Positions 1 through 64,000 of a stretch of 64,000 nt of DNA are shown here, piece by piece (position 1 is the first letter of the stretch; the number at the start of each line of letters is the position of its first letter). The DNA is from Enterocloster lavalensis (GTDB lineage: Bacteria; Bacillota; Clostridia; Lachnospirales; Lachnospiraceae). Made by a program: the position numbers and the translations under genes. Location of the stretch: positions 124,001-188,000 of the forward strand of contig NZ_CABJCG010000002.1 in assembly GCF_902364025.1 (NCBI RefSeq), given 5' to 3'. The notes under the pieces were generated by a model that saw only the letters and a program-made list of their open reading frames with translations, was not told the origin of the DNA and searched no databases.

Positions 1-50
1 TGTGATAACATGAAGGTACCAACAATTACAAAAAAATTTAGATTCATGTA

Positions 51-121
51 GAAAACTTATATATGCTCATAATCGGATGAGTGTTTCTACCAACTACCGC
101 AATAGTTGACTATGAGTTTTC
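51..121 (+). ncRNA. Purine riboswitch aptamer, guanine type
   Basis: A three-way-junction purine aptamer leads the guanine deaminase operon. P1 pairs 51-59 with 113-121. P2 pairs 66-70 with 77-81 and has loop AATCGG. P3 pairs 91-96 with 103-108 and has loop CCGCAA. The GG and CC of the two loops can kiss as in the family. The joining segment GTTTCTACC (82-90) and the 3' core TTGACTATGAG match the family. The specificity base before TATG is C, as in guanine/hypoxanthine switches (adenine switches have U). The downstream genes fit guanine sensing. Confidence 0.95.
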
Positions 122-197
122 GCATCCCTGCCGTCCGGCCATTGGAGACCGGAAGACAGGGGTGTGAACTTGCGTAAACAGCGGTAGTTGGTTTTTT
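90..197 (+). terminator. Riboswitch expression platform: conditional terminator
   Basis: Bases 181-191 (GCGGTAGTTGG) are the exact reverse complement of 90-100 (CCAACTACCGC) and are followed directly by six T. The 5' arm includes the whole 5' strand of aptamer stem P3, so the long hairpin and the folded aptamer exclude each other. Ligand binding should therefore prevent termination, an ON switch. The intervening loop holds its own small hairpin (about 126-161). The geometry is seen in the sequence; the direction of control is inferred. Confidence 0.75.
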
Positions 198-287
198 GTT
201 GGGTACAATTCAACTGGGAAATCCTGGGAGATTGTATGTGACCCCAGCCGTCCGGAAGGCTGGCCGCTGTTTGGCAGGGAGTTGAAA

Positions 288-1589
288 ATGGAAGGAAGTA
301 GGATGCCTATGAAAGAAACACGCAATTTTGTGCTCAGGGGCAACATCTGCTACAGCCTGGATCCGACAACGCTGGAAACCATAGAAGCGGGCTACCTGGT
401 CTGCGAGGACGGAACAAGCGCAGGCGTTTACCGGGAGCTGCCGGAGCAGTACGCCGGATGGCCACTAAAGGACTTCGGGGACCGGCTGATCATTCCCGGG
501 CTGACCGATCTCCATCTGCACGCGCCACAGTACGGCTTCCGCGGTCTGGGGATGGATCTGGAGCTTTTGGAATGGCTGAATACGCGGACATTCCCTGAGG
601 AGGCCAAGTACGGCGACTTAGAGTACGCCAGGAGAGGTTACACGATTTTTGCCGGGAATATGAAGCGCAGCGCCACCACCAGAGCCTGCATTTTCGCCAC
701 CATCCACCGGGAGTCCACGGTTATGCTCATGGACCTGATGGAGGAGACAGGTCTTAAGACCATGGTGGGCAAGGTGAATATGGACCGGAACAGCCCGGAT
801 ATCCTGATCGAGGAGAGCGCAGAGGCCTCCGCCCGGGATACGTTGGCCTGGCTGGAACAGATTCACGGGCGCTATGAGAATACAAGGCCCATTTTGACGC
901 CGCGGTTTATCCCCTCCTGTACGGATGAACTGATGGGGCGTTTGAAAGAGATTCAGAGGGATTTTGACCTTCCGGTCCAGTCCCATCTGTCGGAAAACCA
1001 GGGTGAGATCGCCTGGGTGAAGGAGCTTTGCCCCTGGTCTGAGTTTTATGGAGATGCTTACGACCACTTCGGACTTTTCGGAGGCGGAGTGGATACGGTG
1101 ATGGCCCACTGCGTGTGGCCGCCCGAGGCGGAGATCGCGCGGATGAAGGAGCGTGGCGTTTACGTGGCCCACTGTCCCCAGAGCAACACCAACTTATCCT
1201 CCGGTATCGCGCCGGTGCGCACCTATCTGGACCAGGGTATGAACATCGGCCTGGGGACGGACGTGGCTGGGGGAACCGGGGAGTCCGTGTTCCGGGCCAT
1301 GGCGGATGCGATCCAGGTGTCGAAGCTGCGCTGGCGGCTGACGGACGACCGCTTAAAGCCCCTGACGGCTCAGGAAGCGTTTTACCTTGGAACCAAGGGC
1401 GGCGGAGCCTTCTTCGGAAAGGTGGGAAGCTTTGAACCGGGTTATGAACTGGATGCGGTGGTTCTGGACGACGCAGAACTTCAGCATCCCCAGGAACTGG
1501 ATCTGGCCGAGCGGCTGGAGCGCCTGATTTACCTGTCCGACGACCGGCACATTGCCGGAAAATTCGTGGCGGGACGAAGAATCTTTTAG
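288..1589 (+). CDS. guaD: Guanine deaminase
   Basis: Cytosolic metal-dependent amidohydrolase converting guanine to xanthine and ammonia, the first step of guanine salvage or breakdown. The 433-residue length is normal. The metal-binding signature HLHAP lies near residue 76, SHLSE near 233, AHCVWPPEAE near 274 and GTDVAGG near 325, in the order expected for the GuaD family. The start is uncertain: TTG 282, ATG 288 (behind AGGGAG) and ATG 303 (behind AAGGAAG) are all possible. It is the first gene after the purine riboswitch and is followed by a purine permease and a xanthine-dehydrogenase-like enzyme, so the product xanthine can be passed on. Function is confident from motifs and context. Confidence 0.93.
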   Translation: MEGSRMPMKETRNFVLRGNICYSLDPTTLETIEAGYLVCEDGTSAGVYRELPEQYAGWPLKDFGDRLIIPGLTDLHLHAPQYGFRGLGMDLELLEWLNTRTFPEEAKYGDLEYARRGYTIFAGNMKRSATTRACIFATIHRESTVMLMDLMEETGLKTMVGKVNMDRNSPDILIEESAEASARDTLAWLEQIHGRYENTRPILTPRFIPSCTDELMGRLKEIQRDFDLPVQSHLSENQGEIAWVKELCPWSEFYGDAYDHFGLFGGGVDTVMAHCVWPPEAEIARMKERGVYVAHCPQSNTNLSSGIAPVRTYLDQGMNIGLGTDVAGGTGESVFRAMADAIQVSKLRWRLTDDRLKPLTAQEAFYLGTKGGGAFFGKVGSFEPGYELDAVVLDDAELQHPQELDLAERLERLIYLSDDRHIAGKFVAGRRIF

Positions 1590-1669
1590 GTAGGTATGGG
1601 GGTACGCCCGGGAAGCGGGCCCCCTGAAAAAAGAAACTATATGTTTCAACTTTTAAGGAGGTAGGAAGT

Positions 1670-3064
1670 ATGGAAACAAAGAACAACCAAGGATTTTTGG
1701 AAAAGGTGTTTCATCTGTCGGAGAACCACACCGACGTCAAGACAGAGGTAATCGCCGGTATTACCACGTTCATGACCATGGCGTACATACTGGCAGTTAA
1801 CCCCAACATTTTAAGTGATGCCGGAATGGACCGGGGAGCGGTGTTCACCGCTACGGCGCTGGCTTCCCTGGTGGCCACCCTCCTGATGGCCGCATTTGCC
1901 AACTATCCCTTCGTTCTGGCTCCCGGCATGGGCTTAAACGCGTATTTTGCCTACACCGTGGTGTTGCAGATGGGTTATACCTGGCAGATGGCTCTGGCCG
2001 CAGTGTTCGTGGAAGGCCTGATCTTCATCGCCCTGTCCCTGACCAATGTGCGTGAAGCGATTTTCAACGCCATCCCCATCAACTTAAAGCACGCGGTGTC
2101 CGCCGGTATCGGACTGTTCATCGCATTTATCGGACTTCAGAACGCGAAGATCGTTGTGGACAGCGCAACACTTGTTTCCGTTTATTCATTTAAAGGCTCC
2201 ATCGCGGCAGGCAACTTTAATTCCGAGGGAATTACCGTTCTGCTGGCGTTAATCGGAGTTCTGATCACCGGTATCCTGATCGTTAAGGGCATCAAGGGAA
2301 ATATCCTGTGGGGAATCCTGATCACCTGGATTTTAGGAATTCTCTGCGAAGTGACCGGCCTGTACCAGCCCAACGCGGACCTGGGCATGTTCAGCGTGAT
2401 TCCGGATTTCACGTCCGGTTTTGGTATTCCCAGCATGAAGGAAACCTTTATGCACGTAGATTTCAGCCGGGTACTGTCCCTGGACTTCCTGGTGGTAATG
2501 TTCGCGTTCCTGTTTGTGGATATGTTCGATACCCTGGGCACCCTGATCGGCGTGGCTTCCAAGGCGGATATGCTGGATAAGGACGGAAAGCTGCCGAAGA
2601 TCCGCGGCGCCCTGCTCTCCGACGCGATTGGTACTTCTTTAGGCGCACTGTTCGGAACCTCCACCACCACAACCTTCGTGGAGAGCGCCTCCGGCGTTGC
2701 GGAAGGCGGAAGAACCGGTCTGACCGCGGTGACTGCGGCTGCATTCTTCGGACTGAGCCTGTTCCTGTCCCCGATTTTCTTAGCCATCCCGTCCTTTGCA
2801 ACGGCTCCGGCTCTGATCGTGGTAGGATTTTTGATGATCTCCGCGATCCTGAAAGTGGATTTCAATGATTTTACGGAAGCGATCCCCGCATATATTGCAG
2901 TAATCGCAATGCCGTTTATGTACAGCATTTCCGAAGGTATCGCAATGGGCGTTATCTCTTACGTTGTAATCAATCTGGCTACCGGACGCGCCAAGGAGAA
3001 GAAGATCAGCGTGCTGATGTATGTCCTGGCCGTGTTGTTTGTGCTCAAGTATGTGATGATTTAA
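1670..3064 (+). CDS. AzgA/PbuG-type guanine-hypoxanthine permease
   Basis: Integral membrane proton-coupled nucleobase transporter of the NCS2/AzgA group, 464 residues, with about 12 to 14 hydrophobic segments. The N-terminal stretch TTFMTMAYILAVNP and the later FVDMFDTLGTLIGVA are typical of the PbuG/GhxP/AzgA branch rather than the UraA/XanQ branch. The start is fixed by AAGGAGG about nine bases upstream. It lies 80 bases after guaD and is probably co-transcribed under the riboswitch, supplying guanine or hypoxanthine to the deaminase. A GC-rich hairpin between the genes (about 1598-1625) has no T-run and may only tune expression. The exact purine specificity cannot be read from the sequence. 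Confidence 0.92.
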   Translation: METKNNQGFLEKVFHLSENHTDVKTEVIAGITTFMTMAYILAVNPNILSDAGMDRGAVFTATALASLVATLLMAAFANYPFVLAPGMGLNAYFAYTVVLQMGYTWQMALAAVFVEGLIFIALSLTNVREAIFNAIPINLKHAVSAGIGLFIAFIGLQNAKIVVDSATLVSVYSFKGSIAAGNFNSEGITVLLALIGVLITGILIVKGIKGNILWGILITWILGILCEVTGLYQPNADLGMFSVIPDFTSGFGIPSMKETFMHVDFSRVLSLDFLVVMFAFLFVDMFDTLGTLIGVASKADMLDKDGKLPKIRGALLSDAIGTSLGALFGTSTTTTFVESASGVAEGGRTGLTAVTAAAFFGLSLFLSPIFLAIPSFATAPALIVVGFLMISAILKVDFNDFTEAIPAYIAVIAMPFMYSISEGIAMGVISYVVINLATGRAKEKKISVLMYVLAVLFVLKYVMI

Positions 3065-3067
3065 CCT

Positions 3068-3216
3068 TAACCGTTCAGACGGCGGGAAAATTGGCAGGTA
3101 AAGCAGCGTCAAGCTCGCTTGTAAGCAGCTTTACCTGCCAATTTTCACATCGGATGGACATCCGATGCTTCTTGACCAGCATTATCGGTCAAGAAGATAA
3201 GCCGTCTGGACTGAGC
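3068..3216. repeat. Branched palindromic repeat element, copy A
   Basis: An intergenic element with an outer stem (CAGACGGC near 3077 with GCCGTCTG near 3201) enclosing three palindromic arms. Arm 1 is about 3087-3144, with AAAATTGGCAGGTAAAGC-type arms around the loop core GTCAAGCTCGCTTG. Arm 2 is CATCGGATG/CATCCGATG around 3149-3168. Arm 3 is CTTCTTGACC/GGTCAAGAAG around 3169-3195. Related copies lie at 23866-23968 and, inverted, at 38906-39057. The element is non-coding and sits between two purine genes; its function is unknown. Confidence 0.85.
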
Positions 3217-3257
3217 AGCATCTGTAGGCGTTGGTTTAAAACCAGGAGGTATTGTCA

Positions 3258-5546
3258 ATGGCAGTTGGAAAAAGTATCATCCGCGTTGACGCATGCGAGA
3301 AGGTGACAGGCGGCGCCCAATATACGGCCGATCTGGAACCGAAAGGCGCTCTGGTCGCGAAAGTGGTCAGAAGTACCATCGCCAACGGGGTAGTAAAAGG
3401 ATTTGACCTGGAGGCGGCCCTGGCGGTGCCGGGAGTTGTGAAGATCGTCACATGTTTTGATGTGCCGGACTACCAGTTCCCCACCGCGGGCCATCCCTGG
3501 TCCGTGGAGACGGCCCATCAGGACATCGCGGACCGGAAGCTTTTAAACACACGAGTCCGCGTGTACGGCGACGATATCGCCGCCGTGGTTGCGGAGGATG
3601 AGATCGCCGCGGCCAGGGCAGCGCGGCTGGTGATGGTGGAATATGAAGAGTATCCGCCGCTTCTCACGCCGGAAGAAGCCCTGGCGGAGGGGGCGGCCCA
3701 GCTGCACGACGAGAAGCCGGGCAACCTGATCGCCCACTCCGGATTCAAGCTGGGCGAACTGAGCTACGAGGAGGCCGCAGAGGAAGAGGGCCTTGTTGTT
3801 ATCGACAAGAAGTACGGGACGCAAAGCGTGCAGCACTGCCATATAGAGACGCCGGTTTCCTTTGCCTACATGGAAAAAGGGCGTATTGTCGTAACTACCT
3901 CAACCCAGATCCCCCATATCGTGCGCCGGGTGATCAGTCAGGCGCTGGGCGTGCCTATGGGGATGATCCGGGTGATCAAGCCGTATATCGGCGGCGGGTT
4001 CGGCAATAAACAGGATGTGCTGTACGAGCCGTTAAACGCCTATCTGTGCACGTTGGTAGGCGGGCGCTGCGTGAAGATGGAGATCAGCAGGGAGGAAACA
4101 CTGGCCTGCACCAGAGTCCGCCACGCTATGGACCTTCACGTGAAGGCGGCGGCCAGGAAGGACGGCACCCTGGTGGCCAGAAAGCTTACCGCTTACTCCA
4201 ATCAGGGCGGATATGCCAGCCACGCTCACGCCATTGTGGCGAACACTTCAAATGAATTTAAACAGATTTATCACGATGAAAAAGCGCTGGAAGCCGACGC
4301 CTACACGGTGTACACCAACATCGCCACCGGCGGCGCCATGCGCGGTTACGGAATCCCCCAGGCCGCCTTTGCGGCGGAGTGCATGGCCGACGACCTGGCG
4401 TTGCAGCTGGGAATGGATCCCCTGGAATTCCGCAGAAAGAACTGTATGCAGGACGGGTATGAGGATCCTCACACCCATGTGAAGTTTAACTCCTACGGCC
4501 TCAGGAAATGTATGGAAAAGGGCCGGGAATTTATAGGCTGGGACGAGAAGCGCAGGGAATATGCGAATCAGACCGGGCCGGTGCGCAAGGGAATCGGAAT
4601 GGCGATTTTCTGCTACAAGACCGGAGTTTACCCCATCTCCCTGGAGACGGCCTCCTGCCGGATGGTCTTAAACCAGGACGGCTCCATGCAGCTGATGATG
4701 GGGGCCACCGAGATCGGCCAGGGCGCGGACACGGTATTTGCGCAGATGGCGGCTCAGGTCACCGGAATCACCGAGGACCGGGTTAATGTGATATCCACCC
4801 AGGACACGGATAGTTCGCCCTTTGACACCGGAGCTTACGCCTCCCGTCAGACCTATGTGAGCGGCAAGGCGGTGGTAAAGACAGGAACATTATTCAAAGA
4901 AAAGATTCTGGACTACGCTTCCTACATGTTGAAGCGTCCTATGGATACCCTGGATGTGAAGGAGAACTGCGTGGTGGAACGGGAGAGCGGGGAGGTTCTT
5001 CTCTCCATGGAGGAGCTGGCGACCACGGCGATCTACAGCCTGGACCGCTCTGTACATATTACGGCGGAAGCCACCAGCCACTGTAAGGACAATACCTTCG
5101 CCTCCGGAGCCTGCTTTGTGGAGGTGGAGGTGGATATGCCGTTGGGTAAGGTCAAGGTGACCAATATTATCAACGTCCACGACAGCGGCGTTCTCATCAA
5201 TCCCAAGCTGGCCGAGGCCCAGGTGCACGGCGGCATGAGCATGGGGCTGGGATACGGCCTCAGCGAACAGCTGCTCTTTGACGCCAAGGGACGGCCGTTA
5301 AACGACAACCTGTTGGACTACAAGCTGCCCACGGCCATGGATACGCCGGACCTTCACGTGGAATTTGTGGAGATCAACGATCCCACAGGGCCCTTCGGCA
5401 ACAAGGCGCTGGGCGAGCCGCCTGCGATTCCCGTGGCGCCGGCCATCCGCAACGCGGTGTTAAATGCAACCGGAGTGGCGGTGGACAGTCTGCCCATGGA
5501 CCCGCAGAAGATGGTGGCCCACTTCAAAGCAGCCGGACTCATATAG
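3258..5546 (+). CDS. xdhA: Xanthine dehydrogenase-type molybdopterin-binding subunit
   Basis: Catalytic large subunit of a molybdenum hydroxylase of the xanthine oxidase family, 762 residues. It likely hydroxylates xanthine or hypoxanthine, with electrons leaving through the FeS and FAD subunits encoded next. Visible motifs are the N-terminal VTGGAQYTADL, IGGGFGNKQD near residue 245, GAMRGYG near 360 and the C-terminal GEPPA near 718, which carries the catalytic glutamate. ATG 3258 is chosen because AGGAGGT lies seven bases upstream. Physiological direction and substrate are inferred from the neighbouring guaD and purine permease; related nicotinate or purine hydroxylases cannot be excluded. 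No molybdenum-cofactor assembly gene is present in the window. Confidence 0.9.
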   Translation: MAVGKSIIRVDACEKVTGGAQYTADLEPKGALVAKVVRSTIANGVVKGFDLEAALAVPGVVKIVTCFDVPDYQFPTAGHPWSVETAHQDIADRKLLNTRVRVYGDDIAAVVAEDEIAAARAARLVMVEYEEYPPLLTPEEALAEGAAQLHDEKPGNLIAHSGFKLGELSYEEAAEEEGLVVIDKKYGTQSVQHCHIETPVSFAYMEKGRIVVTTSTQIPHIVRRVISQALGVPMGMIRVIKPYIGGGFGNKQDVLYEPLNAYLCTLVGGRCVKMEISREETLACTRVRHAMDLHVKAAARKDGTLVARKLTAYSNQGGYASHAHAIVANTSNEFKQIYHDEKALEADAYTVYTNIATGGAMRGYGIPQAAFAAECMADDLALQLGMDPLEFRRKNCMQDGYEDPHTHVKFNSYGLRKCMEKGREFIGWDEKRREYANQTGPVRKGIGMAIFCYKTGVYPISLETASCRMVLNQDGSMQLMMGATEIGQGADTVFAQMAAQVTGITEDRVNVISTQDTDSSPFDTGAYASRQTYVSGKAVVKTGTLFKEKILDYASYMLKRPMDTLDVKENCVVERESGEVLLSMEELATTAIYSLDRSVHITAEATSHCKDNTFASGACFVEVEVDMPLGKVKVTNIINVHDSGVLINPKLAEAQVHGGMSMGLGYGLSEQLLFDAKGRPLNDNLLDYKLPTAMDTPDLHVEFVEINDPTGPFGNKALGEPPAIPVAPAIRNAVLNATGVAVDSLPMDPQKMVAHFKAAGLI

Positions 5547-5564
5547 AAAGGGCGGTGTTTTGTC

Positions 5565-6452
5565 ATGTATGATATTGAGAAATATGATCAGGCAGTGGAT
5601 GTTGCGGATGCCATCCGCGCCCTGGAAAATGATCCCGATGCAGTGGTGATTTCCGGCGGCAGCGATGTGCTGATCAAGATTCGCGAGGGTAAGCTGGCCG
5701 GGTGTTCCCTGGTGAGTATCCACGGAATCAAAGAGTTGGAGGGCGTTTCCCTGGAGCCGGACGGCACCATCGTGATCGGTCCCTGCACCACCTTCTCCCA
5801 TATTGCCAACAATGAAATTATCCGCCGCTATGTGCCCATGCTGGGCGACGCGGTGGATCAGGCCGGTGGTCCCCAGCTGCGCAACATCGGCACCATAGGC
5901 GGAAATGTCTGCAACGGCGTGACCAGCGCGGACAGCGCTTCCAGCCTGTGCTGCTTAAACGCGGTTCTGGTCCTTCAGGGGCCGGAGGGCGTGCGGGAAG
6001 TCCCCATCGGCGCCTGGTACGCCGGGCCGGGACGCACGGTGAGAAATCACAGCGAGGTGCTCACGGCCATCCGGATCCGCAAAGAGGACTACGAGGGATT
6101 TGGAGGCCACTACATCAAATACGGCAAACGAAACGCCATGGAGATCGCAACCCTGGGCTGCGCGGTATCCGTGAAGCTGGCGGAGGACAAACGGCATGTG
6201 GCCGACCTGCGCCTGGCATACGGGGTGGCCGCCCCGACACCCATCCGCTGCGGTAAAATCGAAGCGGAAGCGGTGGGCTGCGAGGCTGGAGAGGAGCTGG
6301 CGGAACGGATCGGCAAGGGCGCGCTGGAAGAGGTGAACCCGAGGTCCAGCTGGAGAGCTTCCAAGGAGTTCCGTCTGCAACTGGTGGAGGAACTGGCAAA
6401 ACGCGCCTTCAAGCAGGCGGTGCTGAATGCAGGGGGTGAGTGGAATGCTTAA
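5565..6452 (+). CDS. xdhB: Xanthine dehydrogenase FAD-binding subunit
   Basis: FAD-binding medium subunit of the molybdenum hydroxylase, 295 residues, which passes electrons from the FeS clusters to the final acceptor. The FAD signatures VISGGSDVLIKIREG near residue 26 and GGPQLRNIGTIGGNVCNG near 100 are clear. The C-terminal half matches the CO-dehydrogenase flavoprotein C-terminal domain. It starts 18 bases after the Mo subunit, behind AAGGGCGG, and its end overlaps the FeS subunit, consistent with translational coupling. The modular order Mo-FAD-FeS is common in Clostridia. Confidence 0.92.
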   Translation: MYDIEKYDQAVDVADAIRALENDPDAVVISGGSDVLIKIREGKLAGCSLVSIHGIKELEGVSLEPDGTIVIGPCTTFSHIANNEIIRRYVPMLGDAVDQAGGPQLRNIGTIGGNVCNGVTSADSASSLCCLNAVLVLQGPEGVREVPIGAWYAGPGRTVRNHSEVLTAIRIRKEDYEGFGGHYIKYGKRNAMEIATLGCAVSVKLAEDKRHVADLRLAYGVAAPTPIRCGKIEAEAVGCEAGEELAERIGKGALEEVNPRSSWRASKEFRLQLVEELAKRAFKQAVLNAGGEWNA

Positions 6453-6933
6453 AATCGTTCATATGGCGGTCAACGGAAATGATGTGGAAGTGGCCATCGA
6501 TCCCAGGGAGTCGCTGCTGGATACCCTGCGGAACCGTCTGGGACTGACCAGCGTAAAGAAGGGCTGCGAGGTCGGCGAGTGCGGCGCCTGTACGGTGCTG
6601 GTGGACGGAGAGGCCATTGACAGCTGTATCTATCTCACCGTCTGGGCAGAGGGGCGCAGAATCATGACCGTGGAGGGATTAAAGGGACCAAACGGCGAAT
6701 TAAGCCCCATCCAGAAGGCTTTTATCGAGGAAGCGGCGGTCCAGTGCGGCTTCTGTACGCCGGGCCTGATCATGTCCGCGGTGGAAATCGTGGGCACCGG
6801 AAAGCGGTACAACCGGGATGAGCTGCGCAAACTGATCTCCGGGCACCTGTGCCGGTGTACCGGATATGAGAATATCTTAAATGCTATGGAGCGTATTGTC
6901 GAGGAGACCTATAAGGTAGTGGGAGAGAGCTGA
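6445..6933 (+). CDS. xdhC: Xanthine dehydrogenase 2Fe-2S subunit
   Basis: Small electron-transfer subunit of 162 residues with two [2Fe-2S] clusters. The plant-ferredoxin-like cluster is bound by GCEVGECGACTVLVDG plus the later DSC (residues about 41-62). The second, all-helical cluster is bound by QCGFCTPG and GHLCRCTGYENI near residues 101 and 136. ATG 6445 is preferred because AGGGGGTGAG precedes it; an upstream in-frame ATG at 6427 would lengthen the overlap with xdhB. It is the last gene of the purine module, and the 3' side holds a GC-rich palindrome shared with the far side of the toxin-antitoxin locus. Confidence 0.93.
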   Translation: MLKIVHMAVNGNDVEVAIDPRESLLDTLRNRLGLTSVKKGCEVGECGACTVLVDGEAIDSCIYLTVWAEGRRIMTVEGLKGPNGELSPIQKAFIEEAAVQCGFCTPGLIMSAVEIVGTGKRYNRDELRKLISGHLCRCTGYENILNAMERIVEETYKVVGES

Positions 6934-6965
6934 GAGGATAGAATATTATCATATAAGCGATACAG

Positions 6966-7005
6966 AAAGCGGCCGCCGCGGTTGGAAACAGCCCGGCGGC
7001 CGCTT
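6966..7005. repeat. 40-bp GC-rich palindrome, left copy
   Basis: A hairpin-forming 40-bp sequence beginning AAAGCGGCCGCC and ending GGCGGCCGCTT, identical base for base to 7756-7795. Together the two copies bracket the RelB-like/toxin locus. It lacks a long T-run, so it is a weak terminator candidate; it may act as a REP-like element or as an insertion or recombination footprint. Confidence 0.9.
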
Positions 7006-7040
7006 CCGACGGCTATCGGGAGCGAAATCACCAGTAAATG

Positions 7041-7082
7041 CTTGCGATTCGCTTGCATATCGCAAGCGTTTTGTGATATACT
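7041..7082 (+). promoter_or_regulatory. Antitoxin promoter and operator
   Basis: A -35 TTGCAT (7053-7058), 18-base spacer and -10 TATACT (7077-7082) precede the antitoxin gene. A perfect 8-bp inverted repeat, CTTGCGAT (7041-7048) with ATCGCAAG (7059-7066), straddles the -35 box. That is the usual position for an autorepressing antitoxin operator. The repeat is seen directly; the binding protein is inferred. Confidence 0.65.
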
Positions 7083-7105
7083 ACCTTTGAAAGGAAGTGA
7101 TTAGT

Positions 7106-7411
7106 ATGGCACGAACCTCTAATATTTTTGCCCGTGTAGAGCCGGGGATTAAAGAACAGGCGGAAGAGGTATTGGACCAGTTGGGGATCCCCATGTCCAA
7201 TGCAATCGGAATGTTTTTAAGACAGGTTGTGCTGCAGCGCGGTATTCCGTTTGAAATGAAGCTGCCCGCAAGTGCACCAATCGCAATGGGCTCTCTGAGC
7301 AAGGAGCAGTTTGATTCCGAGATCAACAAGGGTCTATCTGATATAAAAGCCGGCAAGGTTCACACTGCGGATTTTATTGAAGAAGAAATGAAAAGCGATT
7401 TTGGCGTATGA
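7106..7411 (+). CDS. RelB/DinJ family antitoxin
   Basis: Small cytoplasmic antitoxin of 101 residues. The N-terminal ribbon-helix-helix region (ARTSNIFARVEPGIKEQAEE, then LGIPMSNAIGMFLRQVV) is typical of the RelB/DinJ family and would bind its own promoter. The C-terminal tail would normally wrap the toxin. ATG 7106 has AAGGAAG about seven bases upstream; the in-frame GTG at 7097 overlaps that site and is unlikely. The stop codon overlaps the start of a damaged RelE/ParE toxin reading frame. The antitoxin is intact although its partner is not, so it may now serve only as a DNA-binding repressor or as an anti-addiction remnant. Confidence 0.88.
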   Translation: MARTSNIFARVEPGIKEQAEEVLDQLGIPMSNAIGMFLRQVVLQRGIPFEMKLPASAPIAMGSLSKEQFDSEINKGLSDIKAGKVHTADFIEEEMKSDFGV

Positions 7412-7720
7412 GCTGGAATATCGTATATTCAGAGCAGGCGCGGTTGGATTTGAGGTTCCAATGAATTGTGTGTGCCGGACACCGCCGCAAATCAGGCAAG
7501 GCGGATTATGCAGAGAATCAGGAGTTTGGATGATATGCCTTTGCGCCATCATTTGTATGAGGAGGAGCCTTGGCATAGTATGGGTATCCGTTTTTTCCCA
7601 GTTGATAATTACCTGGTTTTCTATCTGCCAAATGAGACGGAAGGGATTGTAAATATTGTCCGCATTATGTATGGTGGGCGGGATATTCGGAAACAGCTTA
7701 GCAATACCATAAAATTTTAG
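7408..7720 (+). pseudogene. RelE/ParE-family toxin, frameshifted
   Basis: The reading frame opens with ATG overlapping the antitoxin stop and gives MSWNIVYSEQARLDLR, a typical YafQ/RelE/ParE N-terminus, then reaches a stop at 7462-7464. Family homology resumes in another frame from about 7457, ELCVPDTAANQARRIMQRIR through NIVRIMYGGRDIRKQL, to the stop at 7718. Compared with the usual family spacing, roughly seven or eight residues are missing at the junction and the frame is shifted, so a short deletion near 7455 broke the gene. The C-terminal catalytic region is otherwise well preserved, suggesting a recent event. A sequencing error cannot fully explain missing residues, but rereading is worthwhile. 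Confidence 0.82.
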
Positions 7721-7755
7721 CATAAGAGGCATCGATGTGAAGTAGATGCAGTGCA

Positions 7756-7795
7756 AAAGCGGCCGCCGCGGTTGGAAACAGCCCGGCGGCCGCTT
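7756..7795. repeat. 40-bp GC-rich palindrome, right copy
   Basis: Exact duplicate of 6966-7005 in the same orientation, 790 bases further on. It lies just after the broken toxin and before the pstS leader. Confidence 0.9.
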
Positions 7796-7821
7796 TACGC
7801 AGATTTTACAAAAACTATACG
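7794..7821 (+). promoter_or_regulatory. Possible PhoP box and -10 before pstS
   Basis: TTTACG (7794-7799) and TTTACA (7805-7810) are spaced by five bases, resembling the TTNACA-N5-TTNACA direct repeats bound by PhoP in Firmicutes. A possible -10 TATACG follows at 7816-7821. The repeat partly overlaps the palindrome at 7756-7795. It is a weak match and is supported mainly by the gene it precedes. Confidence 0.35.
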
Positions 7822-7938
7822 CAACCATGCTTTCGCCAAAGGCCTGTTTTTTGTATACTCCAAACTGTAACAGCAAGAAAAACATAAAACAGCACCCGGA
7901 AATGGACGGGGTGCGGATTCATTTGGAGGCATAGGATT

Positions 7939-8889
7939 ATGAAAAAGAACAGAAAAGCAATTCTTGCAATGATCACAACGGCGGTGCTGGCGGCTGGCGC
8001 TTTGGCGGGCTGCGGCAGCGCTTCAGGAAATACCACGGAGGCTGCCGGGACGGAGACTGGGACCACAGCGTCCACGGCGGCGGACACGTCCGCAGATACC
8101 ACCGCGGACACCACGACGGCGGAAACGGCTGCGGATGAGACTGCCGCGGATTTAAGCGGCTCCATCAGCATGGTGGGCTCCACTTCCATGGAGAAGTTCG
8201 CCAACGCGCTGAGCGAGGCATTTATGGAAAAATACCCGGATGTGACGGTTTCCGCCCAGTTTGTGGGCTCCGGCGCAGGGGTTGAGGCGGTGTTGAACGG
8301 GACCGCGGATATCGGCAACTCCTCCAGGAACTTAAAGGACGAGGAGAAGGAAAAGGGCGCTGTGGAAAATATCGTAGCCATCGACGGAATTGCCGTGGTG
8401 GTGGACCCGGCCAACGGGGTTGGGGATCTGACCAGAGAGCAGCTGGCGGACGTCTACACCGGCAAGATCAATAACTGGAAGGATCTGGGAGGATCCGACG
8501 CCCCCATCGTTGTGGTGGGACGCGAGTCCGGTTCCGGCACCCGCGGAGCGTTCGAGGAGCTTCTGGGGCTGGAGGACGCCTGCAAGTACAGCAATGAGCT
8601 GGACAGCACCGGAGCGGTGATGGCAAAGGTGGCTTCCACCCCCGGTTCCATCGGTTATGTGTCCCTGGACGTGCTGGACGATACGGTGAAGGCGCTGAAT
8701 CTGGAGGGGGCCGAGCCCACCGAGGAGAACATCAAGGCCGGAAGTTATTTCTTAAGCCGCCCCTTCGTGATGGCTACCAAGGGAGATTTGAGCCAGCAGA
8801 GCGAGTTGGTGCAGGCGCTGTTCGCCTACCTTCGGTCCGACGAAGGCGCAGAGCTGGTGAAATCGGTGGGCCTGATCACCATCGAGTAA
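7939..8889 (+). CDS. pstS: Phosphate ABC transporter substrate-binding lipoprotein
   Basis: Membrane-anchored extracellular phosphate-binding protein of the Pst high-affinity uptake system, 316 residues. The signal peptide ends in the lipobox LAGC near residue 25, followed by a Thr/Ala/Asp-rich linker to about residue 72. The mature domain contains the phosphate-loop signatures GSTSMEKF, GSGAGVEAVLNG and GRESGSGTRGAFEE. An AGGCATAGG-type ribosome site precedes ATG 7939. It heads pstSCAB-phoU; two strong stem-loops separate it from pstC, which usually lets the binding protein be made in excess. Confidence 0.96.
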   Translation: MKKNRKAILAMITTAVLAAGALAGCGSASGNTTEAAGTETGTTASTAADTSADTTADTTTAETAADETAADLSGSISMVGSTSMEKFANALSEAFMEKYPDVTVSAQFVGSGAGVEAVLNGTADIGNSSRNLKDEEKEKGAVENIVAIDGIAVVVDPANGVGDLTREQLADVYTGKINNWKDLGGSDAPIVVVGRESGSGTRGAFEELLGLEDACKYSNELDSTGAVMAKVASTPGSIGYVSLDVLDDTVKALNLEGAEPTEENIKAGSYFLSRPFVMATKGDLSQQSELVQALFAYLRSDEGAELVKSVGLITIE

Positions 8890-8893
8890 CCGG

Positions 8894-8989
8894 GACTGGC
8901 GGACTGTTCCGGCAAAACGCCGGAATTACTGCCCGCCGGTCAGAACCTGCGAGGCGTGTTGCGGTCTGTTGTGTGCACTGCGACACGCC
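8894..8989 (+). other. Two stem-loops between pstS and pstC
   Basis: Stem-loop 1 (8894-8941) pairs GACTGGCGG with CCGCCGGTC around an inner GTTCCGGC/GCCGGAAT stem. Stem-loop 2 (8953-8989) pairs GGCGTGT with ACACGCC. Neither has a T-run, so they are better read as 3'-end stabilisers of pstS mRNA or partial attenuators than as full terminators. Confidence 0.6.
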
Positions 8990-9014
8990 GGTCGTTTGAA
9001 AGGAGAGACACTGC

Positions 9015-9953
9015 ATGAGCTCGGAAACCATTTCCATTCGTTCCCACCACGGCAGCAAGTCTGCGGTTGAAAAGGCAGCCCAGGTGATCTTTACGGCCTG
9101 CGGCTTTTTCGCTGTGCTGGCGGTGGCGTCCATCGCTCTTTATATGGTGGTCAGCGGGACCCCGGCGCTGTTTAAGGTGGGGATACTGGAAATCCTGTTT
9201 GGCAGCGTGTGGCGCCCGGATGGGGTGGAGGCGTCCTTCGGTATCCTCTACGTGATCCTCACCTCCATCGTGGGCACCTCCATGGCGATTCTCATCGGAG
9301 TGCCCATCGGCGTGATGACGGCCGTGTTCCTGGCCGAGGTGGCGCCGCCCAGGCTGGCGGGCTTTGTCCGCCCGGCCGTGGAGCTGCTGGCCGGAATTCC
9401 TTCCGTGATTTACGGCCTTCTGGGAATTCTGATTTTAAACCCGCTGATGTATAAGCTGGAGCTGATTATTTTCAAAGGCTCCCAGACCCATCAGTTTACC
9501 GGCGGCGCCAATCTCATTTCCGCCGTGCTGGTGCTGGCGCTGATGATACTGCCCACGGTGATCAATATCAGCGAGTCCGCGCTGCGGGCCGTGCCGGTTC
9601 AGCTTCGCAGCGCCTCCCTGGCGCTGGGGGCCACGAAAATACAGACGATTTTCCATGTGGCGCTCCCCGCGGCCAGGTCCGGGATCATCACCGCGATTGT
9701 GCTGGGAACCGGGCGCGCCATCGGCGAGGCCATGGCCATCAGCCTGGTGTCGGGCAGCTCGGTCAACCTGCCTTTGCCCTTTAATTCCGTCCGCTTCCTG
9801 ACCACGGCCATTGTGTCGGAGATGGGATATGCGGCTGGGCTGCACCGGGAGGTGTTGTTCACCATCGGTCTGGTGCTGTTTGCATTTATCATGATCATCA
9901 ATGCCAGCCTGACCGGGCTGCTGAAGAAGGGAGGAAACAGGAATGACAGGTGA
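9015..9953 (+). CDS. pstC: Phosphate ABC transporter permease PstC
   Basis: Integral membrane permease subunit of the Pst phosphate importer, 312 residues with about six transmembrane segments. A cytoplasmic N-terminus precedes a first helix near residues 25-45. The EAA-type coupling loop is visible as ALGATKIQTIFHVALPAARSGI near residue 200, and GTGRAIGEAMA follows, as in the family. AAAGGAG precedes ATG 9015. It overlaps pstA by 11 bases, so the two permeases are translationally coupled. Confidence 0.95.
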   Translation: MSSETISIRSHHGSKSAVEKAAQVIFTACGFFAVLAVASIALYMVVSGTPALFKVGILEILFGSVWRPDGVEASFGILYVILTSIVGTSMAILIGVPIGVMTAVFLAEVAPPRLAGFVRPAVELLAGIPSVIYGLLGILILNPLMYKLELIIFKGSQTHQFTGGANLISAVLVLALMILPTVINISESALRAVPVQLRSASLALGATKIQTIFHVALPAARSGIITAIVLGTGRAIGEAMAISLVSGSSVNLPLPFNSVRFLTTAIVSEMGYAAGLHREVLFTIGLVLFAFIMIINASLTGLLKKGGNRNDR

Positions 9954-10848
9954 AGCGGCCATTCGGATTCATAAACAGTCCGTGGTGCGAAAGAGCATTT
10001 ACGGCAGGCATGTGCGCATGTCGGACCTGATTCTCACCGGCCTCATCTATCTGTGCGCCGGTCTCTCCATCGCCATACTGGCCGGGATCATGGGCTATGT
10101 GTTTGCGCGGGGAATCCCGAACATCAGCTGGCGGTTTCTCACCACGGTCACCAGCGCCACCAAGGGCACCTTTGGAATATTGGGAAATATTGTAAACACG
10201 TTGTACATTGTGGTGATCACGCTGCTGATCGCGACACCCATCGGAATCGGGGCGGCGATCTACCTGAACGAGTACGCCAGGCCGGGGCGTCTGGTGAAAG
10301 CCATTGAGTTCACCACCGAGACGTTGTCCGGCATACCGTCCATTATTTTCGGCCTCTTTGGTATGGTGTTTTTTGGAAATACACTGGGCCTCAAATATTC
10401 CATTCTCACCGGCGCGCTGACGCTGACCCTGATGATTCTGCCGCTGATCACGCGGACCACCCAGGAGGCGTTAAAAACGGTGCCGGACAGCTACCGGAGC
10501 GGCGCTCTTGGCATCGGGGCCACAAAATGGTATATGATCCGCACCATCCTGCTGCCCAGCGCCATGCCGGGAATTCTCACCGGCGTGATTTTGGCCATCG
10601 GCCGGATCGTGGGCGAGTCGGCGGCCCTTCTGTTCACCGCGGGCAGCGGTTACTACATGCCCAGAAACTGGCTGGGCAAGGTGATGGAGCCGGGCGGAAC
10701 CCTGACGATTCAGCTCTATCTGTTCATGCAGAAGGCGAAGTACAACGAGGCGTTCGGCGTGGCGGTGGTATTACTGGCAATCGTTCTGGCCATCAACGGG
10801 CTGGCCAGATATTTATCCCGAAAATTCAATGTGGAGACCGGCGCATAG
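9943..10848 (+). CDS. pstA: Phosphate ABC transporter permease PstA
   Basis: Second membrane subunit of the Pst importer, 301 residues with about six transmembrane helices. The ABC-coupling loop [23 protein letters not shown] sits near residue 185, followed by [18 protein letters not shown], typical of PstA. The start ATG lies inside the 3' end of pstC behind GGGAGG. It is followed closely by pstB. Confidence 0.95.
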
Positions 10849-10867
10849 AGCCGGGGAGGAGAATCAC

Positions 10868-11629
10868 GTGGAAGCAAAGACAAAAATTTCGGCCCGGAGT
10901 CTGAACCTGTATTACGGTGAAAATCACGCGTTAAAGGATATCAGCCTGGACCTGTATGAACATAAAATCACCGCGTTTATCGGGCCGTCGGGCTGCGGAA
11001 AATCCACCTTTTTAAAGACCTTGAACCGCATGAACGACCTGGTGGCCGGTGTGAAAATAGACGGGACGGTGCTGCTGGACGAGGAAGATATCTATGATCC
11101 CCAGGTGGATACCACGCTTCTTCGCAAGAAGATCGGCATGGTGTTCCAGCAGCCCAACCCATTTCCCATGAGCATCTACGACAACGTGGCCTACGGTCCC
11201 AGAATCCACGGCGTTAAGAACAAGGCCCGGCTGGACGAGATTGTGGAGAGCAGCCTGCGGGGCGCGGCGCTGTGGGACGAGGTTTCCGACCGGCTGAGGA
11301 AGCCGGCGCTGGGGCTTTCCGGCGGCCAGCAGCAGAGGCTGTGCATCGCCAGGGCATTGGCGGTGGAGCCGGAGGTGCTTCTGATGGATGAGCCGACTTC
11401 GGCGCTGGACCCCATCTCCACTCTGAAGATCGAGGATTTGATGGACGACTTAAAGAGCCGTTATACGGTGGCGATTGTCACCCATAACATGCAGCAGGCG
11501 GCGCGGATCGCCGACTACACGGCGTTTTTCCTGGTGGGCGAGGTGGTGGAGTACGCCGCCACGGACGAACTGTTCACCGTGCCGCGGGATAAGCGCACGG
11601 AAGACTATATTACCGGGCGTTTCGGGTGA
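10868..11629 (+). CDS. pstB: Phosphate ABC transporter ATPase PstB
   Basis: Cytoplasmic ATPase that powers phosphate import, 253 residues, normal for PstB. Walker A is GPSGCGKST near residue 38, the signature is LSGGQQQR, Walker B is [11 protein letters not shown], and the switch histidine is in [12 protein letters not shown] 10868 is chosen because GGGGAGGAG stands about seven bases upstream; a longer frame from 10829 would overlap pstA without a ribosome site. Confidence 0.95.
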
Positions 11630-11707
11630 CGGAAGGTTTGGCAGCGGGTGCAAACGCACAGCGGCCAGCCGAACGGGTGGAGCCGGGCGTTGGGAAAGGG
11701 GTTTAAG

Positions 11708-12370
11708 ATGAGCGTTAGAGTGACATATGAACATGAACTGGGGCTGCTTAACCAGGATTTGATGGAGATGGCCCACATGGTGGAGCGGGCCATTGAGCAG
11801 ACCTTCACAGCCTTTGAAGATCAGGATTTTCAGATGGCAGAGGACATCATCAAGGGCGACCGCACGGTCAACGACATGGAGCGGGCCATCGAGGCCCGGT
11901 GCCTGTCCCTGATCCTGCGCCAGCAGCCTGTGGCCGGGGACCTGCGCCAGGTTTCCACCGCGCTGAAGGTGGTGACGGATCTGGAGCGGATCGGGGACCA
12001 TGCCTCGGATATCGCGGAGCTGATTCTGCGCATCAAGAGCGATCACGCGTATCACATTGTAAAGCACCTGCCGGCAATGGCGGCGGCGGCTGGGAAAATG
12101 GTTCACGACGCCATCGAGGCGTTTATCAACCGGGATCTGGACGCGGCCGTCTCCATTATCAAGCGGGACGACGAGGTGGACAATCTGTTCAACCAGGTGA
12201 AAACGGACGTGATCCAGCTGCTTCGGGTATCGCCAGACCAGGCGGACCAGGGCATCGACCTGCTGATGGTGGCGAAATATCTGGAGCGCATCGGGGATCA
12301 CGCAGTCAACGTGTGCGAGTGGACCCAGTTCTCCAGGACAGGGGCTCTGAAAAATGTGAGAATTATGTAA
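11708..12370 (+). CDS. phoU: Phosphate signalling regulator PhoU
   Basis: Cytoplasmic all-helical protein of 220 residues that couples Pst activity to PhoR/PhoP signalling and restrains phosphate uptake. Two PhoU repeats each carry the metal-site pattern DLERIGDHASDIAE (near residue 97) or YLERIGDHAVNVCE (near 197). ATG 11708 follows GGAAAGGGG. It closes the pst operon; no phoR/phoP pair lies in the window. A candidate terminator follows at 12410. Confidence 0.95.
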   Translation: MSVRVTYEHELGLLNQDLMEMAHMVERAIEQTFTAFEDQDFQMAEDIIKGDRTVNDMERAIEARCLSLILRQQPVAGDLRQVSTALKVVTDLERIGDHASDIAELILRIKSDHAYHIVKHLPAMAAAAGKMVHDAIEAFINRDLDAAVSIIKRDDEVDNLFNQVKTDVIQLLRVSPDQADQGIDLLMVAKYLERIGDHAVNVCEWTQFSRTGALKNVRIM

Positions 12371-12409
12371 GCAGTTGAGGCGTGCGCCGTTGTGGGCGCG
12401 CGGTACATA

Positions 12410-12445
12410 GGGCGGTACGCTGTTGCGGGCGTACGCCCTTTACTT
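12410..12445 (+). terminator. Candidate terminator after phoU
   Basis: GGGCGGTACGC (12410-12420) pairs with GCGTACGCCC (12429-12438) with one bulged G, followed by a broken T-rich stretch. It would end the pst operon. Confidence 0.55.
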
Positions 12446-12520
12446 TTATTTTCAGATGCCTTAAAATAAAAATCAGCAGGACGGCAAGAGCCGAATCAGA
12501 GCGGAGAAGGAGTGTTGGAA

Positions 12521-13141
12521 ATGAAAGTATTACTGATCAACGGAAGCCCTCACGGGGCGGGATGTACATACACGGCCCTGGAGGAGGTGGCCCGGGCGCT
12601 GCACGAGGACGGCGTGGAGACGGAGCTGATCCAGATCGGCACCGGAGCGGTCCACGGCTGCATCGGCTGCGGCCACTGTAAGAGCGCGGGCTGTTGCGTG
12701 TTCAACGACGACCAGGTAAACGAAGCGGCGGCAAAGCTGCGGGAGGCGGACGGCCTGGTGGTTGGTTCCCCGGTCTATTACGCCTCGCCGAACGGTTCGA
12801 TCCTGGCCTTTTTGGACCGCCTGTTCATGAGCGGCGGCGGATTCCGCCTGAAACCGGCGGCGGCCATCGCCTCGGCCAGAAGAGCGGGCACCACGGCCAC
12901 GGTGGATGCCATCAACAAATATTTCTCCCTGTCCGGGATGCCCATTGTGAGCTCCAATTATTTCCATGTCATCCACGGAAATACCCCGGAGGAGGCGAAG
13001 CAGGACGAGGAGGGCATGCAGACCATGCGCACCATCGGCCACAACATGGCCTGGCTCCTGAAATGCATTGAAGCGGGCCGCGGGGCCGGAGTGGCGGAGC
13101 CGGTGGCTGAGGGGAAGATTAAGACGAATTTTATCCGGTAA
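12521..13141 (+). CDS. Flavodoxin-fold NAD(P)H-dependent FMN reductase
   Basis: Cytoplasmic flavoprotein of 206 residues in the NADPH-dependent FMN reductase / iron-sulfur flavoprotein group. The N-terminus MKVLLINGSPHGAGCTYTAL is the FMN phosphate loop. A cysteine cluster GCIGCGHCKSAGCC near residues 46-60 resembles the compact cysteine motif of iron-sulfur flavoproteins, so it may carry an FeS cluster. AAGGAG lies eight bases before ATG 12521. It stands alone between phoU and a bidirectional terminator, and its electron acceptor cannot be deduced. Confidence 0.85.
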   Translation: MKVLLINGSPHGAGCTYTALEEVARALHEDGVETELIQIGTGAVHGCIGCGHCKSAGCCVFNDDQVNEAAAKLREADGLVVGSPVYYASPNGSILAFLDRLFMSGGGFRLKPAAAIASARRAGTTATVDAINKYFSLSGMPIVSSNYFHVIHGNTPEEAKQDEEGMQTMRTIGHNMAWLLKCIEAGRGAGVAEPVAEGKIKTNFIR

Positions 13142-13167
13142 GTGAAGAATGGCCGAAAAGGCAAAAA

Positions 13168-13208
13168 AGAGCTGCGGGAAGTATTTTTTGCTTTCCCGCG
13201 GCCCTTTT
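13168..13208. terminator. Bidirectional terminator between convergent genes
   Basis: GCTGCGGGAA (13171-13180) pairs with TTCCCGCGGC (13193-13202). T-rich sequence lies on the plus side (CCCTTTT), and on the minus side the A-run around 13163-13169 provides the T-run. It separates the flavoprotein gene from the minus-strand kinase. Confidence 0.75.
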
Positions 13209-13218
13209 AAGCTACGTT

Positions 13219-14154
13219 TTATCCCAAAGACTTTATAAACTCCTCCACCTCGTCCATCGGCCTGTAAGCCGGAATGGTTCCGTCAATGGTGACGGAGAGG
13301 GCGGCGTATTTGCTGGCCCAGTGGGTGGCCTCTTTTAAATCCTTGCCCAGAATCAGCTGCGCCACGGTGGCTGCCATGTAGCCGTCGCCCGCGCCTGCGG
13401 TGTTGACCACGTTCTCCACCTTCACCGATTCCACGGTCCAGTATTCGTCGCCGCACAGAACCGCGCTTCCGTCGCCACCCATGGTCATGATGATGTTGGG
13501 CACGCCGTATTTTTCCTGCACCTTATTTAACATATCCTGGGGCAGGATGGGGCTGTCCTGGGGCAGGTCCAGGATGTATCGGCCCTCCACCTCGTTGATA
13601 AACAGATAGTCCACATAGTCCAGACGGCCCATGGGCTTCTCGGGAAGGGGGCTGGGGTTGACCAGCGTCACCATTCCCAGTTCCTTGGCGTAGCGGGCGG
13701 CGTCCAGAGACAGCTGCTCCGGCACCTCGAAGCCGGTGACGAACATTTTGGTGCCCTTCATGGCGTCCAAAGCGGCCTTCACCTCGTCTAAGGTCAGCTT
13801 CACGCTGGAGCTGTCCCCGTCGATCACGGTGTTCTGGCCGTCGGGTCCGATTAAGATCAGGCCGGTGCCGGTGGAAACCTCGTCGGTGCGGTACAGGTAG
13901 GTGGTGTCCACGCCTGCGTCCTGCATCCATTTCTCGCCCAGGTCGCCCCAGGGATCATTTCCCACCTTGCCAATATATGCGGTGTCGATGCCCAGGCGTC
14001 CCAGGGCTACGGAAACATTGGAGCCCTTGCCGCCGTCCTCGGCCACATGCCATTTGGTCACACAGAGAGTTTCGCCCCATACGGGCATATGGTCCGCGTA
14101 GGCGTACTGGCCCACGCCGTGGCTGTTCAGTACAATTACGTCTTTTTTGCTCAT
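13219..14154 (-). CDS. PfkB-family carbohydrate kinase (paralogue 1)
   Basis: Cytoplasmic ribokinase-fold sugar kinase of 311 residues. GGKGSNVSVALGRLG near residue 41 matches the first PfkB signature, and NTAGAGDGYMAA near 250 is the second signature with the catalytic Asp and anion hole. The N-terminus DVIVLNSHGVGQ is shared with the paralogue at 23996, and the two are similar along their whole length. It starts six bases after the NagB-like gene 14161-15054, so the pair form one minus-strand operon. The substrate is not identifiable; pairing with a NagB-like enzyme suggests phosphorylation of an amino or keto sugar. Confidence 0.9.
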   Translation of the reverse strand: MSKKDVIVLNSHGVGQYAYADHMPVWGETLCVTKWHVAEDGGKGSNVSVALGRLGIDTAYIGKVGNDPWGDLGEKWMQDAGVDTTYLYRTDEVSTGTGLILIGPDGQNTVIDGDSSSVKLTLDEVKAALDAMKGTKMFVTGFEVPEQLSLDAARYAKELGMVTLVNPSPLPEKPMGRLDYVDYLFINEVEGRYILDLPQDSPILPQDMLNKVQEKYGVPNIIMTMGGDGSAVLCGDEYWTVESVKVENVVNTAGAGDGYMAATVAQLILGKDLKEATHWASKYAALSVTIDGTIPAYRPMDEVEEFIKSLG

Positions 14155-14160
14155 CTTAAA

Positions 14161-15054
14161 TCACCATCCTTTGATTTCATGGGACATGGGATGATCGGCG
14201 GTGTCCACGTTGCAGAACAGCGTCACATCCGGGATATACTTGGGAAGCAGGGTAACCGGGTACTCCAGAGTCGGCTCGCTGAACAGGGCGACTCTCACCA
14301 CGGTCTGTTTCCAGGAACCGGTGGCGATCATGTACACGGCCCGCTTGGCGGACAGCATGGTCTTGAAGCCCAGGGTGACGGCTTTGGGCGGAACGCGGTC
14401 GTAGCAGCCGCCAAAGGTGCGCTGGCTCAGGGCCACGATGGTGTCCTCGTTCAAATCCACAACCCTGGTCTTGGAGTTGGCGTACTCTTCGATGGAGAGA
14501 CGGCAGGAATAACGGCGGGGCGGCTCGCAGAAGGCCACCAGGCCCTTGCAGCCAACGCCTGCCCAGAGGGTGTCGATGCCTCCCAGCTCCTGGCACAGGT
14601 TGTCGGGATAGTCCAGATCGTTGATACGGGTCCAGATCCGCTGGTTCTCCGGCACGTTGAGTTCCGGATCGATGCGGCCGTAGAAGCAGGCGTTCATGGT
14701 GCCCTCCAGGCTCTCATAGGTGTCGCCTACCGGGAAAGGACGTCCCTCCCAATCCAGGAAATCGTCCATGTGGAATACCCAGAGATTCTTTAAGCTGATG
14801 CGCTCCTTGTTGACGCGGTCGATGAAGATGTCATATTCGTCGGTAGGACCGGCCGGGAGTACCCATTTGGTCAGTTTCCCCTCAGCGTTGTGCTGGATCA
14901 CCTCATCAGCCATCATATTTCCAATAATTGACATCATAGAGGCGCGGTCTTCCTTAATGACCAGCTTCGTCTTCAGGTCCGGCTGTTTTTCCAGATCCTG
15001 CCATGGAATTGAACACCAGCGGTACAGTTCTTCTCTTGAAATTTTAAAATCCAT
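14161..15054 (-). CDS. NagB-like glucosamine-6-phosphate isomerase/deaminase family protein
   Basis: Cytoplasmic protein of 297 residues with the NagB/RpiA fold. DDFLDW after VFHMD near residue 116 and TLWAGVGCKGLVAF near 182 correspond to the substrate-site segments of glucosamine-6-phosphate deaminases. It is longer and divergent from classical NagB (about 240-270 residues), and an unusual N-terminal extension of about 45 residues precedes the fold. It is co-transcribed with the PfkB kinase immediately downstream. Together they could phosphorylate and then isomerise or deaminate an amino sugar or related adduct. AAAGGAGAG precedes ATG 15054. Substrate assignment is inference. Confidence 0.75.
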   Translation of the reverse strand: MDFKISREELYRWCSIPWQDLEKQPDLKTKLVIKEDRASMMSIIGNMMADEVIQHNAEGKLTKWVLPAGPTDEYDIFIDRVNKERISLKNLWVFHMDDFLDWEGRPFPVGDTYESLEGTMNACFYGRIDPELNVPENQRIWTRINDLDYPDNLCQELGGIDTLWAGVGCKGLVAFCEPPRRYSCRLSIEEYANSKTRVVDLNEDTIVALSQRTFGGCYDRVPPKAVTLGFKTMLSAKRAVYMIATGSWKQTVVRVALFSEPTLEYPVTLLPKYIPDVTLFCNVDTADHPMSHEIKGW

Positions 15055-15129
15055 TATCGAGCTCTCCTTTTCCTTTATACCACGCCGCGGCCCGGGGCCG
15101 GGTATGGATAAGTTTCTTTATTAGAAATA

Positions 15130-15135
15130 ATTATA
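15130..15135 (-). promoter_or_regulatory. Extended -10 promoter of the NagB-like/kinase operon
   Basis: On the minus strand TGGTATAAT gives an extended -10 (TG-N-TATAAT); no good -35 is seen. It lies about 75 bases before the NagB-like start. Confidence 0.55.
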
Positions 15136-15232
15136 CCATATCAAATGCCGACAGGCACATGACAAGAGGTAAGTTTCCTTGAATATTTCGCGCATAAAAC
15201 GGGCTGTCTCAGGCAGGGGGCCGTTTGAACCG

Positions 15233-15265
15233 AAAAGATATGCCCCCTGTTACCGTGGGGGCATA
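15233..15265 (-). terminator. Terminator of the APC permease gene
   Basis: TATGCCCCC (15239-15247) pairs with GGGGGCATA (15257-15265). Reading on the minus strand, TATCTTTT follows the stem, giving a plausible rho-independent terminator. Confidence 0.65.
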
Positions 15266-15308
15266 CCGGATTTCTGTATGGCGGTCACCGGGCATGCCGT
15301 TTGAGACA

Positions 15309-16787
<1,479 letters not shown>

Positions 16788-17077
16788 TACAAGTATTAAA
16801 AATTTATATCCAGATTCTAAAAAAATGGGAAAATGCACAAAGATAATTCTAAGAAACCAGCCAAAAACCTATGAATCATTGTGCACATGGTATAAGAACC
16901 GGTGGAAATATCCGGGGAAATGATTGCGTTAAAAGACAAGTTGCGAATAAACTGATCCATTAGGGCAGGGCGAGAAAAGCCCACAGGCGCGGGATAAACC
17001 GGCAATTTGGTAAATATTCCTAAAAAATGGAGGGCCAATTCCACGGATATAAATCTATTTTGACAGTAAATTTATAA
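16788..17077. other. AT-rich divergent intergenic region
   Basis: About 290 bases between the divergent APC permease and NhaC promoters. It is AT-rich and no gene, known RNA motif or clear repeat was seen. Confidence 0.5.
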
Positions 17078-17106
17078 TTGACGGACATGAGGTGCAATGC
17101 TATAAT
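17078..17106 (+). promoter_or_regulatory. Promoter of the NhaC antiporter gene
   Basis: TTGACG (17078-17083), exactly 17 bases, then TATAAT (17101-17106). This near-perfect promoter would produce a leader of about 190 bases before the GTG start. In that leader GGCCTGT (17123-17129) can pair with ACAGGCC (17187-17193). Confidence 0.85.
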
Positions 17107-17302
17107 GGGTCCAACAAAAGTGGGCCTGTTTTTGAAAAACATATAAACATGTTTGGGAAATTGGGATCATGATGTATGCGGCTCCCACAGGCCGCAAACT
17201 AAAAAAGTTTATAGGGGAAAGGAATTGGTGTTTAAGATGAGAGATGGGAAACGGAAACCGGGATATGAGGTTCAATCGGAACCGGATTGGGGGTGTTGAC
17301 CT

Positions 17303-18859
17303 GTGGAAGCATACTATGCGGGATGGCTGTCTATTTTGCCGCCGATCATTGCGATTGTGCTGGCACTGGTGACAAAAGAGGTGTTAACCTCTCTGATGTG
17401 TGGAATTTTAACCGGAACATTAATCTATACGGTTGGAGTCGGTTTGAATCCGATCGTTGGAACTGTTGAGACGGCGTTCAACGTGATGGTCGACAAGGCT
17501 GACCTGAACATTCTGATCTTCTGTTGTCTGCTGGGCGCTCTGGTATTTGTGGTGTCCGCGGCCGGCGGCAGCAGCGCTTACGGGCGGTGGGCGACGACCA
17601 AGATCCGCAATAAGAAGCTGGCGCTTCTCTCCACCAGCGCGCTGGGAGCGATCATTTTCATCGATGATTACTTTAACTGTCTGACTGTTGGAACGGTTAT
17701 GAAGCCGGTTACGGATAAGTATAAGATAAGCCGGGCAAAGCTTGCTTACATTATCGATTCCACCGCGGCTCCGGTCTGCATCATTGCGCCGGTCTCTTCC
17801 TGGGCGGCCGCCGTGGGCAGCAACCTGCAGTCCACCGGACATTTCGAGAGCGACTTCGCCGCGTTCATTTCCACGATTCCCTTTAACCTGTACGCGATCC
17901 TGTCTCTGGTTATGGTGCTCACGCTGTGCCTGAAGGACCTGGATTTCGGTCCAATGGAGGAACGGGAGCTGCGGGCGGCCCGGGGCGATCTGGGAGCGGT
18001 TGAGCTGAATGCGGAGCAGAAGCTGACCATTTCCGACCGCGGCACGGTGCTGGACATGCTGGTTCCCATCGTGGCCCTGATCATTTTCTCCGTCTTAGGA
18101 ATGCTTTACAACGGCGGATTCTGGGGCGAGGACCCGGCGTTCCACAGCGTGGGCGCTGCCTTCGGCAACTGTACCGCCGCTCCGGCGCTGGCCTGGGGCT
18201 GCTTCGGCGCTCTGGTGGTGGCAATGATCATGTTTGTTCCCCGCAAGCTGATGTCCTTCAAGGGATTTATGGACAGCGTTCAGGAAGGCATGAAGTCCAT
18301 GCTTCCGGCCTGCGCCATCCTGATGCTGGCCTGGACGATCAGCGGCGTTTGCCGGGACCTGCTGCTGACGGCTGATTTTGTAAAGGACGTGGTGGCGGGA
18401 AGCACCATCCCCGGCGCCCTTCTGCCGGCTTTGATCTTCGCCATTGCGGCGTTCCTCAGCTTTTCCACGGGAACCGCCTGGGGAACCTTCGGGATTCTGA
18501 TCCCCATCGTCGTGCCGGTGGCTGAGGCTGTGGCACCTGAGCTTATGGTGGTGTCCCTGGCTGCGACCCTGTCCGGCAGCGTGTTCGGAGACCACTGCTC
18601 CCCGATCTCGGATACGACGATCCTGTCGTCCACCGGAGCGGGCTGCAATCACCTGGAACACGTCTCAACGCAGATGCCGTACGCCGGACTGGTGGCAGGA
18701 TGCTGCTTTGTGGGATACCTGGTGGCCGGGTTTACCGCCGCGAACGTGTGGCTGACCCTGGGATCCGCCCTGCTGTTGCTGGTGGGCGTGATCGTGGTGC
18801 TGCACCGCAGGTGTATGGCCAAGGAAGCCAGAACCATTGGGAAACGCGAAACTGTATAG
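17303..18859 (+). CDS. NhaC-family Na+/H+ antiporter
   Basis: Integral membrane secondary transporter of 518 residues and about 11 to 13 hydrophobic segments. Features typical of the NhaC/YvsH group are ALGAIIFIDDYFNCLTVG near residue 112, PVTDKYKISRAKLAYIIDSTAAPVC near 138 and the C-terminal GSVFGDHCSPISDTTILSS near 416. Members exchange sodium and protons or move organic acids and amino acids, so the name does not fix the substrate. GTG 17303 follows GGGGGTG. It is a single gene with its own promoter and a long leader, ending at a strong terminator. Confidence 0.9.
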   Translation: MEAYYAGWLSILPPIIAIVLALVTKEVLTSLMCGILTGTLIYTVGVGLNPIVGTVETAFNVMVDKADLNILIFCCLLGALVFVVSAAGGSSAYGRWATTKIRNKKLALLSTSALGAIIFIDDYFNCLTVGTVMKPVTDKYKISRAKLAYIIDSTAAPVCIIAPVSSWAAAVGSNLQSTGHFESDFAAFISTIPFNLYAILSLVMVLTLCLKDLDFGPMEERELRAARGDLGAVELNAEQKLTISDRGTVLDMLVPIVALIIFSVLGMLYNGGFWGEDPAFHSVGAAFGNCTAAPALAWGCFGALVVAMIMFVPRKLMSFKGFMDSVQEGMKSMLPACAILMLAWTISGVCRDLLLTADFVKDVVAGSTIPGALLPALIFAIAAFLSFSTGTAWGTFGILIPIVVPVAEAVAPELMVVSLAATLSGSVFGDHCSPISDTTILSSTGAGCNHLEHVSTQMPYAGLVAGCCFVGYLVAGFTAANVWLTLGSALLLLVGVIVVLHRRCMAKEARTIGKRETV

Positions 18860-18867
18860 AGAAAACG

Positions 18868-18905
18868 TCAATGAGCCGCCGGGCAATCCGGCGGCTCATT
18901 TTAAA
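18868..18905. terminator. Bidirectional terminator
   Basis: ATGAGCCGCCGG (18871-18882) pairs perfectly with CCGGCGGCTCAT (18888-18899), followed by TTTTAAAA. It ends the plus-strand antiporter and can serve the minus-strand GntR pair. Confidence 0.85.
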
Positions 18906-18918
18906 ATGCATGTAAACG

Positions 18919-19680
18919 TTAATCCAGCCTGTGAAGGGAGACCTTGAAGCTCACCTTGTCGCTGCGGGTATAGGTGCGGCTGTAGCCGATCATGCTGCCG
19001 CTGTCGTCGTGGTAAGCGCATTCCAGGACCATGAGCGCCACCCCGTCCGGCGCGTCCAGAATGTGGGCCATTTTGGAGTTGCATTTCTGGATTTCCAGGC
19101 TCTGGCGCACCATGCTGACGTTCACACCGTAAAACTCGAACACGGAGCTGATGCTGAACACGGAGGAATTCACCACGTTTAACTGGGGAATCACGTCGTA
19201 GGGCACGTAGATTTCCTCCAGGGAAACGGGGCCGGACTCCTGGTTCACAACGCGCCGGATATAGTAGATCTGATCCTCGGGATCGATGCGGAACCGGTTG
19301 GCGAACAGATCCCCCGCTGGGCGCAGCAGCTTGGTCTGCTCCCGGGCGCTGGTCTGATCCCGGCTTTTGCCGATGGAGGGCACGAAACCGCTGAATTCCT
19401 CGATGGCCTGTTCGATCTTGTTGCCCACCACGAACACGCCTTTTCCCTGCACCCGGCGCAGAAGTCCCTCGTTTACCAGGGCGTCCACGGCGCTGCGCAC
19501 CGTGATCCGGCTGATCCCGTAGGTAGCGGCCATGTCGTTTTCAGACGGGATCGCAGTACCGGGCAGATACTCCCCATCCTCGATTTTGGTGCGCACAATT
19601 TCGCGCAGCTGCAGATAGATGGGGGTGCGGTAATTGATTTTTGGTTCCTGCTTTTTATCCTCGTTCTGGGGAGATTTCAT
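18919..19680 (-). CDS. GntR/UTRA-family transcriptional regulator 1
   Basis: DNA-binding regulator of 253 residues, HutC/FadR-type. The N-terminal winged helix (residues about 18-88) shows YLQLREIVRTKIEDGEYLPG and IPSENDMAATYGISRITVR. The C-terminal UTRA ligand domain runs from about residue 105, and small sugars, amines or amino acids are typical ligands. The start overlaps the stop of the second GntR gene by four bases (ATGA) behind AAAAGGAGG, so both come from one transcript. Likely targets are the divergent aldolase operon at 20884 or the NhaC gene; that is inference. Confidence 0.9.
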   Translation of the reverse strand: MKSPQNEDKKQEPKINYRTPIYLQLREIVRTKIEDGEYLPGTAIPSENDMAATYGISRITVRSAVDALVNEGLLRRVQGKGVFVVGNKIEQAIEEFSGFVPSIGKSRDQTSAREQTKLLRPAGDLFANRFRIDPEDQIYYIRRVVNQESGPVSLEEIYVPYDVIPQLNVVNSSVFSISSVFEFYGVNVSMVRQSLEIQKCNSKMAHILDAPDGVALMVLECAYHDDSGSMIGYSRTYTRSDKVSFKVSLHRLD

Positions 19681-20402
19681 GTCATCCTCCTTTTGATCAT
19701 ACTCACAAATTTAAAACGGTCCGCCCGGAAAAGCTGCTTGTAATATTCCAGGGGGACGCCGTCCGCCATGGTGGTGACGCCGGTGGCGAAAAAGACGGGT
19801 TCCCCTTCCTCAAGGTCCAGCAGAGCGGCTTCTTCCTCGCTGACGTAGGTGACGCTGATTTTCTCCTCGCCGGCGACCAGGGTTTTCTTGTAGATATTCT
19901 CAAAAATGGAGTAGATGGAGCTTTTGTCGTGATAATATTTTTCAAGGTCCGGACACTGGTTCTGATCCAGATACATGGTTTCCATGATGCAGGGCACGCC
20001 CTCGATGCTGCGCACGCGGATACACTCGTAGACGTTCTGGCCCAGGGGAATGTGCAGCTTTTTGGAGACCTGCTTTGTGCACTCGATGACGCGCAGGCTT
20101 AAAATGTGCGTTGAGAACGGCAGGCCCAGCTGGCGCACCTCCGTGGACAGCGAATTGACGCCCAACAGGTTCCGGACCAGCTTGGATTCGGCGATATAGG
20201 TCCCGGAGCCTTTTTTGCGGTACAGCTGGCCGCTTTCCACCAACATATCCACCGCGAACCGCAGCGTGGTCCGGTTGATACCCCACATTTCGCACAGGTC
20301 GCGCTCCGAAGGGATCTTGGTGTTCGGAGGCAAATGATTGGACGTGATATAATTTTCCAATTTTTCAACGGCTTCTGTGCGCGGGGGGATTCTGTTCTCC
20401 AT
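19677..20402 (-). CDS. GntR/UTRA-family transcriptional regulator 2
   Basis: DNA-binding regulator of 241 residues. The winged helix contains IPSERDLCEMWGINRTTLRFAVD, and a UTRA domain occupies about residues 85-235. ATG 20402 is preferred to an upstream ATG because AAGGAGTG lies eight bases before it. It is divergent from the aldolase operon, the usual place for a local repressor. Two different UTRA regulators translated as an overlapping pair suggests two ligands or two promoters under control. Confidence 0.9.
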   Translation of the reverse strand: MENRIPPRTEAVEKLENYITSNHLPPNTKIPSERDLCEMWGINRTTLRFAVDMLVESGQLYRKKGSGTYIAESKLVRNLLGVNSLSTEVRQLGLPFSTHILSLRVIECTKQVSKKLHIPLGQNVYECIRVRSIEGVPCIMETMYLDQNQCPDLEKYYHDKSSIYSIFENIYKKTLVAGEEKISVTYVSEEEAALLDLEEGEPVFFATGVTTMADGVPLEYYKQLFRADRFKFVSMIKRRMT

Positions 20403-20469
20403 TTCGATACACTCCTTCCGGTCGTGGCCGGGCGTTTTGGAAAAAACTGTCGGTTTTGACCTATAATCC

Positions 20470-20498
20470 ATTATATCAGCAAGCGGATTTTATTTCAA
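20470..20498 (-). promoter_or_regulatory. Promoter of the GntR pair
   Basis: On the minus strand TTGAAA (20493-20498), 17 bases, TATAAT (20470-20475). Confidence 0.8.
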
Positions 20499-20767
20499 CG
20501 TTTACAGAGCGGCAAAATGCTTGAAAACCGTAGGCTTGCGCCGGAAAATGCCGCCGGAAGCAGCGGTGTAAGTCCGGTATGCCCTTGCCTGGCAGATTGC
20601 TGGTTCACGTTTGGAGGATTTAAGACAAGTTTTGATAAAACCGCTCCATAATTTATAAGTGGATCAATTATAAGTAAAGATATAAAGTATAGGATAAAAA
20701 ATAGATAATTTAAGAGAAAAATATAGAATATGCACAAAAAATAAGCGCAAATTTAGGACATATGCCA
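20499..20767. other. Divergent intergenic region without recognised genes
   Basis: About 270 bases, GC-rich on the left and very AT-rich on the right. I recognise no coding sequence and no known riboswitch. Regulator binding sites for the GntR proteins are likely to be here but no convincing operator repeat was picked out. Confidence 0.5.
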
Positions 20768-20796
20768 TTGATTAAGCCATATAAATGTGTTAGTAT
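20768..20796 (+). promoter_or_regulatory. Promoter of the aldolase operon
   Basis: TTGATT (20768-20773), 17 bases, TAGTAT (20791-20796), about 90 bases before the aldolase start. Confidence 0.55.
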
Positions 20797-20883
20797 AAAA
20801 AACAAGTGGTACAGAAAAATGAAAAGTTATATAATTTTCTGGAACTAAAGGCTAAATTTTAAAGAGAAAAGGAGATAGTTTCT

Positions 20884-21789
20884 ATGGGACATTTCATTAC
20901 GGGAGTTGTGGATGAGATTCTGACGCCGTTCAATGCGGACGGATCCGTCAACTACGAGCAGACAGCGGAGATGATTGACTGGCACCTTTCCAAGGGGATC
21001 CAGAATTTCTTTGTTAACGGACTGGGGGCCGAGTGCCACGAACTGACCACGGAGGAAAAGCTGGAGCTGTTAAAGGTGATCTACGGCCGCACTCAGGGTA
21101 AAGCCAAGATCATGGCCTGTTCCTTCGAGAACTCCATTGAGGAAAATAAGAAGCTGCTGGATCTGTACGAGGAGACCGGAATGGCCGACTGCTACTGCAT
21201 CACCGCGCCGCCCTTCTTCCGCCACACCCAGAAGGCGCTCTACGACTACGCCGCGGAGCTGATCGATTATGCCAAGCGCCCGGTCTACATATACAACTGT
21301 GTCCAGATGGGAACCCTGTTTGAGCCGGATACCCTGGAAAAGCTCTGGCGCGAGCATCCCAACTTAAAGGGATTCAAGGACGCTTCCGTGGACATCCTGA
21401 ACTTCCTGCAGTGCACCCTGCGCATCGACAAGGACGAGTTCGACTTCCTGGGCGGCTGCGACGGCCTGGACGGCGTGATGATGCTGTTGGGCGCTGTTGG
21501 CTGCGTGTCCTTTATGGCAGTTCCCTATCCCGCAGAGATGATGGACATTTGCCGCTACGGCTTAGAGGGCAACGTCGAGAAGTGCATTGAGGCCCAGCAC
21601 AAGGTGCTGCGCATCCGCAACGTGGTGAAGAAAGCGCCCTTCAACGCGGCCTACATGTACGCCATGAAGTACGGCGGGGGCCCGGTTGGCATGCACTCCA
21701 GAATGCCCGCTGATCAGGACTACGTTCCGGACAGCGTGAAGGAAGAGCTGGACGAACTGATGCGGGAGCTGGGATACGACGTGAAATAA
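20884..21789 (+). CDS. DapA/NanA-superfamily aldolase or dehydratase
   Basis: Cytoplasmic TIM-barrel lyase of 301 residues in the dihydrodipicolinate synthase / N-acetylneuraminate lyase superfamily, forming a Schiff base with a keto acid. The N-terminal EILTPFNADGSVNYE and the family Tyr in YIYNCVQMG (near residue 139) are visible. The Schiff-base lysine is in GFKDAS (near 164). The usual GTTGE loop is changed to GLGAE, so it is probably not a lysine-biosynthesis enzyme. With an epimerase-like protein, a TIM-barrel sugar isomerase and a PfkB kinase downstream, a role in cleaving a keto-deoxy sugar acid or amino-sugar acid is likely. Confidence 0.82.
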   Translation: MGHFITGVVDEILTPFNADGSVNYEQTAEMIDWHLSKGIQNFFVNGLGAECHELTTEEKLELLKVIYGRTQGKAKIMACSFENSIEENKKLLDLYEETGMADCYCITAPPFFRHTQKALYDYAAELIDYAKRPVYIYNCVQMGTLFEPDTLEKLWREHPNLKGFKDASVDILNFLQCTLRIDKDEFDFLGGCDGLDGVMMLLGAVGCVSFMAVPYPAEMMDICRYGLEGNVEKCIEAQHKVLRIRNVVKKAPFNAAYMYAMKYGGGPVGMHSRMPADQDYVPDSVKEELDELMRELGYDVK

Positions 21790-21929
21790 CGGCGGCGGGG
21801 CAGAACCGGAAGCCGGAGTGCAGGACGCCTGCCCGGGAGCGATCGGGGCCCCTGGGCCGGGCGCGGGGCCAGGAATTCGGTCCGGCGGTCAGCGTTTTGA
21901 CGTTATGATATGAGGAGGTATTTGGGGAT

Positions 21930-23024
21930 ATGGAGTTTACACGCGTGAATTTCCGCCCGTCGTTTTTCGGCGACCGTCCGCTGGTTCTCCTGGAGGACGG
22001 GGAGCTGAAAGCAACGGCGTTCCGCTATGAGAGCGGCGTCTGCGGGCTTAAGATTGAGAATGAACATTGCAGCATGGTGGTGCTTCCCTACATGGGGCAG
22101 CAGATTTGGTTCGCGGAGTTCGAGGGCAGAAATCTGACCCAGAAGTCCATTTTCGACCAGCCATTGGCCACCACGAAATTCGGAGACAACTATGGCGGCC
22201 TGCTGCTTCACTGCGGCCTGACCAATATCAACTGTCCGGGCGACGGCGAGGACTACCCCATCCACGGGGAACTGCCCTTTGCCAATTACCCGGATACCTA
22301 CGCGGGGATCGGCCGGGACGAAGCGGGCACCTATCTGGCGGTGGGCGGCACCTTTGTGTACCGCAACAGCCAGGAGTACCATTACGCCTACAGCCCGGAG
22401 CTGCGCCTCTACGCGGGCGCCACGGTGGCGCAGATGCACATCGACATTCACAACCGCAGGGCCAATGATTTGGAGTACATGTTCATGTGCCATATGAACT
22501 GGCTGGCGGTGGAAGGCTCCCACATGGTATACAGCGCGCCCAAGGACAAGGAGCACATTGTGGTCAGCCCCACGGAGCTGGGCGGGGATTCCCCCAGAGC
22601 CGTCGCTATCCGGGAATACGGAAAGCGCCTGGTGGAGGACCCAACCATCGGCGATGTGCTGGATTCCAAAACCCAGTGCAACGATCCGGAAATGTGCACC
22701 ACCATCCGCTACAAGGGCGACGAGAAGGGCTGGGCCCATGCCATGCAGGTGATGCCCGAGGGGGACGCCTGCTATGTGGGATTTGACACCGCGAAGCTGC
22801 CTTACGCCCTACGCTGGGTGTGCCGGACCGGGGACGAGGACGGCATCGGCATCGCCCTGCCCACCACCGGAACCAACCACAGCACCGCTTACCAGAGAGA
22901 ACACGGCCTGTTCAACACCCTTGCCCCCCACGCCCACGACCAGCTGCGCTTTGATTTCGGTTATCTGCCGAAGGAGCGGGCTCAGGAGATGGAGTCTCAC
23001 ATCAATCAAATATTAGGAGAGTAA
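21930..23024 (+). CDS. DUF4432-type aldose-1-epimerase-like protein
   Basis: Predicted cytoplasmic beta-sandwich protein of 364 residues resembling the galactose-mutarotase superfamily, DUF4432 branch. Seen are GGLLLHCGLTNINCPGDGEDYPIHGELPFANYP near residues 88-118, with two candidate active-site histidines, and a later MCHMNW. It would interconvert sugar anomers or bind a sugar; no member activity can be assigned from motifs alone. ATG 21930 is preceded by AGGAGG. It lies between the aldolase and a sugar isomerase. Confidence 0.7.
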   Translation: MEFTRVNFRPSFFGDRPLVLLEDGELKATAFRYESGVCGLKIENEHCSMVVLPYMGQQIWFAEFEGRNLTQKSIFDQPLATTKFGDNYGGLLLHCGLTNINCPGDGEDYPIHGELPFANYPDTYAGIGRDEAGTYLAVGGTFVYRNSQEYHYAYSPELRLYAGATVAQMHIDIHNRRANDLEYMFMCHMNWLAVEGSHMVYSAPKDKEHIVVSPTELGGDSPRAVAIREYGKRLVEDPTIGDVLDSKTQCNDPEMCTTIRYKGDEKGWAHAMQVMPEGDACYVGFDTAKLPYALRWVCRTGDEDGIGIALPTTGTNHSTAYQREHGLFNTLAPHAHDQLRFDFGYLPKERAQEMESHINQILGE

Positions 23025-23028
23025 AAAT

Positions 23029-23859
23029 ATGGCTATGAAGATTGCACTGTTTACCGCGGCTTTTTCCAGTTATCCCATTGAGCGCGCCTTTGAGGCCGCC
23101 GCAAAGTACGGTTACGACGGAATCGAGATCGGCGGCTTCCGCCCCCACGCCTATGCGCCGGATCTGGCCAGAGGCGGCGCGGCGAAGATCCGCGAGCTGT
23201 CCAGCCGTTACAACCTGCCCATCGTCAGCTACGCCCCGGAGAATACCGGGTCTCCCTACAGCCTGGTGTTCGCCGACAAGCAGATGAACCAGGAGAGCCT
23301 GGAGTATTTTAAGCTGACCCTGGACATGGCAAAGGAAATCGGTTCTGAATACTGCATGTTCGCCTGCAACCATCCGGGCTTTGGCCGTTACAAAGAGGAT
23401 GTGAAGAAACTGTTTATTGAAAATATGCGCGTTCTGGCCGAGCACGCGGAGAAGATCGGACAGACCATCATCCTGGAGCCGGTGACCCCCTACGAGGGCA
23501 CCATCATCACCACCTCCGACGACGTGCGCTGGGCATTGGACGAGGTGAATTCCCCTCGGTTTAAATGCATGCTGGATCTGGCCTGCCCGCTGACCTGCGG
23601 CGAGCCGGTGTCCGCCTACTTTGAGAAGATGGGCGACGACATGAAGCACATCCACTTTATCGACTGCATTTCCAGCAGCGAGGACCATCTGATCCCGGGA
23701 GACGGGGAGATTGATTTCCCGCGCCTGGTGAGCTATTTAAAGGAAGTGGGCTATGACGGGTATCTGTCCCTGGAGCTGTTCAGCCGCTATGCCAATGAGC
23801 CGGATTTCGCGGCCAAGAGAGGCTATGAGGTGATTCGCGGCTTGCTGGACGAGAACTAA
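23029..23859 (+). CDS. Xylose-isomerase-like TIM-barrel sugar epimerase, FrlC-like
   Basis: Cytoplasmic AP-endonuclease-2-fold epimerase/isomerase of 276 residues. It resembles fructoselysine 3-epimerase FrlC and D-tagatose-3-epimerase-type enzymes. Metal and substrate residues are expected in ILEPVT (Glu near 150), LDLACP (Asp near 184), HIHFIDC (His near 210) and SLELFS (Glu near 246). It starts four bases after the mutarotase-like gene behind AGGAG. A PfkB kinase follows after a palindromic element. The resemblance to FrlC together with a kinase and GntR regulators hints at glycated or keto-sugar catabolism, but other ketoses are equally possible. Confidence 0.82.
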   Translation: MAMKIALFTAAFSSYPIERAFEAAAKYGYDGIEIGGFRPHAYAPDLARGGAAKIRELSSRYNLPIVSYAPENTGSPYSLVFADKQMNQESLEYFKLTLDMAKEIGSEYCMFACNHPGFGRYKEDVKKLFIENMRVLAEHAEKIGQTIILEPVTPYEGTIITTSDDVRWALDEVNSPRFKCMLDLACPLTCGEPVSAYFEKMGDDMKHIHFIDCISSSEDHLIPGDGEIDFPRLVSYLKEVGYDGYLSLELFSRYANEPDFAAKRGYEVIRGLLDEN

Positions 23860-23865
23860 GTTTGG

Positions 23866-23968
23866 GTAACGGTTTAGACGGCGGGAAAATTGGTGCGGGA
23901 AGCCGCGTCAAGCTTGCTTGTAAGCGGATTTTCGTGCCAATTTTCACATCGGATGTCCAAACTGTTAC
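23866..23968. repeat. Branched palindromic repeat element, copy B (short form)
   Basis: Bounded by GTAACGGTTTAGAC (23866-23879) and GTCCAAACTGTTAC (23955-23968), inverted copies with wobble-compatible differences. The inside keeps arm 1 (AAAATTGG..CCAATTTT) with the loop core GTCAAGCTTGCTTG; arm 2 is reduced and arm 3 is missing. It lies within an operon between the epimerase and the kinase. Confidence 0.85.
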
Positions 23969-23995
23969 AAATTTGGAAAGGGGTTCATATTTTTT

Positions 23996-24958
23996 ATGGG
24001 AAAAAATGGAAAGAAAATAGATGTCATTGTACTGAACAGCCACGGCGTGGGGCAGATTTGCCACGTGAAACGCCTTCCGCGCCGGGGTGAGACCATGGAA
24101 GCCACCCATTGGCGGGTGGAGGAGGACGGCGGAAAGGGCGCGACCGTTTCCGTTGCCCTGGGACGCCTGGGCGTGAGCACCGGCTACATCGGCAAGGTGG
24201 GCTATGATCCGTGGGGCGACATGGGCGACCAGTGGATGAGCGAGTCCGGGGTGGACACCACCTTTATGTACCGCGACCACTCGGTTTCCACGGGCACGGG
24301 CCTGATCATGGTGGACGAGGACGGCCTGAACACCATCGTGGACGGGGACAGCGCCTGCGCGGCCCTGACCTGGGATGAGACCCATGCGGCCATCGAGGCC
24401 ATGAAGGAGGCCCAGGTGTTTATCACCGGCTTCGGAATGCCCTTTAAGAAAGCCCTGGACGGGGCGAAGATCGCCAAGGAGGAGTTTGGCATGTTGACGC
24501 TGTGCAACACCAGCCCCCTGCCCTCCGAGCCAATGGGCGATCTGTCCTACCTGGATTTTATCGTGTTAAATGATATTGAAGCCCGCGTTCTCTGCGGTCT
24601 GCCGGAGGACTCCGACAAACCCTACGAGCAGATGTTGCGCCAGATTCGGGACGAATACCACACCCGGGGCGTGATCATGACCTGCGGCGAGGACGGCAGC
24701 GCGGTGTTGGACGGCGAGGAGTTCTGGACCGTTGCGCCTACCCCGGTGAAGGCGGTGGACACCATCGGAGCCGGAGACGGGTATCTGGCGGCGGTGGCCG
24801 CCGGGCTGGTATGGGGCAAGAACCTGAAGGAGGCCACCCAGTGGGCCAGCAAGTACGCGGCCTACAAGGTCACCCGCAAGGGCAGCATGACCCGCAAGCC
24901 GGGTATGGGCTACCCGGAACTGGCTGAGGTGGAAGCGTTTATGGAGGCTCATCCGTAA
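23996..24958 (+). CDS. PfkB-family carbohydrate kinase (paralogue 2)
   Basis: Cytoplasmic ribokinase-fold kinase of 320 residues, clearly paralogous to the kinase at 13219-14154: both share DVIVLNSHGVGQ, EDGGKG.(S/T)VSVALGRLG and DPWGD(L/M)G. The second PfkB signature DTIGAGDGYLAA lies near residue 257 with the catalytic Asp. A poor GGAAAGGGG site lies somewhat far from ATG 23996. It is the last gene of the aldolase-mutarotase-epimerase operon. Substrate unknown; likely the keto sugar produced by the epimerase. Confidence 0.9.
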   Translation: MGKNGKKIDVIVLNSHGVGQICHVKRLPRRGETMEATHWRVEEDGGKGATVSVALGRLGVSTGYIGKVGYDPWGDMGDQWMSESGVDTTFMYRDHSVSTGTGLIMVDEDGLNTIVDGDSACAALTWDETHAAIEAMKEAQVFITGFGMPFKKALDGAKIAKEEFGMLTLCNTSPLPSEPMGDLSYLDFIVLNDIEARVLCGLPEDSDKPYEQMLRQIRDEYHTRGVIMTCGEDGSAVLDGEEFWTVAPTPVKAVDTIGAGDGYLAAVAAGLVWGKNLKEATQWASKYAAYKVTRKGSMTRKPGMGYPELAEVEAFMEAHP

Positions 24959-25026
24959 TATGCGGGCGAAGCGTTGCTTCATTATTAAATAAGTGCACTT
25001 GGAGTTATTTTGGATAAATTGACAGC

Positions 25027-25070
25027 AGGCGCCGCAGAATTCTCTTGGCAGGGATTCTGCGGCGCCTTTG
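25027..25070 (+). terminator. Terminator after the aldolase-kinase operon
   Basis: AGGCGCCGCAGAAT (25027-25040) pairs exactly with ATTCTGCGGCGCCT (25054-25067), followed by TT. Confidence 0.75.
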
Positions 25071-25113
25071 CGTGGCGTGAGGCCGCGCGCCGCCTCCCCA
25101 GCATTTCCATCAC

Positions 25114-25155
25114 AAAAAACGCCGCAGGTCCGGCACGAAACCGGTTCCTGCGGCA
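25114..25155 (-). terminator. Terminator of the transaldolase-transketolase operon
   Basis: GCCGCAGG near 25121 pairs with CCTGCGGC near 25147; on the minus strand the stem is followed by a run of T (AAAAAA at 25114-25119 on the plus strand). Confidence 0.8.
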
Positions 25156-25162
25156 TTTTCCG

Positions 25163-27151
25163 CTATTTCATCAGATTTTCCACAACCTCCACCACATGGT
25201 CCGCGGTGAAGCCGAACTTCTCAAACAGCTTTGCCGCCGGCGCGGAAGCTCCGAAGGACTTCATGCTGATCACAGCGCCGTCCAGGCCGGTGTAGCGCTC
25301 CCAGCCGAAGCCGGAGAGGGCCTCCACAGCCACGCGCCTGCGCACGTCTCTGGGAAGTACGCAGTCCTTGTACTCCTGGGGCTGCTGCTCGAACAGATCC
25401 ATGCAGGGCATGCTGACCACGCGGACGTCAACACCCTTTCCGGCCAGGATTTCCTTGGCTTCCACGGCCAGAGATACCTCGGAGCCGCTGGCGATCAGGA
25501 TGGCGTCCGGGGTCTCCTTGCTGCTGTCCTGAAGCACGTAGCCGCCCTTTAAGGCGTCGCGGCTGCTGCCGGAGAGCTGGGGCAGGTTCTGGCGGGTCAG
25601 CACCAGGGCGGTGGGCGCATCCTTCACGGTCACGGCGTGGTACCAGGCCGCGGCAGTCTCAGTGGCGTCCGCGGGCCGGAACACGTTGAATCCAGGCATG
25701 GCGCGGAACATGGCCAGCTGCTCGATGGGCTCATGGGTGGGGCCGTCCTCTCCCACACCGATGCTGTCGTGGGTGAACACGTAGGTCACCGGCAGCTTCA
25801 TCAGAGCCGCCAGACGGGCCATGGGCTTGGTGTAATCGCTGAACACGAAGAAGGTGGACACGTAGGGGCGCAGGCCGCCGTGGAGGGCCATACCGTTGCC
25901 GATACCGGCCATGGCCAGCTCGCGCACGCCGAAGTGCAGGTTCCGACCAGCGTAGTTGCCCTTGCAGAAATCCCCCTCTCCGTTCAAATAGGTCTTGGTG
26001 GAGGGAGCCAGGTCCGCGGCTCCGCCCATCAGGCCGGGAATGCGGTCCTTCAGGCGGTTTAACAGCACGCCGGACAGGTTGCGGGTGGCCTGGGGTTTGT
26101 CCTCGAAGGCCCAATACTCCTCGTCCGCAGCCAGAGACTCTGCCGCGTCGCCGTTAAAGTGCTGATCCCAGAGCGCTTTCATCTCCGGGTAAGCGGCGCA
26201 GTAATCCGCGAACAGCTTGTTCCACTGAGCCTGGGCGTCCGCGCTGCGGGCTGCCAGCTCGCGGTAGTGGGCGTAAACCTCCTCCGGCACTTCGAAGGCC
26301 TCGTCGCTGTCCCATCCCAGGGTGCGGCGCAGGGCGGTCACGTTCTCCGCGCCCAGGGGCTCGCCGTGGGCGCTGGCCTTGCCCTGCTTGGCCGGGCAGC
26401 CGTAGCCGATCTGGGTCTTTACGGTGATGAAGGAGGGACGCTCCTTGTCCGCTTTGGCGGCCTCGATGGCCTTCCCGATGGCGAATAAGTCGTTGCCGTC
26501 CTCCACGGTCAGGGTCTGGAAGCCAAAGGCCGCCATGCGCTGCTCCACGTTCTCCGTGAAGGCGATATCCGTGGAGCCCTCGATGGAAATCTGGTTGGAA
26601 TCGTAGAACACGATGAGCTTGGAAAGACCCAGGGTGCCAGCCAGGGAGAAGGCCTCGGAGGAGATGCCCTCCATCATGCAGCCGTCGCCGCCCAGCACGT
26701 AGGTGTAGTGATCCACAACCGGATAATTCTCCTTATTAAATACGGCTGCCAGATGGGCCTCCGCGATGGCCATGCCAACGGCCATGGACATACCCGCGCC
26801 CAAGGGGCCTGTGGTGGCTTCAACGCCCGCGGTGTGGCCGTACTCCGGGTGTCCGGGGGTCAGGGAATCCAACTGGCGGAAATTCATCAAATCCTCTTTG
26901 GTAAGCCCGCAGCCGAACATGTGCAGCAGGGCGTAGAGCAGGGAGGAGCCGTGGCCGCCGGAAAGGATAAAACGGTCGCGGTTCTCCCAGTTCAAATCGG
27001 CGGGATTGAAATTCATATGATTGGCCCACAGCTCATAGGCCGCGGGAGCCGCGCCCAGGGGCAGGCCGGGGTGGCCGGAGTTGGCCTTCTGCACCATATC
27101 CGCGGCCAGAATCCGCAGGGCGTTTACTGACATTTCATCGATGGTTCTCAT
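25163..27151 (-). CDS. tkt: Transketolase
   Basis: Cytosolic thiamine-diphosphate enzyme of the pentose phosphate pathway, 662 residues, full length. It moves two-carbon units between ketoses and aldoses. The N-terminal domain starts [33 protein letters not shown]; the ThDP motif GDGCMMEG is near residue 154; EDGPTHEP near 466 and the catalytic His region follow. AGGAGG precedes ATG 27151. It lies 12 bases after the transaldolase gene, so both form one operon for non-oxidative pentose metabolism. Confidence 0.97.
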
Positions 27152-27163
27152 CTGCTGTTCCTC

Positions 27164-27817
27164 CTATTCGCCGAACACCGCTCTGTAGTCCGCCTGGAAC
27201 TTCTCGATTCCCTGGTCGGTCAGCGGGTGCTTCGTCATCTGCTCCAACACCTTGTAGGGAACGGTTGCGATGTCCGCGCCTGCCTTTGCACAGTCGATCA
27301 CGTGGATCGGGTTGCGGATGCTGGCGGCGATGATCTCGGTCTCAATGTTGTGCATCTGGAATATTTCCGTAATCTCGTAGATTAAATCAATGCCGGGCAT
27401 GGAAATATCATCCAGTCTGCCCAGGAAGGGGGAAACGTAGGAAGCTCCCGCGCGGGCGGCCAGCAGCGCCTGGGCGGCGGAGAATACCAGGGTCACGTTG
27501 GTCTTAACGCCCTCGGCGTTCAGCACCTTCACGGCCTTTAAACCTTCCACGGTCATGGGGATCTTTACAACCATGTTGGGGTGGATCTTGGCGATCTCGC
27601 GGCCCTCGGCGATCATACCCTCGGCGTCCACGGTGGTGGCCTTTACCTCTCCGCTGATGGGGCCGTCCACGATGTCGGTGATCTCTTTGATCACTTCGCC
27701 GAAATCACGGCCTTCCTTGGCGATCAGAGATGGGTTGGTGGTAACGCCGCAGATGATGCCCATGTCGTTGGCTTTCTTGATCTCGTCCACATTGGCGGTG
27801 TCGACAAAAAATTTCAT
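27164..27817 (-). CDS. Transaldolase, small fructose-6-phosphate aldolase-like type
   Basis: Cytosolic class I aldolase-fold enzyme of 217 residues, the short TalC/FSA-like type. [20 protein letters not shown] and [14 protein letters not shown] begin the barrel; the Schiff-base lysine lies in VKIPMT near residue 85. It transfers a dihydroxyacetone unit between sugar phosphates. AAGGAGG precedes ATG 27817. It is the promoter-proximal gene of the transaldolase-transketolase operon. Confidence 0.95.
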
Positions 27818-27864
27818 AGCAGTAATCCTCCTTTTATATAGAAAACATTTTTCTTGCTATCTGT

Positions 27865-27892
27865 ATTATAACTCGCTCAAACGTTGTGTCAA
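27865..27892 (-). promoter_or_regulatory. Promoter of the transaldolase-transketolase operon
   Basis: On the minus strand TTGACA (27887-27892), 16 bases, TATAAT (27865-27870): both hexamers are perfect consensus, implying strong expression. Confidence 0.9.
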
Positions 27893-28005
27893 GCAAAAAT
27901 GTGCAAGAAAATGCGATAATATGCCGCAAAATGCCTGAAACATCCCTGCTAACAGCGGTTGAAAACCGCAAACAAATGCAAATGAATCGGAATGAATGGC
28001 TGTTT

Positions 28006-28054
28006 TGACAAAAAAATACCGCAAATCCAGGCGCATGAGCGCTTGAATTTGCGG
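28006..28054 (-). terminator. Terminator of the DeoR-type regulator gene
   Basis: CCGCAAATC (28019-28027) pairs with AATTTGCGG (28046-28054), and on the minus strand the stem is followed by TATTTTTTTG. The remainder of the 340-base gap holds no gene that I can support. Confidence 0.75.
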
Positions 28055-28157
28055 AGGTTGGGGACTTTGCGGCAACGTCAGCCGGGGCGCCGGGGCGGAG
28101 AACCAACTCCGGAGGCGGAGACTGGCCCGGGTCCAATCGACGCACCAAACGCCCGCC

Positions 28158-28904
28158 TTAAAACACGTCCAGCCCGCGGTTGCGGTAGCTTCCGGCGATC
28201 TCCTCCGGCACGTTCTCCGTGACCAGGGTGGTGAAGGCCTCGATGCCGCAGACCCGGTAGCGGGAGACGGTGTTGAGCTTGATTGGGCTGACCAGGCTGA
28301 TCACCCGGTTGGAATTCTCGATCAGGCGGCGTTTCAGGCTCACCTCGTCGGGATAGGGGATGGTCATGCCGTATTCCGGGTGGATGGCGTAAACGCCCAC
28401 AAAGCACAGGTCCGGGTGGTAGAGGTCCGCCTGGGCCGCGGCCACCTCCCCCACGCTCATCAGGGATTCCTTCAGGAGGCGTCCGCCGAGTAAGATCACG
28501 TTCACCTGCTCCTTCATACTGAGGGCGTGGGCGATGGAGTAGCTGTTGGTCAGCACGGTCAGGCGCAGGGTGGAGGGAATGTTTTTGGCCAGCTGAAGGT
28601 TGGTGCTGCTGCCGTCGATGGCCACCAGCTGGTCCTGCTCCAGAAAGCCCAGGGCCTTTTCCGCCAGGCGCTGCTTTAACTCCACCTCCGTGGTCTCCCG
28701 GTCAAAATAGTTGATCACCGGCTGCTCCAGCGGGAGCGCGCCGCCGAACACCCGCTTGACCTGCCCCTTCTGGTCCAGGTCCAGCAGGTCTCTGCGGATG
28801 GTGTCCTCGGACACATTCAGCTCCACGGCCAGCTGGCTGACCACCACTTTTCCGGAGGCGTGGAGTTTGTTCAGGATCAATGCCTGACGTTCTTCTTTCA
28901 ACAT
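28158..28904 (-). CDS. DeoR-family transcriptional regulator
   Basis: DNA-binding sugar-phosphate-responsive repressor of 248 residues. The N-terminal winged helix carries RQALILNKLHASGKVVVSQL and VSEDTIRRDLLDLD, the DeoR signature. The C-terminal DeoRC domain with AIDGSSTNLQLAK and CFVGVYAIHPEYGMTIPYPDE is the phosphosugar-binding part. ATG 28904 is favoured over an upstream ATG at 28922. It lies upstream of the transaldolase-transketolase operon on the same strand and is a plausible regulator of it. Confidence 0.9.
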   Translation of the reverse strand: MLKEERQALILNKLHASGKVVVSQLAVELNVSEDTIRRDLLDLDQKGQVKRVFGGALPLEQPVINYFDRETTEVELKQRLAEKALGFLEQDQLVAIDGSSTNLQLAKNIPSTLRLTVLTNSYSIAHALSMKEQVNVILLGGRLLKESLMSVGEVAAAQADLYHPDLCFVGVYAIHPEYGMTIPYPDEVSLKRRLIENSNRVISLVSPIKLNTVSRYRVCGIEAFTTLVTENVPEEIAGSYRNRGLDVF

Positions 28905-29007
28905 AGGACCGCTCCATTTCATTCAACATTATGGGTTTATTCGTTATGATTAATCCCATTATAGCGGAAAACCGGAAAATTTAAAAGCGGTTTTGCGTTA
29001 GTTTGCG

Positions 29008-29862
29008 TTATTGTGCGTTTTCACGGCCTAAATTTCTGATCCAGGACTTGGCCAGGCCGATCCATCCCTGGCAGCTGGGCTCGTAATAGCGCCCGTCTCC
29101 TCCCTCCACCTCGTGGGTGGCTAGGGACAATCCGTGACGGCCCCTGGGGTAGAGGTGCATCTCCAGGCTGACGCCGTGGCTGCGCAGGGCGTCGGCGAAG
29201 AGCAGGCTGTTTTCCACCGGCACCGTCTGGTCCGTGCAGGTGTGCCACAGAAAGGTGGGCGGCGTGTGCGGGCCGGCCTGAAGTTCCAGGGAAACCAGGC
29301 GGCGTTTCTCCTGGTCCCGGGCGTCCGGCCCCAGCAGGCTCTCGATGGAGCCGGGATGGCAGAACGGCCCGGAGGTGATCACCGGGTAGCAGAGCAGCAG
29401 GCCGTCCGGGCGGATTTGTTCGGGAGACGTTTTAAGGGGGCCGCAGAGAAAGTCCCGGTTGTAGAAAACGCCCAGGCAGCACGCTAAATGTCCGCCTGCG
29501 GAAAAGCCGGAGACGACGATTTTCTCCGGGTCCACATGCCACTTGGCGCTGTTGAGCCGGATCAGGCGGACGGCCAGGGCCAGTTCCATTAAGGCCCGGG
29601 GAAATACGTCCGGCGCCACGCTGTAATGGAGGGAAAATACCTGAAAACCGGCGGCCAGATATTCCATAGCCACGGGCTGGTCCTCCCGCTCGGACAGCCG
29701 CGTGTAGCCGCCTCCCGGGCAGATGACGACCGCCGGGCGCAGGCGCGAGGCTGTCTCCGCCATGGGATCCAGCAGATAAGCGGTCAGGTCCGCGGATTGA
29801 TCCGGCCGGGCCTTGCAGCAGGCATCCTGGGGCAGTTCGATGGGCAGGTTGAGAATTTTCAT
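29008..29862 (-). CDS. Alpha/beta-hydrolase (esterase/lipase-like)
   Basis: Cytoplasmic serine hydrolase of 284 residues with no signal peptide. The oxyanion segment PAVVICPGGGYTRLSERE lies near residue 45; the nucleophile elbow GFSAGGHLA near 119 carries the serine; DQTVP near 210 and GRHGLS near 242 supply the acid and histidine. The pattern fits acetyl-esterases related to BD-FAE/Axe2-type enzymes, which remove acetyl groups from sugars. AAAGGAG precedes ATG 29862. It stands divergent from apt. Confidence 0.82.
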   Translation of the reverse strand: MKILNLPIELPQDACCKARPDQSADLTAYLLDPMAETASRLRPAVVICPGGGYTRLSEREDQPVAMEYLAAGFQVFSLHYSVAPDVFPRALMELALAVRLIRLNSAKWHVDPEKIVVSGFSAGGHLACCLGVFYNRDFLCGPLKTSPEQIRPDGLLLCYPVITSGPFCHPGSIESLLGPDARDQEKRRLVSLELQAGPHTPPTFLWHTCTDQTVPVENSLLFADALRSHGVSLEMHLYPRGRHGLSLATHEVEGGDGRYYEPSCQGWIGLAKSWIRNLGRENAQ

Positions 29863-30010
29863 AGAAATAACATCTCCTTTCGCATACCGCGTTCACATTA
29901 CCCAGATTATAGTCCATTGGGGGAGGAGAGTCAATGGGGCAAAAGCCGGCGCCGCCGGACCGTGCGCAGCCGCGTAAAACGCGAAAAAAGTGGAAAAATT
30001 TGTGTCCGGA

Positions 30011-30039
30011 CATTGACAGAAGGTTGAGCGCGGTGTATG
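30011..30039 (+). promoter_or_regulatory. Promoter of apt
   Basis: TTGACA (30011-30016), 17 bases, TATGGT (30034-30039), about 55 bases before the apt start codon. Confidence 0.7.
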
Positions 30040-30092
30040 GTGGAATTGCAGATTTTTGCCTCAAAACGGAACCCAGAAGAGAGGAACAAAAC

Positions 30093-30617
30093 ATGAAAAA
30101 GTTGGAAGAATATGTAAGAAGCATACCGGATTTCCCGGAGCCGGGGATTATTTTCAGGGACGTGACCAGCATCCTGCAGGATGCGGACGGCCTGCACCTG
30201 GCGGTGGACAGTCTGATCCGGATGCTGGACGGGCTGGACTATGACGTGGTGGTTGGACCGGAGTCCAGAGGATTCATTTTCGGCGTGCCGGTGGCGTACG
30301 CCCAGCACAAGAGCTTTGTGCCGGTGCGCAAAAAGGGAAAACTTCCCTGCGAGACCATTTCCATGGACTATGATCTGGAGTACGGCAAGGCCACCATTGA
30401 GATTCACAAGGATGCCATTAAGCCGGGCCAGAAGGTGGTGATTGTGGACGACCTGATCGCCACGGGCGGAACCACGGAGGCCATTATCAAGCTGATCGAG
30501 CAGCTGGGCGGAACGGTTGTGAAGATCTGCTTCGTGATGGAGCTGGCGGGCCTGAACGGGCGCGCCCACCTTCAGGGGTACGACGTGGACTCCGCCATTA
30601 TATACGAAGGCAAATAG
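30093..30617 (+). CDS. apt: Adenine phosphoribosyltransferase
   Basis: Cytosolic purine-salvage enzyme of 174 residues making AMP from adenine and PRPP. The PRPP-binding loop VVIVDDLIATGGTTEA lies near residue 115. FPEPGIIFRDVTSIL near the N-terminus and GPESRGFIFGVPVAY are family hallmarks. ATG 30093 is chosen because AGAGAGGA stands just upstream; an open frame reaching further 5' overlaps the promoter. In many Clostridia apt directly precedes rel; here two sensory genes have come between them. Confidence 0.96.
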   Translation: MKKLEEYVRSIPDFPEPGIIFRDVTSILQDADGLHLAVDSLIRMLDGLDYDVVVGPESRGFIFGVPVAYAQHKSFVPVRKKGKLPCETISMDYDLEYGKATIEIHKDAIKPGQKVVIVDDLIATGGTTEAIIKLIEQLGGTVVKICFVMELAGLNGRAHLQGYDVDSAIIYEGK

Positions 30618-30646
30618 CCAGACCCTGACGGGCGCGGTATGACGAG

Positions 30647-30691
30647 ACCGGTCTCCGGACATTTTTTAGAAAATGCCGGAGGCCGGTTTTT
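30647..30691 (+). terminator. Terminator after apt
   Basis: ACCGGTCTCCGG near 30647 pairs imperfectly with CCGGAGGCCGGT near 30676, followed by TTTTT. Confidence 0.8.
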
Positions 30692-30820
30692 GCGATGCCT
30701 CAGAAACATTTCCCGGCTGCGGAGGGGGGAGCGGACGGGATTTCAGACCTGCGTACAGGGGGACGGGGAAAATCTTGCGCTTTCAAGTAGACGGAATGGG
30801 CAAAGCGTAGTAGAATAAGT

Positions 30821-30871
30821 ATAACTGTTCAGCCGGCCGGTGCGTGTGCTGTCAAGGCACTGAACGGTTAT
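30821..30871. repeat. Short palindromic element with GTTCAG ends, copy D
   Basis: ATAACTGTTCAG (30821-30832) and CTGAACGGTTAT (30860-30871) are near-perfect inverted repeats around a 27-base centre. The ends match the termini of the branched elements A-C; the inner arms are absent. It lies just before the solute-binding protein gene. Confidence 0.65.
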
Positions 30872-30903
30872 CAATCGACTGAACTGGGAGAGGAGACTTG
30901 GGT

Positions 30904-32364
30904 ATGGACAGAAGAAGGGGGTTCAGAGGGCTTGCTGCGGCGCTGGTGGCTGCGGCCGGGCTGACGGCTTGTTCCGCGGGGGGAACGGGCGTGCAGCCGG
31001 ACCAGGCGGGATCCGGGGCGGCAAAAGGCCAGGAGCCGTGCAAGATCGTGCTCTGGCATTATTATAACGACCTTCAGAAGGAATCGCTGGATCAGATCAT
31101 AGAGGAATACAATCAGACCGAGGGAGCCGAAAAGGGGATCACCGTGGAGGCGTACAGCCAGGGCTCCATCACCGAACTGTCCAACAAGATGGACCTGATT
31201 GTCAATGATTCCACCAACCAGGTGGAGATGCCCAACATGTTCATGGCATACCGGGATATGGCCAGCAAGATCTGGCGCAACAAGCCGGAGCTGTTGGTGG
31301 ACTGCGGCAAGTATTTCAGCCAGGAGGATCTCTCGCAGTATTATGAGGCGTATGTGCAGGAGGGGTATTTCGGAGACGGATTATATATCATTCCGGTGGC
31401 AAAATCCACGGAGCTGCTGATGATGAATCAGACCGGGCTGGAGGAATTTTTGCAGGCCAACCCTGAGTTTAAGACCGCGGATATGGAGACCTGGGAGGGT
31501 CTGGCCCGGATGGCCGAGGGGTATTACAACTGGACGGACGGGATGACCCCGGATGTGCCCTTTGACGGAAAACCGTTTATTGGGATGGATATTCTGGCCA
31601 ACTATTTTATCACAATGAACCACGCCATGGGATCGGATATCTACCACTATGATCAGGACGGGGAAATGGTTCTGGATCTGGACCGGGAGTGCGTGGAGCG
31701 TTTATTTGAAAATTACTATATTCCCTACACGAAGGGGTATTACGGCGCAAGCGGCAAGTACCGCAGCGACGATATCCGTCAGTCGGTGCTGGCCGGATAC
31801 ATCGGTTCCTCCTCCAGCACGCTGTATTTCCCGAAGGAAGTGGCGGACAAAGAGGGCGAGATGAAACCCATTGAGATGGGGATGTATCCTTACCCCTATC
31901 TGGAGCATGAGGCCAAGACCGCAATCCAGCAGGGCGCGGGCATCGTGACCATTCAGAAGAGCGATCGGGAGAGCGAGGCCTGCATGGATTTCATCCGCTG
32001 GCTGACAACGGAGCGCAGTTTCGAGGTGGCGCTGTCCATGTCCTACATGCCGGTGGTAAAGGGCGGTCTGGACGAAAGCCAGAGAGACAGCGTCAAGGAC
32101 CCCAATGTGCTGAGAGCGCTGGAGCTGGGTCTGGAACAGAGCCGGGATTACCAGATGGTGTACGGGTTCGATTTTGAAAATGCTTACAGCGTCCGGCAGG
32201 AGCTGGAGGAATATTTCAGCAGCGTTCTGGCCGAAGGGCGCAGCGAATTTCTGAGATGCCTAAACAGCGGCATGTCCATTGAGGAAGCGGCGGAAACGAT
32301 GAATTACGGGCAGAAGGCGGATGAATTTTACCGCCGGGTAGAAGAGATGTTTGCCAAGCAGTGA
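30904..32364 (+). CDS. Extracellular solute-binding lipoprotein, orphan
   Basis: Lipoprotein of 486 residues with the fold of ABC sugar-binding proteins (family 1 type). The signal peptide RRGFRGLAAALVAAAGLTAC has its lipobox at LTAC near residue 23. The mature start CKIVLWHYYNDLQKESLDQII and the later IVTIQKSDRESEACMDFIRWL are typical. No ABC permease or ATPase gene lies nearby; instead a membrane GGDEF protein follows after 31 bases. It probably acts as the ligand receptor for that protein, or shares a remote transporter. ATG 30904 lies behind GGGAGAGGAG; TTG 30898 is an alternative. Confidence 0.85.
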   Translation: MDRRRGFRGLAAALVAAAGLTACSAGGTGVQPDQAGSGAAKGQEPCKIVLWHYYNDLQKESLDQIIEEYNQTEGAEKGITVEAYSQGSITELSNKMDLIVNDSTNQVEMPNMFMAYRDMASKIWRNKPELLVDCGKYFSQEDLSQYYEAYVQEGYFGDGLYIIPVAKSTELLMMNQTGLEEFLQANPEFKTADMETWEGLARMAEGYYNWTDGMTPDVPFDGKPFIGMDILANYFITMNHAMGSDIYHYDQDGEMVLDLDRECVERLFENYYIPYTKGYYGASGKYRSDDIRQSVLAGYIGSSSSTLYFPKEVADKEGEMKPIEMGMYPYPYLEHEAKTAIQQGAGIVTIQKSDRESEACMDFIRWLTTERSFEVALSMSYMPVVKGGLDESQRDSVKDPNVLRALELGLEQSRDYQMVYGFDFENAYSVRQELEEYFSSVLAEGRSEFLRCLNSGMSIEEAAETMNYGQKADEFYRRVEEMFAKQ

Positions 32365-32395
32365 CGTCTCTCCCGTCGGCGGAACGGGGTGTAGT

Positions 32396-34345
32396 ATGAT
32401 GAAAAGACATTCGTTGAGCAACAAAGTGCGCAACAGCATACTGGCGGCCATTTTGTTGCAGAGCGTGGTATTCGGCATTGGTCTTGGGGTGAGCGGCACC
32501 TTCACCAGCACGGTGGGGCGTCCTTACCGCGTGATGGAGTCCCAGACTTCCGAAAAGAACACGCTGTTATCCGGAAATCTGAATAATGCGCTTCTGATCA
32601 CCAACAATATGGGCACGGAGATCAGCCGTCTGTCGGATGAGCGGGAGATACAGAACCGTCTGATCGACAATCTGAACCATCTGTCCTGCGCCTCTAAAAT
32701 CTTTTACATGGATCTGGACAGCCGGGAGGGGTACTGCTTCCGGGACGGGGAACCGGCGATCTACGCCTCCGGTTACGGGGATATCACCTGCTCGGTGGGG
32801 AAGCTCAACAGCAGCTATTCCATCGCACTTTCCAGCCAGTGGCAGCCCAAGTTTCAGGAGAGCAGCTGGCAGAACGGGGAGATGTACTGGGAGAACCAGA
32901 AAACAGCCAGCCAGTGGCTCTACAAGGACGGCTCGCTGCATTATGTGATCACTCAGACCCGGGACGGACACCGCCGGATCATGGGCCTGGTGGTAGGCGC
33001 GGAGATTCTGGACTCCTACATGAAGCTGGACGATCCGCCCTACAAGGGGATGCAGATGTTCCTGCTGACCGAGGATCAGGTGCTTTACAGCGCGGACGGC
33101 AGAAAGACGGGCCTTCCTTACCGCATGGACCAGGACCGGGTGGTCATAAACGACGAGGGCCATTCCTATGCCGGGGTGAGGAGCATTTTGCAGCTCTACG
33201 GCCACATGGAGAGCGGCGCGGTGTACATCGCCCAGGTGGCGGACCAGTCGGAGCTTTCGGCGCTGTCCAAGGACACGGTGATGATGATCGTGGCGATCTA
33301 CGGTATCTCGGTGCTGATTGCCATTGTATTTTCCTATATTGTGATTTACCAGCTCATGCGCCCGCTGCGCAAGCTCCGGGAGGATATCGCGGGCCAGAAT
33401 CCGCAGGGCGTTCACTTCGAACAGTGCGGCCTGTCCGAGATCGACGACATCCACCTGGCGCTGAACAACATGGCGCGCAGGCTGGAGCAGAGCCATTCCC
33501 GGTATTCCCTGGCAATGCAGGCGGCCGGGGAGATGGTGGGCAGCTTTGAGTACGAGGGCCCGGGGAGCCGGGTGAAGCTCTCCGGCTCCCTGAAACGCCT
33601 GCTGGATATACCGGAGGAATACACAAACGGGACCAACGTTGTCTCCTACGAGGACTGGATCCGCCTTCTGGCGGGGATGAATAAAATCGACGAGCTGGAG
33701 GACGGCTTCTGGTTTGAGGACTCCCGGAACAACCTGCGGGCCGTGTCCATCCGGCAGCAGAAGGAGGAGCACGGCGTGTTCGGCATGGTGGTGGATAAGA
33801 CCGACGCCTACATGGAGATTATCCGGCTGCGGGATCTGTCCCAGCACGATCAGCTCACCGGACTGTACAATGCGGCTTACCTGCGGGTGAAGGGGCAGCA
33901 GCTTCTGGATGAGAATCCGCTGCGGGTCAACGGCCTGATCTTCTGCGATCTGGACAATTTGAAATACATCAACGACACCTACGGGCACAGCACGGGGGAC
34001 CGCTATCTGCAGACCATGGCGGATTTGCTGCGCACCATGGCCAGAGGGGAGAGCGCCATTCCGGTACGCCTCTCCGGCGACGAGTTCGCGCTGTTCTTCT
34101 ATGGGTATTCCAGCCGCGAAGAGGTGGAGCAGAAAATCCGCGACGGATACGAGAAACGCCACGCCATGACCCTTCCGGACGGCAAGGAGGTGCAGGTCAA
34201 CGCCTCCATCGGCCTGGCCTTTGCCCAGAGGGAATCGGAGAGCATGGAGGAGCTGTTAAAACGCGCCGACCGGGCGATGTACCGCATCAAGCGGGGCGAG
34301 AAAAATGGAATCGCGGTGTATGGGAAATCAGACGAGATAGAGTAG
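32396..34345 (+). CDS. Membrane diguanylate cyclase with extracellular sensor
   Basis: Membrane protein of 649 residues predicted to make cyclic di-GMP. Transmembrane helices lie at about 13-33 and 295-317, enclosing an extracellular sensor of roughly 260 residues. A HAMP-like segment follows (RPLRKLREDIAGQ), then a PAS-like region (about 370-470) and the C-terminal GGDEF domain. The active-site signature is RLSGDEF near residue 561, an accepted variant, and DLDNLKYINDTYGH is present. No RxxD inhibitory site is visible before it. The stop codon lies inside the following terminator. The gene pairs with the upstream solute-binding lipoprotein; ligand-gated c-di-GMP signalling is the inferred role. 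Confidence 0.88.
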   Translation: MMKRHSLSNKVRNSILAAILLQSVVFGIGLGVSGTFTSTVGRPYRVMESQTSEKNTLLSGNLNNALLITNNMGTEISRLSDEREIQNRLIDNLNHLSCASKIFYMDLDSREGYCFRDGEPAIYASGYGDITCSVGKLNSSYSIALSSQWQPKFQESSWQNGEMYWENQKTASQWLYKDGSLHYVITQTRDGHRRIMGLVVGAEILDSYMKLDDPPYKGMQMFLLTEDQVLYSADGRKTGLPYRMDQDRVVINDEGHSYAGVRSILQLYGHMESGAVYIAQVADQSELSALSKDTVMMIVAIYGISVLIAIVFSYIVIYQLMRPLRKLREDIAGQNPQGVHFEQCGLSEIDDIHLALNNMARRLEQSHSRYSLAMQAAGEMVGSFEYEGPGSRVKLSGSLKRLLDIPEEYTNGTNVVSYEDWIRLLAGMNKIDELEDGFWFEDSRNNLRAVSIRQQKEEHGVFGMVVDKTDAYMEIIRLRDLSQHDQLTGLYNAAYLRVKGQQLLDENPLRVNGLIFCDLDNLKYINDTYGHSTGDRYLQTMADLLRTMARGESAIPVRLSGDEFALFFYGYSSREEVEQKIRDGYEKRHAMTLPDGKEVQVNASIGLAFAQRESESMEELLKRADRAMYRIKRGEKNGIAVYGKSDEIE

Positions 34346-34370
34346 CGAATGGCGCTCTATCTCGCTTTTT
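34333..34370 (+). terminator. Terminator overlapping the end of the GGDEF gene
   Basis: CGAGATAGAG (34333-34342) pairs exactly with CTCTATCTCG (34355-34364), followed by CTTTTT. The stem includes the last codons of the gene. Confidence 0.88.
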
Positions 34371-34381
34371 CCAGTACCCCC

Positions 34382-34410
34382 TTGCATTTTCAGGCAAAAA
34401 AAATTATAAT
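34382..34410 (+). promoter_or_regulatory. Promoter of the rel operon
   Basis: TTGCAT (34382-34387), 17 bases, TATAAT (34405-34410), about 30 bases before the rel start codon. With the preceding terminator it separates rel from the inserted sensory genes. Confidence 0.85.
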
Positions 34411-34444
34411 GTACATTAACTATCCGTAGAAAAGGTGACCATAC

Positions 34445-36733
34445 ATGGCGAATGAGGTGACAAAAGAAAAACTGGATATTGAACTGGAAGCGCCGGCGGA
34501 CTTTACCAGCCCCGAGGAGCTCTACCAGGATCTGATCGCGACGATTCGCAAATATCATCCGTCGGATGACATTACGATGATCGAGAAGGCGTACCGCGTC
34601 GCCAAGGAGGCGCACCGGGAGCAGAAGCGCAAGTCGGGGGAGCCCTACATCATCCATCCGCTGTGCGTTGCGATCATCCTGGCGGATCTGGAGATGGACA
34701 AGGAAACCATCGAGGCCGGGCTGCTTCACGACGTGGTGGAGGACACTGCGATGTCTCTCGACGAGCTGGCCAAACAGTTCGGCACAGAGGTGTCGTTTTT
34801 GGTGGACGGCGTTACAAAGCTGACCCAGCTGTCCTGGGACAAGGACAAGGTGGAGATTCAGGCGGATAATTTGCGCAAGATGTTTCTTGCCATGGCCAAA
34901 GATATCCGGGTGATCATCATCAAGCTTGCGGACCGCCTCCACAATATGCGCACCGGCCAGTATTGGAAACCGGAGAAGCAGAAGGAGAAGGCCAGGGAGA
35001 CCATGGAGATTTACGCTCCCATTGCGGACCGCCTGGGTATTTCCAAGATCAAGATCGAGCTGGATGACCTTTCCCTGAAGTATTTGAAGCCGGAGGTCTA
35101 TTACGATCTGGTGGAGAAGGTGTCCCTGCGCAAGGACGCCAGGGAGGCGTTTGTCCAGGAGATCGTGGACGAAGTGAAGCAGCACATGAAGGATGCGGGC
35201 ATCGAGGCGGCCATCGGCGGCCGGGTGAAGCATTTCTTCAGTATCTATAAAAAGATGGTGAACCAGAACAAGACGCTGGATCAGATCTACGACCTGTTTG
35301 CGGTGCGGATCATGGTGGAGACGGTGAAGGACTGTTACGCGGCCCTGGGCGTGATCCATGAGATGTATAAGCCCATTCCCGGGCGTTTCAAGGATTACAT
35401 CGCCATGCCCAAGCAGAACATGTACCAGTCGTTACACACCACGCTGATCGGCAGCAACGGCCAGCCCTTTGAGATTCAGATCAGGACCTACGAGATGCAC
35501 CGCACGGCGGAGTACGGCATCGCGGCCCACTGGAAGTACAAGGAGAGCGGAAGCGGCCAGGTGGCGGCCAGCAGCGAGGAGGCGAAGCTGTCCTGGCTGC
35601 GCCAGATTCTGGAGTGGCAGAGGGACACGGACGACTCCAAGGAGTTCCTCAGCATGGTCAAGGGCGACTTGGACCTGTTCTCCGACAGCGTGTACTGTTT
35701 TACCCCATCCGGGGACGTGAAGACGCTGACCAGCGGATCCACGCCCATTGATTTCGCCTACGCCATCCACAGCGCGGTGGGCAACAAGATGGTGGGAGCC
35801 AGGGTCAACGGCAAATTGGTGAACATCGATTACGTGATCCAGAACGGCGACCAGATCGAGATCATCACCTCCCAGAACTCCAAGGGACCCAGCCGGGACT
35901 GGTTAAATATCGTCAAGAGCACCCAGGCCAAGAACAAGATCAATCAGTGGTTCAAGAACGAGATGAAGGAGGACAACATCATCCGGGGCCGCGATATGAT
36001 CGAGCGCTACTGCAAGGCCAAGGGAATCAACTGGGCGGAGATCGGCAAGCCGGAGTACATGGAAAAGGTTATGGCCCGTTACGCCTTCAAGGACTGGGAA
36101 TCCGTCCTTGCTTCCATCGGCCACGGCGGCCTGAAAGAGGGCCAGGTCATCAACAAGATGAGCGAGGAGCGGGAGAAGAAGCTCAAGCGGGAGATCACGG
36201 ACGCGGACGTGCTCAGCGGCATCGCCGACACCGCGGGCCGGGCGGAACTAAACGCCAGGGCCGGGCGCTCCAAGAGCGGCATTGTGGTCAAGGGAATTCA
36301 CGATCTGGCGGTGCGCTTCTCGCGCTGCTGCAGCCCGGTGCCGGGGGACGAGATCGTGGGCTTTGTGACAAGAGGGCGCGGAGTCTCCATTCACAGAACC
36401 GACTGTGTGAACATTATCAATCTGCCGGAGGACGAGCGGAACCGGCTGATCGACGCGGAGTGGCAGGTGCCGGAGGATGCGACCAGCGGCGAGCGCTATT
36501 CTACGGAGATCAAGATCTATGCCAACAACCGGATCGGCATGTTTGCGGACATATCCAAGGTGTTTACGGAACGCCAGATCGATATCACATCCATGAACGT
36601 GCGGACCAGCAAGCAGGGCAAGGCCACGATTATCATGACCTTTGACATCCATGGCATGGAGGAACTGGGACGGCTTACAGACAAGATAAGGCAGATCGAG
36701 GGTGTGCTGGACATTGAGCGCACCGCGGGCTGA
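34445..36733 (+). CDS. relA: Bifunctional (p)ppGpp synthetase/hydrolase
   Basis: Cytosolic Rel/SpoT homologue of 762 residues controlling the stringent response. The N-terminal HD hydrolase is intact, with HDVVEDT near residue 96. The synthetase domain spans about 235-370 with the pyrophosphate-transfer region KDYIAMPKQNMYQSLHTT. TGS (CFTPSGDVKTL near 419), a helical/zinc-finger part with RFSRCCSPVPGDEIVGF and a C-terminal ACT domain follow. The intact HD and synthetase domains indicate a bifunctional enzyme. GAAAAGGTGA precedes ATG 34445. It is followed by the MBL hydrolase and hemZ genes in one transcript. Confidence 0.97.
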   Translation: MANEVTKEKLDIELEAPADFTSPEELYQDLIATIRKYHPSDDITMIEKAYRVAKEAHREQKRKSGEPYIIHPLCVAIILADLEMDKETIEAGLLHDVVEDTAMSLDELAKQFGTEVSFLVDGVTKLTQLSWDKDKVEIQADNLRKMFLAMAKDIRVIIIKLADRLHNMRTGQYWKPEKQKEKARETMEIYAPIADRLGISKIKIELDDLSLKYLKPEVYYDLVEKVSLRKDAREAFVQEIVDEVKQHMKDAGIEAAIGGRVKHFFSIYKKMVNQNKTLDQIYDLFAVRIMVETVKDCYAALGVIHEMYKPIPGRFKDYIAMPKQNMYQSLHTTLIGSNGQPFEIQIRTYEMHRTAEYGIAAHWKYKESGSGQVAASSEEAKLSWLRQILEWQRDTDDSKEFLSMVKGDLDLFSDSVYCFTPSGDVKTLTSGSTPIDFAYAIHSAVGNKMVGARVNGKLVNIDYVIQNGDQIEIITSQNSKGPSRDWLNIVKSTQAKNKINQWFKNEMKEDNIIRGRDMIERYCKAKGINWAEIGKPEYMEKVMARYAFKDWESVLASIGHGGLKEGQVINKMSEEREKKLKREITDADVLSGIADTAGRAELNARAGRSKSGIVVKGIHDLAVRFSRCCSPVPGDEIVGFVTRGRGVSIHRTDCVNIINLPEDERNRLIDAEWQVPEDATSGERYSTEIKIYANNRIGMFADISKVFTERQIDITSMNVRTSKQGKATIIMTFDIHGMEELGRLTDKIRQIEGVLDIERTAG

Positions 36734-36746
36734 CGGAGGATCGATT

Positions 36747-37400
36747 ATGAGTGATTTGCGGATTAAGACCTGCGTGCTGGGAGCGGTGAGCACGAACTGT
36801 TATATTTTATACAACTGCGCCTCAAAGGAGGCGGTGATCGTGGATCCCGGCGACAACGCCCCTTATATTATGAACAAGTGCAGGGAGCTGGATGTGAAGC
36901 CGGTGGCTGTTGCGCTGACCCACGGACATTTCGACCACATTCTGGCCGTGCCGGAATTGAGACGGTCCTTTCACGTTCCGGTGTACGCTTCCGCGGTTGA
37001 GGACGCCATGCTGGCAGATACCAGCCTGAATCTGTCCGGCACCTGCGACTCCGAGCCCACCAGCTTTCACGCGGATGAGCTGCTGCGGGACGGCCAGGAG
37101 TTTACCCTTCTGGGGCTGAACTGGAAACTGATCGCGACGCCGGGGCACACAGCCGGATCGGCCTGCTATTACATTGCGGACGAGGGCGTGCTGCTGGCCG
37201 GGGATACGCTGTTTGCGGACTCCTACGGGCGCACGGATCTGCCCACCGGAAGCGCGTCCCAGCTGGTGGAGTCCATTCTGGATAAGCTGTTTGCACTGCC
37301 GGAGGACACCATGGTCTATCCCGGACACGGGGACCCGACCACTATCGGACATGAGAAACAGTTCAATCCGGTGACATTTTACAGGAGACATACGCTATGA
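36747..37400 (+). CDS. Metallo-beta-lactamase-fold hydrolase (glyoxalase II-like)
   Basis: Cytosolic dinuclear-metal hydrolase of 217 residues. The metal motif THGHFDHI lies near residue 58, and TPGHTAGSACY, GDTLFADSYGRTDLP and YPGHGDPTTIG complete the family set seen in YcbL/glyoxalase II-like proteins. It starts 13 bases after rel behind GGAGGA and overlaps hemZ by four bases (ATGA). The substrate is probably a thioester such as a glutathione- or bacillithiol-like adduct, but this is unproven for this group. Confidence 0.9.
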   Translation: MSDLRIKTCVLGAVSTNCYILYNCASKEAVIVDPGDNAPYIMNKCRELDVKPVAVALTHGHFDHILAVPELRRSFHVPVYASAVEDAMLADTSLNLSGTCDSEPTSFHADELLRDGQEFTLLGLNWKLIATPGHTAGSACYYIADEGVLLAGDTLFADSYGRTDLPTGSASQLVESILDKLFALPEDTMVYPGHGDPTTIGHEKQFNPVTFYRRHTL

Positions 37401-38899
37401 TCGGTTTACTGATACAGGACAACGCGTTTGAACAGGACATCAGAGAGCTTCTGATGTCCTTTTATCCGGGCGAAACTTATGCCCATGAAGTGAAGGACGG
37501 CGTGGCATTTTATGTGGAGAGCCGTTTGGGGGACGGGGAAGTCCGGCTGCTTATGTGGGATGATGGGGCGGATGTTTCCGCGGCTGGAAATGGAGCCGGG
37601 GCCCGGCCGGAACTAAAGCCCCCAGCGCCGGGATTTTCCCTGACAATGGACAACAGCGCCCCGGCGGACCTCTCGGACCACCTTGGCACAAAAAATGTGA
37701 TCAAGCAGATGTTCTACAAGATGCTCTGTACGCGCACGGGGAAAACCCTGCCCTGGGGCTCCCTGACCGGAATCCGTCCCACTAAGATCGCCCTCAGCCG
37801 CCTGGAAGAGGGCTGGGACGAGGAGGAGATACGCCGGTATATGAAGGAAACGTACCTGGCCAGCGACGAGAAGGTGAATCTCAGCGTGGAGATCGCGGCC
37901 CGGGAGAAGCGCCTTTTGGAGCCGCTGGACTACGAGCGGGGATACAGCCTGTACGTGGGCATCCCCTTCTGCCCCACCACCTGCCTGTACTGCTCCTTCA
38001 CCTCCTACCCCATCGGCAAGTGGAAGGGCAGGACCGGCCTGTACCTGGACGCCCTGTTCCATGAGCTGGAATACACGGCGAAGAAGATGGAGGGCCGCCC
38101 GCTGGATACAGTCTATTTCGGCGGCGGAACCCCCACGTCCCTGGAGGCGGGGGAGATCGATTCGATTTTATGTAAACTCGACCAGCTCTTTGACCTTTCC
38201 CGCGCCCTGGAATTCACCGTGGAGGCGGGGCGGCCGGACAGCATCACCCGGCAAAAGCTTCAGGTGCTGCGGGATCACGGGATCACCAGAATTTCCATAA
38301 ATCCCCAGACCATGAACCAGTCCACCCTGGATTTGATCGGGCGCAGGCACACGGTGGAGATGGTGAAGGAGCGGTATTACATGGCCCGGGAGATGGGCTT
38401 TGACAATATCAACATGGACCTGATCATGGGCCTTCCCCAGGAGGGAATGGACGAGGTGAGGCGCACCCTGGATGAGATCCGGGCCATGAAGCCGGATTCC
38501 CTGACCGTGCACTCCCTGGCCATCAAGCGGGCGGCCAGGCTGAATATGTTCAAGGAAGATTACGAGGGCCTGACCATTCAGAACACCCCGGAGATGATCG
38601 ATCTCAGCGCGGCCTGCGCCAGGGAGCTGGGGATGGAGCCCTACTACCTGTACCGGCAGAAGAACATGGCCGGGAACTTCGAGAACGTGGGTTACGCCCT
38701 GCCGGGAAAAGCGTGCATTTACAACATTCTGATCATGGAGGAGATGCAGACCATCGTGGCCTGCGGGGCGGGAACCACCACCAAGGTGGTATTTCCGGCG
38801 GAGAACCGCAGGGAGAGATGCGAGAACGTGAAAGAGGTGGAGCAGTACATCAGCCGCATCGACGAGATGATCGGCCGCAAGGAGCGGATTCTGGTGTAG
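37397..38899 (+). CDS. hemZ: HemZ-type coproporphyrinogen III oxidase-like radical SAM protein
   Basis: Cytosolic radical SAM protein of 500 residues. The cluster motif CPTTCLYC near residue 192 (CxxxCxxC) is followed by YFGGGTPTSLEAGE, shared with HemN/HemW. The additional N-terminal region of about 160 residues marks the HemZ subgroup of Firmicutes. Members are annotated as oxygen-independent coproporphyrinogen dehydrogenases, although several HemN-like proteins are heme chaperones, so the activity is uncertain. It is translationally coupled to the MBL gene and is followed by repeat element C. Confidence 0.9.
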   Translation: MIGLLIQDNAFEQDIRELLMSFYPGETYAHEVKDGVAFYVESRLGDGEVRLLMWDDGADVSAAGNGAGARPELKPPAPGFSLTMDNSAPADLSDHLGTKNVIKQMFYKMLCTRTGKTLPWGSLTGIRPTKIALSRLEEGWDEEEIRRYMKETYLASDEKVNLSVEIAAREKRLLEPLDYERGYSLYVGIPFCPTTCLYCSFTSYPIGKWKGRTGLYLDALFHELEYTAKKMEGRPLDTVYFGGGTPTSLEAGEIDSILCKLDQLFDLSRALEFTVEAGRPDSITRQKLQVLRDHGITRISINPQTMNQSTLDLIGRRHTVEMVKERYYMAREMGFDNINMDLIMGLPQEGMDEVRRTLDEIRAMKPDSLTVHSLAIKRAARLNMFKEDYEGLTIQNTPEMIDLSAACARELGMEPYYLYRQKNMAGNFENVGYALPGKACIYNILIMEEMQTIVACGAGTTTKVVFPAENRRERCENVKEVEQYISRIDEMIGRKERILV

Positions 38900-38905
38900 G
38901 ATATT

Positions 38906-39057
38906 GTAACAGTTCAGACAGCTCATCTTTTTGACCGAAAAAGACCGGCGGGGAAGCATCGGATGTCCATGCGATGTGAAAATTGACACGGAAAGCCGCT
39001 TACAAGCGAGCTTGACGCGGCGTTCCGTGTCAATTTTCCCGCCGTCTGAACTGTTAC
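38906..39057. repeat. Branched palindromic repeat element, copy C (inverted)
   Basis: Bounded by GTAACAGTTCAGACAGC (38906-38922) and GCCGTCTGAACTGTTAC (39041-39057), almost perfect inverted repeats. Inside are three arms in reverse order to copy A: an imperfect arm near 38925-38955, CATCG/CGATG near 38957-38976, and a long arm TTGACACGG/CCGTGTCAA near 38983-39034 around the conserved loop core. The long arm differs from copies A and B by paired changes. Confidence 0.88.
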
Positions 39058-39207
39058 AGGAAATTGAGGAAAATTCCCCAAAAGTCTTGCAAAATCATAA
39101 AAGTTCATTAAAATATAGATATGTAACGGGCGGACATGGTTTGAAGCGGTTTTTCCGCCGCCTGAACGGATATACAGGCAAGCAATCAAATAGAATTGGA
39201 GAACGAT

Positions 39208-40473
39208 ATGGCATTGACGAAGAAGCCGGTTACCGGCATGAAGGACATTCAGCCTGCTGAGATGCAGATTCGGGAATATGTGATGAATCAGATTCGCGAG
39301 ACCTACAAGAGTTTTGGGTTCTCCCAGATCGAGACTCCCTGCGTGGAGCACATCGCCAATCTCACCAGTAAACAGGGCGGCGACAATGAAAAACTGATCT
39401 TTAAAATACTGAAACGCGGCGAAAAGCTGAATCTGGACGCGGTGAACGAGGAGAACGACCTGGTGGACAGCGGCCTGCGCTACGACCTGACCCTTCCCCT
39501 TTCCCGCTACTACGCCAACAACGCGGCCAACCTGCCCAAGCCCTTCAAGGCGCTGCAGATGGGAAGCGTCTGGCGGGCGGACAGGCCCCAGAAGGGACGG
39601 TTCCGCCAGTTTGTACAGTGTGACATTGACATTTTGGGCGATGCTACCAGCCTGGCGGAGATCGAGCTGATCCTGGCTACCACCACGGCCCTGGGACGTA
39701 TCTGCCCGGACAACGCATTTACCGTGCGCATCAATGACCGGGGAATTTTAAAGGGTATGGCTCTGCACTGCGGCTTCCCGGAGGAGTCCATGGACCAGGT
39801 GTTTATCATTTTGGACAAAATGGACAAGATCGGATTTGAGGGCGTGGAGCGGGAGCTGCTGGAGTCCGGCTACGCCGAGACCAGCGTATCCCAGTACATG
39901 GAGCTGCTGAGGGGCGTTGGGAAGGACGCGGACGGCGTGCGCAGGCTGGGCGGCCAGCTGGCGGACGTGCTTCCGGCCCAGGTCAGCGAGAACCTGGCCC
40001 ACATTATGGATACGGTGAACGAGGTGGCGGAGGCTGACTTCGGCCTGGAATTCGACCCCACCCTGGTGCGCGGCATGTCCTATTACACCGGGACCATTTT
40101 CGAGATTTCTATGGAGGGCTTCGGCGGCTCCGTGGCGGGCGGCGGCCGCTACGACAAGATGATCGGGAAATTCACCGGCATGGAGACCCCGGCCTGCGGC
40201 TTTTCCATCGGATTTGAGCGCATCGTGACCATTTTGCTGGACAACGGTTTTACGGTTCCGGGGGAAGGCGAGAAGGTGGCGTACCTGTTTGAGAAGAACG
40301 TGGACTCCTCCACCCTGGCCGGAGTGATCCGGGAGGCCATGGAAGCACGTAAAAATGGCGTGCAGGTGCTGGTTGCCCAGATGAATAAGAACAAGAAGTT
40401 CCAGAAGGAGCAGCTGGAGAAGGAAGGCTACACCCAGTTTAGGGAATTTTTCCGGGAAGGCTTAAAGGGCTGA
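39208..40473 (+). CDS. hisS: Histidyl-tRNA synthetase
   Basis: Cytosolic class II aminoacyl-tRNA synthetase of 421 residues. The N-terminal VTGMKDIQPAEMQIREYV, motif 2 (KALQMGSVWRADRPQKGRFRQF near residue 115) and the histidine-specific region VRGMSYYTGTIFEI near 285 are clear. Motif 3 appears as ACGFSIGFERI. GGAGAACG lies close before ATG 39208. It is followed by aspS, the conserved hisS-aspS order of Firmicutes. No T-box leader was recognised upstream. Confidence 0.95.
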   Translation: MALTKKPVTGMKDIQPAEMQIREYVMNQIRETYKSFGFSQIETPCVEHIANLTSKQGGDNEKLIFKILKRGEKLNLDAVNEENDLVDSGLRYDLTLPLSRYYANNAANLPKPFKALQMGSVWRADRPQKGRFRQFVQCDIDILGDATSLAEIELILATTTALGRICPDNAFTVRINDRGILKGMALHCGFPEESMDQVFIILDKMDKIGFEGVERELLESGYAETSVSQYMELLRGVGKDADGVRRLGGQLADVLPAQVSENLAHIMDTVNEVAEADFGLEFDPTLVRGMSYYTGTIFEISMEGFGGSVAGGGRYDKMIGKFTGMETPACGFSIGFERIVTILLDNGFTVPGEGEKVAYLFEKNVDSSTLAGVIREAMEARKNGVQVLVAQMNKNKKFQKEQLEKEGYTQFREFFREGLKG

Positions 40474-40587
40474 GAAGCGCCGCGGCCGTCTAAAGAGGCG
40501 GGGAGCGGGACAGCCGGAGTTTGAGTGGATCCAATAGGCCGCCGGTACAGCCTGCGGTCAATTACTTGATATTAAGGAGATAAGATC

Positions 40588-42381
40588 ATGGCAGAATCAA
40601 TGGTTGGGATCAAGCGGTCCCACAGATGTACAGAGGTGACCACCGCCAACATCGGTCAAGACGTGACCGTGATGGGATGGGTTCAGAAGAGCAGAAACAA
40701 GGGCGGGATCATTTTTGTGGATCTGCGGGACCGTTCCGGCATTTTGCAGATTATATTTGAGGAGAGCGACTGCGGCGCTGAGAACTTCGCCAAGGCGGAG
40801 AAGCTGCGCAGCGAGTTCGTGATCGCGGTGACGGGCCGGGTGGAGGCCCGCTCCGGCGCGGTGAACCAGAATCTGGCCACCGGCGCCATCGAGGTGCGCG
40901 CCAAGTCCATGCGCGTGCTCTCCGAGTCCGAAACTCCGCCGTTCCCTATCGAGGAGAACAGCAAGACCAAGGAGGAGCTGCGCCTGAAATACCGTTTCCT
41001 GGATCTGCGCCGCCCGGATTTGCAGCGCAACATGATGGTGAGAAGCCGCGTTGCCACCCTGACCAGGGCGTTCCTGGCCGACGAGGGTTTCCTGGAGATT
41101 GAGACGCCCACCCTGATCAAGAGCACCCCAGAGGGAGCCAGGGACTATCTGGTGCCCAGCCGCGTGCATCCCGGTTCATTTTACGCACTGCCCCAGTCTC
41201 CCCAGCTGTTTAAGCAGCTGCTCATGTGCTCCGGGTACGACCGCTATTTCCAGATCGCCCGCTGCTACCGGGACGAGGACCTGCGGGCGGACCGCCAGCC
41301 GGAATTCACCCAGATCGATATGGAGCTGTCTTTTGTGGACGTGGACGAGGTGCTGGACGTCAACGAGCGTCTGCTGCAGAAGCTGTTTAAGGAGATTTGC
41401 GATTACGATCTGCCCCTGCCCCTGCCTCGGATGACCTGGCAGGAGGCCATGGACCGCTTCGGCTCCGACAAGCCGGACCTGCGCTTCGGCATGGAGCTTC
41501 AGGACGTGTCGGACGTGGTGAAGGGCTGCGAGTTCGCGGTGTTCAAGAACGCCCTGGAGAACGGCGGGTCCGTCCGCGGAATTAACGCTGAGGGACAGGG
41601 CCATATGCCCAGAAAGAAGATCGACGCGCTGGTGGAGTACGCCAAGGGCTTTGGGGCCAAGGGCCTGGCTTATGTGGCTATTAACGAGGACGGCAGCTTA
41701 AAATCTTCCTTTGCCAAGTTCATGACGGAGGAGGAGATGGGCGCGCTGGTGGCCGCTATGGGCGGCAAGCCGGGCGATCTGCTGCTGTTCGCCGCAGACC
41801 GGAACAAGGTGGTCTACGACGTGCTGGGCAACCTGCGCCTGGAGCTGGCAAGACAGCTGGATCTGCTGAAAAAGGATGATTTCAAGTTCCTGTGGGTGAC
41901 GGAGTTCCCGCTCCTTGAATACTCCGAGGAGGAGGGTCGCTTCGTGGCCATGCACCATCCCTTCACCATGCCCATGGACGAGGATTTGCAGTATATTGAC
42001 TCCGACCCGGGACGGGTGCGGGCCAAAGCTTACGATATCGTGCTCAACGGCGTGGAGATGGGCGGCGGCTCTGTCCGTATCCATCAGGGCGACGTGCAGT
42101 CCAAAATGTTCGAGGTGCTGGGCTTTACGCCGGAGCGGGCCAATGACCAGTTCGGATTCCTGCTGGAGGCATTTAAGTACGGCGTTCCGCCCCATGCGGG
42201 CCTGGCATACGGCTTTGACCGCATGGTGATGCTGATGGTGGGCGCGGACAGCATCCGCGACGTGATCGCATTTCCGAAGGTGAAGGACGCGTCCTGCCTG
42301 ATGACCGAGGCCCCCACGCCGGTGGACCCGGCGCAGCTTAAGGAGCTGGGGATCGAGGTTGCGGAGACGGAAGAGGAATAA
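40588..42381 (+). CDS. aspS: Aspartyl-tRNA synthetase
   Basis: Cytosolic class II synthetase of 597 residues, the bacterial type with an insertion (GAD) domain. The N-terminal OB-fold anticodon-binding domain contains VTVMGWVQKSRNKGGIIFVDLRD. Motif 2 is seen in YFQIARCYRDEDLRADRQPEFTQID near residue 217, and motif 3 is GLAYGFDRMVMLM near 535. AAGGAGATAAG precedes ATG 40588. Confidence 0.97.
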   Translation: MAESMVGIKRSHRCTEVTTANIGQDVTVMGWVQKSRNKGGIIFVDLRDRSGILQIIFEESDCGAENFAKAEKLRSEFVIAVTGRVEARSGAVNQNLATGAIEVRAKSMRVLSESETPPFPIEENSKTKEELRLKYRFLDLRRPDLQRNMMVRSRVATLTRAFLADEGFLEIETPTLIKSTPEGARDYLVPSRVHPGSFYALPQSPQLFKQLLMCSGYDRYFQIARCYRDEDLRADRQPEFTQIDMELSFVDVDEVLDVNERLLQKLFKEICDYDLPLPLPRMTWQEAMDRFGSDKPDLRFGMELQDVSDVVKGCEFAVFKNALENGGSVRGINAEGQGHMPRKKIDALVEYAKGFGAKGLAYVAINEDGSLKSSFAKFMTEEEMGALVAAMGGKPGDLLLFAADRNKVVYDVLGNLRLELARQLDLLKKDDFKFLWVTEFPLLEYSEEEGRFVAMHHPFTMPMDEDLQYIDSDPGRVRAKAYDIVLNGVEMGGGSVRIHQGDVQSKMFEVLGFTPERANDQFGFLLEAFKYGVPPHAGLAYGFDRMVMLMVGADSIRDVIAFPKVKDASCLMTEAPTPVDPAQLKELGIEVAETEEE

Positions 42382-42407
42382 GATTGTAATATGAGTTGAC
42401 GGTAGGG

Positions 42408-42452
42408 CCGGGCGGCTGCTTTTGTGGGTAGAAAGCGGTCGCCCGGTATTGA
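42408..42452 (+). terminator. Terminator after aspS
   Basis: CCGGGCGGCTGCTTT (from 42408) pairs with AAAGCGGTCGCCCGG (to 42446), followed by a T-containing stretch. It ends the hisS-aspS transcript. Confidence 0.65.
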
Positions 42453-42596
42453 TTTTGTAGGGCGGCTAGTGCGGGAGCGCGGGGCCACGGGGCCATGCCA
42501 GCCACAGTCCCGCGGGCCCACAGGGCCAGCCGCAGCCACGCAGTCCCGTAAACACCTGTCCCACCCGTCAGAATACCCCGCAAAGGAGGTAACATC

Positions 42597-44192
42597 ATGA
42601 GCGTAACGGTATCTGATCTATTAAAACTTCCTTCCCTAAAACCCGCGCGGGTACTGGCCGGGGCGGGTGGACTTTCCCGCACCGTGGCCTATGTGTCCGT
42701 GCTGGAATACGCTAATCCCCAGATTCTGGAAGATGATCTGTTCCCCGGCGACACTTACAGCGGAAGCGAGATCGTGATCACCGGTTTCATGAACAACCCG
42801 GCGGACGAGCGTCTCCAGTGCGCGGTGGTGCGCCGTCTGGCGGAGGCGGGCGAGGTGGGGCTGATCCTGTATTATGTTGGGGTCTATGTGCCCGCGGTGC
42901 CGGAGGAGATGAAGCGGATTGCGGATGAGAAGGATTTCGTGCTGATCCAGATGCCTGAGAAACGGATGGATTTCCGGTACGGGGAAGCCATCTGCGAGAT
43001 CATGGAGCGCATCGTCCGGGACCGCATGGTGAACCCGGCCTTTGTGAACGAGCTTTTGGAGCAGGTCTCCCGCCTGCCGCGCCACCAGCGCACCGTGGAC
43101 ACCATGCTGAAAATGCTCAGCGAGCGCATGATGGCCTCCTTCCTGCTCACGGACGGTTCGCTGCGGGTACTGAACGAAGCCACCTGGCCTCACAGCCTGG
43201 GCAAAACCCTGCGGGACTTTCTGGAGGCCGGAAATCTCCCGGAGCCGGAGGGGGAGGCAGACGTCTGCATAAACGGCTCGGATTACCGGCTCTGCCGCGT
43301 GTCCGTAAAGCTGGACCAGAGCCGCCGGATGGAGCTTTTCATCTTCCGGGAAGGGGAACCCCTGTCCCGCTCTGCGGTGGAACAGGCCGGGGACGCGGTG
43401 CGCCTGGCGGCCAATATCTGGAGTACCCAGCACGAGACCGTGGCCGTTCGGGAGCTGGTGCGCGCCATTCTCCAGGACGAACCCATGAAAATGCGCCGCC
43501 TGGCTAATATCTTCCACATCGAGGTGGCCGCAATCCACTCCATGGTGATTCTCCACGGAGAACAGGAGTGGAACGACGGGAACTCCGCCGCCGTTTTGCA
43601 GCGGCTGTCGGACCTGCTGAACAGTTACTTCGGAACCGTGGTCACGGACGCCTATGAGGGGGAGCTGGTTCTGTTCATGGACGGCCCGGGGTCCCTGAGC
43701 GAGGAGCGGGAGATTCAGACGGCTCTGGAAGCCTGCCTGGCCGGGGAGGACCAGCCCTGCACATTTACCTGGTGTAATCACCTGGCCGACACGGCGGCGG
43801 TGCGGGAGGCGTTTCTGCTCCACCGGGAATACCTGGCGGACGCCCGGAAGCTGTTCCCCCACAAAAACGCCTACCACACCCGGGAAATGGAGTTCGCCAG
43901 GGCATGCCGCCTGAGGATCGCGGGCGGGGAGACCGGCCTGTACGAGTGCCAGAGGCCCCTGGAGCCCATTGCCAGGGAAAAGGACGAGGCTTGCCTGGAT
44001 ACGCTGGAGGTCTACCTGCTGGACGCCCAGTGCAGCTACCAGCGGGCCGGGGAGCTGCTTTTCCTGCACAAAAACACGGTGAAATACCGCCTAAACCGCT
44101 GTTCGGACCTGGTGGGCTACCACATCGGCGATTTCCCCGACACCCTGCCCCTCTACCACGCCGTGGCCGTCCGGCGTCTGCTGCGCTCGTAG
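42597..44192 (+). CDS. PucR-family transcriptional regulator
   Basis: Cytosolic regulator of 531 residues. The N-terminal PucR sensor domain (residues about 1-125) begins VTVSDLLKLPSLKPARVLAG. The C-terminal helix-turn-helix of the PucR/CdaR group is seen in FLHKNTVKYRLNRCSDLVG near residue 490, with upstream VYLLDAQCSYQRAGELL. PucR controls purine catabolism genes in Bacillus, and relatives control amino acid or sugar-acid genes. AAAGGAGG precedes ATG 42597. It precedes the DUF917 and HyuA genes on the same strand and is their likely local regulator, perhaps linking them to the purine genes at the left end. Confidence 0.9.
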   Translation: MSVTVSDLLKLPSLKPARVLAGAGGLSRTVAYVSVLEYANPQILEDDLFPGDTYSGSEIVITGFMNNPADERLQCAVVRRLAEAGEVGLILYYVGVYVPAVPEEMKRIADEKDFVLIQMPEKRMDFRYGEAICEIMERIVRDRMVNPAFVNELLEQVSRLPRHQRTVDTMLKMLSERMMASFLLTDGSLRVLNEATWPHSLGKTLRDFLEAGNLPEPEGEADVCINGSDYRLCRVSVKLDQSRRMELFIFREGEPLSRSAVEQAGDAVRLAANIWSTQHETVAVRELVRAILQDEPMKMRRLANIFHIEVAAIHSMVILHGEQEWNDGNSAAVLQRLSDLLNSYFGTVVTDAYEGELVLFMDGPGSLSEEREIQTALEACLAGEDQPCTFTWCNHLADTAAVREAFLLHREYLADARKLFPHKNAYHTREMEFARACRLRIAGGETGLYECQRPLEPIAREKDEACLDTLEVYLLDAQCSYQRAGELLFLHKNTVKYRLNRCSDLVGYHIGDFPDTLPLYHAVAVRRLLRS

Positions 44193-44293
44193 CGGCGTCT
44201 GCCCTTTGTCCAAAGTGACAAAAAATCAGGCGAAAATTCGTCTGGCCGGAGGATTCCGCTCCGGTTGAAATTTTAGTATGCTTATCTGAGATA

Positions 44294-44322
44294 AGGCCGG
44301 CGGGGTCGATCCGCCGGCCTTT
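44294..44322 (+). terminator. Terminator between the PucR gene and the DUF917 gene
   Basis: AGGCCGGCGG (44294-44303) pairs with CCGCCGGCCT (44311-44320), followed by TT. It is close to the next start codon and could also act as an attenuator. Confidence 0.6.
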
Positions 44323-44346
44323 CGTGAACGTAAAGGAGCGAAAAAT

Positions 44347-45447
44347 ATGAGGAAAATCGGATTGTCTGAGATTGAGGACATCGCCCTGGGCGCATCCCTG
44401 TTAGGAGCCGGGGGCGGCGGAGACCCCTATGTGGGAAAGCTGGTGGCCATCGGAGCGGTGCGGGAGTGCGGCCCCGTCACCCTGCTGGAGCCGGACGAGG
44501 TGCCGGACGACGCGCTGGTGATGCCCATCGCCATGATGGGCGCGCCCACTATACTGGGTGAGAAAACCATCGGCGAACATGAATACCAGAACCTGTATGA
44601 GATGGTGAGCAAGTTTTTCGGCCGCCAGGTTTACGCCTTTATGCCCATGGAGGCGGGCGGTGTGAACTCCATGCTGCCCATCGCGGCGGCGGCCAGGCTG
44701 GGACTGCCCCTGGTGGACGCGGACGGAATGGGCCGGGCCTTCCCGGAGCTGCAGATGGTGACCTTCACCATGGGCGGCGTGTCCGCCACTCCCATGGCTC
44801 TGGTGGATGAGAAGGGCAACAGCGCCATTTTCAACACCATCACCAACAAGTGGACTGAGGAGCTGGCCCGGGCGGTGACCATGAGCTGCGGCGGTTCCGT
44901 TTCCGTGTCCCTTTACTGCATGGACGGCGCGACCATGAAGCGGTACGGGGTCAGGGACATTGTGACCCGCAGCCAGAAGCTGGGCGAGGCCATCCGCAAG
45001 GTGAAGAGCATCAGCGGCAAAACGCCGGAGGAGGCGTTTCTGGAATACGCCGAAGGGTACCGGCTGTTTAAAGGGAAGATTGTGGACGTGCTGCGGGAGA
45101 CAAAGGGTGCGTTCAACTATGGCAAGGTAGTTTTGGAAGGAATTGGAAGCGACAAGGGGCATCAGGCCAGAATTGTATTCCAGAATGAGAATCTCTGCGC
45201 CCAGGTGGATGACCGGATCGTGGCCACTGTGCCGGATTTGATCTGCCTGGTGGACGCGGAGACCTTTATCCCGGTGACCACGGACGCGCTGAAATACGGA
45301 AAGCGGGTGCTGGCCGTGGGGCTGAAATGCTTTGAGATGTGGCGTTCCGAGGCGGGGCTGGAATTGGTGGGCCCCCGGTATTTCGGGCTGGATACGGATT
45401 ACATACCGTTAGAAGAGCGGGCAAACGGAGGTGAGGCGGATGTATAA
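44347..45447 (+). CDS. DUF917-family protein, putative hydrolase subunit
   Basis: Cytosolic protein of 366 residues of the DUF917 family. Seen are the N-terminal GASLLGAGGGGDPYVGKL and the later METGG-like region MPMEAGGVNSMLPIAAAARLGLPLVDADGMGRAFPELQM. These proteins usually lie beside hydantoinase/oxoprolinase (HyuA) genes, as here, where the next gene overlaps by eight bases. Their reaction is not established. With a PucR regulator upstream, a role in ring-opened purine, hydantoin or amide breakdown is a reasonable inference. AAAGGAG precedes ATG 44347. Confidence 0.85.
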   Translation: MRKIGLSEIEDIALGASLLGAGGGGDPYVGKLVAIGAVRECGPVTLLEPDEVPDDALVMPIAMMGAPTILGEKTIGEHEYQNLYEMVSKFFGRQVYAFMPMEAGGVNSMLPIAAAARLGLPLVDADGMGRAFPELQMVTFTMGGVSATPMALVDEKGNSAIFNTITNKWTEELARAVTMSCGGSVSVSLYCMDGATMKRYGVRDIVTRSQKLGEAIRKVKSISGKTPEEAFLEYAEGYRLFKGKIVDVLRETKGAFNYGKVVLEGIGSDKGHQARIVFQNENLCAQVDDRIVATVPDLICLVDAETFIPVTTDALKYGKRVLAVGLKCFEMWRSEAGLELVGPRYFGLDTDYIPLEERANGGEADV

Positions 45448-46993
45448 GCTGGGAATTGACGTGGGCGGCACCAACACGGACGCCGTCCTGATTGACGGGA
45501 ACCGCCGGGTGGTCGCGGAGGTAAAACACCCAACCACCGGCGATATTTACGACGGCATCGTGGGTGCGGTGCGGGAGGTGCTGGCCCGGGCGGATGTGGA
45601 CCGGTCGGAGATCCGCCAGGCCATGCTGGGAACCACCCAGTGCACCAACGCCATTGTGGAGCGGAAGAACCTGGCTCCCATCGGCATTCTGCGCATCGGC
45701 GCGCCCGCCACACTGGGCATCCCGCCCATGGTGGACTGGGCTGAGGATATCCGCCGGATCGCGGTGGATTACGCCATTGTGGGAGGCGGATTTGAGTACG
45801 ACGGGAAGGAGCTGGCGCCATTTGACCGGGAGGCGGCTGGGAAATTTTTCGAGGGATTGAAGGGAAAGGTGGAGTCCGTAGCCATTTCCTGTGTATTTTC
45901 CACGGTGCGCAACGACCACGAGCTGGAGGCAGCGGCCCTTTGCCGGGAGGTGATGGGGGAGGGCGTTCATGTGTCCATTTCCAGCGAGATCGGCTCCATG
46001 GGCCTGATTGAGCGGGAAAATGCCGCCATCTTAAACGCCGCCCTCTACCAGGTGGCGGACCGGTTTACGGAAGGCTTTGCCCGTTCCCTGGCGGAGGAGG
46101 GCGTGACCAACGCGGGCGTGTATCTGTCCCAGAACGACGGAACCCTGATGACCATGGAATATGCCAGGCGTTATCCCATTCTCACCATCGCCTGCGGCCC
46201 CACCAACTCCATCCGGGGCGCCAGCTATTTAAGCAATTTGTCCAATGCGGTGGTCATCGACGTGGGCGGCACCACCACGGACCTGGGTATGATCCAGAAC
46301 GGCTTCCCCCGGGAGTCCGGCGTGGCGGTCACCATCGGCGGCGTGCGCACCAATTTCCGCATGCCTGACGTGATCTCCATCGGCCTGGGCGGCGGCTCCA
46401 TCGTGCGCAGCCACGCGGACGGCAGCGTCACCGTGGGCCCTGACAGCGTGGGCTACCGCATCGCGGAGAAGGCCCTGGTGTTCGGCGGGGATACCATGAC
46501 GGCCACGGACGTGGCGGTGCGCCTGGGTATGGCAAAGCTCGGCGATCCCTCCCTGGCGGCCGGGATTGACGAGGACGTGGCGTTAAAGGCCATGGAAGCC
46601 ATGCGCGCCATGATCGAGGACAGCATCGACGCCATGAAGGTGTCCGGCGCGGACATTGACGCGGTGCTGGTGGGAGGCGGATCGATCATTGTCCCGGACC
46701 GCCTGGCGGGCACCAAAACCGTGGTGAAGCCCGACCATTTCGGCACGGCCAATGCCATCGGCTCCGCCATCTCCAAGGTGAGCGGCACGCTGGAACAGCT
46801 GATCAATTACGATGAAATTCCGCGGGATGAGGCGTTAGAAAAAGCCCGGGCCGCGGCGGTGGAACTGGCGGTGCAGTCCGGCGCGGTCCGGGAGACGGTT
46901 GAGATTATAGAGGTTGAAGATGTGCCGCTGGCATATTATCCGGGAAATACCAACCGGGTGAAGATTAAGGCGGCGGGGGATTTGGCGGACTAG
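45440..46993 (+). CDS. Hydantoinase/oxoprolinase family protein (HyuA-like)
   Basis: Cytosolic ATP-dependent amidohydrolase-like protein of 517 residues. The actin/ASKHA-like phosphate motifs LGIDVGGTNTDAVLIDG at the N-terminus and VVIDVGGTTTDLGMI near residue 272 mark the HyuA/oxoprolinase A family. It is shorter than the roughly 680-residue full HyuA and has no HyuB partner in the window; the DUF917 protein may act as its partner. ATG 45440 follows GGAGGTGAGG. Likely substrates are cyclic amides such as hydantoins or oxoproline analogues; not proven. Confidence 0.88.
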   Translation: MYKLGIDVGGTNTDAVLIDGNRRVVAEVKHPTTGDIYDGIVGAVREVLARADVDRSEIRQAMLGTTQCTNAIVERKNLAPIGILRIGAPATLGIPPMVDWAEDIRRIAVDYAIVGGGFEYDGKELAPFDREAAGKFFEGLKGKVESVAISCVFSTVRNDHELEAAALCREVMGEGVHVSISSEIGSMGLIERENAAILNAALYQVADRFTEGFARSLAEEGVTNAGVYLSQNDGTLMTMEYARRYPILTIACGPTNSIRGASYLSNLSNAVVIDVGGTTTDLGMIQNGFPRESGVAVTIGGVRTNFRMPDVISIGLGGGSIVRSHADGSVTVGPDSVGYRIAEKALVFGGDTMTATDVAVRLGMAKLGDPSLAAGIDEDVALKAMEAMRAMIEDSIDAMKVSGADIDAVLVGGGSIIVPDRLAGTKTVVKPDHFGTANAIGSAISKVSGTLEQLINYDEIPRDEALEKARAAAVELAVQSGAVRETVEIIEVEDVPLAYYPGNTNRVKIKAAGDLAD

Positions 46994-47066
46994 CGGCGTG
47001 TGAGCGCGCGGCGCGGTGAAGCCGGAAACGCAGCGGTGTCCGGCGGCGTGGAGCGCGGATTAGGAT

Positions 47067-47594
47067 TTAGAAGGATTTCCCGTACCCGTTCAGCCACGCG
47101 CGGTCCTCAAAGGGCATTTTTGCAACGCCGGGGTTCTCCTCGGCGGGGATGCCCAGGGGCATATAGATGGCTACGGTCAGGTCCTGGGGCACGCCCAGAA
47201 GATCGCCCATCTGCCGGGCCTTCTCCCCCTCGATCTGTCCCTCGATCCAGGTGGTGGCGTAGCCCTTATCCACGGCGGCCAGAAGGATATTCTCGGCCGC
47301 CGCCGAGTAGTCGTGGATGTGGTAGGAGTTGCCGCGGTAGGAGACGTGCTCCTTAGTCAGCAGCAGAATCGCCGCGGGCGCGGTCAGGGCCCAGGGCTTG
47401 TCGTAAATCTCCGCCAGCTTGTGAGCCAGCTCGGGATCATTCACCCCGATAAAGCGGGTGGTCTGCTGGTTGCAGCCGGAAGGCGCGGCTACGCCGGCTT
47501 CCAGGATTTCTTTTATGGCCTCGGCGGGAATGGGATCGGGTTTGTAGGGTTTGCGGTAGCTTTTGCGTTCGTGGATTGCATTCATTAATTCCAT
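47067..47594 (-). CDS. Nitroreductase-family flavoprotein
   Basis: Cytosolic FMN-dependent reductase of 175 residues. The N-terminal HERKSYRKPYKPDPIP and EAGVAAPSGCNQQTTRF bind FMN phosphate, and AAAENILLAAVDKGYATTWIEG lies near residue 99. The length fits the short nitroreductases of anaerobes. AAAGGA precedes ATG 47594. It converges with the HyuA gene and is followed upstream by an unrelated, AT-richer gene. The substrate is unknown. Confidence 0.88.
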   Translation of the reverse strand: MELMNAIHERKSYRKPYKPDPIPAEAIKEILEAGVAAPSGCNQQTTRFIGVNDPELAHKLAEIYDKPWALTAPAAILLLTKEHVSYRGNSYHIHDYSAAAENILLAAVDKGYATTWIEGQIEGEKARQMGDLLGVPQDLTVAIYMPLGIPAEENPGVAKMPFEDRAWLNGYGKSF

Positions 47595-47642
47595 GAGATC
47601 AGGTCCTTTCTGAAGTTGAGAGTTATTACAGCATGGGGTAAT

Positions 47643-48944
47643 TTATCTTTTAATATATTTCGTGTTCTTTCCGGTTCCTTCCTGTGAAATCAAATATTTT
47701 TCAATCATTTGTTTCAAAATACGATTAGCAGTTGACTGGCTGACGCCAAGTAAGCGATCCACATCGCTCCGCACAATGGATTCCCTGGTGGCAAGGAGAC
47801 TGAGAACACGTTTTTCATCTTCTGTTGGCGGTTCGTAGACCGGAACAGGTTTGGATAAGAAATTGAGATTCGGCAGGATAATCTTAAAGGCGTTGTTGGT
47901 TACCTGGATTTTAGGCTCTAAATCGGTCCCTGCGTATGCCTTGATGATTTTGGGCATTCCGGTACCGTATGCTTCAATCAGCTGCAGACGATAGAAGATG
48001 GCTGCCAACTTGGGGTTTCTGCATACAGAAAGGCCAAGCATAATATCTTCCAGAGCAATGCCGGCAGGAAGTCCGCCAACAGAAACAAATTCAATACGGT
48101 CATCATAGACGCTGATCAATGTACTGGCAATGAAAGAGTAATCTCTGTGAACCAAAGAATTGAGCAGTGCTTCCCTGAGCGCTTCTTCAGGATAATCACG
48201 GGTATCTCTGCGATATAATCCTTCAAATGTGGCTTTTGTCTGATTCCGCATATCGAGATAAGCGTACATTTCCTCCATCTGCTGGAACAGGGAACCGCCA
48301 AATTCCCGTCTGTCCTGAAATGTTGTTTTATCTGTTCCTGAAAAAGCCGCGGCTTTTATGGTATGACTGCACTGGTCAGAAAGAAGCAGCGCTACATTAG
48401 AATATATACCATCCTGCGATACCATGCCAAGTGTCTGCATTTTGGCAGCGTCAAACGGCACGTTACGTTTCTTGAATTGTTCCTCAGCGGCTTTGAAAGT
48501 GAGCTGCTGTTCTAAAGAACGCATTGTTTCAAAACTATCTCCATCTGTTTCCTTAATCATTCTGCGTATTGCGGTGTCTGTGGCAGGGTCGGTTGATGTG
48601 CCGTTGCGGACATAGACGCCACTTGGTTTTAAACCTTTGCTGCCAAGATAATACGGACGATCGGTTCCCTTCTGAACAGTTACCGCAATAATGTTTTTTC
48701 CTTCAACGCAGAGTGTTTCATAGCGGACGAACATCGTTACATCCGGTTTGATGGAGTCACGAATCATGTTGCTCAGCTGCAAAGTTGACTGATCGGCATC
48801 CGCTACGCCTATCACATTTCCGCTGTCCTCTAGGCCGACATATAATGTGCCGCCCCGTGAATTGGCAAAGGCAATAATCTCCTTGCAAATGTCACTGATC
48901 AACTGGGATTTCAATTCTACAGTGGCGCTTTCGGTGAATGTCAT
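47643..48944 (-). CDS. AlbA_2-domain ATP-binding transcriptional regulator
   Basis: Cytosolic protein of 433 residues. The N-terminal AlbA_2 (Schlafen-like) domain (about 5-125) shows ESATVELKSQLISDICKEIIAFANSRGG and YVGLEDSGNVIGV. A central GHKL-type ATP-binding region contains ALREALLNSLVHRDYS near residue 258, and a C-terminal winged helix shows DRLLGVSQSTANRILKQM near 400. The family is widespread and often sits on mobile or accessory DNA; roles in regulation and defence have been proposed. By eye its composition is clearly AT-richer than its neighbours, and it abuts two tRNA genes, suggesting acquisition. Confidence 0.85.
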   Translation of the reverse strand: MTFTESATVELKSQLISDICKEIIAFANSRGGTLYVGLEDSGNVIGVADADQSTLQLSNMIRDSIKPDVTMFVRYETLCVEGKNIIAVTVQKGTDRPYYLGSKGLKPSGVYVRNGTSTDPATDTAIRRMIKETDGDSFETMRSLEQQLTFKAAEEQFKKRNVPFDAAKMQTLGMVSQDGIYSNVALLLSDQCSHTIKAAAFSGTDKTTFQDRREFGGSLFQQMEEMYAYLDMRNQTKATFEGLYRRDTRDYPEEALREALLNSLVHRDYSFIASTLISVYDDRIEFVSVGGLPAGIALEDIMLGLSVCRNPKLAAIFYRLQLIEAYGTGMPKIIKAYAGTDLEPKIQVTNNAFKIILPNLNFLSKPVPVYEPPTEDEKRVLSLLATRESIVRSDVDRLLGVSQSTANRILKQMIEKYLISQEGTGKNTKYIKR

Positions 48945-49131
48945 AAGGCACCTCCAGTGGTTCTTCTAATTATGATTATATTCATTCTTGTCATTCTTGT
49001 CAAATACTATTCATAAAATGGTGAGAAGAATGATGAGAACCGCAGAGTATTAGAATTTTAGAACAGGATTTTCCTAAAAGAAAGCAAAAATCCTGTGTGC
49101 TTTTGCACTCTATAGACGAATATCACGACAT

Positions 49132-49172
49132 AAAAAATGGACAAACCCACTTAGTCAACAGGGTTTGTCCAT
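49132..49172 (-). terminator. Terminator of the tRNA transcript
   Basis: ATGGACAAACCC (49137-49148) pairs exactly with GGGTTTGTCCAT (49161-49172); on the minus strand the stem is followed by six T. It ends the Tyr-Leu tRNA unit. Confidence 0.88.
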
Positions 49173-49190
49173 ACACAATATAGAACGAAA

Positions 49191-49274
49191 TGCGGGTAGC
49201 CGGACTTGAACCGGCACGGAGTCGCCTCCGAGGGATTTTAAGTCCCTTGTGTCTGCCTATTCCACCATACCCGC
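49191..49274 (-). tRNA. tRNA-Leu (anticodon TAA)
   Basis: An 84-base cloverleaf on the minus strand starting GCGGGTATGGTGG and ending GGCTACCCGC plus discriminator A. The acceptor stem GCGGGTA/TACCCGC is perfect, the T-loop GGTTCAAGTCC is present, and the long variable arm expected of leucine tRNA is there. The anticodon TAA reads within ACTTAAAAT. The 3' CCA is not encoded. Confidence 0.95.
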
Positions 49275-49353
49275 AATGCACGTGCCACGGCTGAAAACGA
49301 GGACCTTTAATACGCTCTGCGCTGATGTCCTTAAGCTATAACTGACACGCTAA

Positions 49354-49435
49354 TGGGCGGAGGTGGATTCGAACCACCGAAGCAATTTGCAGCAGATTTA
49401 CAGTCTGTCCCCTTTGGCCACTCGGGAATCCGCCC
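49354..49435 (-). tRNA. tRNA-Tyr (anticodon GTA)
   Basis: An 82-base cloverleaf on the minus strand starting GGGCGGATTCCCGAG and ending CCACCTCCGCCC plus discriminator A. The acceptor stem GGGCGGA/TCCGCCC is perfect, the T-loop GGTTCGAATCC is present, and the class II long variable arm fits bacterial tRNA-Tyr. The anticodon GTA reads in ACTGTAAATC. It lies 79 bases upstream of tRNA-Leu on the same strand, so they are probably co-transcribed. No CCA is encoded. Confidence 0.95.
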
Positions 49436-49556
49436 ATTTACTGGATAAGCAGTGATAATAATACCACATGCAGGCCAAAAAATCAAGGGTTTTGAAAAGA
49501 ATATTAGCCGGATTCCCCCGGAATGTGGCCGTTAAGTCGGCTTACTTTCCTGGCCG

Positions 49557-49595
49557 AAAAAGACCGCCCTGCGTTTCGCGGCAGGACGGCCTTTT
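49557..49595 (-). terminator. Terminator of the P-type ATPase gene
   Basis: ACCGCCCTGC near 49563 pairs with GCAGGACGGC near 49581, with A-rich and T-rich flanks on the two sides. It lies about 20 bases after the stop codon. Confidence 0.8.
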
Positions 49596-49615
49596 CCGGT
49601 TGAGTAGGAGTGCAT

Positions 49616-52264
49616 CTATTTCCCCAGCTTACGCTGGAAGAATTTCACAATCTCCATGATCGGGATGATGAGTACCGCCAGTCCCAGGGCGACCGCATAC
49701 TCGTTTAAGTCAATGGGAGTAAACTCAAAGGCGGCGGCCAGGAACGGCACTTCAATCACAGCGGTGGTCAGTATTAGGGATACGACCATGGCTCCGAACA
49801 GGAAATGATTGTGCGTGGTCATTTTGAACAGGGAGCCGCGGCGACTTCTCATGTTCAGGGAGTGGAAGATTTCAACCATGGACAGGGTGAGGAAGGCCAT
49901 GGTGGTTCCATCCGGGCTGTTGACGAATTCCCATACACCGCTCTCGATGTAGTGGCCCAACAGGTAGGACACCATCACCAGGACGGTGACGATTGCGCCC
50001 TGGAAGAACACGTCGAAGCCCATGCCGCCCGCAAAGATTCCCTCCTTGGGATCTCTGGGAGCGCGCTTCATGATGTCGGGCTCGCTCTGCTCCAGCCCCA
50101 GCGCCAGGGCCGGGAAGCAGTCGGTGATCAGGTTGATCCAGAGCAGGTGCACCGGCTCCAGAATGGTGAAGCCGATCAGGGTTGCGAAGAAGATTGCCAG
50201 CACCTCCGCCAGGTTGGAGGCCAGCAGGAACTGGATGGCCTTGCGGATATTGGCGTAGATCCGGCGCCCCTCCTCCACGGCTGAGACGATAGTGGCGAAG
50301 TTGTCGTCCGCCAGCACCATGTCCGCCACGTTCTTGGTCACGTCGGTGCCGGTGATGCCCATTCCCACGCCGATGTCCGCGCTCTTGATGGAGGGGGCGT
50401 CGTTGACGCCGTCGCCGGTCATGGCGGTGATTTTACCTTTGGACTTCCAACCGGTGACGATGCGCACCTTGTGTTCAGGCTGCACTCTGGCGTAAACGCC
50501 GTAGTGCTCGATGTTCCGGTTGAATTCCTCGTCGCCCATGTCGTTTAGCTGGGCGCCGGTGATGGCCTGGGAGGCGTCGGTGATGATTCCAAGCTCCATG
50601 GCGATGGCCACGGCCGTGTCCTTGTGGTCGCCGGTGATCATAATGGGACGGATTCCAGCCTGGCGGCATTCCACGATAGCGGCTTTCACCTCCGGGCGCA
50701 CCGGATCGATCATGCCGGACAAGCCCAGGTAGATGAGATCCTGCTCCAGGAATTCAGGATCGGAGTTCTCGGGCAGCGCGTTCCAATCGCGTTTGGCGGC
50801 GCAGAGCACCCGAAGCGCCCGGTCTGCCATGGATTTGTTGCTCTTTAAAATGGCTGCGCGGATCTCGTCGGTCATGGGAACGGCCTGGCCGCCCTCCATC
50901 ACCCTGGTACAGCGCTTTAACACCTCGTCGGGCGCGCCCTTGGTGAACTGGACGATCTGTCCGCCCTCCGTCTGGTGGACGGTGGACATCATCTTTCGCA
51001 TGGAGTCGAAGGGAGCTTCCGCCACACGCACATAGCGGGCCTTCAAGTCGTTTTTGGCCATTCCGTGCTTGTAGGCGTCGTTGACCAACGCGCACTCCGT
51101 GGGCTCGCCAACGGCGTCGTGGCTGTCCGGATCCAGCTCCGCGTCGGAGCAAAGGGCCATAGCCAGGACCAGAGCTTCCTCATCCCCGGCCACGTGGTCC
51201 ACCACGGTCATTTTATTCTGGGTCAGGGTTCCTGTTTTATCGGAACAAATAATCTGGGTACATCCCAGGGTTTCCACAGCGGTCAGCTTGCGGATAATGG
51301 CGTTGCGCTTGGACATGTTGGTCACGCCGATGGAGAGCACGATGGTCACCACGGCCGCCAGACCCTCGGGAATGGCCGCAACGGCCAGGGAGACGGCTAC
51401 CATGAAGGTGCTTAAAATCGTATCGCCGGTGATTCCCTCAGGGGTCATATTGGCCCGGAACAGGCCTACGGCAAAGATCACCGCACAGATTCCCACCACC
51501 AGCACGGTGAGGATTTTACTCAGCTGGTTCAGCTTAATCTGCAGAGGAGTTTCCTCGTCCTTAGCTTGGGAGAGAGCGTCCGCGATCTTACCCATCTCCG
51601 TGTTCATGCCGGTTCCGGTGATCACGGCTTTGCCGCGGCCATATACCACGGTGGAGCCCATGTAGATCATATTCTTGCGGTCGCCCAAGGGAACGTCCTT
51701 CTCGCCTTCCAGGTTCAGCAGGCTGACGATTTTATTGACCGGAACGGACTCGCCGGTGAGGGCCGCTTCCTCGATCTTCATGCTGGCGCACTCGATGATC
51801 CGGCCGTCGGCGGGAACCGAGTCGCCCGCTTCCAGCACCACCACGTCGCCGGGCACCAGGTCTTCGCTCTTTAAGGTGACGATTTTGCCGTCCCGCAGGA
51901 CCTTGCTGGTAGCGGCGGCGATTTCCTGCAGGGCCGCGATGGCGGCTTCCGCCTTGCTCTCCTGCACCACGCCCAGCACGGCGTTGATGATAACCACAAA
52001 CATGATAATGATGACGTCGGCGAAGGATTCCCCCTCATAGAACGCGGTGATGCCGGAGATCACGGCGGCGACGATCAGAATAATGATCATGGGATCCGCC
52101 AGCTCTTCCAAAAAGCGTTTGACCAGGGAAGTTTTCTTTCCTTCCTTCAGCTTGTTCCGGCCAAATTTTTCCAGCCGGCCCGCGGCGTCCCCGCTGGTGA
52201 GGCCTTCCGGAGATGAGTTTTGCTCCTTCAGCACGTCCTCAACACTGGTTAAGTACTCTTTCAC
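49616..52264 (-). CDS. P-type cation-translocating ATPase (Ca2+/Mn2+ type)
   Basis: Membrane P2-type ATPase of 882 residues. A cytoplasmic N-terminal cation-ATPase domain precedes two helices. The A domain holds LTGESVPV, the phosphorylation site CSDKTGTLTQNKM is near residue 343, TGDGVNDAPSIKSADIGVGMG marks the hinge, and six C-terminal helices follow. Such SERCA-like pumps export calcium or manganese. GTG 52264 follows GGAGGAG. The leader carries two yybP-ykoY manganese riboswitches, which in other bacteria control Mn2+ exporters including P-type ATPases (for example YoaB of Lactococcus), so manganese export is the favoured role. Confidence 0.92.
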   Translation of the reverse strand: MKEYLTSVEDVLKEQNSSPEGLTSGDAAGRLEKFGRNKLKEGKKTSLVKRFLEELADPMIIILIVAAVISGITAFYEGESFADVIIIMFVVIINAVLGVVQESKAEAAIAALQEIAAATSKVLRDGKIVTLKSEDLVPGDVVVLEAGDSVPADGRIIECASMKIEEAALTGESVPVNKIVSLLNLEGEKDVPLGDRKNMIYMGSTVVYGRGKAVITGTGMNTEMGKIADALSQAKDEETPLQIKLNQLSKILTVLVVGICAVIFAVGLFRANMTPEGITGDTILSTFMVAVSLAVAAIPEGLAAVVTIVLSIGVTNMSKRNAIIRKLTAVETLGCTQIICSDKTGTLTQNKMTVVDHVAGDEEALVLAMALCSDAELDPDSHDAVGEPTECALVNDAYKHGMAKNDLKARYVRVAEAPFDSMRKMMSTVHQTEGGQIVQFTKGAPDEVLKRCTRVMEGGQAVPMTDEIRAAILKSNKSMADRALRVLCAAKRDWNALPENSDPEFLEQDLIYLGLSGMIDPVRPEVKAAIVECRQAGIRPIMITGDHKDTAVAIAMELGIITDASQAITGAQLNDMGDEEFNRNIEHYGVYARVQPEHKVRIVTGWKSKGKITAMTGDGVNDAPSIKSADIGVGMGITGTDVTKNVADMVLADDNFATIVSAVEEGRRIYANIRKAIQFLLASNLAEVLAIFFATLIGFTILEPVHLLWINLITDCFPALALGLEQSEPDIMKRAPRDPKEGIFAGGMGFDVFFQGAIVTVLVMVSYLLGHYIESGVWEFVNSPDGTTMAFLTLSMVEIFHSLNMRSRRGSLFKMTTHNHFLFGAMVVSLILTTAVIEVPFLAAAFEFTPIDLNEYAVALGLAVLIIPIMEIVKFFQRKLGK

Positions 52265-52310
52265 GTTTTGCTCCTCCTTTAAACTGTGGGTGAAAAAAAA
52301 TGATAAATTT

Positions 52311-52410
52311 GTAACTGTTCAGTAGATCTGCGCGCTTGCTGCGCTGACTGTATGAAAATCTAAGCCTGCGGGCAAAAATCCCTCATATTTGTGAAGGTAC
52401 TGAACAGATA
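52311..52410. repeat. Palindromic element with GTAACTGTTCAG end, copy E
   Basis: GTAACTGTTCAGTA (52311-52324) and the inverted TACTGAACAGAT (about 52398-52409) flank about 75 bases containing GCGCGCTTGCTGCGC. It lies between the second manganese riboswitch terminator and the ATPase start. The ends match copies A-D; the inside is different. Confidence 0.6.
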
Positions 52411-52421
52411 TATAAATTTAT

Positions 52422-52469
52422 AAAAAAGACCCATACACAGCTATGTTAAACAAACCTGCATATGAGTCT
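52422..52469 (-). terminator. Terminator of the proximal manganese riboswitch
   Basis: On the minus strand AGACTCATATGCAG pairs with CTGTGTATGGGTCT and six T follow (AAAAAA at 52422-52427 on the plus strand). The 5' arm uses the conserved GAGACT end of the aptamer, so aptamer folding should prevent termination. Confidence 0.8.
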
Positions 52470-52560
52470 CATTCTCTACAGATAAGCCAGACCGCCGTGC
52501 AGCTGCCATTATGTTGACTTACCTCGCATGCTATTATAGTATGCGGAATTACTCCCTCAT
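52450..52560 (-). ncRNA. yybP-ykoY manganese riboswitch, ATPase-proximal
   Basis: On the minus strand the aptamer opens with GAGGGAGTAATTCCGCATAC, contains GTAAGTCAACATAATGG, then GGTCTGGCTTATC and closes with GAATGAGACTCATATGCAGG. GGGAGTA, GTCAACAT, CTGGCTT and GAGACT occur in the order of the yybP-ykoY family. It lies upstream of a P-type cation ATPase, a known target class. Confidence 0.85.
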
Positions 52561-52669
52561 TTATTCCCGGACGGCGCAGCGTAAAACGAACGGTTCGACA
52601 GCAGCGGCCGCAGCCGGAAATAGGAAATTTTCAAGGAAATTCGTTTCGGGAGGAACGGCCCGGGACAAT

Positions 52670-52720
52670 AAAAAAAGACTCCCCCCGGCCACTTCTTCCA
52701 AGAAACGGACAGGTAAGTCT
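52670..52720 (-). terminator. Terminator of the distal manganese riboswitch
   Basis: On the minus strand AGACTTACCTGTCC pairs with GGCCGGGGGGAGTCT through an imperfect stem, and seven T follow. As in the proximal copy, the arm overlaps the GAGACT end of the aptamer. Confidence 0.75.
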
Positions 52721-52812
52721 CGTCATTTAAAACCAAGCCAGGGAACCGAACTCTACGAGTGATTCCAGTGATGTTGACTTCGCCACGCACCGCTGCGCCG
52801 ACTACTCCCTTA
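52705..52812 (-). ncRNA. yybP-ykoY manganese riboswitch, distal
   Basis: On the minus strand it starts AAGGGAGTAGTCGGCGCAGC, contains GAAGTCAACATCACTGG and TTCCCTGGCTTGG, and closes with GACGAGACTTACC. The four conserved blocks match the proximal copy, while connecting stems differ, so this is a separate full aptamer rather than a recent exact duplication. Confidence 0.87.
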
Positions 52813-52822
52813 CAATAGAATA

Positions 52823-52851
52823 AGACTAGCACGATTTGGAAATACTGTCAA
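52823..52851 (-). promoter_or_regulatory. Promoter of the manganese riboswitch-ATPase transcript
   Basis: On the minus strand TTGACA (52846-52851), 17 bases, TAGTCT (52823-52828), just before the distal aptamer. It is back to back with the promoter at 52895. Confidence 0.75.
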
Positions 52852-52894
52852 GAATTTTTGTTGTTAAGATTTCGCCAAAAAATAAAAAGCGGTA

Positions 52895-52923
52895 TTGACA
52901 ATTAAATAACGAAGTGTTATATT
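52895..52923 (+). promoter_or_regulatory. Promoter of the permease-reductase operon
   Basis: TTGACA (52895-52900), 17 bases, TATATT (52918-52923). The leader of about 165 bases contains the 12-base direct repeat AAGTTTGTTTAA at 52956-52967 and 53057-53068, and the hairpin TTGGCAAAAT..TTTTGCCAA near 53034-53058. These are candidate regulator sites. Confidence 0.82.
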
Positions 52924-53100
52924 GAGAAAGGATTTGAGATCCGTTTTTAAATAAAAAGTTTGTTTAACTATTAAATGAACTTTTGAAATATCCCGGGATC
53001 AGGTAGGAATTGGTACATATATATTATGTAAAGATTGGCAAAATTATTTTTTTGCCAAGTTTGTTTAAGACACAAACAAATTAGTGGAGAATAATTAACA

Positions 53101-54642
53101 ATGAATGGAAATACACAATTCAAATACCGCTGGTGGGGGAAGGGCGACATTGACGCGTCCATCGGGATCTTCTTCGACGGGTTTTCGAAAATCCTGACCG
53201 CCACGGGGATTATGACCGTGGTGTTCGGCATGCCGGCCCAGGTGGTGATCGGAAAGGTGGTGCCGGGCATCGGTCTGGCGATCCTTCTGGGAAACCTGTG
53301 GTATTTTTACGAGGCCCGGTGCCTGGCCCACAAGGAAAAGCGGCACAATGTGACCTCCCAGCCTTTTGGAATCGGGGCCTCCCAGCTGTCGGGCTGGCTG
53401 TACCTGATCATCGGCCCGGTGTACTGGCAGACTGGGGATTCCGGTCTGGCGTTGCAGGTGGGCCTGGCGGCTGCGTTTGTGGGCGGCCTGGTGGAGATCG
53501 CGGGCGGCTTTGCCGGGCGATGGATCGTGGAGACGATTCCCAACAGCGCGCTGATGGGAAATATGGCCTCCTCCGCCATGGTGTGGCTTTCCATTGTGGG
53601 ACTGGCCATGGTGTTCGACAAACCGGTGTACGCGGTGCTGCCCCTGTTTATCATCATCATTGATTATCTGGGTAAGGCGGATAAACGGTTCGCCAAAATC
53701 CCCTCCGGGGTGATCGCCATTCTCATCGGAACCGCCGTGGCCTGGGCCTGCGGATATCTGACGCCGGGAGCTCTTAAGGATTCCTTCTCGGAGATCGGAT
53801 TTTACCCGCCCTCCCTGGGAATCGGCGATATCGCAGCCGGATTCAAAGGCATTGTGCCGTACCTGCCCGTGATCATTCCGCTGCAGATCAACAATTTTCT
53901 CTCCACGCTGCAGGGACTGGAATCCGCCAAAATGGCCGGGGACGTTTACCCGGAGCGGCGCTCCATGATCATGGACGGCGTTTCCACCATGACCGGCGCG
54001 CTGTTCGGGAATCCCTTCCCCACCACCGTGTACTTCGGCCACCCGGGCTGGAAGGAACTGGATGCAAGGGCGGGATTTTCGCTGGTCAACGGATTTTTGT
54101 GCCTGATCATCTGTACCACCGGTCTGACCGGGGTGCTGATGGCCCTGATTCCAACAGAGGCGGTGATGGTGCTCCTGATCTTCATCGGATTTTCCGTGAC
54201 GGACAACACCTTCCGGTCCATGGACAAAAAGTATTATAACGTCATTTTGCTGTCCATGATCCCGATCCTGTTCCAGTACGTGCAGACGCTCATCAGCTCC
54301 TCGGTCCAGGCGGCCGGACTGACCATGGCGGCGGTGACGGCGGAACAGTTTGCGGCATATTCCGTGCCCATTCAGGGGATCATGTACCTGGGAAACGGCG
54401 GATTTCTCACCAGCCTGCTGCTGGCGGGCCTGCTGGCCTGCGTGGTGGACCGGCGCTACAAGATGGCGGGAGCCTTTGCGCTGGTCATGGCCTTCTGCGC
54501 GGCCATCGGCATGATCCACTGCGAGGGAATCGCGCTTCTCACAGGGCCGGGGGTGATCTTCGGCACGGTTTACCTGACGGTGGCCGCGCTGCTCTTTATG
54601 AAGGGGCATTTCTTTGAGCCGGGAAGCGGGCAGAGGGCCTGA
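53101..54642 (+). CDS. NCS2-like xanthine/uracil-type permease 1
   Basis: Integral membrane transporter of 513 residues with about 12 to 14 hydrophobic segments, of the xanthine/uracil/vitamin C permease type. The N-terminal GDIDASIGIFFDGFSK is nearly repeated in the second permease of this operon. IPLQINNFLSTLQGLESAKMAGD near residue 265 and GNPFPTTVYFGHPGWKELDARAG near 305 resemble the substrate region of nucleobase permeases. It probably imports a nucleobase-like heterocycle. TGGAGAAT precedes ATG 53101. It is the first gene of the seven-gene operon. Confidence 0.8.
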   Translation: MNGNTQFKYRWWGKGDIDASIGIFFDGFSKILTATGIMTVVFGMPAQVVIGKVVPGIGLAILLGNLWYFYEARCLAHKEKRHNVTSQPFGIGASQLSGWLYLIIGPVYWQTGDSGLALQVGLAAAFVGGLVEIAGGFAGRWIVETIPNSALMGNMASSAMVWLSIVGLAMVFDKPVYAVLPLFIIIIDYLGKADKRFAKIPSGVIAILIGTAVAWACGYLTPGALKDSFSEIGFYPPSLGIGDIAAGFKGIVPYLPVIIPLQINNFLSTLQGLESAKMAGDVYPERRSMIMDGVSTMTGALFGNPFPTTVYFGHPGWKELDARAGFSLVNGFLCLIICTTGLTGVLMALIPTEAVMVLLIFIGFSVTDNTFRSMDKKYYNVILLSMIPILFQYVQTLISSSVQAAGLTMAAVTAEQFAAYSVPIQGIMYLGNGGFLTSLLLAGLLACVVDRRYKMAGAFALVMAFCAAIGMIHCEGIALLTGPGVIFGTVYLTVAALLFMKGHFFEPGSGQRA

Positions 54643-54829
54643 CCGGAGGCGGAAACGGGCGTTGGGAATTTTAAGATGAGACGGCCAGGGGCTGCGCACG
54701 GTGGATAAACGCGCGGAATGATGGCCCGAGGCTGCTGCCCGGCGTAGAACCGATTCGGATGACGGCCCGCGCCCGCCGCCCCCAAATCATAACCGGATCA
54801 CAGAAACAATTAGTAGGAGGATAAACGGT

Positions 54830-56305
54830 ATGGAAAAGGCAAGAATACCATTTTTTAAGAAAGCGGACCTAGACGCGTCCATCGGCGTGTTTTTTGACGG
54901 ATTTTCCAAGGTAATTGTGGCAATCGCCATTTTGGCGGGCACCTTTGGGCTGGACTCGGGAACGATCTTTGGCACCATGATGCCCGGTATGGTTTTGACG
55001 GTGGTCGTTTTAAACGGCGGACTTTGGCTCTACTACAGAGGCATTGCGGCCAAGCGTAACGATCCGGGTCTGACCGCCATCCCGGCGGGACTTCAGGCGG
55101 GCAGAATGTTCATCTGGCTCTATAGCATCATGCTCCCCGTGTTCCTGAGCACCGGAAATGCGGATCTGGCCTTTAAGACCGGCGTGCTGGCCCATCTGGT
55201 GGGCGGCATCGTGTTCATTATCGGGGCCTTTGTGGTTCCGCTGGTGTTAAAGATCGTTCCGGCGGGCGCGCTGTTCGGCTCCCTGGCCGGCGGGGCCATG
55301 GCGTTTCTGATCATGCAGTCCATGAACGGAGTGCTGAAAATGCCGTTGGTGGGCTGGCTGTCCCTGATCGTGCTGTTTGTGATCTACCTGGGAAAGGTGG
55401 AGACCAAGCTGCCCGCGGCTCTCATCGCCATTGTGGTGGGTTCCGCCGTGGCGTGGATCAGCGGCGTCATGGGCTTGGGCGCGGTGCAGGAATCTTTGAG
55501 CAGCCTGAACTTTTACATACCCCATCCCACTCTGGGCATCTTTGACGGAGCGGTGGTATCGTCCATGGTCCCCTTCCTGCCCATCATCATCGTGTTCTCC
55601 TTAAACGAGGTAATCACCGGTATCCAGGCGGTGGAGCAGGCCAAGGAGTGCGGCGACACCTTTTTCACCAACACCAAACCTCTGGTACTGTGCGGCCTGG
55701 CAAGCGTGGTGGGAGCCTGCTTCGGCAACCCCCTGGCCGTGGGCCTCTACTGGGGCTACCCGGGTTGGAAGAAAATGGAATCCGGCACCGGCTACCATCT
55801 GGGCATCGTGGCGCTGTACGCCCTGGTGGGCCTGACCGGCCTGTCCGCCATCATCAACGCGTTTATCCCGGAGGCGGTTGTGCTGCCGATCCTGGTGTTC
55901 GTTGGAATTTCTAGTTACTCCCAGGCCTTTGAGGTGGTGGACCGGAAATATTTCCCCGCCGTCATTATGGCCTCCCTGCCGGTGGTCATGGACTTTATCG
56001 TGGACAACATGCGGGAGGGCGCGCTGCCCGGATTTATGGCTTTTGATCCCGGCTCCGCCTTTGTGGGACTGCTGGTGGGCTGCGTGTTTGTATTCATTAT
56101 TGATAACAACTGGAAAAATGCTTCCATCACCAACCTGGCGGCCCTGGGCCTGACGGGAATCGGCATGATCCATTCCCCGGGAATCCTGGGAACGGAGACC
56201 TACGCTCCGGACATGGGATTTGTCCAGGTATACGTTGTGCTGACAATCGCATTTTTTGTTATGCATGTCATGAAATTTAACCAGAAAGAGAGGAAAACGC
56301 AGTGA
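54830..56305 (+). CDS. NCS2-like xanthine/uracil-type permease 2
   Basis: Integral membrane transporter of 491 residues, paralogous to the permease 188 bases upstream: both have D(I/L)DASIG(I/V)FFDGFSK at the N-terminus, a SLNEVITGIQAVEQAKECGD-like segment and GNP..V.(Y)WGYPGWKKM. Two such transporters in a row suggest two related substrates, or uptake plus export of a product. AGGAGG precedes ATG 54830. It overlaps the next gene by four bases (GTGA), confirming co-transcription. The GC-rich 188-base spacer between the permeases shows nothing recognisable. Confidence 0.8.
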   Translation: MEKARIPFFKKADLDASIGVFFDGFSKVIVAIAILAGTFGLDSGTIFGTMMPGMVLTVVVLNGGLWLYYRGIAAKRNDPGLTAIPAGLQAGRMFIWLYSIMLPVFLSTGNADLAFKTGVLAHLVGGIVFIIGAFVVPLVLKIVPAGALFGSLAGGAMAFLIMQSMNGVLKMPLVGWLSLIVLFVIYLGKVETKLPAALIAIVVGSAVAWISGVMGLGAVQESLSSLNFYIPHPTLGIFDGAVVSSMVPFLPIIIVFSLNEVITGIQAVEQAKECGDTFFTNTKPLVLCGLASVVGACFGNPLAVGLYWGYPGWKKMESGTGYHLGIVALYALVGLTGLSAIINAFIPEAVVLPILVFVGISSYSQAFEVVDRKYFPAVIMASLPVVMDFIVDNMREGALPGFMAFDPGSAFVGLLVGCVFVFIIDNNWKNASITNLAALGLTGIGMIHSPGILGTETYAPDMGFVQVYVVLTIAFFVMHVMKFNQKERKTQ

Positions 56306-56859
56306 AAACACTTGTGATCATAGGAGCGGCCAGACCCAACGGCCACACCCGGAAGATGGTGGACCTGTTCCTGGAAAACCTGGACGGGGAGAAAGAAATC
56401 ATCGACGCATACCGCACGGATGTGAAGCCCTGTATGGACTGCCGCTACTGCTGGAAAACCAAAGCCTGCGTCATCAAGGACGGGATGCAGGATATTTATC
56501 AGAAGATTGAGGAGGCGGATAATATTCTCCTGGCCTCCCCCATGTATTTCCACTCCATCACAGGGCGCATGAAAGCCCTGATCGACCGCTTCCAGGTGTA
56601 CTGGGCAGGCCATGTGAGAGGCGATATGCCGGAGAAGCCCCTGCGCAAGGGAGCCATCCTGATGGTGGGCGGCGCGCCCGCCTTTGAGAATCAGTTTTTA
56701 GGCGGGGAACTGGTGCTTAAAAATCTGCTGAACGATCTGAGCGCCCAGTGCCTGGGGCAGGTCTGTCTGCCCAACAGCGACCGGGATTCCCTGGAGACCC
56801 GGCCGGACATCGCCGAGGCGGTGGTGGCGCTGGCCAAGAAGATGAACAACGCGGAATAA
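56302..56859 (+). CDS. Flavodoxin-fold NAD(P)H oxidoreductase
   Basis: Cytosolic flavoprotein of 185 residues of the NADPH-dependent FMN reductase type. LVIIGAARPNGHTRKMVDLFLE binds FMN phosphate, CMDCRYCWKTKACVIKDGMQD near residue 45 carries several cysteines, and SPMYFHSITGRMKALIDRF near 75 is typical. GTG 56302 is chosen since GAGAGGAAAACG precedes it and it overlaps the permease stop. In this operon it may reduce the imported heterocycle or supply electrons to the following enzymes. Confidence 0.85.
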   Translation: MKTLVIIGAARPNGHTRKMVDLFLENLDGEKEIIDAYRTDVKPCMDCRYCWKTKACVIKDGMQDIYQKIEEADNILLASPMYFHSITGRMKALIDRFQVYWAGHVRGDMPEKPLRKGAILMVGGAPAFENQFLGGELVLKNLLNDLSAQCLGQVCLPNSDRDSLETRPDIAEAVVALAKKMNNAE

Positions 56860-56904
56860 ACGCCGCGGGAACCATAAAACACAAACATAAAGGAGGATTT
56901 TATT

Positions 56905-57285
56905 ATGCAGGGTTATACGTATACCAAGGGAGAGCATTATCCGATGGAGCATCTGGTGTTTAAGGTGGCGCCGGAGGATGTGGAACGTTATCTGGAAGTG
57001 GACCACGAAATCTGGACCTTGAAGGAGGCGTATGCGCCGGGTTTTGACCACATTCCGTTCCTGTACAAGGAAGTGTGGCTTAACGACAACAAACCGGGCG
57101 AGATCCACTTCATTTTTGCCTGGGAGAGCATCGAGTCCTGGAGAGAGATCGACCAGAAGGAGTATCAGGCCCAGCTGATCAAGGAGTTCGACGAGAAGTT
57201 CGGACGTCCCTACGAGCTGATCCGCGTGGTGCAGAACGAGGAGAACTTCGGCGTGCACCGCTACAGCCGCTTTGAGAGAATCTGA
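56905..57285 (+). CDS. Uncharacterised small alpha/beta-barrel-like protein
   Basis: Cytosolic protein of 126 residues with no transmembrane segment. The pattern MEHLVFKVAPEDVERYLEVDHEIWTLKEAY and EVWLNDNKPGEIHFIFAWESIESWREI, with conserved His, Trp and Asp positions, looks like a dimeric alpha-beta-barrel protein (ABM/TIGR03792-like), but I cannot name a family with confidence. AAAGGAGG precedes ATG 56905. It sits between a flavodoxin-like reductase and an SDR enzyme and probably takes part in the same pathway as an isomerase, oxygen-independent lyase or binding protein. Confidence 0.75.
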   Translation: MQGYTYTKGEHYPMEHLVFKVAPEDVERYLEVDHEIWTLKEAYAPGFDHIPFLYKEVWLNDNKPGEIHFIFAWESIESWREIDQKEYQAQLIKEFDEKFGRPYELIRVVQNEENFGVHRYSRFERI

Positions 57286-57301
57286 TTGGGAGGAAAACGA
57301 A

Positions 57302-58033
57302 ATGAAATTTGCAGATAAAGTTGTGATCATTACAGGCGCCAGCTCCGGCATCGGCGAGGGCGTCGCCAAAAAGTTCCTGGCTGAGGGCGCCAAGGTGGTA
57401 GGCTGCGGCGTTGAGCCGGAGATGCACATTCAGGATGAGAACGCCATCTACGTGCAGGCTGATTTGACCGACGCTGCGCAGGCCTGCCGCGTGGTGGAGG
57501 AGGCCGTGAGAGCGTTCGGCCGCGTGAACAAGCTGGTCTGCTGCGCGGGCGTGACCTTCATCGGCTCCTTGGAGACCACGGACTACGACAAGTTCATGCG
57601 CGAGCTGTCCATCAATCTGGGCGGCGTGTTCAATATGTGCAAGGCTGCGGTTGTGGAGCTTAAGAAGCAGGAGGGTTCCACCATCGTGACCGTGGGCTCC
57701 GACCTGGGCGTCCGCCCCATCCCGGAGCGCATCGGCTACTGCCCGTCCAAGGCCGGGGTAATCATGCTGACCAAGTGCATCGCCCTGGAGTTCGCCCCCC
57801 ATATCCGCGCCAACGCCATTCTTCCGGGCCTGGTGCGCACGCCCATGATCGAGCAGCGTTTCACCGAGGCCGAGGATCCGGCAGCTCTGGAGGAGTCCTA
57901 CGCCAGCTTATACCCCCTGCACAAGATGGGCAAGATCGAGGACATGGCCAACGCCATCGCCTTTTTGTCCAGCGACGAGAGCGGGTTCATCACCGGCGAG
58001 ATCATGCAGGTCTGCGGCGGCAGCCTGATCTGA
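57302..58033 (+). CDS. Short-chain dehydrogenase/reductase
   Basis: Cytosolic NAD(P)-dependent SDR of 243 residues. The cofactor motif VIITGASSGIGEG lies near residue 8, CCAGVTF near 81 corresponds to NNAG, the catalytic Ser is in TVGSD near 135, and YCPSK near 148 gives the Tyr and Lys. ATG 57302 has GGGAGGAAAACGA upstream. It would oxidise or reduce a hydroxyl or carbonyl group in the operon's pathway. Classical SDR features are complete; the substrate is unknown. Confidence 0.92.
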   Translation: MKFADKVVIITGASSGIGEGVAKKFLAEGAKVVGCGVEPEMHIQDENAIYVQADLTDAAQACRVVEEAVRAFGRVNKLVCCAGVTFIGSLETTDYDKFMRELSINLGGVFNMCKAAVVELKKQEGSTIVTVGSDLGVRPIPERIGYCPSKAGVIMLTKCIALEFAPHIRANAILPGLVRTPMIEQRFTEAEDPAALEESYASLYPLHKMGKIEDMANAIAFLSSDESGFITGEIMQVCGGSLI

Positions 58034-58048
58034 TGGGAGGGAGAGAAT

Positions 58049-59002
58049 ATGGCGACCTCTTTATTCAAGATGCCATTTGACATCGAAAAGACAAAAATCA
58101 GACAGATTTACCGCAGCGAGGAGCTGGAAAAGGCCCAGGTGGAGACCATCACCTGCGACGAGATGAAACAGATTTACGGCGAACTGAAATTTGACCGCCT
58201 CCACGAGGACCGTCCCTATACATATACTTCCTTAGTAACCTCCATCGACGGGCGCATCGCTTTCACCGACGCCCCTCAGGGTCCGCTGATCGCCAAGATG
58301 AACCAGTATGACGGCGACGGAGCCGGAGCGGACTGGTGGATTCTCAACATGCTGCGGGCCGTGTCCGATGGGGATATCATCGGAGCGGGAACCATGAACG
58401 CGGAGAGCGATTACACCGCCCACGTGTTCTCTCAGGAACTGGAAAATGCCAGGATCGCGGCCGGGATGCAGCCGGTGCCGTGGAATATCATTTCCTCCCT
58501 GGACGCCACGGACATTCCCTTTGACCATGTGCTGTTCAAGACGCCGGAGGTGCCGGTGATGATCAGCACCTCCAGGGCGGGAATCCCGGTGATTCAGGAG
58601 AAGATGAAGGAAGATTACTATCTGGTGGGGCCGGTGGAGGACGTTTCCCAGGTGACGGAGGAGATGATCGCCGCCATGAAGCAGAACCGGGACAAGATTC
58701 TGGTGATCGCCACCGGAGACAAAGCGCCGGATTCCAGGGTGGCCCTCTATATTATGAAGAAGTTCGGCCTGGACAAAGTGCTGGTGGAAACGCCGTCCTA
58801 CATGCATTTCCTGGTAGCCCAGGGGCTGATGGATGAGTTATTTTTCAATTATTCCTGCATCTATGTGGGCGGCCAGGCGTTGACCATCGGCAAATTCGGG
58901 CGGGAGTTCGGTTCCAAGGACCACCCCCACACCCGTATGCTCAGCATCCACACCCACAGCGATCATTTCTTCTACTTCCGCCACAAGCTGATTTACGGCT
59001 AG
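58049..59002 (+). CDS. RibD C-terminal-like deaminase-reductase domain protein
   Basis: Cytosolic protein of 317 residues. From about residue 60 it shows the dihydrofolate-reductase-like fold of RibD C-terminal proteins: PYTYTSLVTSIDGRIAF, DIIGAGTMNAESDY and KVLVETPSYMHFLVAQGLMDELFFNYSCIYVGG. The N-terminal 60 residues are an uncommon extension. Family members reduce pyrimidine or pteridine-type rings with NADPH. In this nucleobase-permease operon it is the best hint that the substrate is a nitrogen heterocycle. GGGAGGGAGAG precedes ATG 58049. Confidence 0.82.
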   Translation: MATSLFKMPFDIEKTKIRQIYRSEELEKAQVETITCDEMKQIYGELKFDRLHEDRPYTYTSLVTSIDGRIAFTDAPQGPLIAKMNQYDGDGAGADWWILNMLRAVSDGDIIGAGTMNAESDYTAHVFSQELENARIAAGMQPVPWNIISSLDATDIPFDHVLFKTPEVPVMISTSRAGIPVIQEKMKEDYYLVGPVEDVSQVTEEMIAAMKQNRDKILVIATGDKAPDSRVALYIMKKFGLDKVLVETPSYMHFLVAQGLMDELFFNYSCIYVGGQALTIGKFGREFGSKDHPHTRMLSIHTHSDHFFYFRHKLIYG

Positions 59003-59029
59003 GAAGCAGAGGGGAGAGGAGTAAAAAAC

Positions 59030-59377
59030 ATGCCGTGTATACAGATTAAGACAAATGTGGAAGCCGCAAAAGAGACGGCGGAGCGCATCAAGGCGGGGCT
59101 GGGGCAGGCCATCGCCTTCCTTCCGGGAAAGACCGAGGAGTGGCTGATGGTGGCCATCGAGGATCACTGCCAGATGTATTTCGGCGGAGAGACAGGCCGT
59201 CCCATCGCCATCGCCGAGGTGAAAATCCTGGGAGATACCGTGGACCGGCAGGGCGCGGAGAAAATGACCGGGGAGATCACCCGGATTCTGGGAGATCATC
59301 TGGGCGTGGCGCCCAGAGACCTTTACATCAAATATGAGGCGTTACCCGATTGGGGCTGGAATGGAAAAAATTTCTAG
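59030..59377 (+). CDS. MIF/tautomerase-superfamily protein
   Basis: Small cytosolic enzyme of 115 residues resembling macrophage migration inhibitory factor / phenylpyruvate tautomerase. After Met removal the N-terminus is Pro (MPCIQIKTN), the catalytic base of the superfamily. WLMVAIEDHCQMYFGG near residue 42 and GVAPRDLYIKYEAL near 94 match MIF-type proteins. It would catalyse keto-enol tautomerisation of an intermediate. GGGAGAGGAG precedes ATG 59030. It closes the operon ahead of a hairpin at 59399. Confidence 0.88.
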   Translation: MPCIQIKTNVEAAKETAERIKAGLGQAIAFLPGKTEEWLMVAIEDHCQMYFGGETGRPIAIAEVKILGDTVDRQGAEKMTGEITRILGDHLGVAPRDLYIKYEALPDWGWNGKNF

Positions 59378-59398
59378 CTCCGGGCGGATATCCATAAA

Positions 59399-59438
59399 AT
59401 AAGCGAGGCAGCGGCCCTTTTGAGGCCGCTGCCTTATT
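59399..59438 (+). terminator. Hairpin terminator of the permease-reductase operon
   Basis: AATAAGCGAGGCAGCGGCC pairs with GGCCGCTGCCTTATT around CTTTTGA with a two-base bulge. The following T-run is weak. Confidence 0.6.
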
Positions 59439-59545
59439 GAATGCAATGGACTGCCGGCGGCGATTATTATTTCCTGGAAACCCTCCACTATAACACCAAC
59501 CTTGTATCCTGTGGTATGATAGGAAAAACAGGAGGTGTCGGACAG

Positions 59546-60289
59546 ATGAAAACGTACCGGACGGCCCAGGTGGCGCAGATAATCGGAATCCATCCCAATA
59601 CGGTTAGGCTTTACGAGGAGCTGGGGCTGATTTCCAGGCCCGAACGCCGCGCCAACGGCTATCGCGTGTTTACGGACCTTCACATCGCCCAGTTTTGCCT
59701 GGCCCGCACCGCGCTTCGGGTGGAGGTGCTGCAAAACGGGCTGCGGGCAAACGCCGTTGAGATCGTCAAGGCGTCGGCCGCCGGGGAGTTTGACCGGGCG
59801 CTGCTTCTCACCGGCCGTTATGAAGAAACGTTAAAAAGCGAGCGGGAAAATGCCGAGGAGGCGCTGCGGATCGCCGGGGAGATTCTGTCCGGCGCTGTCC
59901 CGGAGGACGGCGGGACCATGATGACGCGGAAAGAGGCCGCGGCCTGCCTTCAGGTCACGGCCGATACCCTGAGAAACTGGGAGTTAAACGGCCTTCTCAC
60001 GGTAAAGCGCAGGCAGAACGGCTACCGGGTCTACTCCGCCGGGGATATCCGGCGGCTCAGAATCATCCGCGCCTTGCGCTGCGCCAATTACTCCCTGGCG
60101 GCCATTCTCCGCATGCTGAGCGCCCTTACCTGGGACCCGGCTGCGGATATCCGTCAGGTTTTAGACACGCCAGGGGAGGACGAGGGCGTGATTTCCGTGT
60201 GCGACCGGCTGATCACCTCCCTGGACGCTGCGATCCGCAACGCGGGGGAGCTTAGAGATCAGCTGAATCATATGAAAATCCAGTTTTGA
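59546..60289 (+). CDS. MerR-family regulator with two DNA-binding domains
   Basis: Cytosolic regulator of 247 residues. It contains two MerR-type winged helices in one chain. The first (about 1-65) shows YRTAQVAQIIGIHPNTVRLYEELGLI and NGYRVFTDLHIAQF. The second (about 130-200) shows TRKEAAACLQVTADTLRNWELNGLL and NGYRVYSAGDIRRL. Usual MerR proteins have one such domain plus a dimerisation helix, so this looks like an intrachain duplication. AGGAGGTG precedes ATG 59546. It lies directly downstream of the 53-59 kb operon and may regulate it. No metal-binding cysteine loop is visible. Confidence 0.85.
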   Translation: MKTYRTAQVAQIIGIHPNTVRLYEELGLISRPERRANGYRVFTDLHIAQFCLARTALRVEVLQNGLRANAVEIVKASAAGEFDRALLLTGRYEETLKSERENAEEALRIAGEILSGAVPEDGGTMMTRKEAAACLQVTADTLRNWELNGLLTVKRRQNGYRVYSAGDIRRLRIIRALRCANYSLAAILRMLSALTWDPAADIRQVLDTPGEDEGVISVCDRLITSLDAAIRNAGELRDQLNHMKIQF

Positions 60290-60305
60290 CCGGCCGCGCT
60301 GCCGC

Positions 60306-61607
60306 TTACTGCCGCCACACGCCGCTGCCGTCCACAAAGTATCCGTCCGGGGTGTGCTGGTTGGCGTACATGGCGCCGTTGCCGTCAAAGCAGTACCATC
60401 TGCCGTTGATATAGTGCCAGCCGGTAAACATGGCCCCGCTGCCGTCAAAGTAGTACCAGCGGCCATTTATCTGCTGCCAGCCCGTCAACATGGCCCCGCT
60501 GCCGTCCAGATAGTACCAGTTTCCATTGATGGATTGCCATCCGGTGAGCATGGCGCCGCTGGAATCCAGGAAATACCACCGGCTGCCGATGTACTGCCAT
60601 CCGGTGAGCATGGCGCCGCTGGGGCCCAGGTAATACCATGAGCCGCCGATATTTTTCCACCCGGTGGCCATGGCCCCGCTGGGCTCCAGATAATACCAAT
60701 TTCCGTTGATGAAACGCCATCCGGTAAGCATCACGCCGTTTGTTTCCAGATAATACCATTTCCCGCCGATTTTCTGCCATCCGGTGAGCATGTAGCCGTT
60801 GTTGTTGAAGTAGTACCATGCGCCGTCAATATTTTTCCAGCAACTCACCGGGTAGTCTCCATTGTGGTAGCGGTACCACCAGCCCCGCTGATTTTGAATC
60901 CAGCTGCCCTTGCCGTAATTTTCCGCTTCATAATTTGAAAACGTGCTCTCGTCGGAGTAGTCGGACCAGGAGCCGGCCTTGCCGTCATAACGTGCGATGC
61001 CGCGGACGCGGAAGGTGTAATCGCCGCCACGGGTGATGTCGCTGCGGAAATCATAGACGGTATTGGCCGTGGTGACGGTGGTCACCAGAGTTTTGTTGCG
61101 GTAAAGGCGGACTTCGTAGTGCTTGACGCCGTCGATCTCATCCCACATGGCGTAGGAGCCGTCCCACTCCAGGGACTGGGTCTGGTCGGGCCTGCCCTCC
61201 ACCCGCTTTAAGTAAACTTCCAGCCGGAGGCTGTTTCCGCCGTCCAAAACCTTGGCCTTTCGGAACTCCGCACCGCAGCCGCTGAGCTTGAAATGGCTGG
61301 AGGAAGTATAATAGAAGCGGTATCCGTCCGCCGCGTTTAAGATCACCGTCACCTCGGGGCGGTCGCCCAGGGTCCAACGGTCTGTATCATTGGCGTACTT
61401 TGCGCTCTCCACGGTGAATTCCTTGCTTGTGGTGGCCGCCGCGACGGTCCCCGGGGCCTCCCCGGCTTTGGGCGCCTGATCATATGAAAATGTGATCCGG
61501 GCATTGTCGATCCGTTCAGCCGCGGCAAAGGCCGTGGTTCCCGTCAGGCCGGAAAATCCCAGAGACAAAAACAGGCAGCCCAGTATGGTTTTAATAATAC
61601 CTTTCAT
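60306..61607 (-). CDS. Secreted choline/cell-wall-binding-repeat protein
   Basis: Extracellular surface protein of 433 residues. The N-terminal signal peptide (MKGIIKTILGCLFLSLGFSG, cleaved after TTAFA) is followed by a beta-rich region of about 210 residues with a fibronectin-like stretch (YEVRLYRNKTLVTTV). The C-terminal half has eight near-regular 20-residue repeats of the form W..I.G.WYYLD.SGAMLTG, the CW_binding_1/choline-binding type, plus degenerate end units. They attach proteins to teichoic acid-linked choline or related wall polymers. No enzymatic domain is recognised, so it may be an adhesin or scaffold. GGGAGGGAACG precedes ATG 61607. Confidence 0.9.
   Translation of the reverse strand: MKGIIKTILGCLFLSLGFSGLTGTTAFAAAERIDNARITFSYDQAPKAGEAPGTVAAATTSKEFTVESAKYANDTDRWTLGDRPEVTVILNAADGYRFYYTSSSHFKLSGCGAEFRKAKVLDGGNSLRLEVYLKRVEGRPDQTQSLEWDGSYAMWDEIDGVKHYEVRLYRNKTLVTTVTTANTVYDFRSDITRGGDYTFRVRGIARYDGKAGSWSDYSDESTFSNYEAENYGKGSWIQNQRGWWYRYHNGDYPVSCWKNIDGAWYYFNNNGYMLTGWQKIGGKWYYLETNGVMLTGWRFINGNWYYLEPSGAMATGWKNIGGSWYYLGPSGAMLTGWQYIGSRWYFLDSSGAMLTGWQSINGNWYYLDGSGAMLTGWQQINGRWYYFDGSGAMFTGWHYINGRWYCFDGNGAMYANQHTPDGYFVDGSGVWRQ
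60350..60850 (-). repeat. Tandem 60-bp coding repeats
   Basis: About eight 60-base units encoding the wall-binding repeats, visible on the plus strand as recurrent CCGGTGAGCATGGCGCCGCTG-like blocks broken by variable bases. They are coding repeats and may expand or contract. Confidence 0.85.
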
Positions 61608-61709
61608 GTCGTTCCCTCCCAACATTACGTTATAGTATTATTATAGAAAACCGGGCGCCTGTGTTCAATTTCGTTTCAATTACATTATAATTACAATTTT
61701 CTTCCAGCC

Positions 61710-62861
61710 CTATCCGTGCATGGAAAGGATCTCAAAGAACGCTTCAATGGCCTGCATGGAAGCGCCTAAAATGGGAGCGTCGCTGCCCAGGGTGGAGAGT
61801 AGGATCTCCTGGGAGTGGGTGATGGGCAGCACGATGTCCTTCATGATCTCCGGCATCAGGTAGGGCAGGGAGTGGATCAGGTGGGAGTTTAAAATGATGA
61901 TCTCGCTGTTCATGAAGAAGATGATGTTGGACAGGCCCACGGCCAGGTTGTGGATGAAACGGTCCAGCACCTCCAGGGCATCCGGGTCCTGTTCCTGGAC
62001 CAGATCGATAAACTGGCCGATGTCCGTTAACGGGACCTGGCGTTTGCGGTTGATCTCCTCCAAAAGGGCCTGGTCCGAGCAGTATTGCTCCCAGCAGCCG
62101 TATTTTCCGCAGGAACACTGGTGGGTTTCCCGGATGTTTACCGTGTGATGGCCCACCGCGTTGGCAAAGCCCAGGTACCCCCGCACCAGCTCCCCGCCGG
62201 TGATGATGCCGCAGGAGATGACGTCCGTGATGCTGAGCACGGTCATTTCCCGGTATTGGGGGTAAAGGCGGGATTCCATGGAGGCGGCCAGATTTCCGTC
62301 GTTGTCGATGTAGACCGGCACGTGGTAGCGCTGGTCCAGCAGGGATTTGATGTCAATGTTGTGCCAGCCCAGCTTGGGGATGAAGCGGATCACCCCGTCT
62401 AAGTCGATGATGCCGCGGACGGCCAGGCTGATGCCGATGAGCCCGTAGGGACAGGGCGGAATCTCCTTGATCATCCGGTCGATCTCCTGGTAGAGCTGGC
62501 GGTAGACGCAGGCAAAGGCCGGCTCCGTGATGGAGAAGGAGCGGCGCAGCAGGATTTCGTTATTTAAGTCCGTCAGGATCAGCTTCACGGACTGGACGCC
62601 CATGTCCACGGCGATACAGTAGCCCGCCCTGGCCGCCAGCGTCAGAATGATGGGCTTGCGGCCGCCGCTGGAGTCCCCGGTGGTGGTCTCCTCCACCAGC
62701 TTCAGGCTCATCCACTCCTTGACAATGGTGGAGACCGTGGCTTTGTTCAGCCCTGTCTCCTCGGAAATTCTGGCCCGGGAGATGTGTTTCTTGTTCAGTA
62801 TATGTTTGATAATGGTCAGCCGGTTGGCGGACCGGATATCCCTTGTCTGCGAAATCTTCAT
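61710..62861 (-). CDS. ROK-family transcriptional repressor (NagC/XylR-like)
   Basis: Cytosolic sugar-responsive repressor of 383 residues. The N-terminal winged helix carries NRLTIIKHILNKKHISRARISEETGLNKATVST. The ROK domain contains the actin-like motif YCIAVDMGVQSVKLILTDL near residue 81 and the zinc motif CSCGKYGCWEQYCS near 247. The second zinc-motif part is complete, suggesting a folded sugar-binding domain. Linked sugar genes are not present immediately beside it, so its target is not known. Confidence 0.92.
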   Translation of the reverse strand: MKISQTRDIRSANRLTIIKHILNKKHISRARISEETGLNKATVSTIVKEWMSLKLVEETTTGDSSGGRKPIILTLAARAGYCIAVDMGVQSVKLILTDLNNEILLRRSFSITEPAFACVYRQLYQEIDRMIKEIPPCPYGLIGISLAVRGIIDLDGVIRFIPKLGWHNIDIKSLLDQRYHVPVYIDNDGNLAASMESRLYPQYREMTVLSITDVISCGIITGGELVRGYLGFANAVGHHTVNIRETHQCSCGKYGCWEQYCSDQALLEEINRKRQVPLTDIGQFIDLVQEQDPDALEVLDRFIHNLAVGLSNIIFFMNSEIIILNSHLIHSLPYLMPEIMKDIVLPITHSQEILLSTLGSDAPILGASMQAIEAFFEILSMHG

Positions 62862-62908
62862 AAAGAAAGACCCCCATTCTGCTTATGTTCAAAACGGCCT
62901 CGCCGCGC

Positions 62909-63439
62909 TCACATAAAATACTTCCGGAAACGTCCCCAGAGGTGCCGCTGCGCGTACAGATAGGCCCGGTCGTAGAGCCACAGGCCCGCCTGACCTGCCA
63001 GAATCACCGCCGCCCACAGGAGCGGGGACGGGGAAGCGGCGAACAATAGATGCCAGAAGCCCGCTGTCACCGGAAGGAACATCAGGTTGAAGAGCGCGTA
63101 CCGGAGCGCCGTAAATATCCAGGGCTTTTGCAGCCCGGACGGCCAGCCGGCCATCAGGCGGTAGAGGGCCTCAGTCCCCAGGATATACAGCCCCATGGCG
63201 GAAAATGATATCACATAAAATTTGTTGGGAGCGGTCAGAAATCCCAGCAGCACGCTGGCCAGATAAAAGGCAGCGCCGGTCCGCAGCCCGAACTCGCGGA
63301 TCACGATCCCCACAAAATAGGAGGCCGCGGCCAGCAGAAACAGCGTATTGGTCTCAAAAACGCTGCCCAACACCATACAGATTACGGAAAATGCCAGAAG
63401 CAGGCCGCAGAGCGCGACTCTTCTTGCCGTCACATGCAT
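62909..63439 (-). CDS. Uncharacterised membrane protein
   Basis: Integral membrane protein of 176 residues with about five hydrophobic helices ([81 protein letters not shown]). It resembles the small multi-helix integral membrane proteins annotated as hypothetical in Clostridia, without a named domain that I recognise. The start ATG 63439 overlaps the end of the J-domain gene by ten bases, behind GGGAGGGG, so the two are translationally coupled. Confidence 0.75.
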
Positions 63440-64000
63440 GAACAGAGATCCCCTCCCATACACTCACAGAGCGTGTCCGCCAGCCAAAGGTCGCAGCACA
63501 TATTTCCGGTTCCGCAGGAGGAGCCCATTCCATAGCCGCCGCCGTAGGGATTGCCCTGGTATCTGCGGCTGGTCCAGGTGAGCTGATTTAAGAGCTGGGC
63601 GTACTGCATGTTGCCCGGTTCCATGTTAACCGCCTGCTGGGCGTGCTCCATGGCTACGATATTGTTCCCGATGGAGGCGTTTGCCACGGCGCTGGCATAG
63701 TACCACATGGAGGTCCGGTTGGGCATCCGATTCAGCAGATTGATGGCTTCCTGGTAATGCCGGCTGTTGATAAAGTTGATCACAGCCTGCATCTCCACGT
63801 CCTGGGAGTTCCCGCCGCCCGCGGAGCTGCCGCCCCCGTAGGAGTAGGAGCCGCCGCCCTGGGCGCGCTGCTTCATGATCATGTCGTAGGCCTCCTGGAC
63901 CTCCTTGAATTTTTCCTCCGCCAGGTCCGCCAGCGGATTGTTCACATTGGCGTCGGGATGGTATTTCCTGCTCAAATCCCGGTAAGCCTTCTTTACCTCG
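63430..64000 (-). CDS. J-domain (DnaJ-like) protein, 5'-truncated by the window
   Basis: The reading frame runs off the right edge; at least 190 residues are visible. The J domain is cut but shows [19 protein letters not shown], with the HPD tripeptide needed to stimulate DnaK ATPase. A Gly/Ser-rich linker ([16 protein letters not shown]) follows. Then come helical repeat-like residues ([39 protein letters not shown]) resembling TPR. The C-terminus ends in a cysteine cluster ([28 protein letters not shown]), which may bind metal. It is a co-chaperone-like protein of anaerobes rather than a classical DnaJ. Confidence 0.88.

Follow-up and report, generated by a model that had tools for sequence, protein, structure and literature searches.

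A guanine-I riboswitch predicted to act as a transcriptional ON switch of a purine-breakdown operon in Enterocloster lavalensis

The DNA analyzed here (hereinafter, the window) is a stretch of 64,000 nucleotides from an Enterocloster lavalensis contig (NZ_CABJCG010000002.1, positions 124,001 to 188,000), which opens with a purine riboswitch leader followed by genes of purine transport and breakdown. The features of the leader and of the downstream genes are listed below in window coordinates.

6..11, + strand: likely -10 box TAACAT with an extended TG; the -35 box TTGACA lies just beyond the window edge and was read in the nearest genome (G001)
37..132, + strand: purine riboswitch aptamer with a guanine-type core (RF00167, 51.2 bits; gathering threshold, 37; E = 9.2e-6; 86.9 bits with our own covariance model R1, which has the window itself among its building sequences)
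51..61, + strand: 5' strand of P1, partner 111-121
65..82, + strand: P2 hairpin (65-70/77-82) with L2 (71-76), from the Rfam alignment and pairing table
83..90, + strand: J2/3, GUUUCUAC, in agreement with the Rfam consensus; U88 corresponds to U51
90..100, + strand: 5' arm of the terminator, made of the last base of J2/3, the 5' strand of P3 and the start of L3
91..108, + strand: P3 hairpin (91-96/103-108) with L3 (97-102), from the Rfam alignment and pairing table
109..110, + strand: J3/1, A-C; C110 corresponds to C74, the guanine specifier
111..121, + strand: 3' strand of P1, of which 113-117 is re-paired with 168-172 in the terminator fold
121..166, + strand: stable hairpin common to both predicted folds, with a role suggested by analogy with P4 of pbuE as described in PMC7707468
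181..191, + strand: 3' arm of the terminator, an exact complement of 90-100
192..197, + strand: U-tract of the terminator, T6 in the sequence
303..1589, + strand: guanine deaminase, start at 282, 303 or 309 (TIGR02967, 2.7e-105, 352.6 bits, under the curated cut-off of 375.4)
1670..3064, + strand: NCS2-type purine permease (PF00860, 7.4e-44; an NCBIfam search of this protein gave no match)
3252..5546, + strand: molybdenum subunit of xanthine dehydrogenase, XdhA (NF043082, 1232.5 bits, over the cut-off)
5565..6452, + strand: FAD subunit of xanthine dehydrogenase, XdhB (NF043083, 425.5 bits, over the cut-off)
6427..6933, + strand: 2Fe-2S subunit of xanthine dehydrogenase, XdhC, true start probably slightly later (NF043084, 256.2 bits, over the cut-off)

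The catabolic character of the operon, proposed in the initial annotation, is borne out by these profile searches, and the combination of guanine deaminase, permease and XdhA/XdhB/XdhC implies that the genes should convert guanine to xanthine and onward towards urate. The putative promoter (TTGACA, an 18-nucleotide spacer and TAACAT) was read in G001 at positions 1482-1511 of locus L003, where 1501 equals window position 1, and is a weak prediction, since a single match was obtained against an average of 1.2 in shuffled sequences. Further into the window, open reading frames at 7939-12370, judged by eye, resemble a phosphate ABC transport operon with a PhoU-like protein last, and Rfam places two tRNA genes on the minus strand, at 49191-49274 and 49354-49435.

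In the Rfam alignment and pairing table, P1 comprises 52-61/111-120, to which the G51-C121 pair is added in the full fold. The residues U22, U51 and C74, which are the guanine contacts of the guanine-I pocket in the relevant part of PMC9295807, align with U62, U88 and C110 of the window, and neither J2/3 (GUUUCUAC) nor J3/1 (AC) has a single insertion relative to the RF00167 model. Judged by these core residues, the window aptamer is of the guanine-I class, and guanine would be its ligand; the position that specifies adenine when it is U74 is occupied by C110. Identity with the xanthine-II or guanine-II variants was considered and rejected, as the aptamer has no J2/3 insertion and no U51G. The 2'-deoxyguanosine variants are marked by altered junction residues; the window agrees with the RF00167 consensus. 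Another purine aptamer of G001, upstream of a gene for a FAD-dependent protein (L004:1501-1547, minus strand; C1 302422-302468), scores below the RF00167 threshold and looks decayed: J2/3, P3 and the U-tract are kept and the UAUA segment of J1/2 is missing.

The sequence gcggtagttgg at 181-191 is the exact reverse complement of ccaactaccgc at 90-100 over all 11 bases and is followed by TTTTTT at 192-197, precisely as the initial annotation had it. Its equation of 90-100 with the 5' strand of P3 has to be amended, being correct for 91-96 and incorrect for 90, the last base of J2/3, and for 97-100, which belong to L3. When 121-191 was shuffled 20000 times with dinucleotide content preserved, no shuffle placed a perfect 11-base complement of the aptamer immediately next to the T-run, and 9 had an anchored complement of at least 8 bases; an 11-base complement anywhere in shuffled 121-197 was found in 5 of 20000.

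The minimum-energy fold of 40-197 is the terminator fold (-57.8 kcal/mol, z = -5.1), in which 89-100/181-192, 105-107/177-179, 109-110/174-175, 113-117/168-172 and 120-130/157-167 are paired and P1 and P3 are abolished; in the full transcript, the pair probabilities are 0.86-1.0 for 90-100/181-191 and 0.0 for P1. The aptamer fold has the lowest energy in transcripts with ends from 125 to 170 (sampled at every fifth length), and the terminator fold is ahead by 0.3-1.0 kcal/mol at 175-185, by 7.0 at 190 and by 8.8 at 195-197. When the aptamer is enforced, the hairpin region 121-166 is kept, a weak hairpin of 4+3 bp is added at 167-189, and fold prediction yields no terminator beside the U-tract within 121-197, so that the decision would fall within the final ten bases or so ahead of the U-tract. 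Both folds are thus predicted and cannot coexist, which upholds the earlier claim that aptamer folding and termination are mutually exclusive. Once complete, the terminator fold is favored by about 9 kcal/mol, which makes a kinetic switch probable; thermodynamics alone favors termination, and accordingly an ON model needs kinetic gating.

The closest known switch, pbuE of Bacillus subtilis, controls a purine exporter, whereas the target of the window leader is a breakdown operon; unlike pbuE, which has U74, the window has C74 and so is of the guanine class, and its 3' arm ends on L3 and the 5' strand of P3. The likeness lies in the platform. In pbuE, an adenine-responsive transcriptional ON switch, formation of the terminator dismantles P1 and P3, and one hairpin is present in both states; this hairpin helps to start the strand exchange that the ligand blocks, as described in PMC7707468 and PMC9756952. 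Correspondingly, the full-length fold of the window contains a terminator made from P1 and P3 strands, and a hairpin around 121-166 is present in both folds, whereas the U-tract terminator compatible with an intact aptamer that is typical of xpt and yxjA is absent from the aptamer-enforced fold.

Relatives of the leader were collected from the best 80 of 220 confirmed guanine-deaminase loci (the deaminase set). Aptamers were identified with R1, a covariance model built from 36 sequences (the window, 14 deaminase-set loci and 21 loci of the genus), which was used in place of a regular-expression scan that missed aptamers the model found (e.g., in L049, L050, L081 and L098). Wiring was called by folding each leader up to its U-tract, with BOTH denoting an aptamer-invading terminator plus a hairpin formed entirely downstream, at -8 kcal/mol or below; the script misplaces junctions in odd aptamers (e.g., L115, L125, L178, L188, L216, L230 and L240). 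An aptamer on the strand of the gene is present in 66 of these best 80 loci (63 within 450 nt upstream and 3 about 1.7-1.9 kb upstream), and the R1 search gave no aptamer match in the other 14. A permease gene lies within 3 kb downstream in 37 of the 66 loci and XdhA within 5.5 kb in 34 of the 66, where at least 3 kb of downstream sequence is available for 59. Among the 63 close-upstream aptamers of the best 80 loci, 45 could be called: 42 show wiring through L3 and the 5' strand of P3 (36 ON and 6 BOTH), 3 show ON wiring through the 3' strands of P1 and P3, and none shows OFF wiring. In the remaining 18 (L054, L060, L062-L069, L071, L074, L078, L081, L083, L086, L099 and L107) no U-tract terminator was called; in some of these, a hairpin seemingly invades the 3' strand of P1 instead. 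L3/P3 wiring reaches as far as L112, which is labelled Synergistaceae. Independently of folding, the arm was compared with P3/L3 for uninterrupted pairing (G-U allowed): 7 or more consecutive pairs occur in 38 of 50 leaders from the deaminase set, a total to which the window and four more distant aptamers belong, versus 3 of 70 OFF-called phylum leaders.

The arm also varies together with the aptamer. In 25 distinct deaminase-set leaders of the L3/P3 type (including a second aptamer of L051, at 7380, past the start of the gene), differences in the aptamer are accompanied by differences in the arm closest to the U-tract, and only 6 of 10000 permutations matched the pairing of each arm with its own aptamer. 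Compensatory changes are seen at the third base of L3 (G-C to T-A in L070), the third base of P3 (A-T to G-C in L072) and the fourth base of L3 (T to C-G in the window and L088), and in L244, L250 and L254, from the even family sample, strongly altered P3 strands are accompanied by arms altered to match. For 42 distinct leaders selected for pairing (from the deaminase set and the family, genus and phylum loci), the own arm gave -13.24 kcal/mol against -9.17 for swapped arms, equaled in 0 of 20000 permutations; the window duplex, at -21.2 kcal/mol, is stronger than most of these. For 37 distinct deaminase leaders, unselected and read at the first U-tract, the values are -10.0 and -8.61 (sd 0.27) kcal/mol, again with 0 of 20000, and windows elsewhere in the linker average -4.17 kcal/mol (33 leaders); with this unselected test cut to nine leaders, one per distinct 9-mer, 248 of 20000 permutations were as good. 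These swap and permutation tests, like the Fisher tests below, ignore the relatedness of the sequences; moreover, the aptamer itself requires a conserved P3 5' strand and L3, so the pairing argument is weaker where they do not vary. Conservation of the complementarity in relatives with guanine deaminase, on which the initial annotation had made its reading depend, is thus found in most callable leaders (42 of 45), with co-variation.

We extended the survey to the genus (30 of 37 matches read), a family sample and the phylum (130 of 142 matches outside G001 read). In the genus, 27 of the 30 loci are ON or BOTH, preceding genes for guanine deaminase (10), XdhA (6), permease (5), FAD protein (5) and adenine deaminase (1). 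Two are OFF, L013 before a permease gene and L015 before guanine deaminase, each having a hairpin with a U-tract roughly 90 nt past the aptamer, and one (L030) was called none, although ON-type pairing is seen in its leader fold; the 11 guanine-deaminase loci of the genus accordingly divide into 10 ON, BOTH counted in, and 1 OFF. L013 and L015 keep the aptamer and may represent a reversal of the sign of the switch or a loss of control. Aptamer matches in the family sample come from 9 of 40 genomes and yield 12 new loci, 7 of which precede guanine deaminase; the U-tract arm is paired to the aptamer in 10, one has a downstream-only hairpin and one is without a U-tract.

In the phylum, RF00167 matches were found in 73 of 149 genomes, and the 130 loci fall into 69 OFF, 2 OFF?, 27 ON, 1 BOTH and 31 none; 70 of the 96 C74 loci with a call are OFF. 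The C74 loci called ON precede XDH-type genes in 11 cases, synthesis or salvage genes in 1, transport genes in 10 and other or unassigned genes in 4, the corresponding numbers being 1, 29, 28 and 12 for OFF loci and 4, 10, 11 and 6 for uncalled ones. Thus, in the phylum sample, XDH genes lie mainly behind ON-wired aptamers and purine synthesis genes behind OFF-wired ones (11 ON and 1 OFF versus 1 ON and 29 OFF; Fisher p = 3.3e-8, relatedness ignored); without L224 and L226, two XdhB-like ON loci with an aberrant J2/3 that may be xanthine-II, the counts are 9/1 versus 1/29 (p = 3.6e-7). The expected OFF targets, with families assigned by Pfam, comprise 29 OFF, 10 uncalled and 1 ON locus, and the ON call of L219 (guaB) rests on weak pairing. 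Transport genes are found behind both wirings. As a control, the U74-scored ON loci L197 (adenine deaminase) and L198 (MFS transporter) show the pbuE pattern. These two and L229 are left out of the phylum counts as scored non-C74; L229, called OFF, looks like C74 with a misplaced junction, and L241, counted as C74 ON, seems to have U74 and lies before an MFS transporter gene, the counts being left unchanged in both cases. OFF wiring before breakdown-type genes does exist, given the OFF-called C74 loci L195 (adenine deaminase) and L129 (a molybdopterin-dehydrogenase FAD domain by Pfam); L129 is counted as unassigned, and the Fisher values were computed without its XDH-like assignment.

Taken together, it is very probable that the leader is a guanine-I riboswitch that turns purine breakdown on at the level of transcription, in which case guanine would raise expression of the operon. 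The aptamer, transcribed first, would hold its predicted minimum-energy fold to about nucleotide 170, and the strong hairpin at 121-166 is predicted to form next in either state, likely as the seed for strand exchange by analogy with P4 of pbuE. On emerging, nucleotides 167-191 would displace the 3' strand of P1, J3/1 and P3 through an exchange modeled on pbuE and would then pair with L3 and the 5' strand of P3, completing a terminator with six U. Guanine in the three-way junction may hold P1 and P3 until the polymerase has passed the U-tract, so that guanine deaminase, permease and xanthine dehydrogenase would be produced in response to guanine.

An ordinary guanine OFF switch, in which the guanine-stabilized aptamer lets a separate downstream terminator form, would agree with the behavior of characterized guanine switches, with most of the called C74 loci of the phylum (70 of 96) and with the one guanine-deaminase locus of the genus that was called OFF (L015). 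However, with the aptamer kept, the 121-166 hairpin has no U residues after it and the weak 167-189 hairpin ends two bases before the U-tract; the sole U-tract terminator seen borrows its 5' arm from the aptamer, and the predicted folds show no antiterminator that would exclude the terminator yet spare the aptamer. A terminator coexisting with the aptamer was sought in the folds and none was found, and we regard this reading as barely credible. Loss of switching, with the pairing inherited and the terminator leaky, is scarcely more probable: the aptamer of L004 that lost the UAUA of J1/2 indicates that decay seems to occur in this lineage, but the window aptamer is intact, its arm duplex is stronger than most of the 42 compared, and window 1-700 is 98% identical in G001.

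A different natural ligand for an ON-wired leader (hypoxanthine, xanthine or a variant ligand) is unlikely. In its favor, the operon also handles xanthine, the selectivity of guanine-I pockets over hypoxanthine and xanthine is only about 10-fold according to PMC9295807, and related deaminase aptamers often have U or C before C74. Against this, the window has A at that position, U22, U51 and C74, together with J2/3 and J3/1 free of insertions, are characteristic of guanine-I, and the first gene encodes guanine deaminase. In the 68 deaminase-set aptamers, J3/1 is AC in 33, TC in 24 and CC in 8, versus AC in 51 of 71 OFF-called phylum loci; position 73 is thus often U (L039, L041, L043, L052 and L061, with GUCUA) or C (L042, L048 and L051, with GCCUA).

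The guanine-I riboswitch is a textbook OFF switch and a drug-target model. The window shares its aptamer class and C74 with xpt, yxjA, the Clostridioides difficile set and nupR, and guanine-I examples are described as OFF in PMC11477304, PMC9756952, PMC9430930 and PMC10907184; these descriptions cover C. difficile, Bacillus thuringiensis nupR, B. subtilis yxjA and, in PMC9295807, Paenibacillus guanine-I. These cases and the phylum sample agree with the remark of the initial annotation that OFF predominates among known guanine switches, and PMC5912903 calls such switches 'typically' OFF. PMC9756952 contrasts pbuE (ON, with overlap through P3) with the OFF switch yxjA, in which, as described there, the terminator overlap stops short of the ligand-binding part; in the window, the overlap enters that part and the logic is reversed. 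According to PMC9295807, guanine-II of Paenibacillus likewise senses guanine and is predicted to be ON, but its J2/3 carries an insertion and the genes behind it are mostly those for phosphoribosyltransferases, whereas the window has no insertion and precedes guanine deaminase. The same paper describes xanthine-II as predicted ON and located before purine-breakdown genes including xanthine dehydrogenase, with some terminator stems partly overlapping the aptamer; unlike the window, which keeps the guanine pocket, it has U51G and insertions in J2/3 and J3/1, and the one tested binds xanthine only. Xanthine-I (NMT1) differs from the window aptamer in architecture and ligand set. Of two further papers, one makes the general point that certain riboswitches turn on pathways of degradation (PMC2258182) and the other reports covariation of P1, terminator and antiterminator in purine riboswitches under an OFF-type scheme (PMC3723493). 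Within the open-licence PMC main text, we found no guanine-I ON switch reported upstream of genes for guanine deaminase or xanthine dehydrogenase; what is seen here is a known aptamer joined to a known type of platform, in a combination that we did not find described and that recurs in a clade.

Whether the guanine-I riboswitch has been turned, in Lachnospiraceae, into a dedicated activator of a purine-breakdown regulon, with at least two terminator layouts, OFF wiring rare and wiring that largely predicts synthesis versus breakdown genes, is in our estimate an evenly balanced question. The genes of this putative regulon are those for guanine deaminase, xanthine dehydrogenase, purine permease, an uncharacterized FAD protein and, in one genome, adenine deaminase, and the two layouts on the same aptamer use the 5' strand of P3 with L3, or the 3' strands of P1 and P3. 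If the scenario holds, it would represent a conserved group of reversed sign among gut bacteria whose guanine breakdown leads towards uric acid, guanine analogues could turn breakdown genes on in these species, and OFF and ON platforms could be compared naturally on one aptamer.

Several loci deserve separate mention. Guanine-type aptamers lie upstream of an uncharacterized FAD-dependent protein in L016 (where the PF21688 C-terminal domain was detected), L017, L018, L027, L028, L243 and L253; all were called ON-wired except L253, and the protein perhaps performs a further step of purine breakdown. L023:2-1465 (minus strand) has a C74 aptamer with L3/P3 ON wiring before an adenine deaminase gene (TIGR01178, over the cut-off), where U74 might be expected. 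Finally, the aptamers of L110, L111 and L051:7380-7478, which adjoin guanine-deaminase genes, have an extra base in J3/1 and are possible ligand variants.
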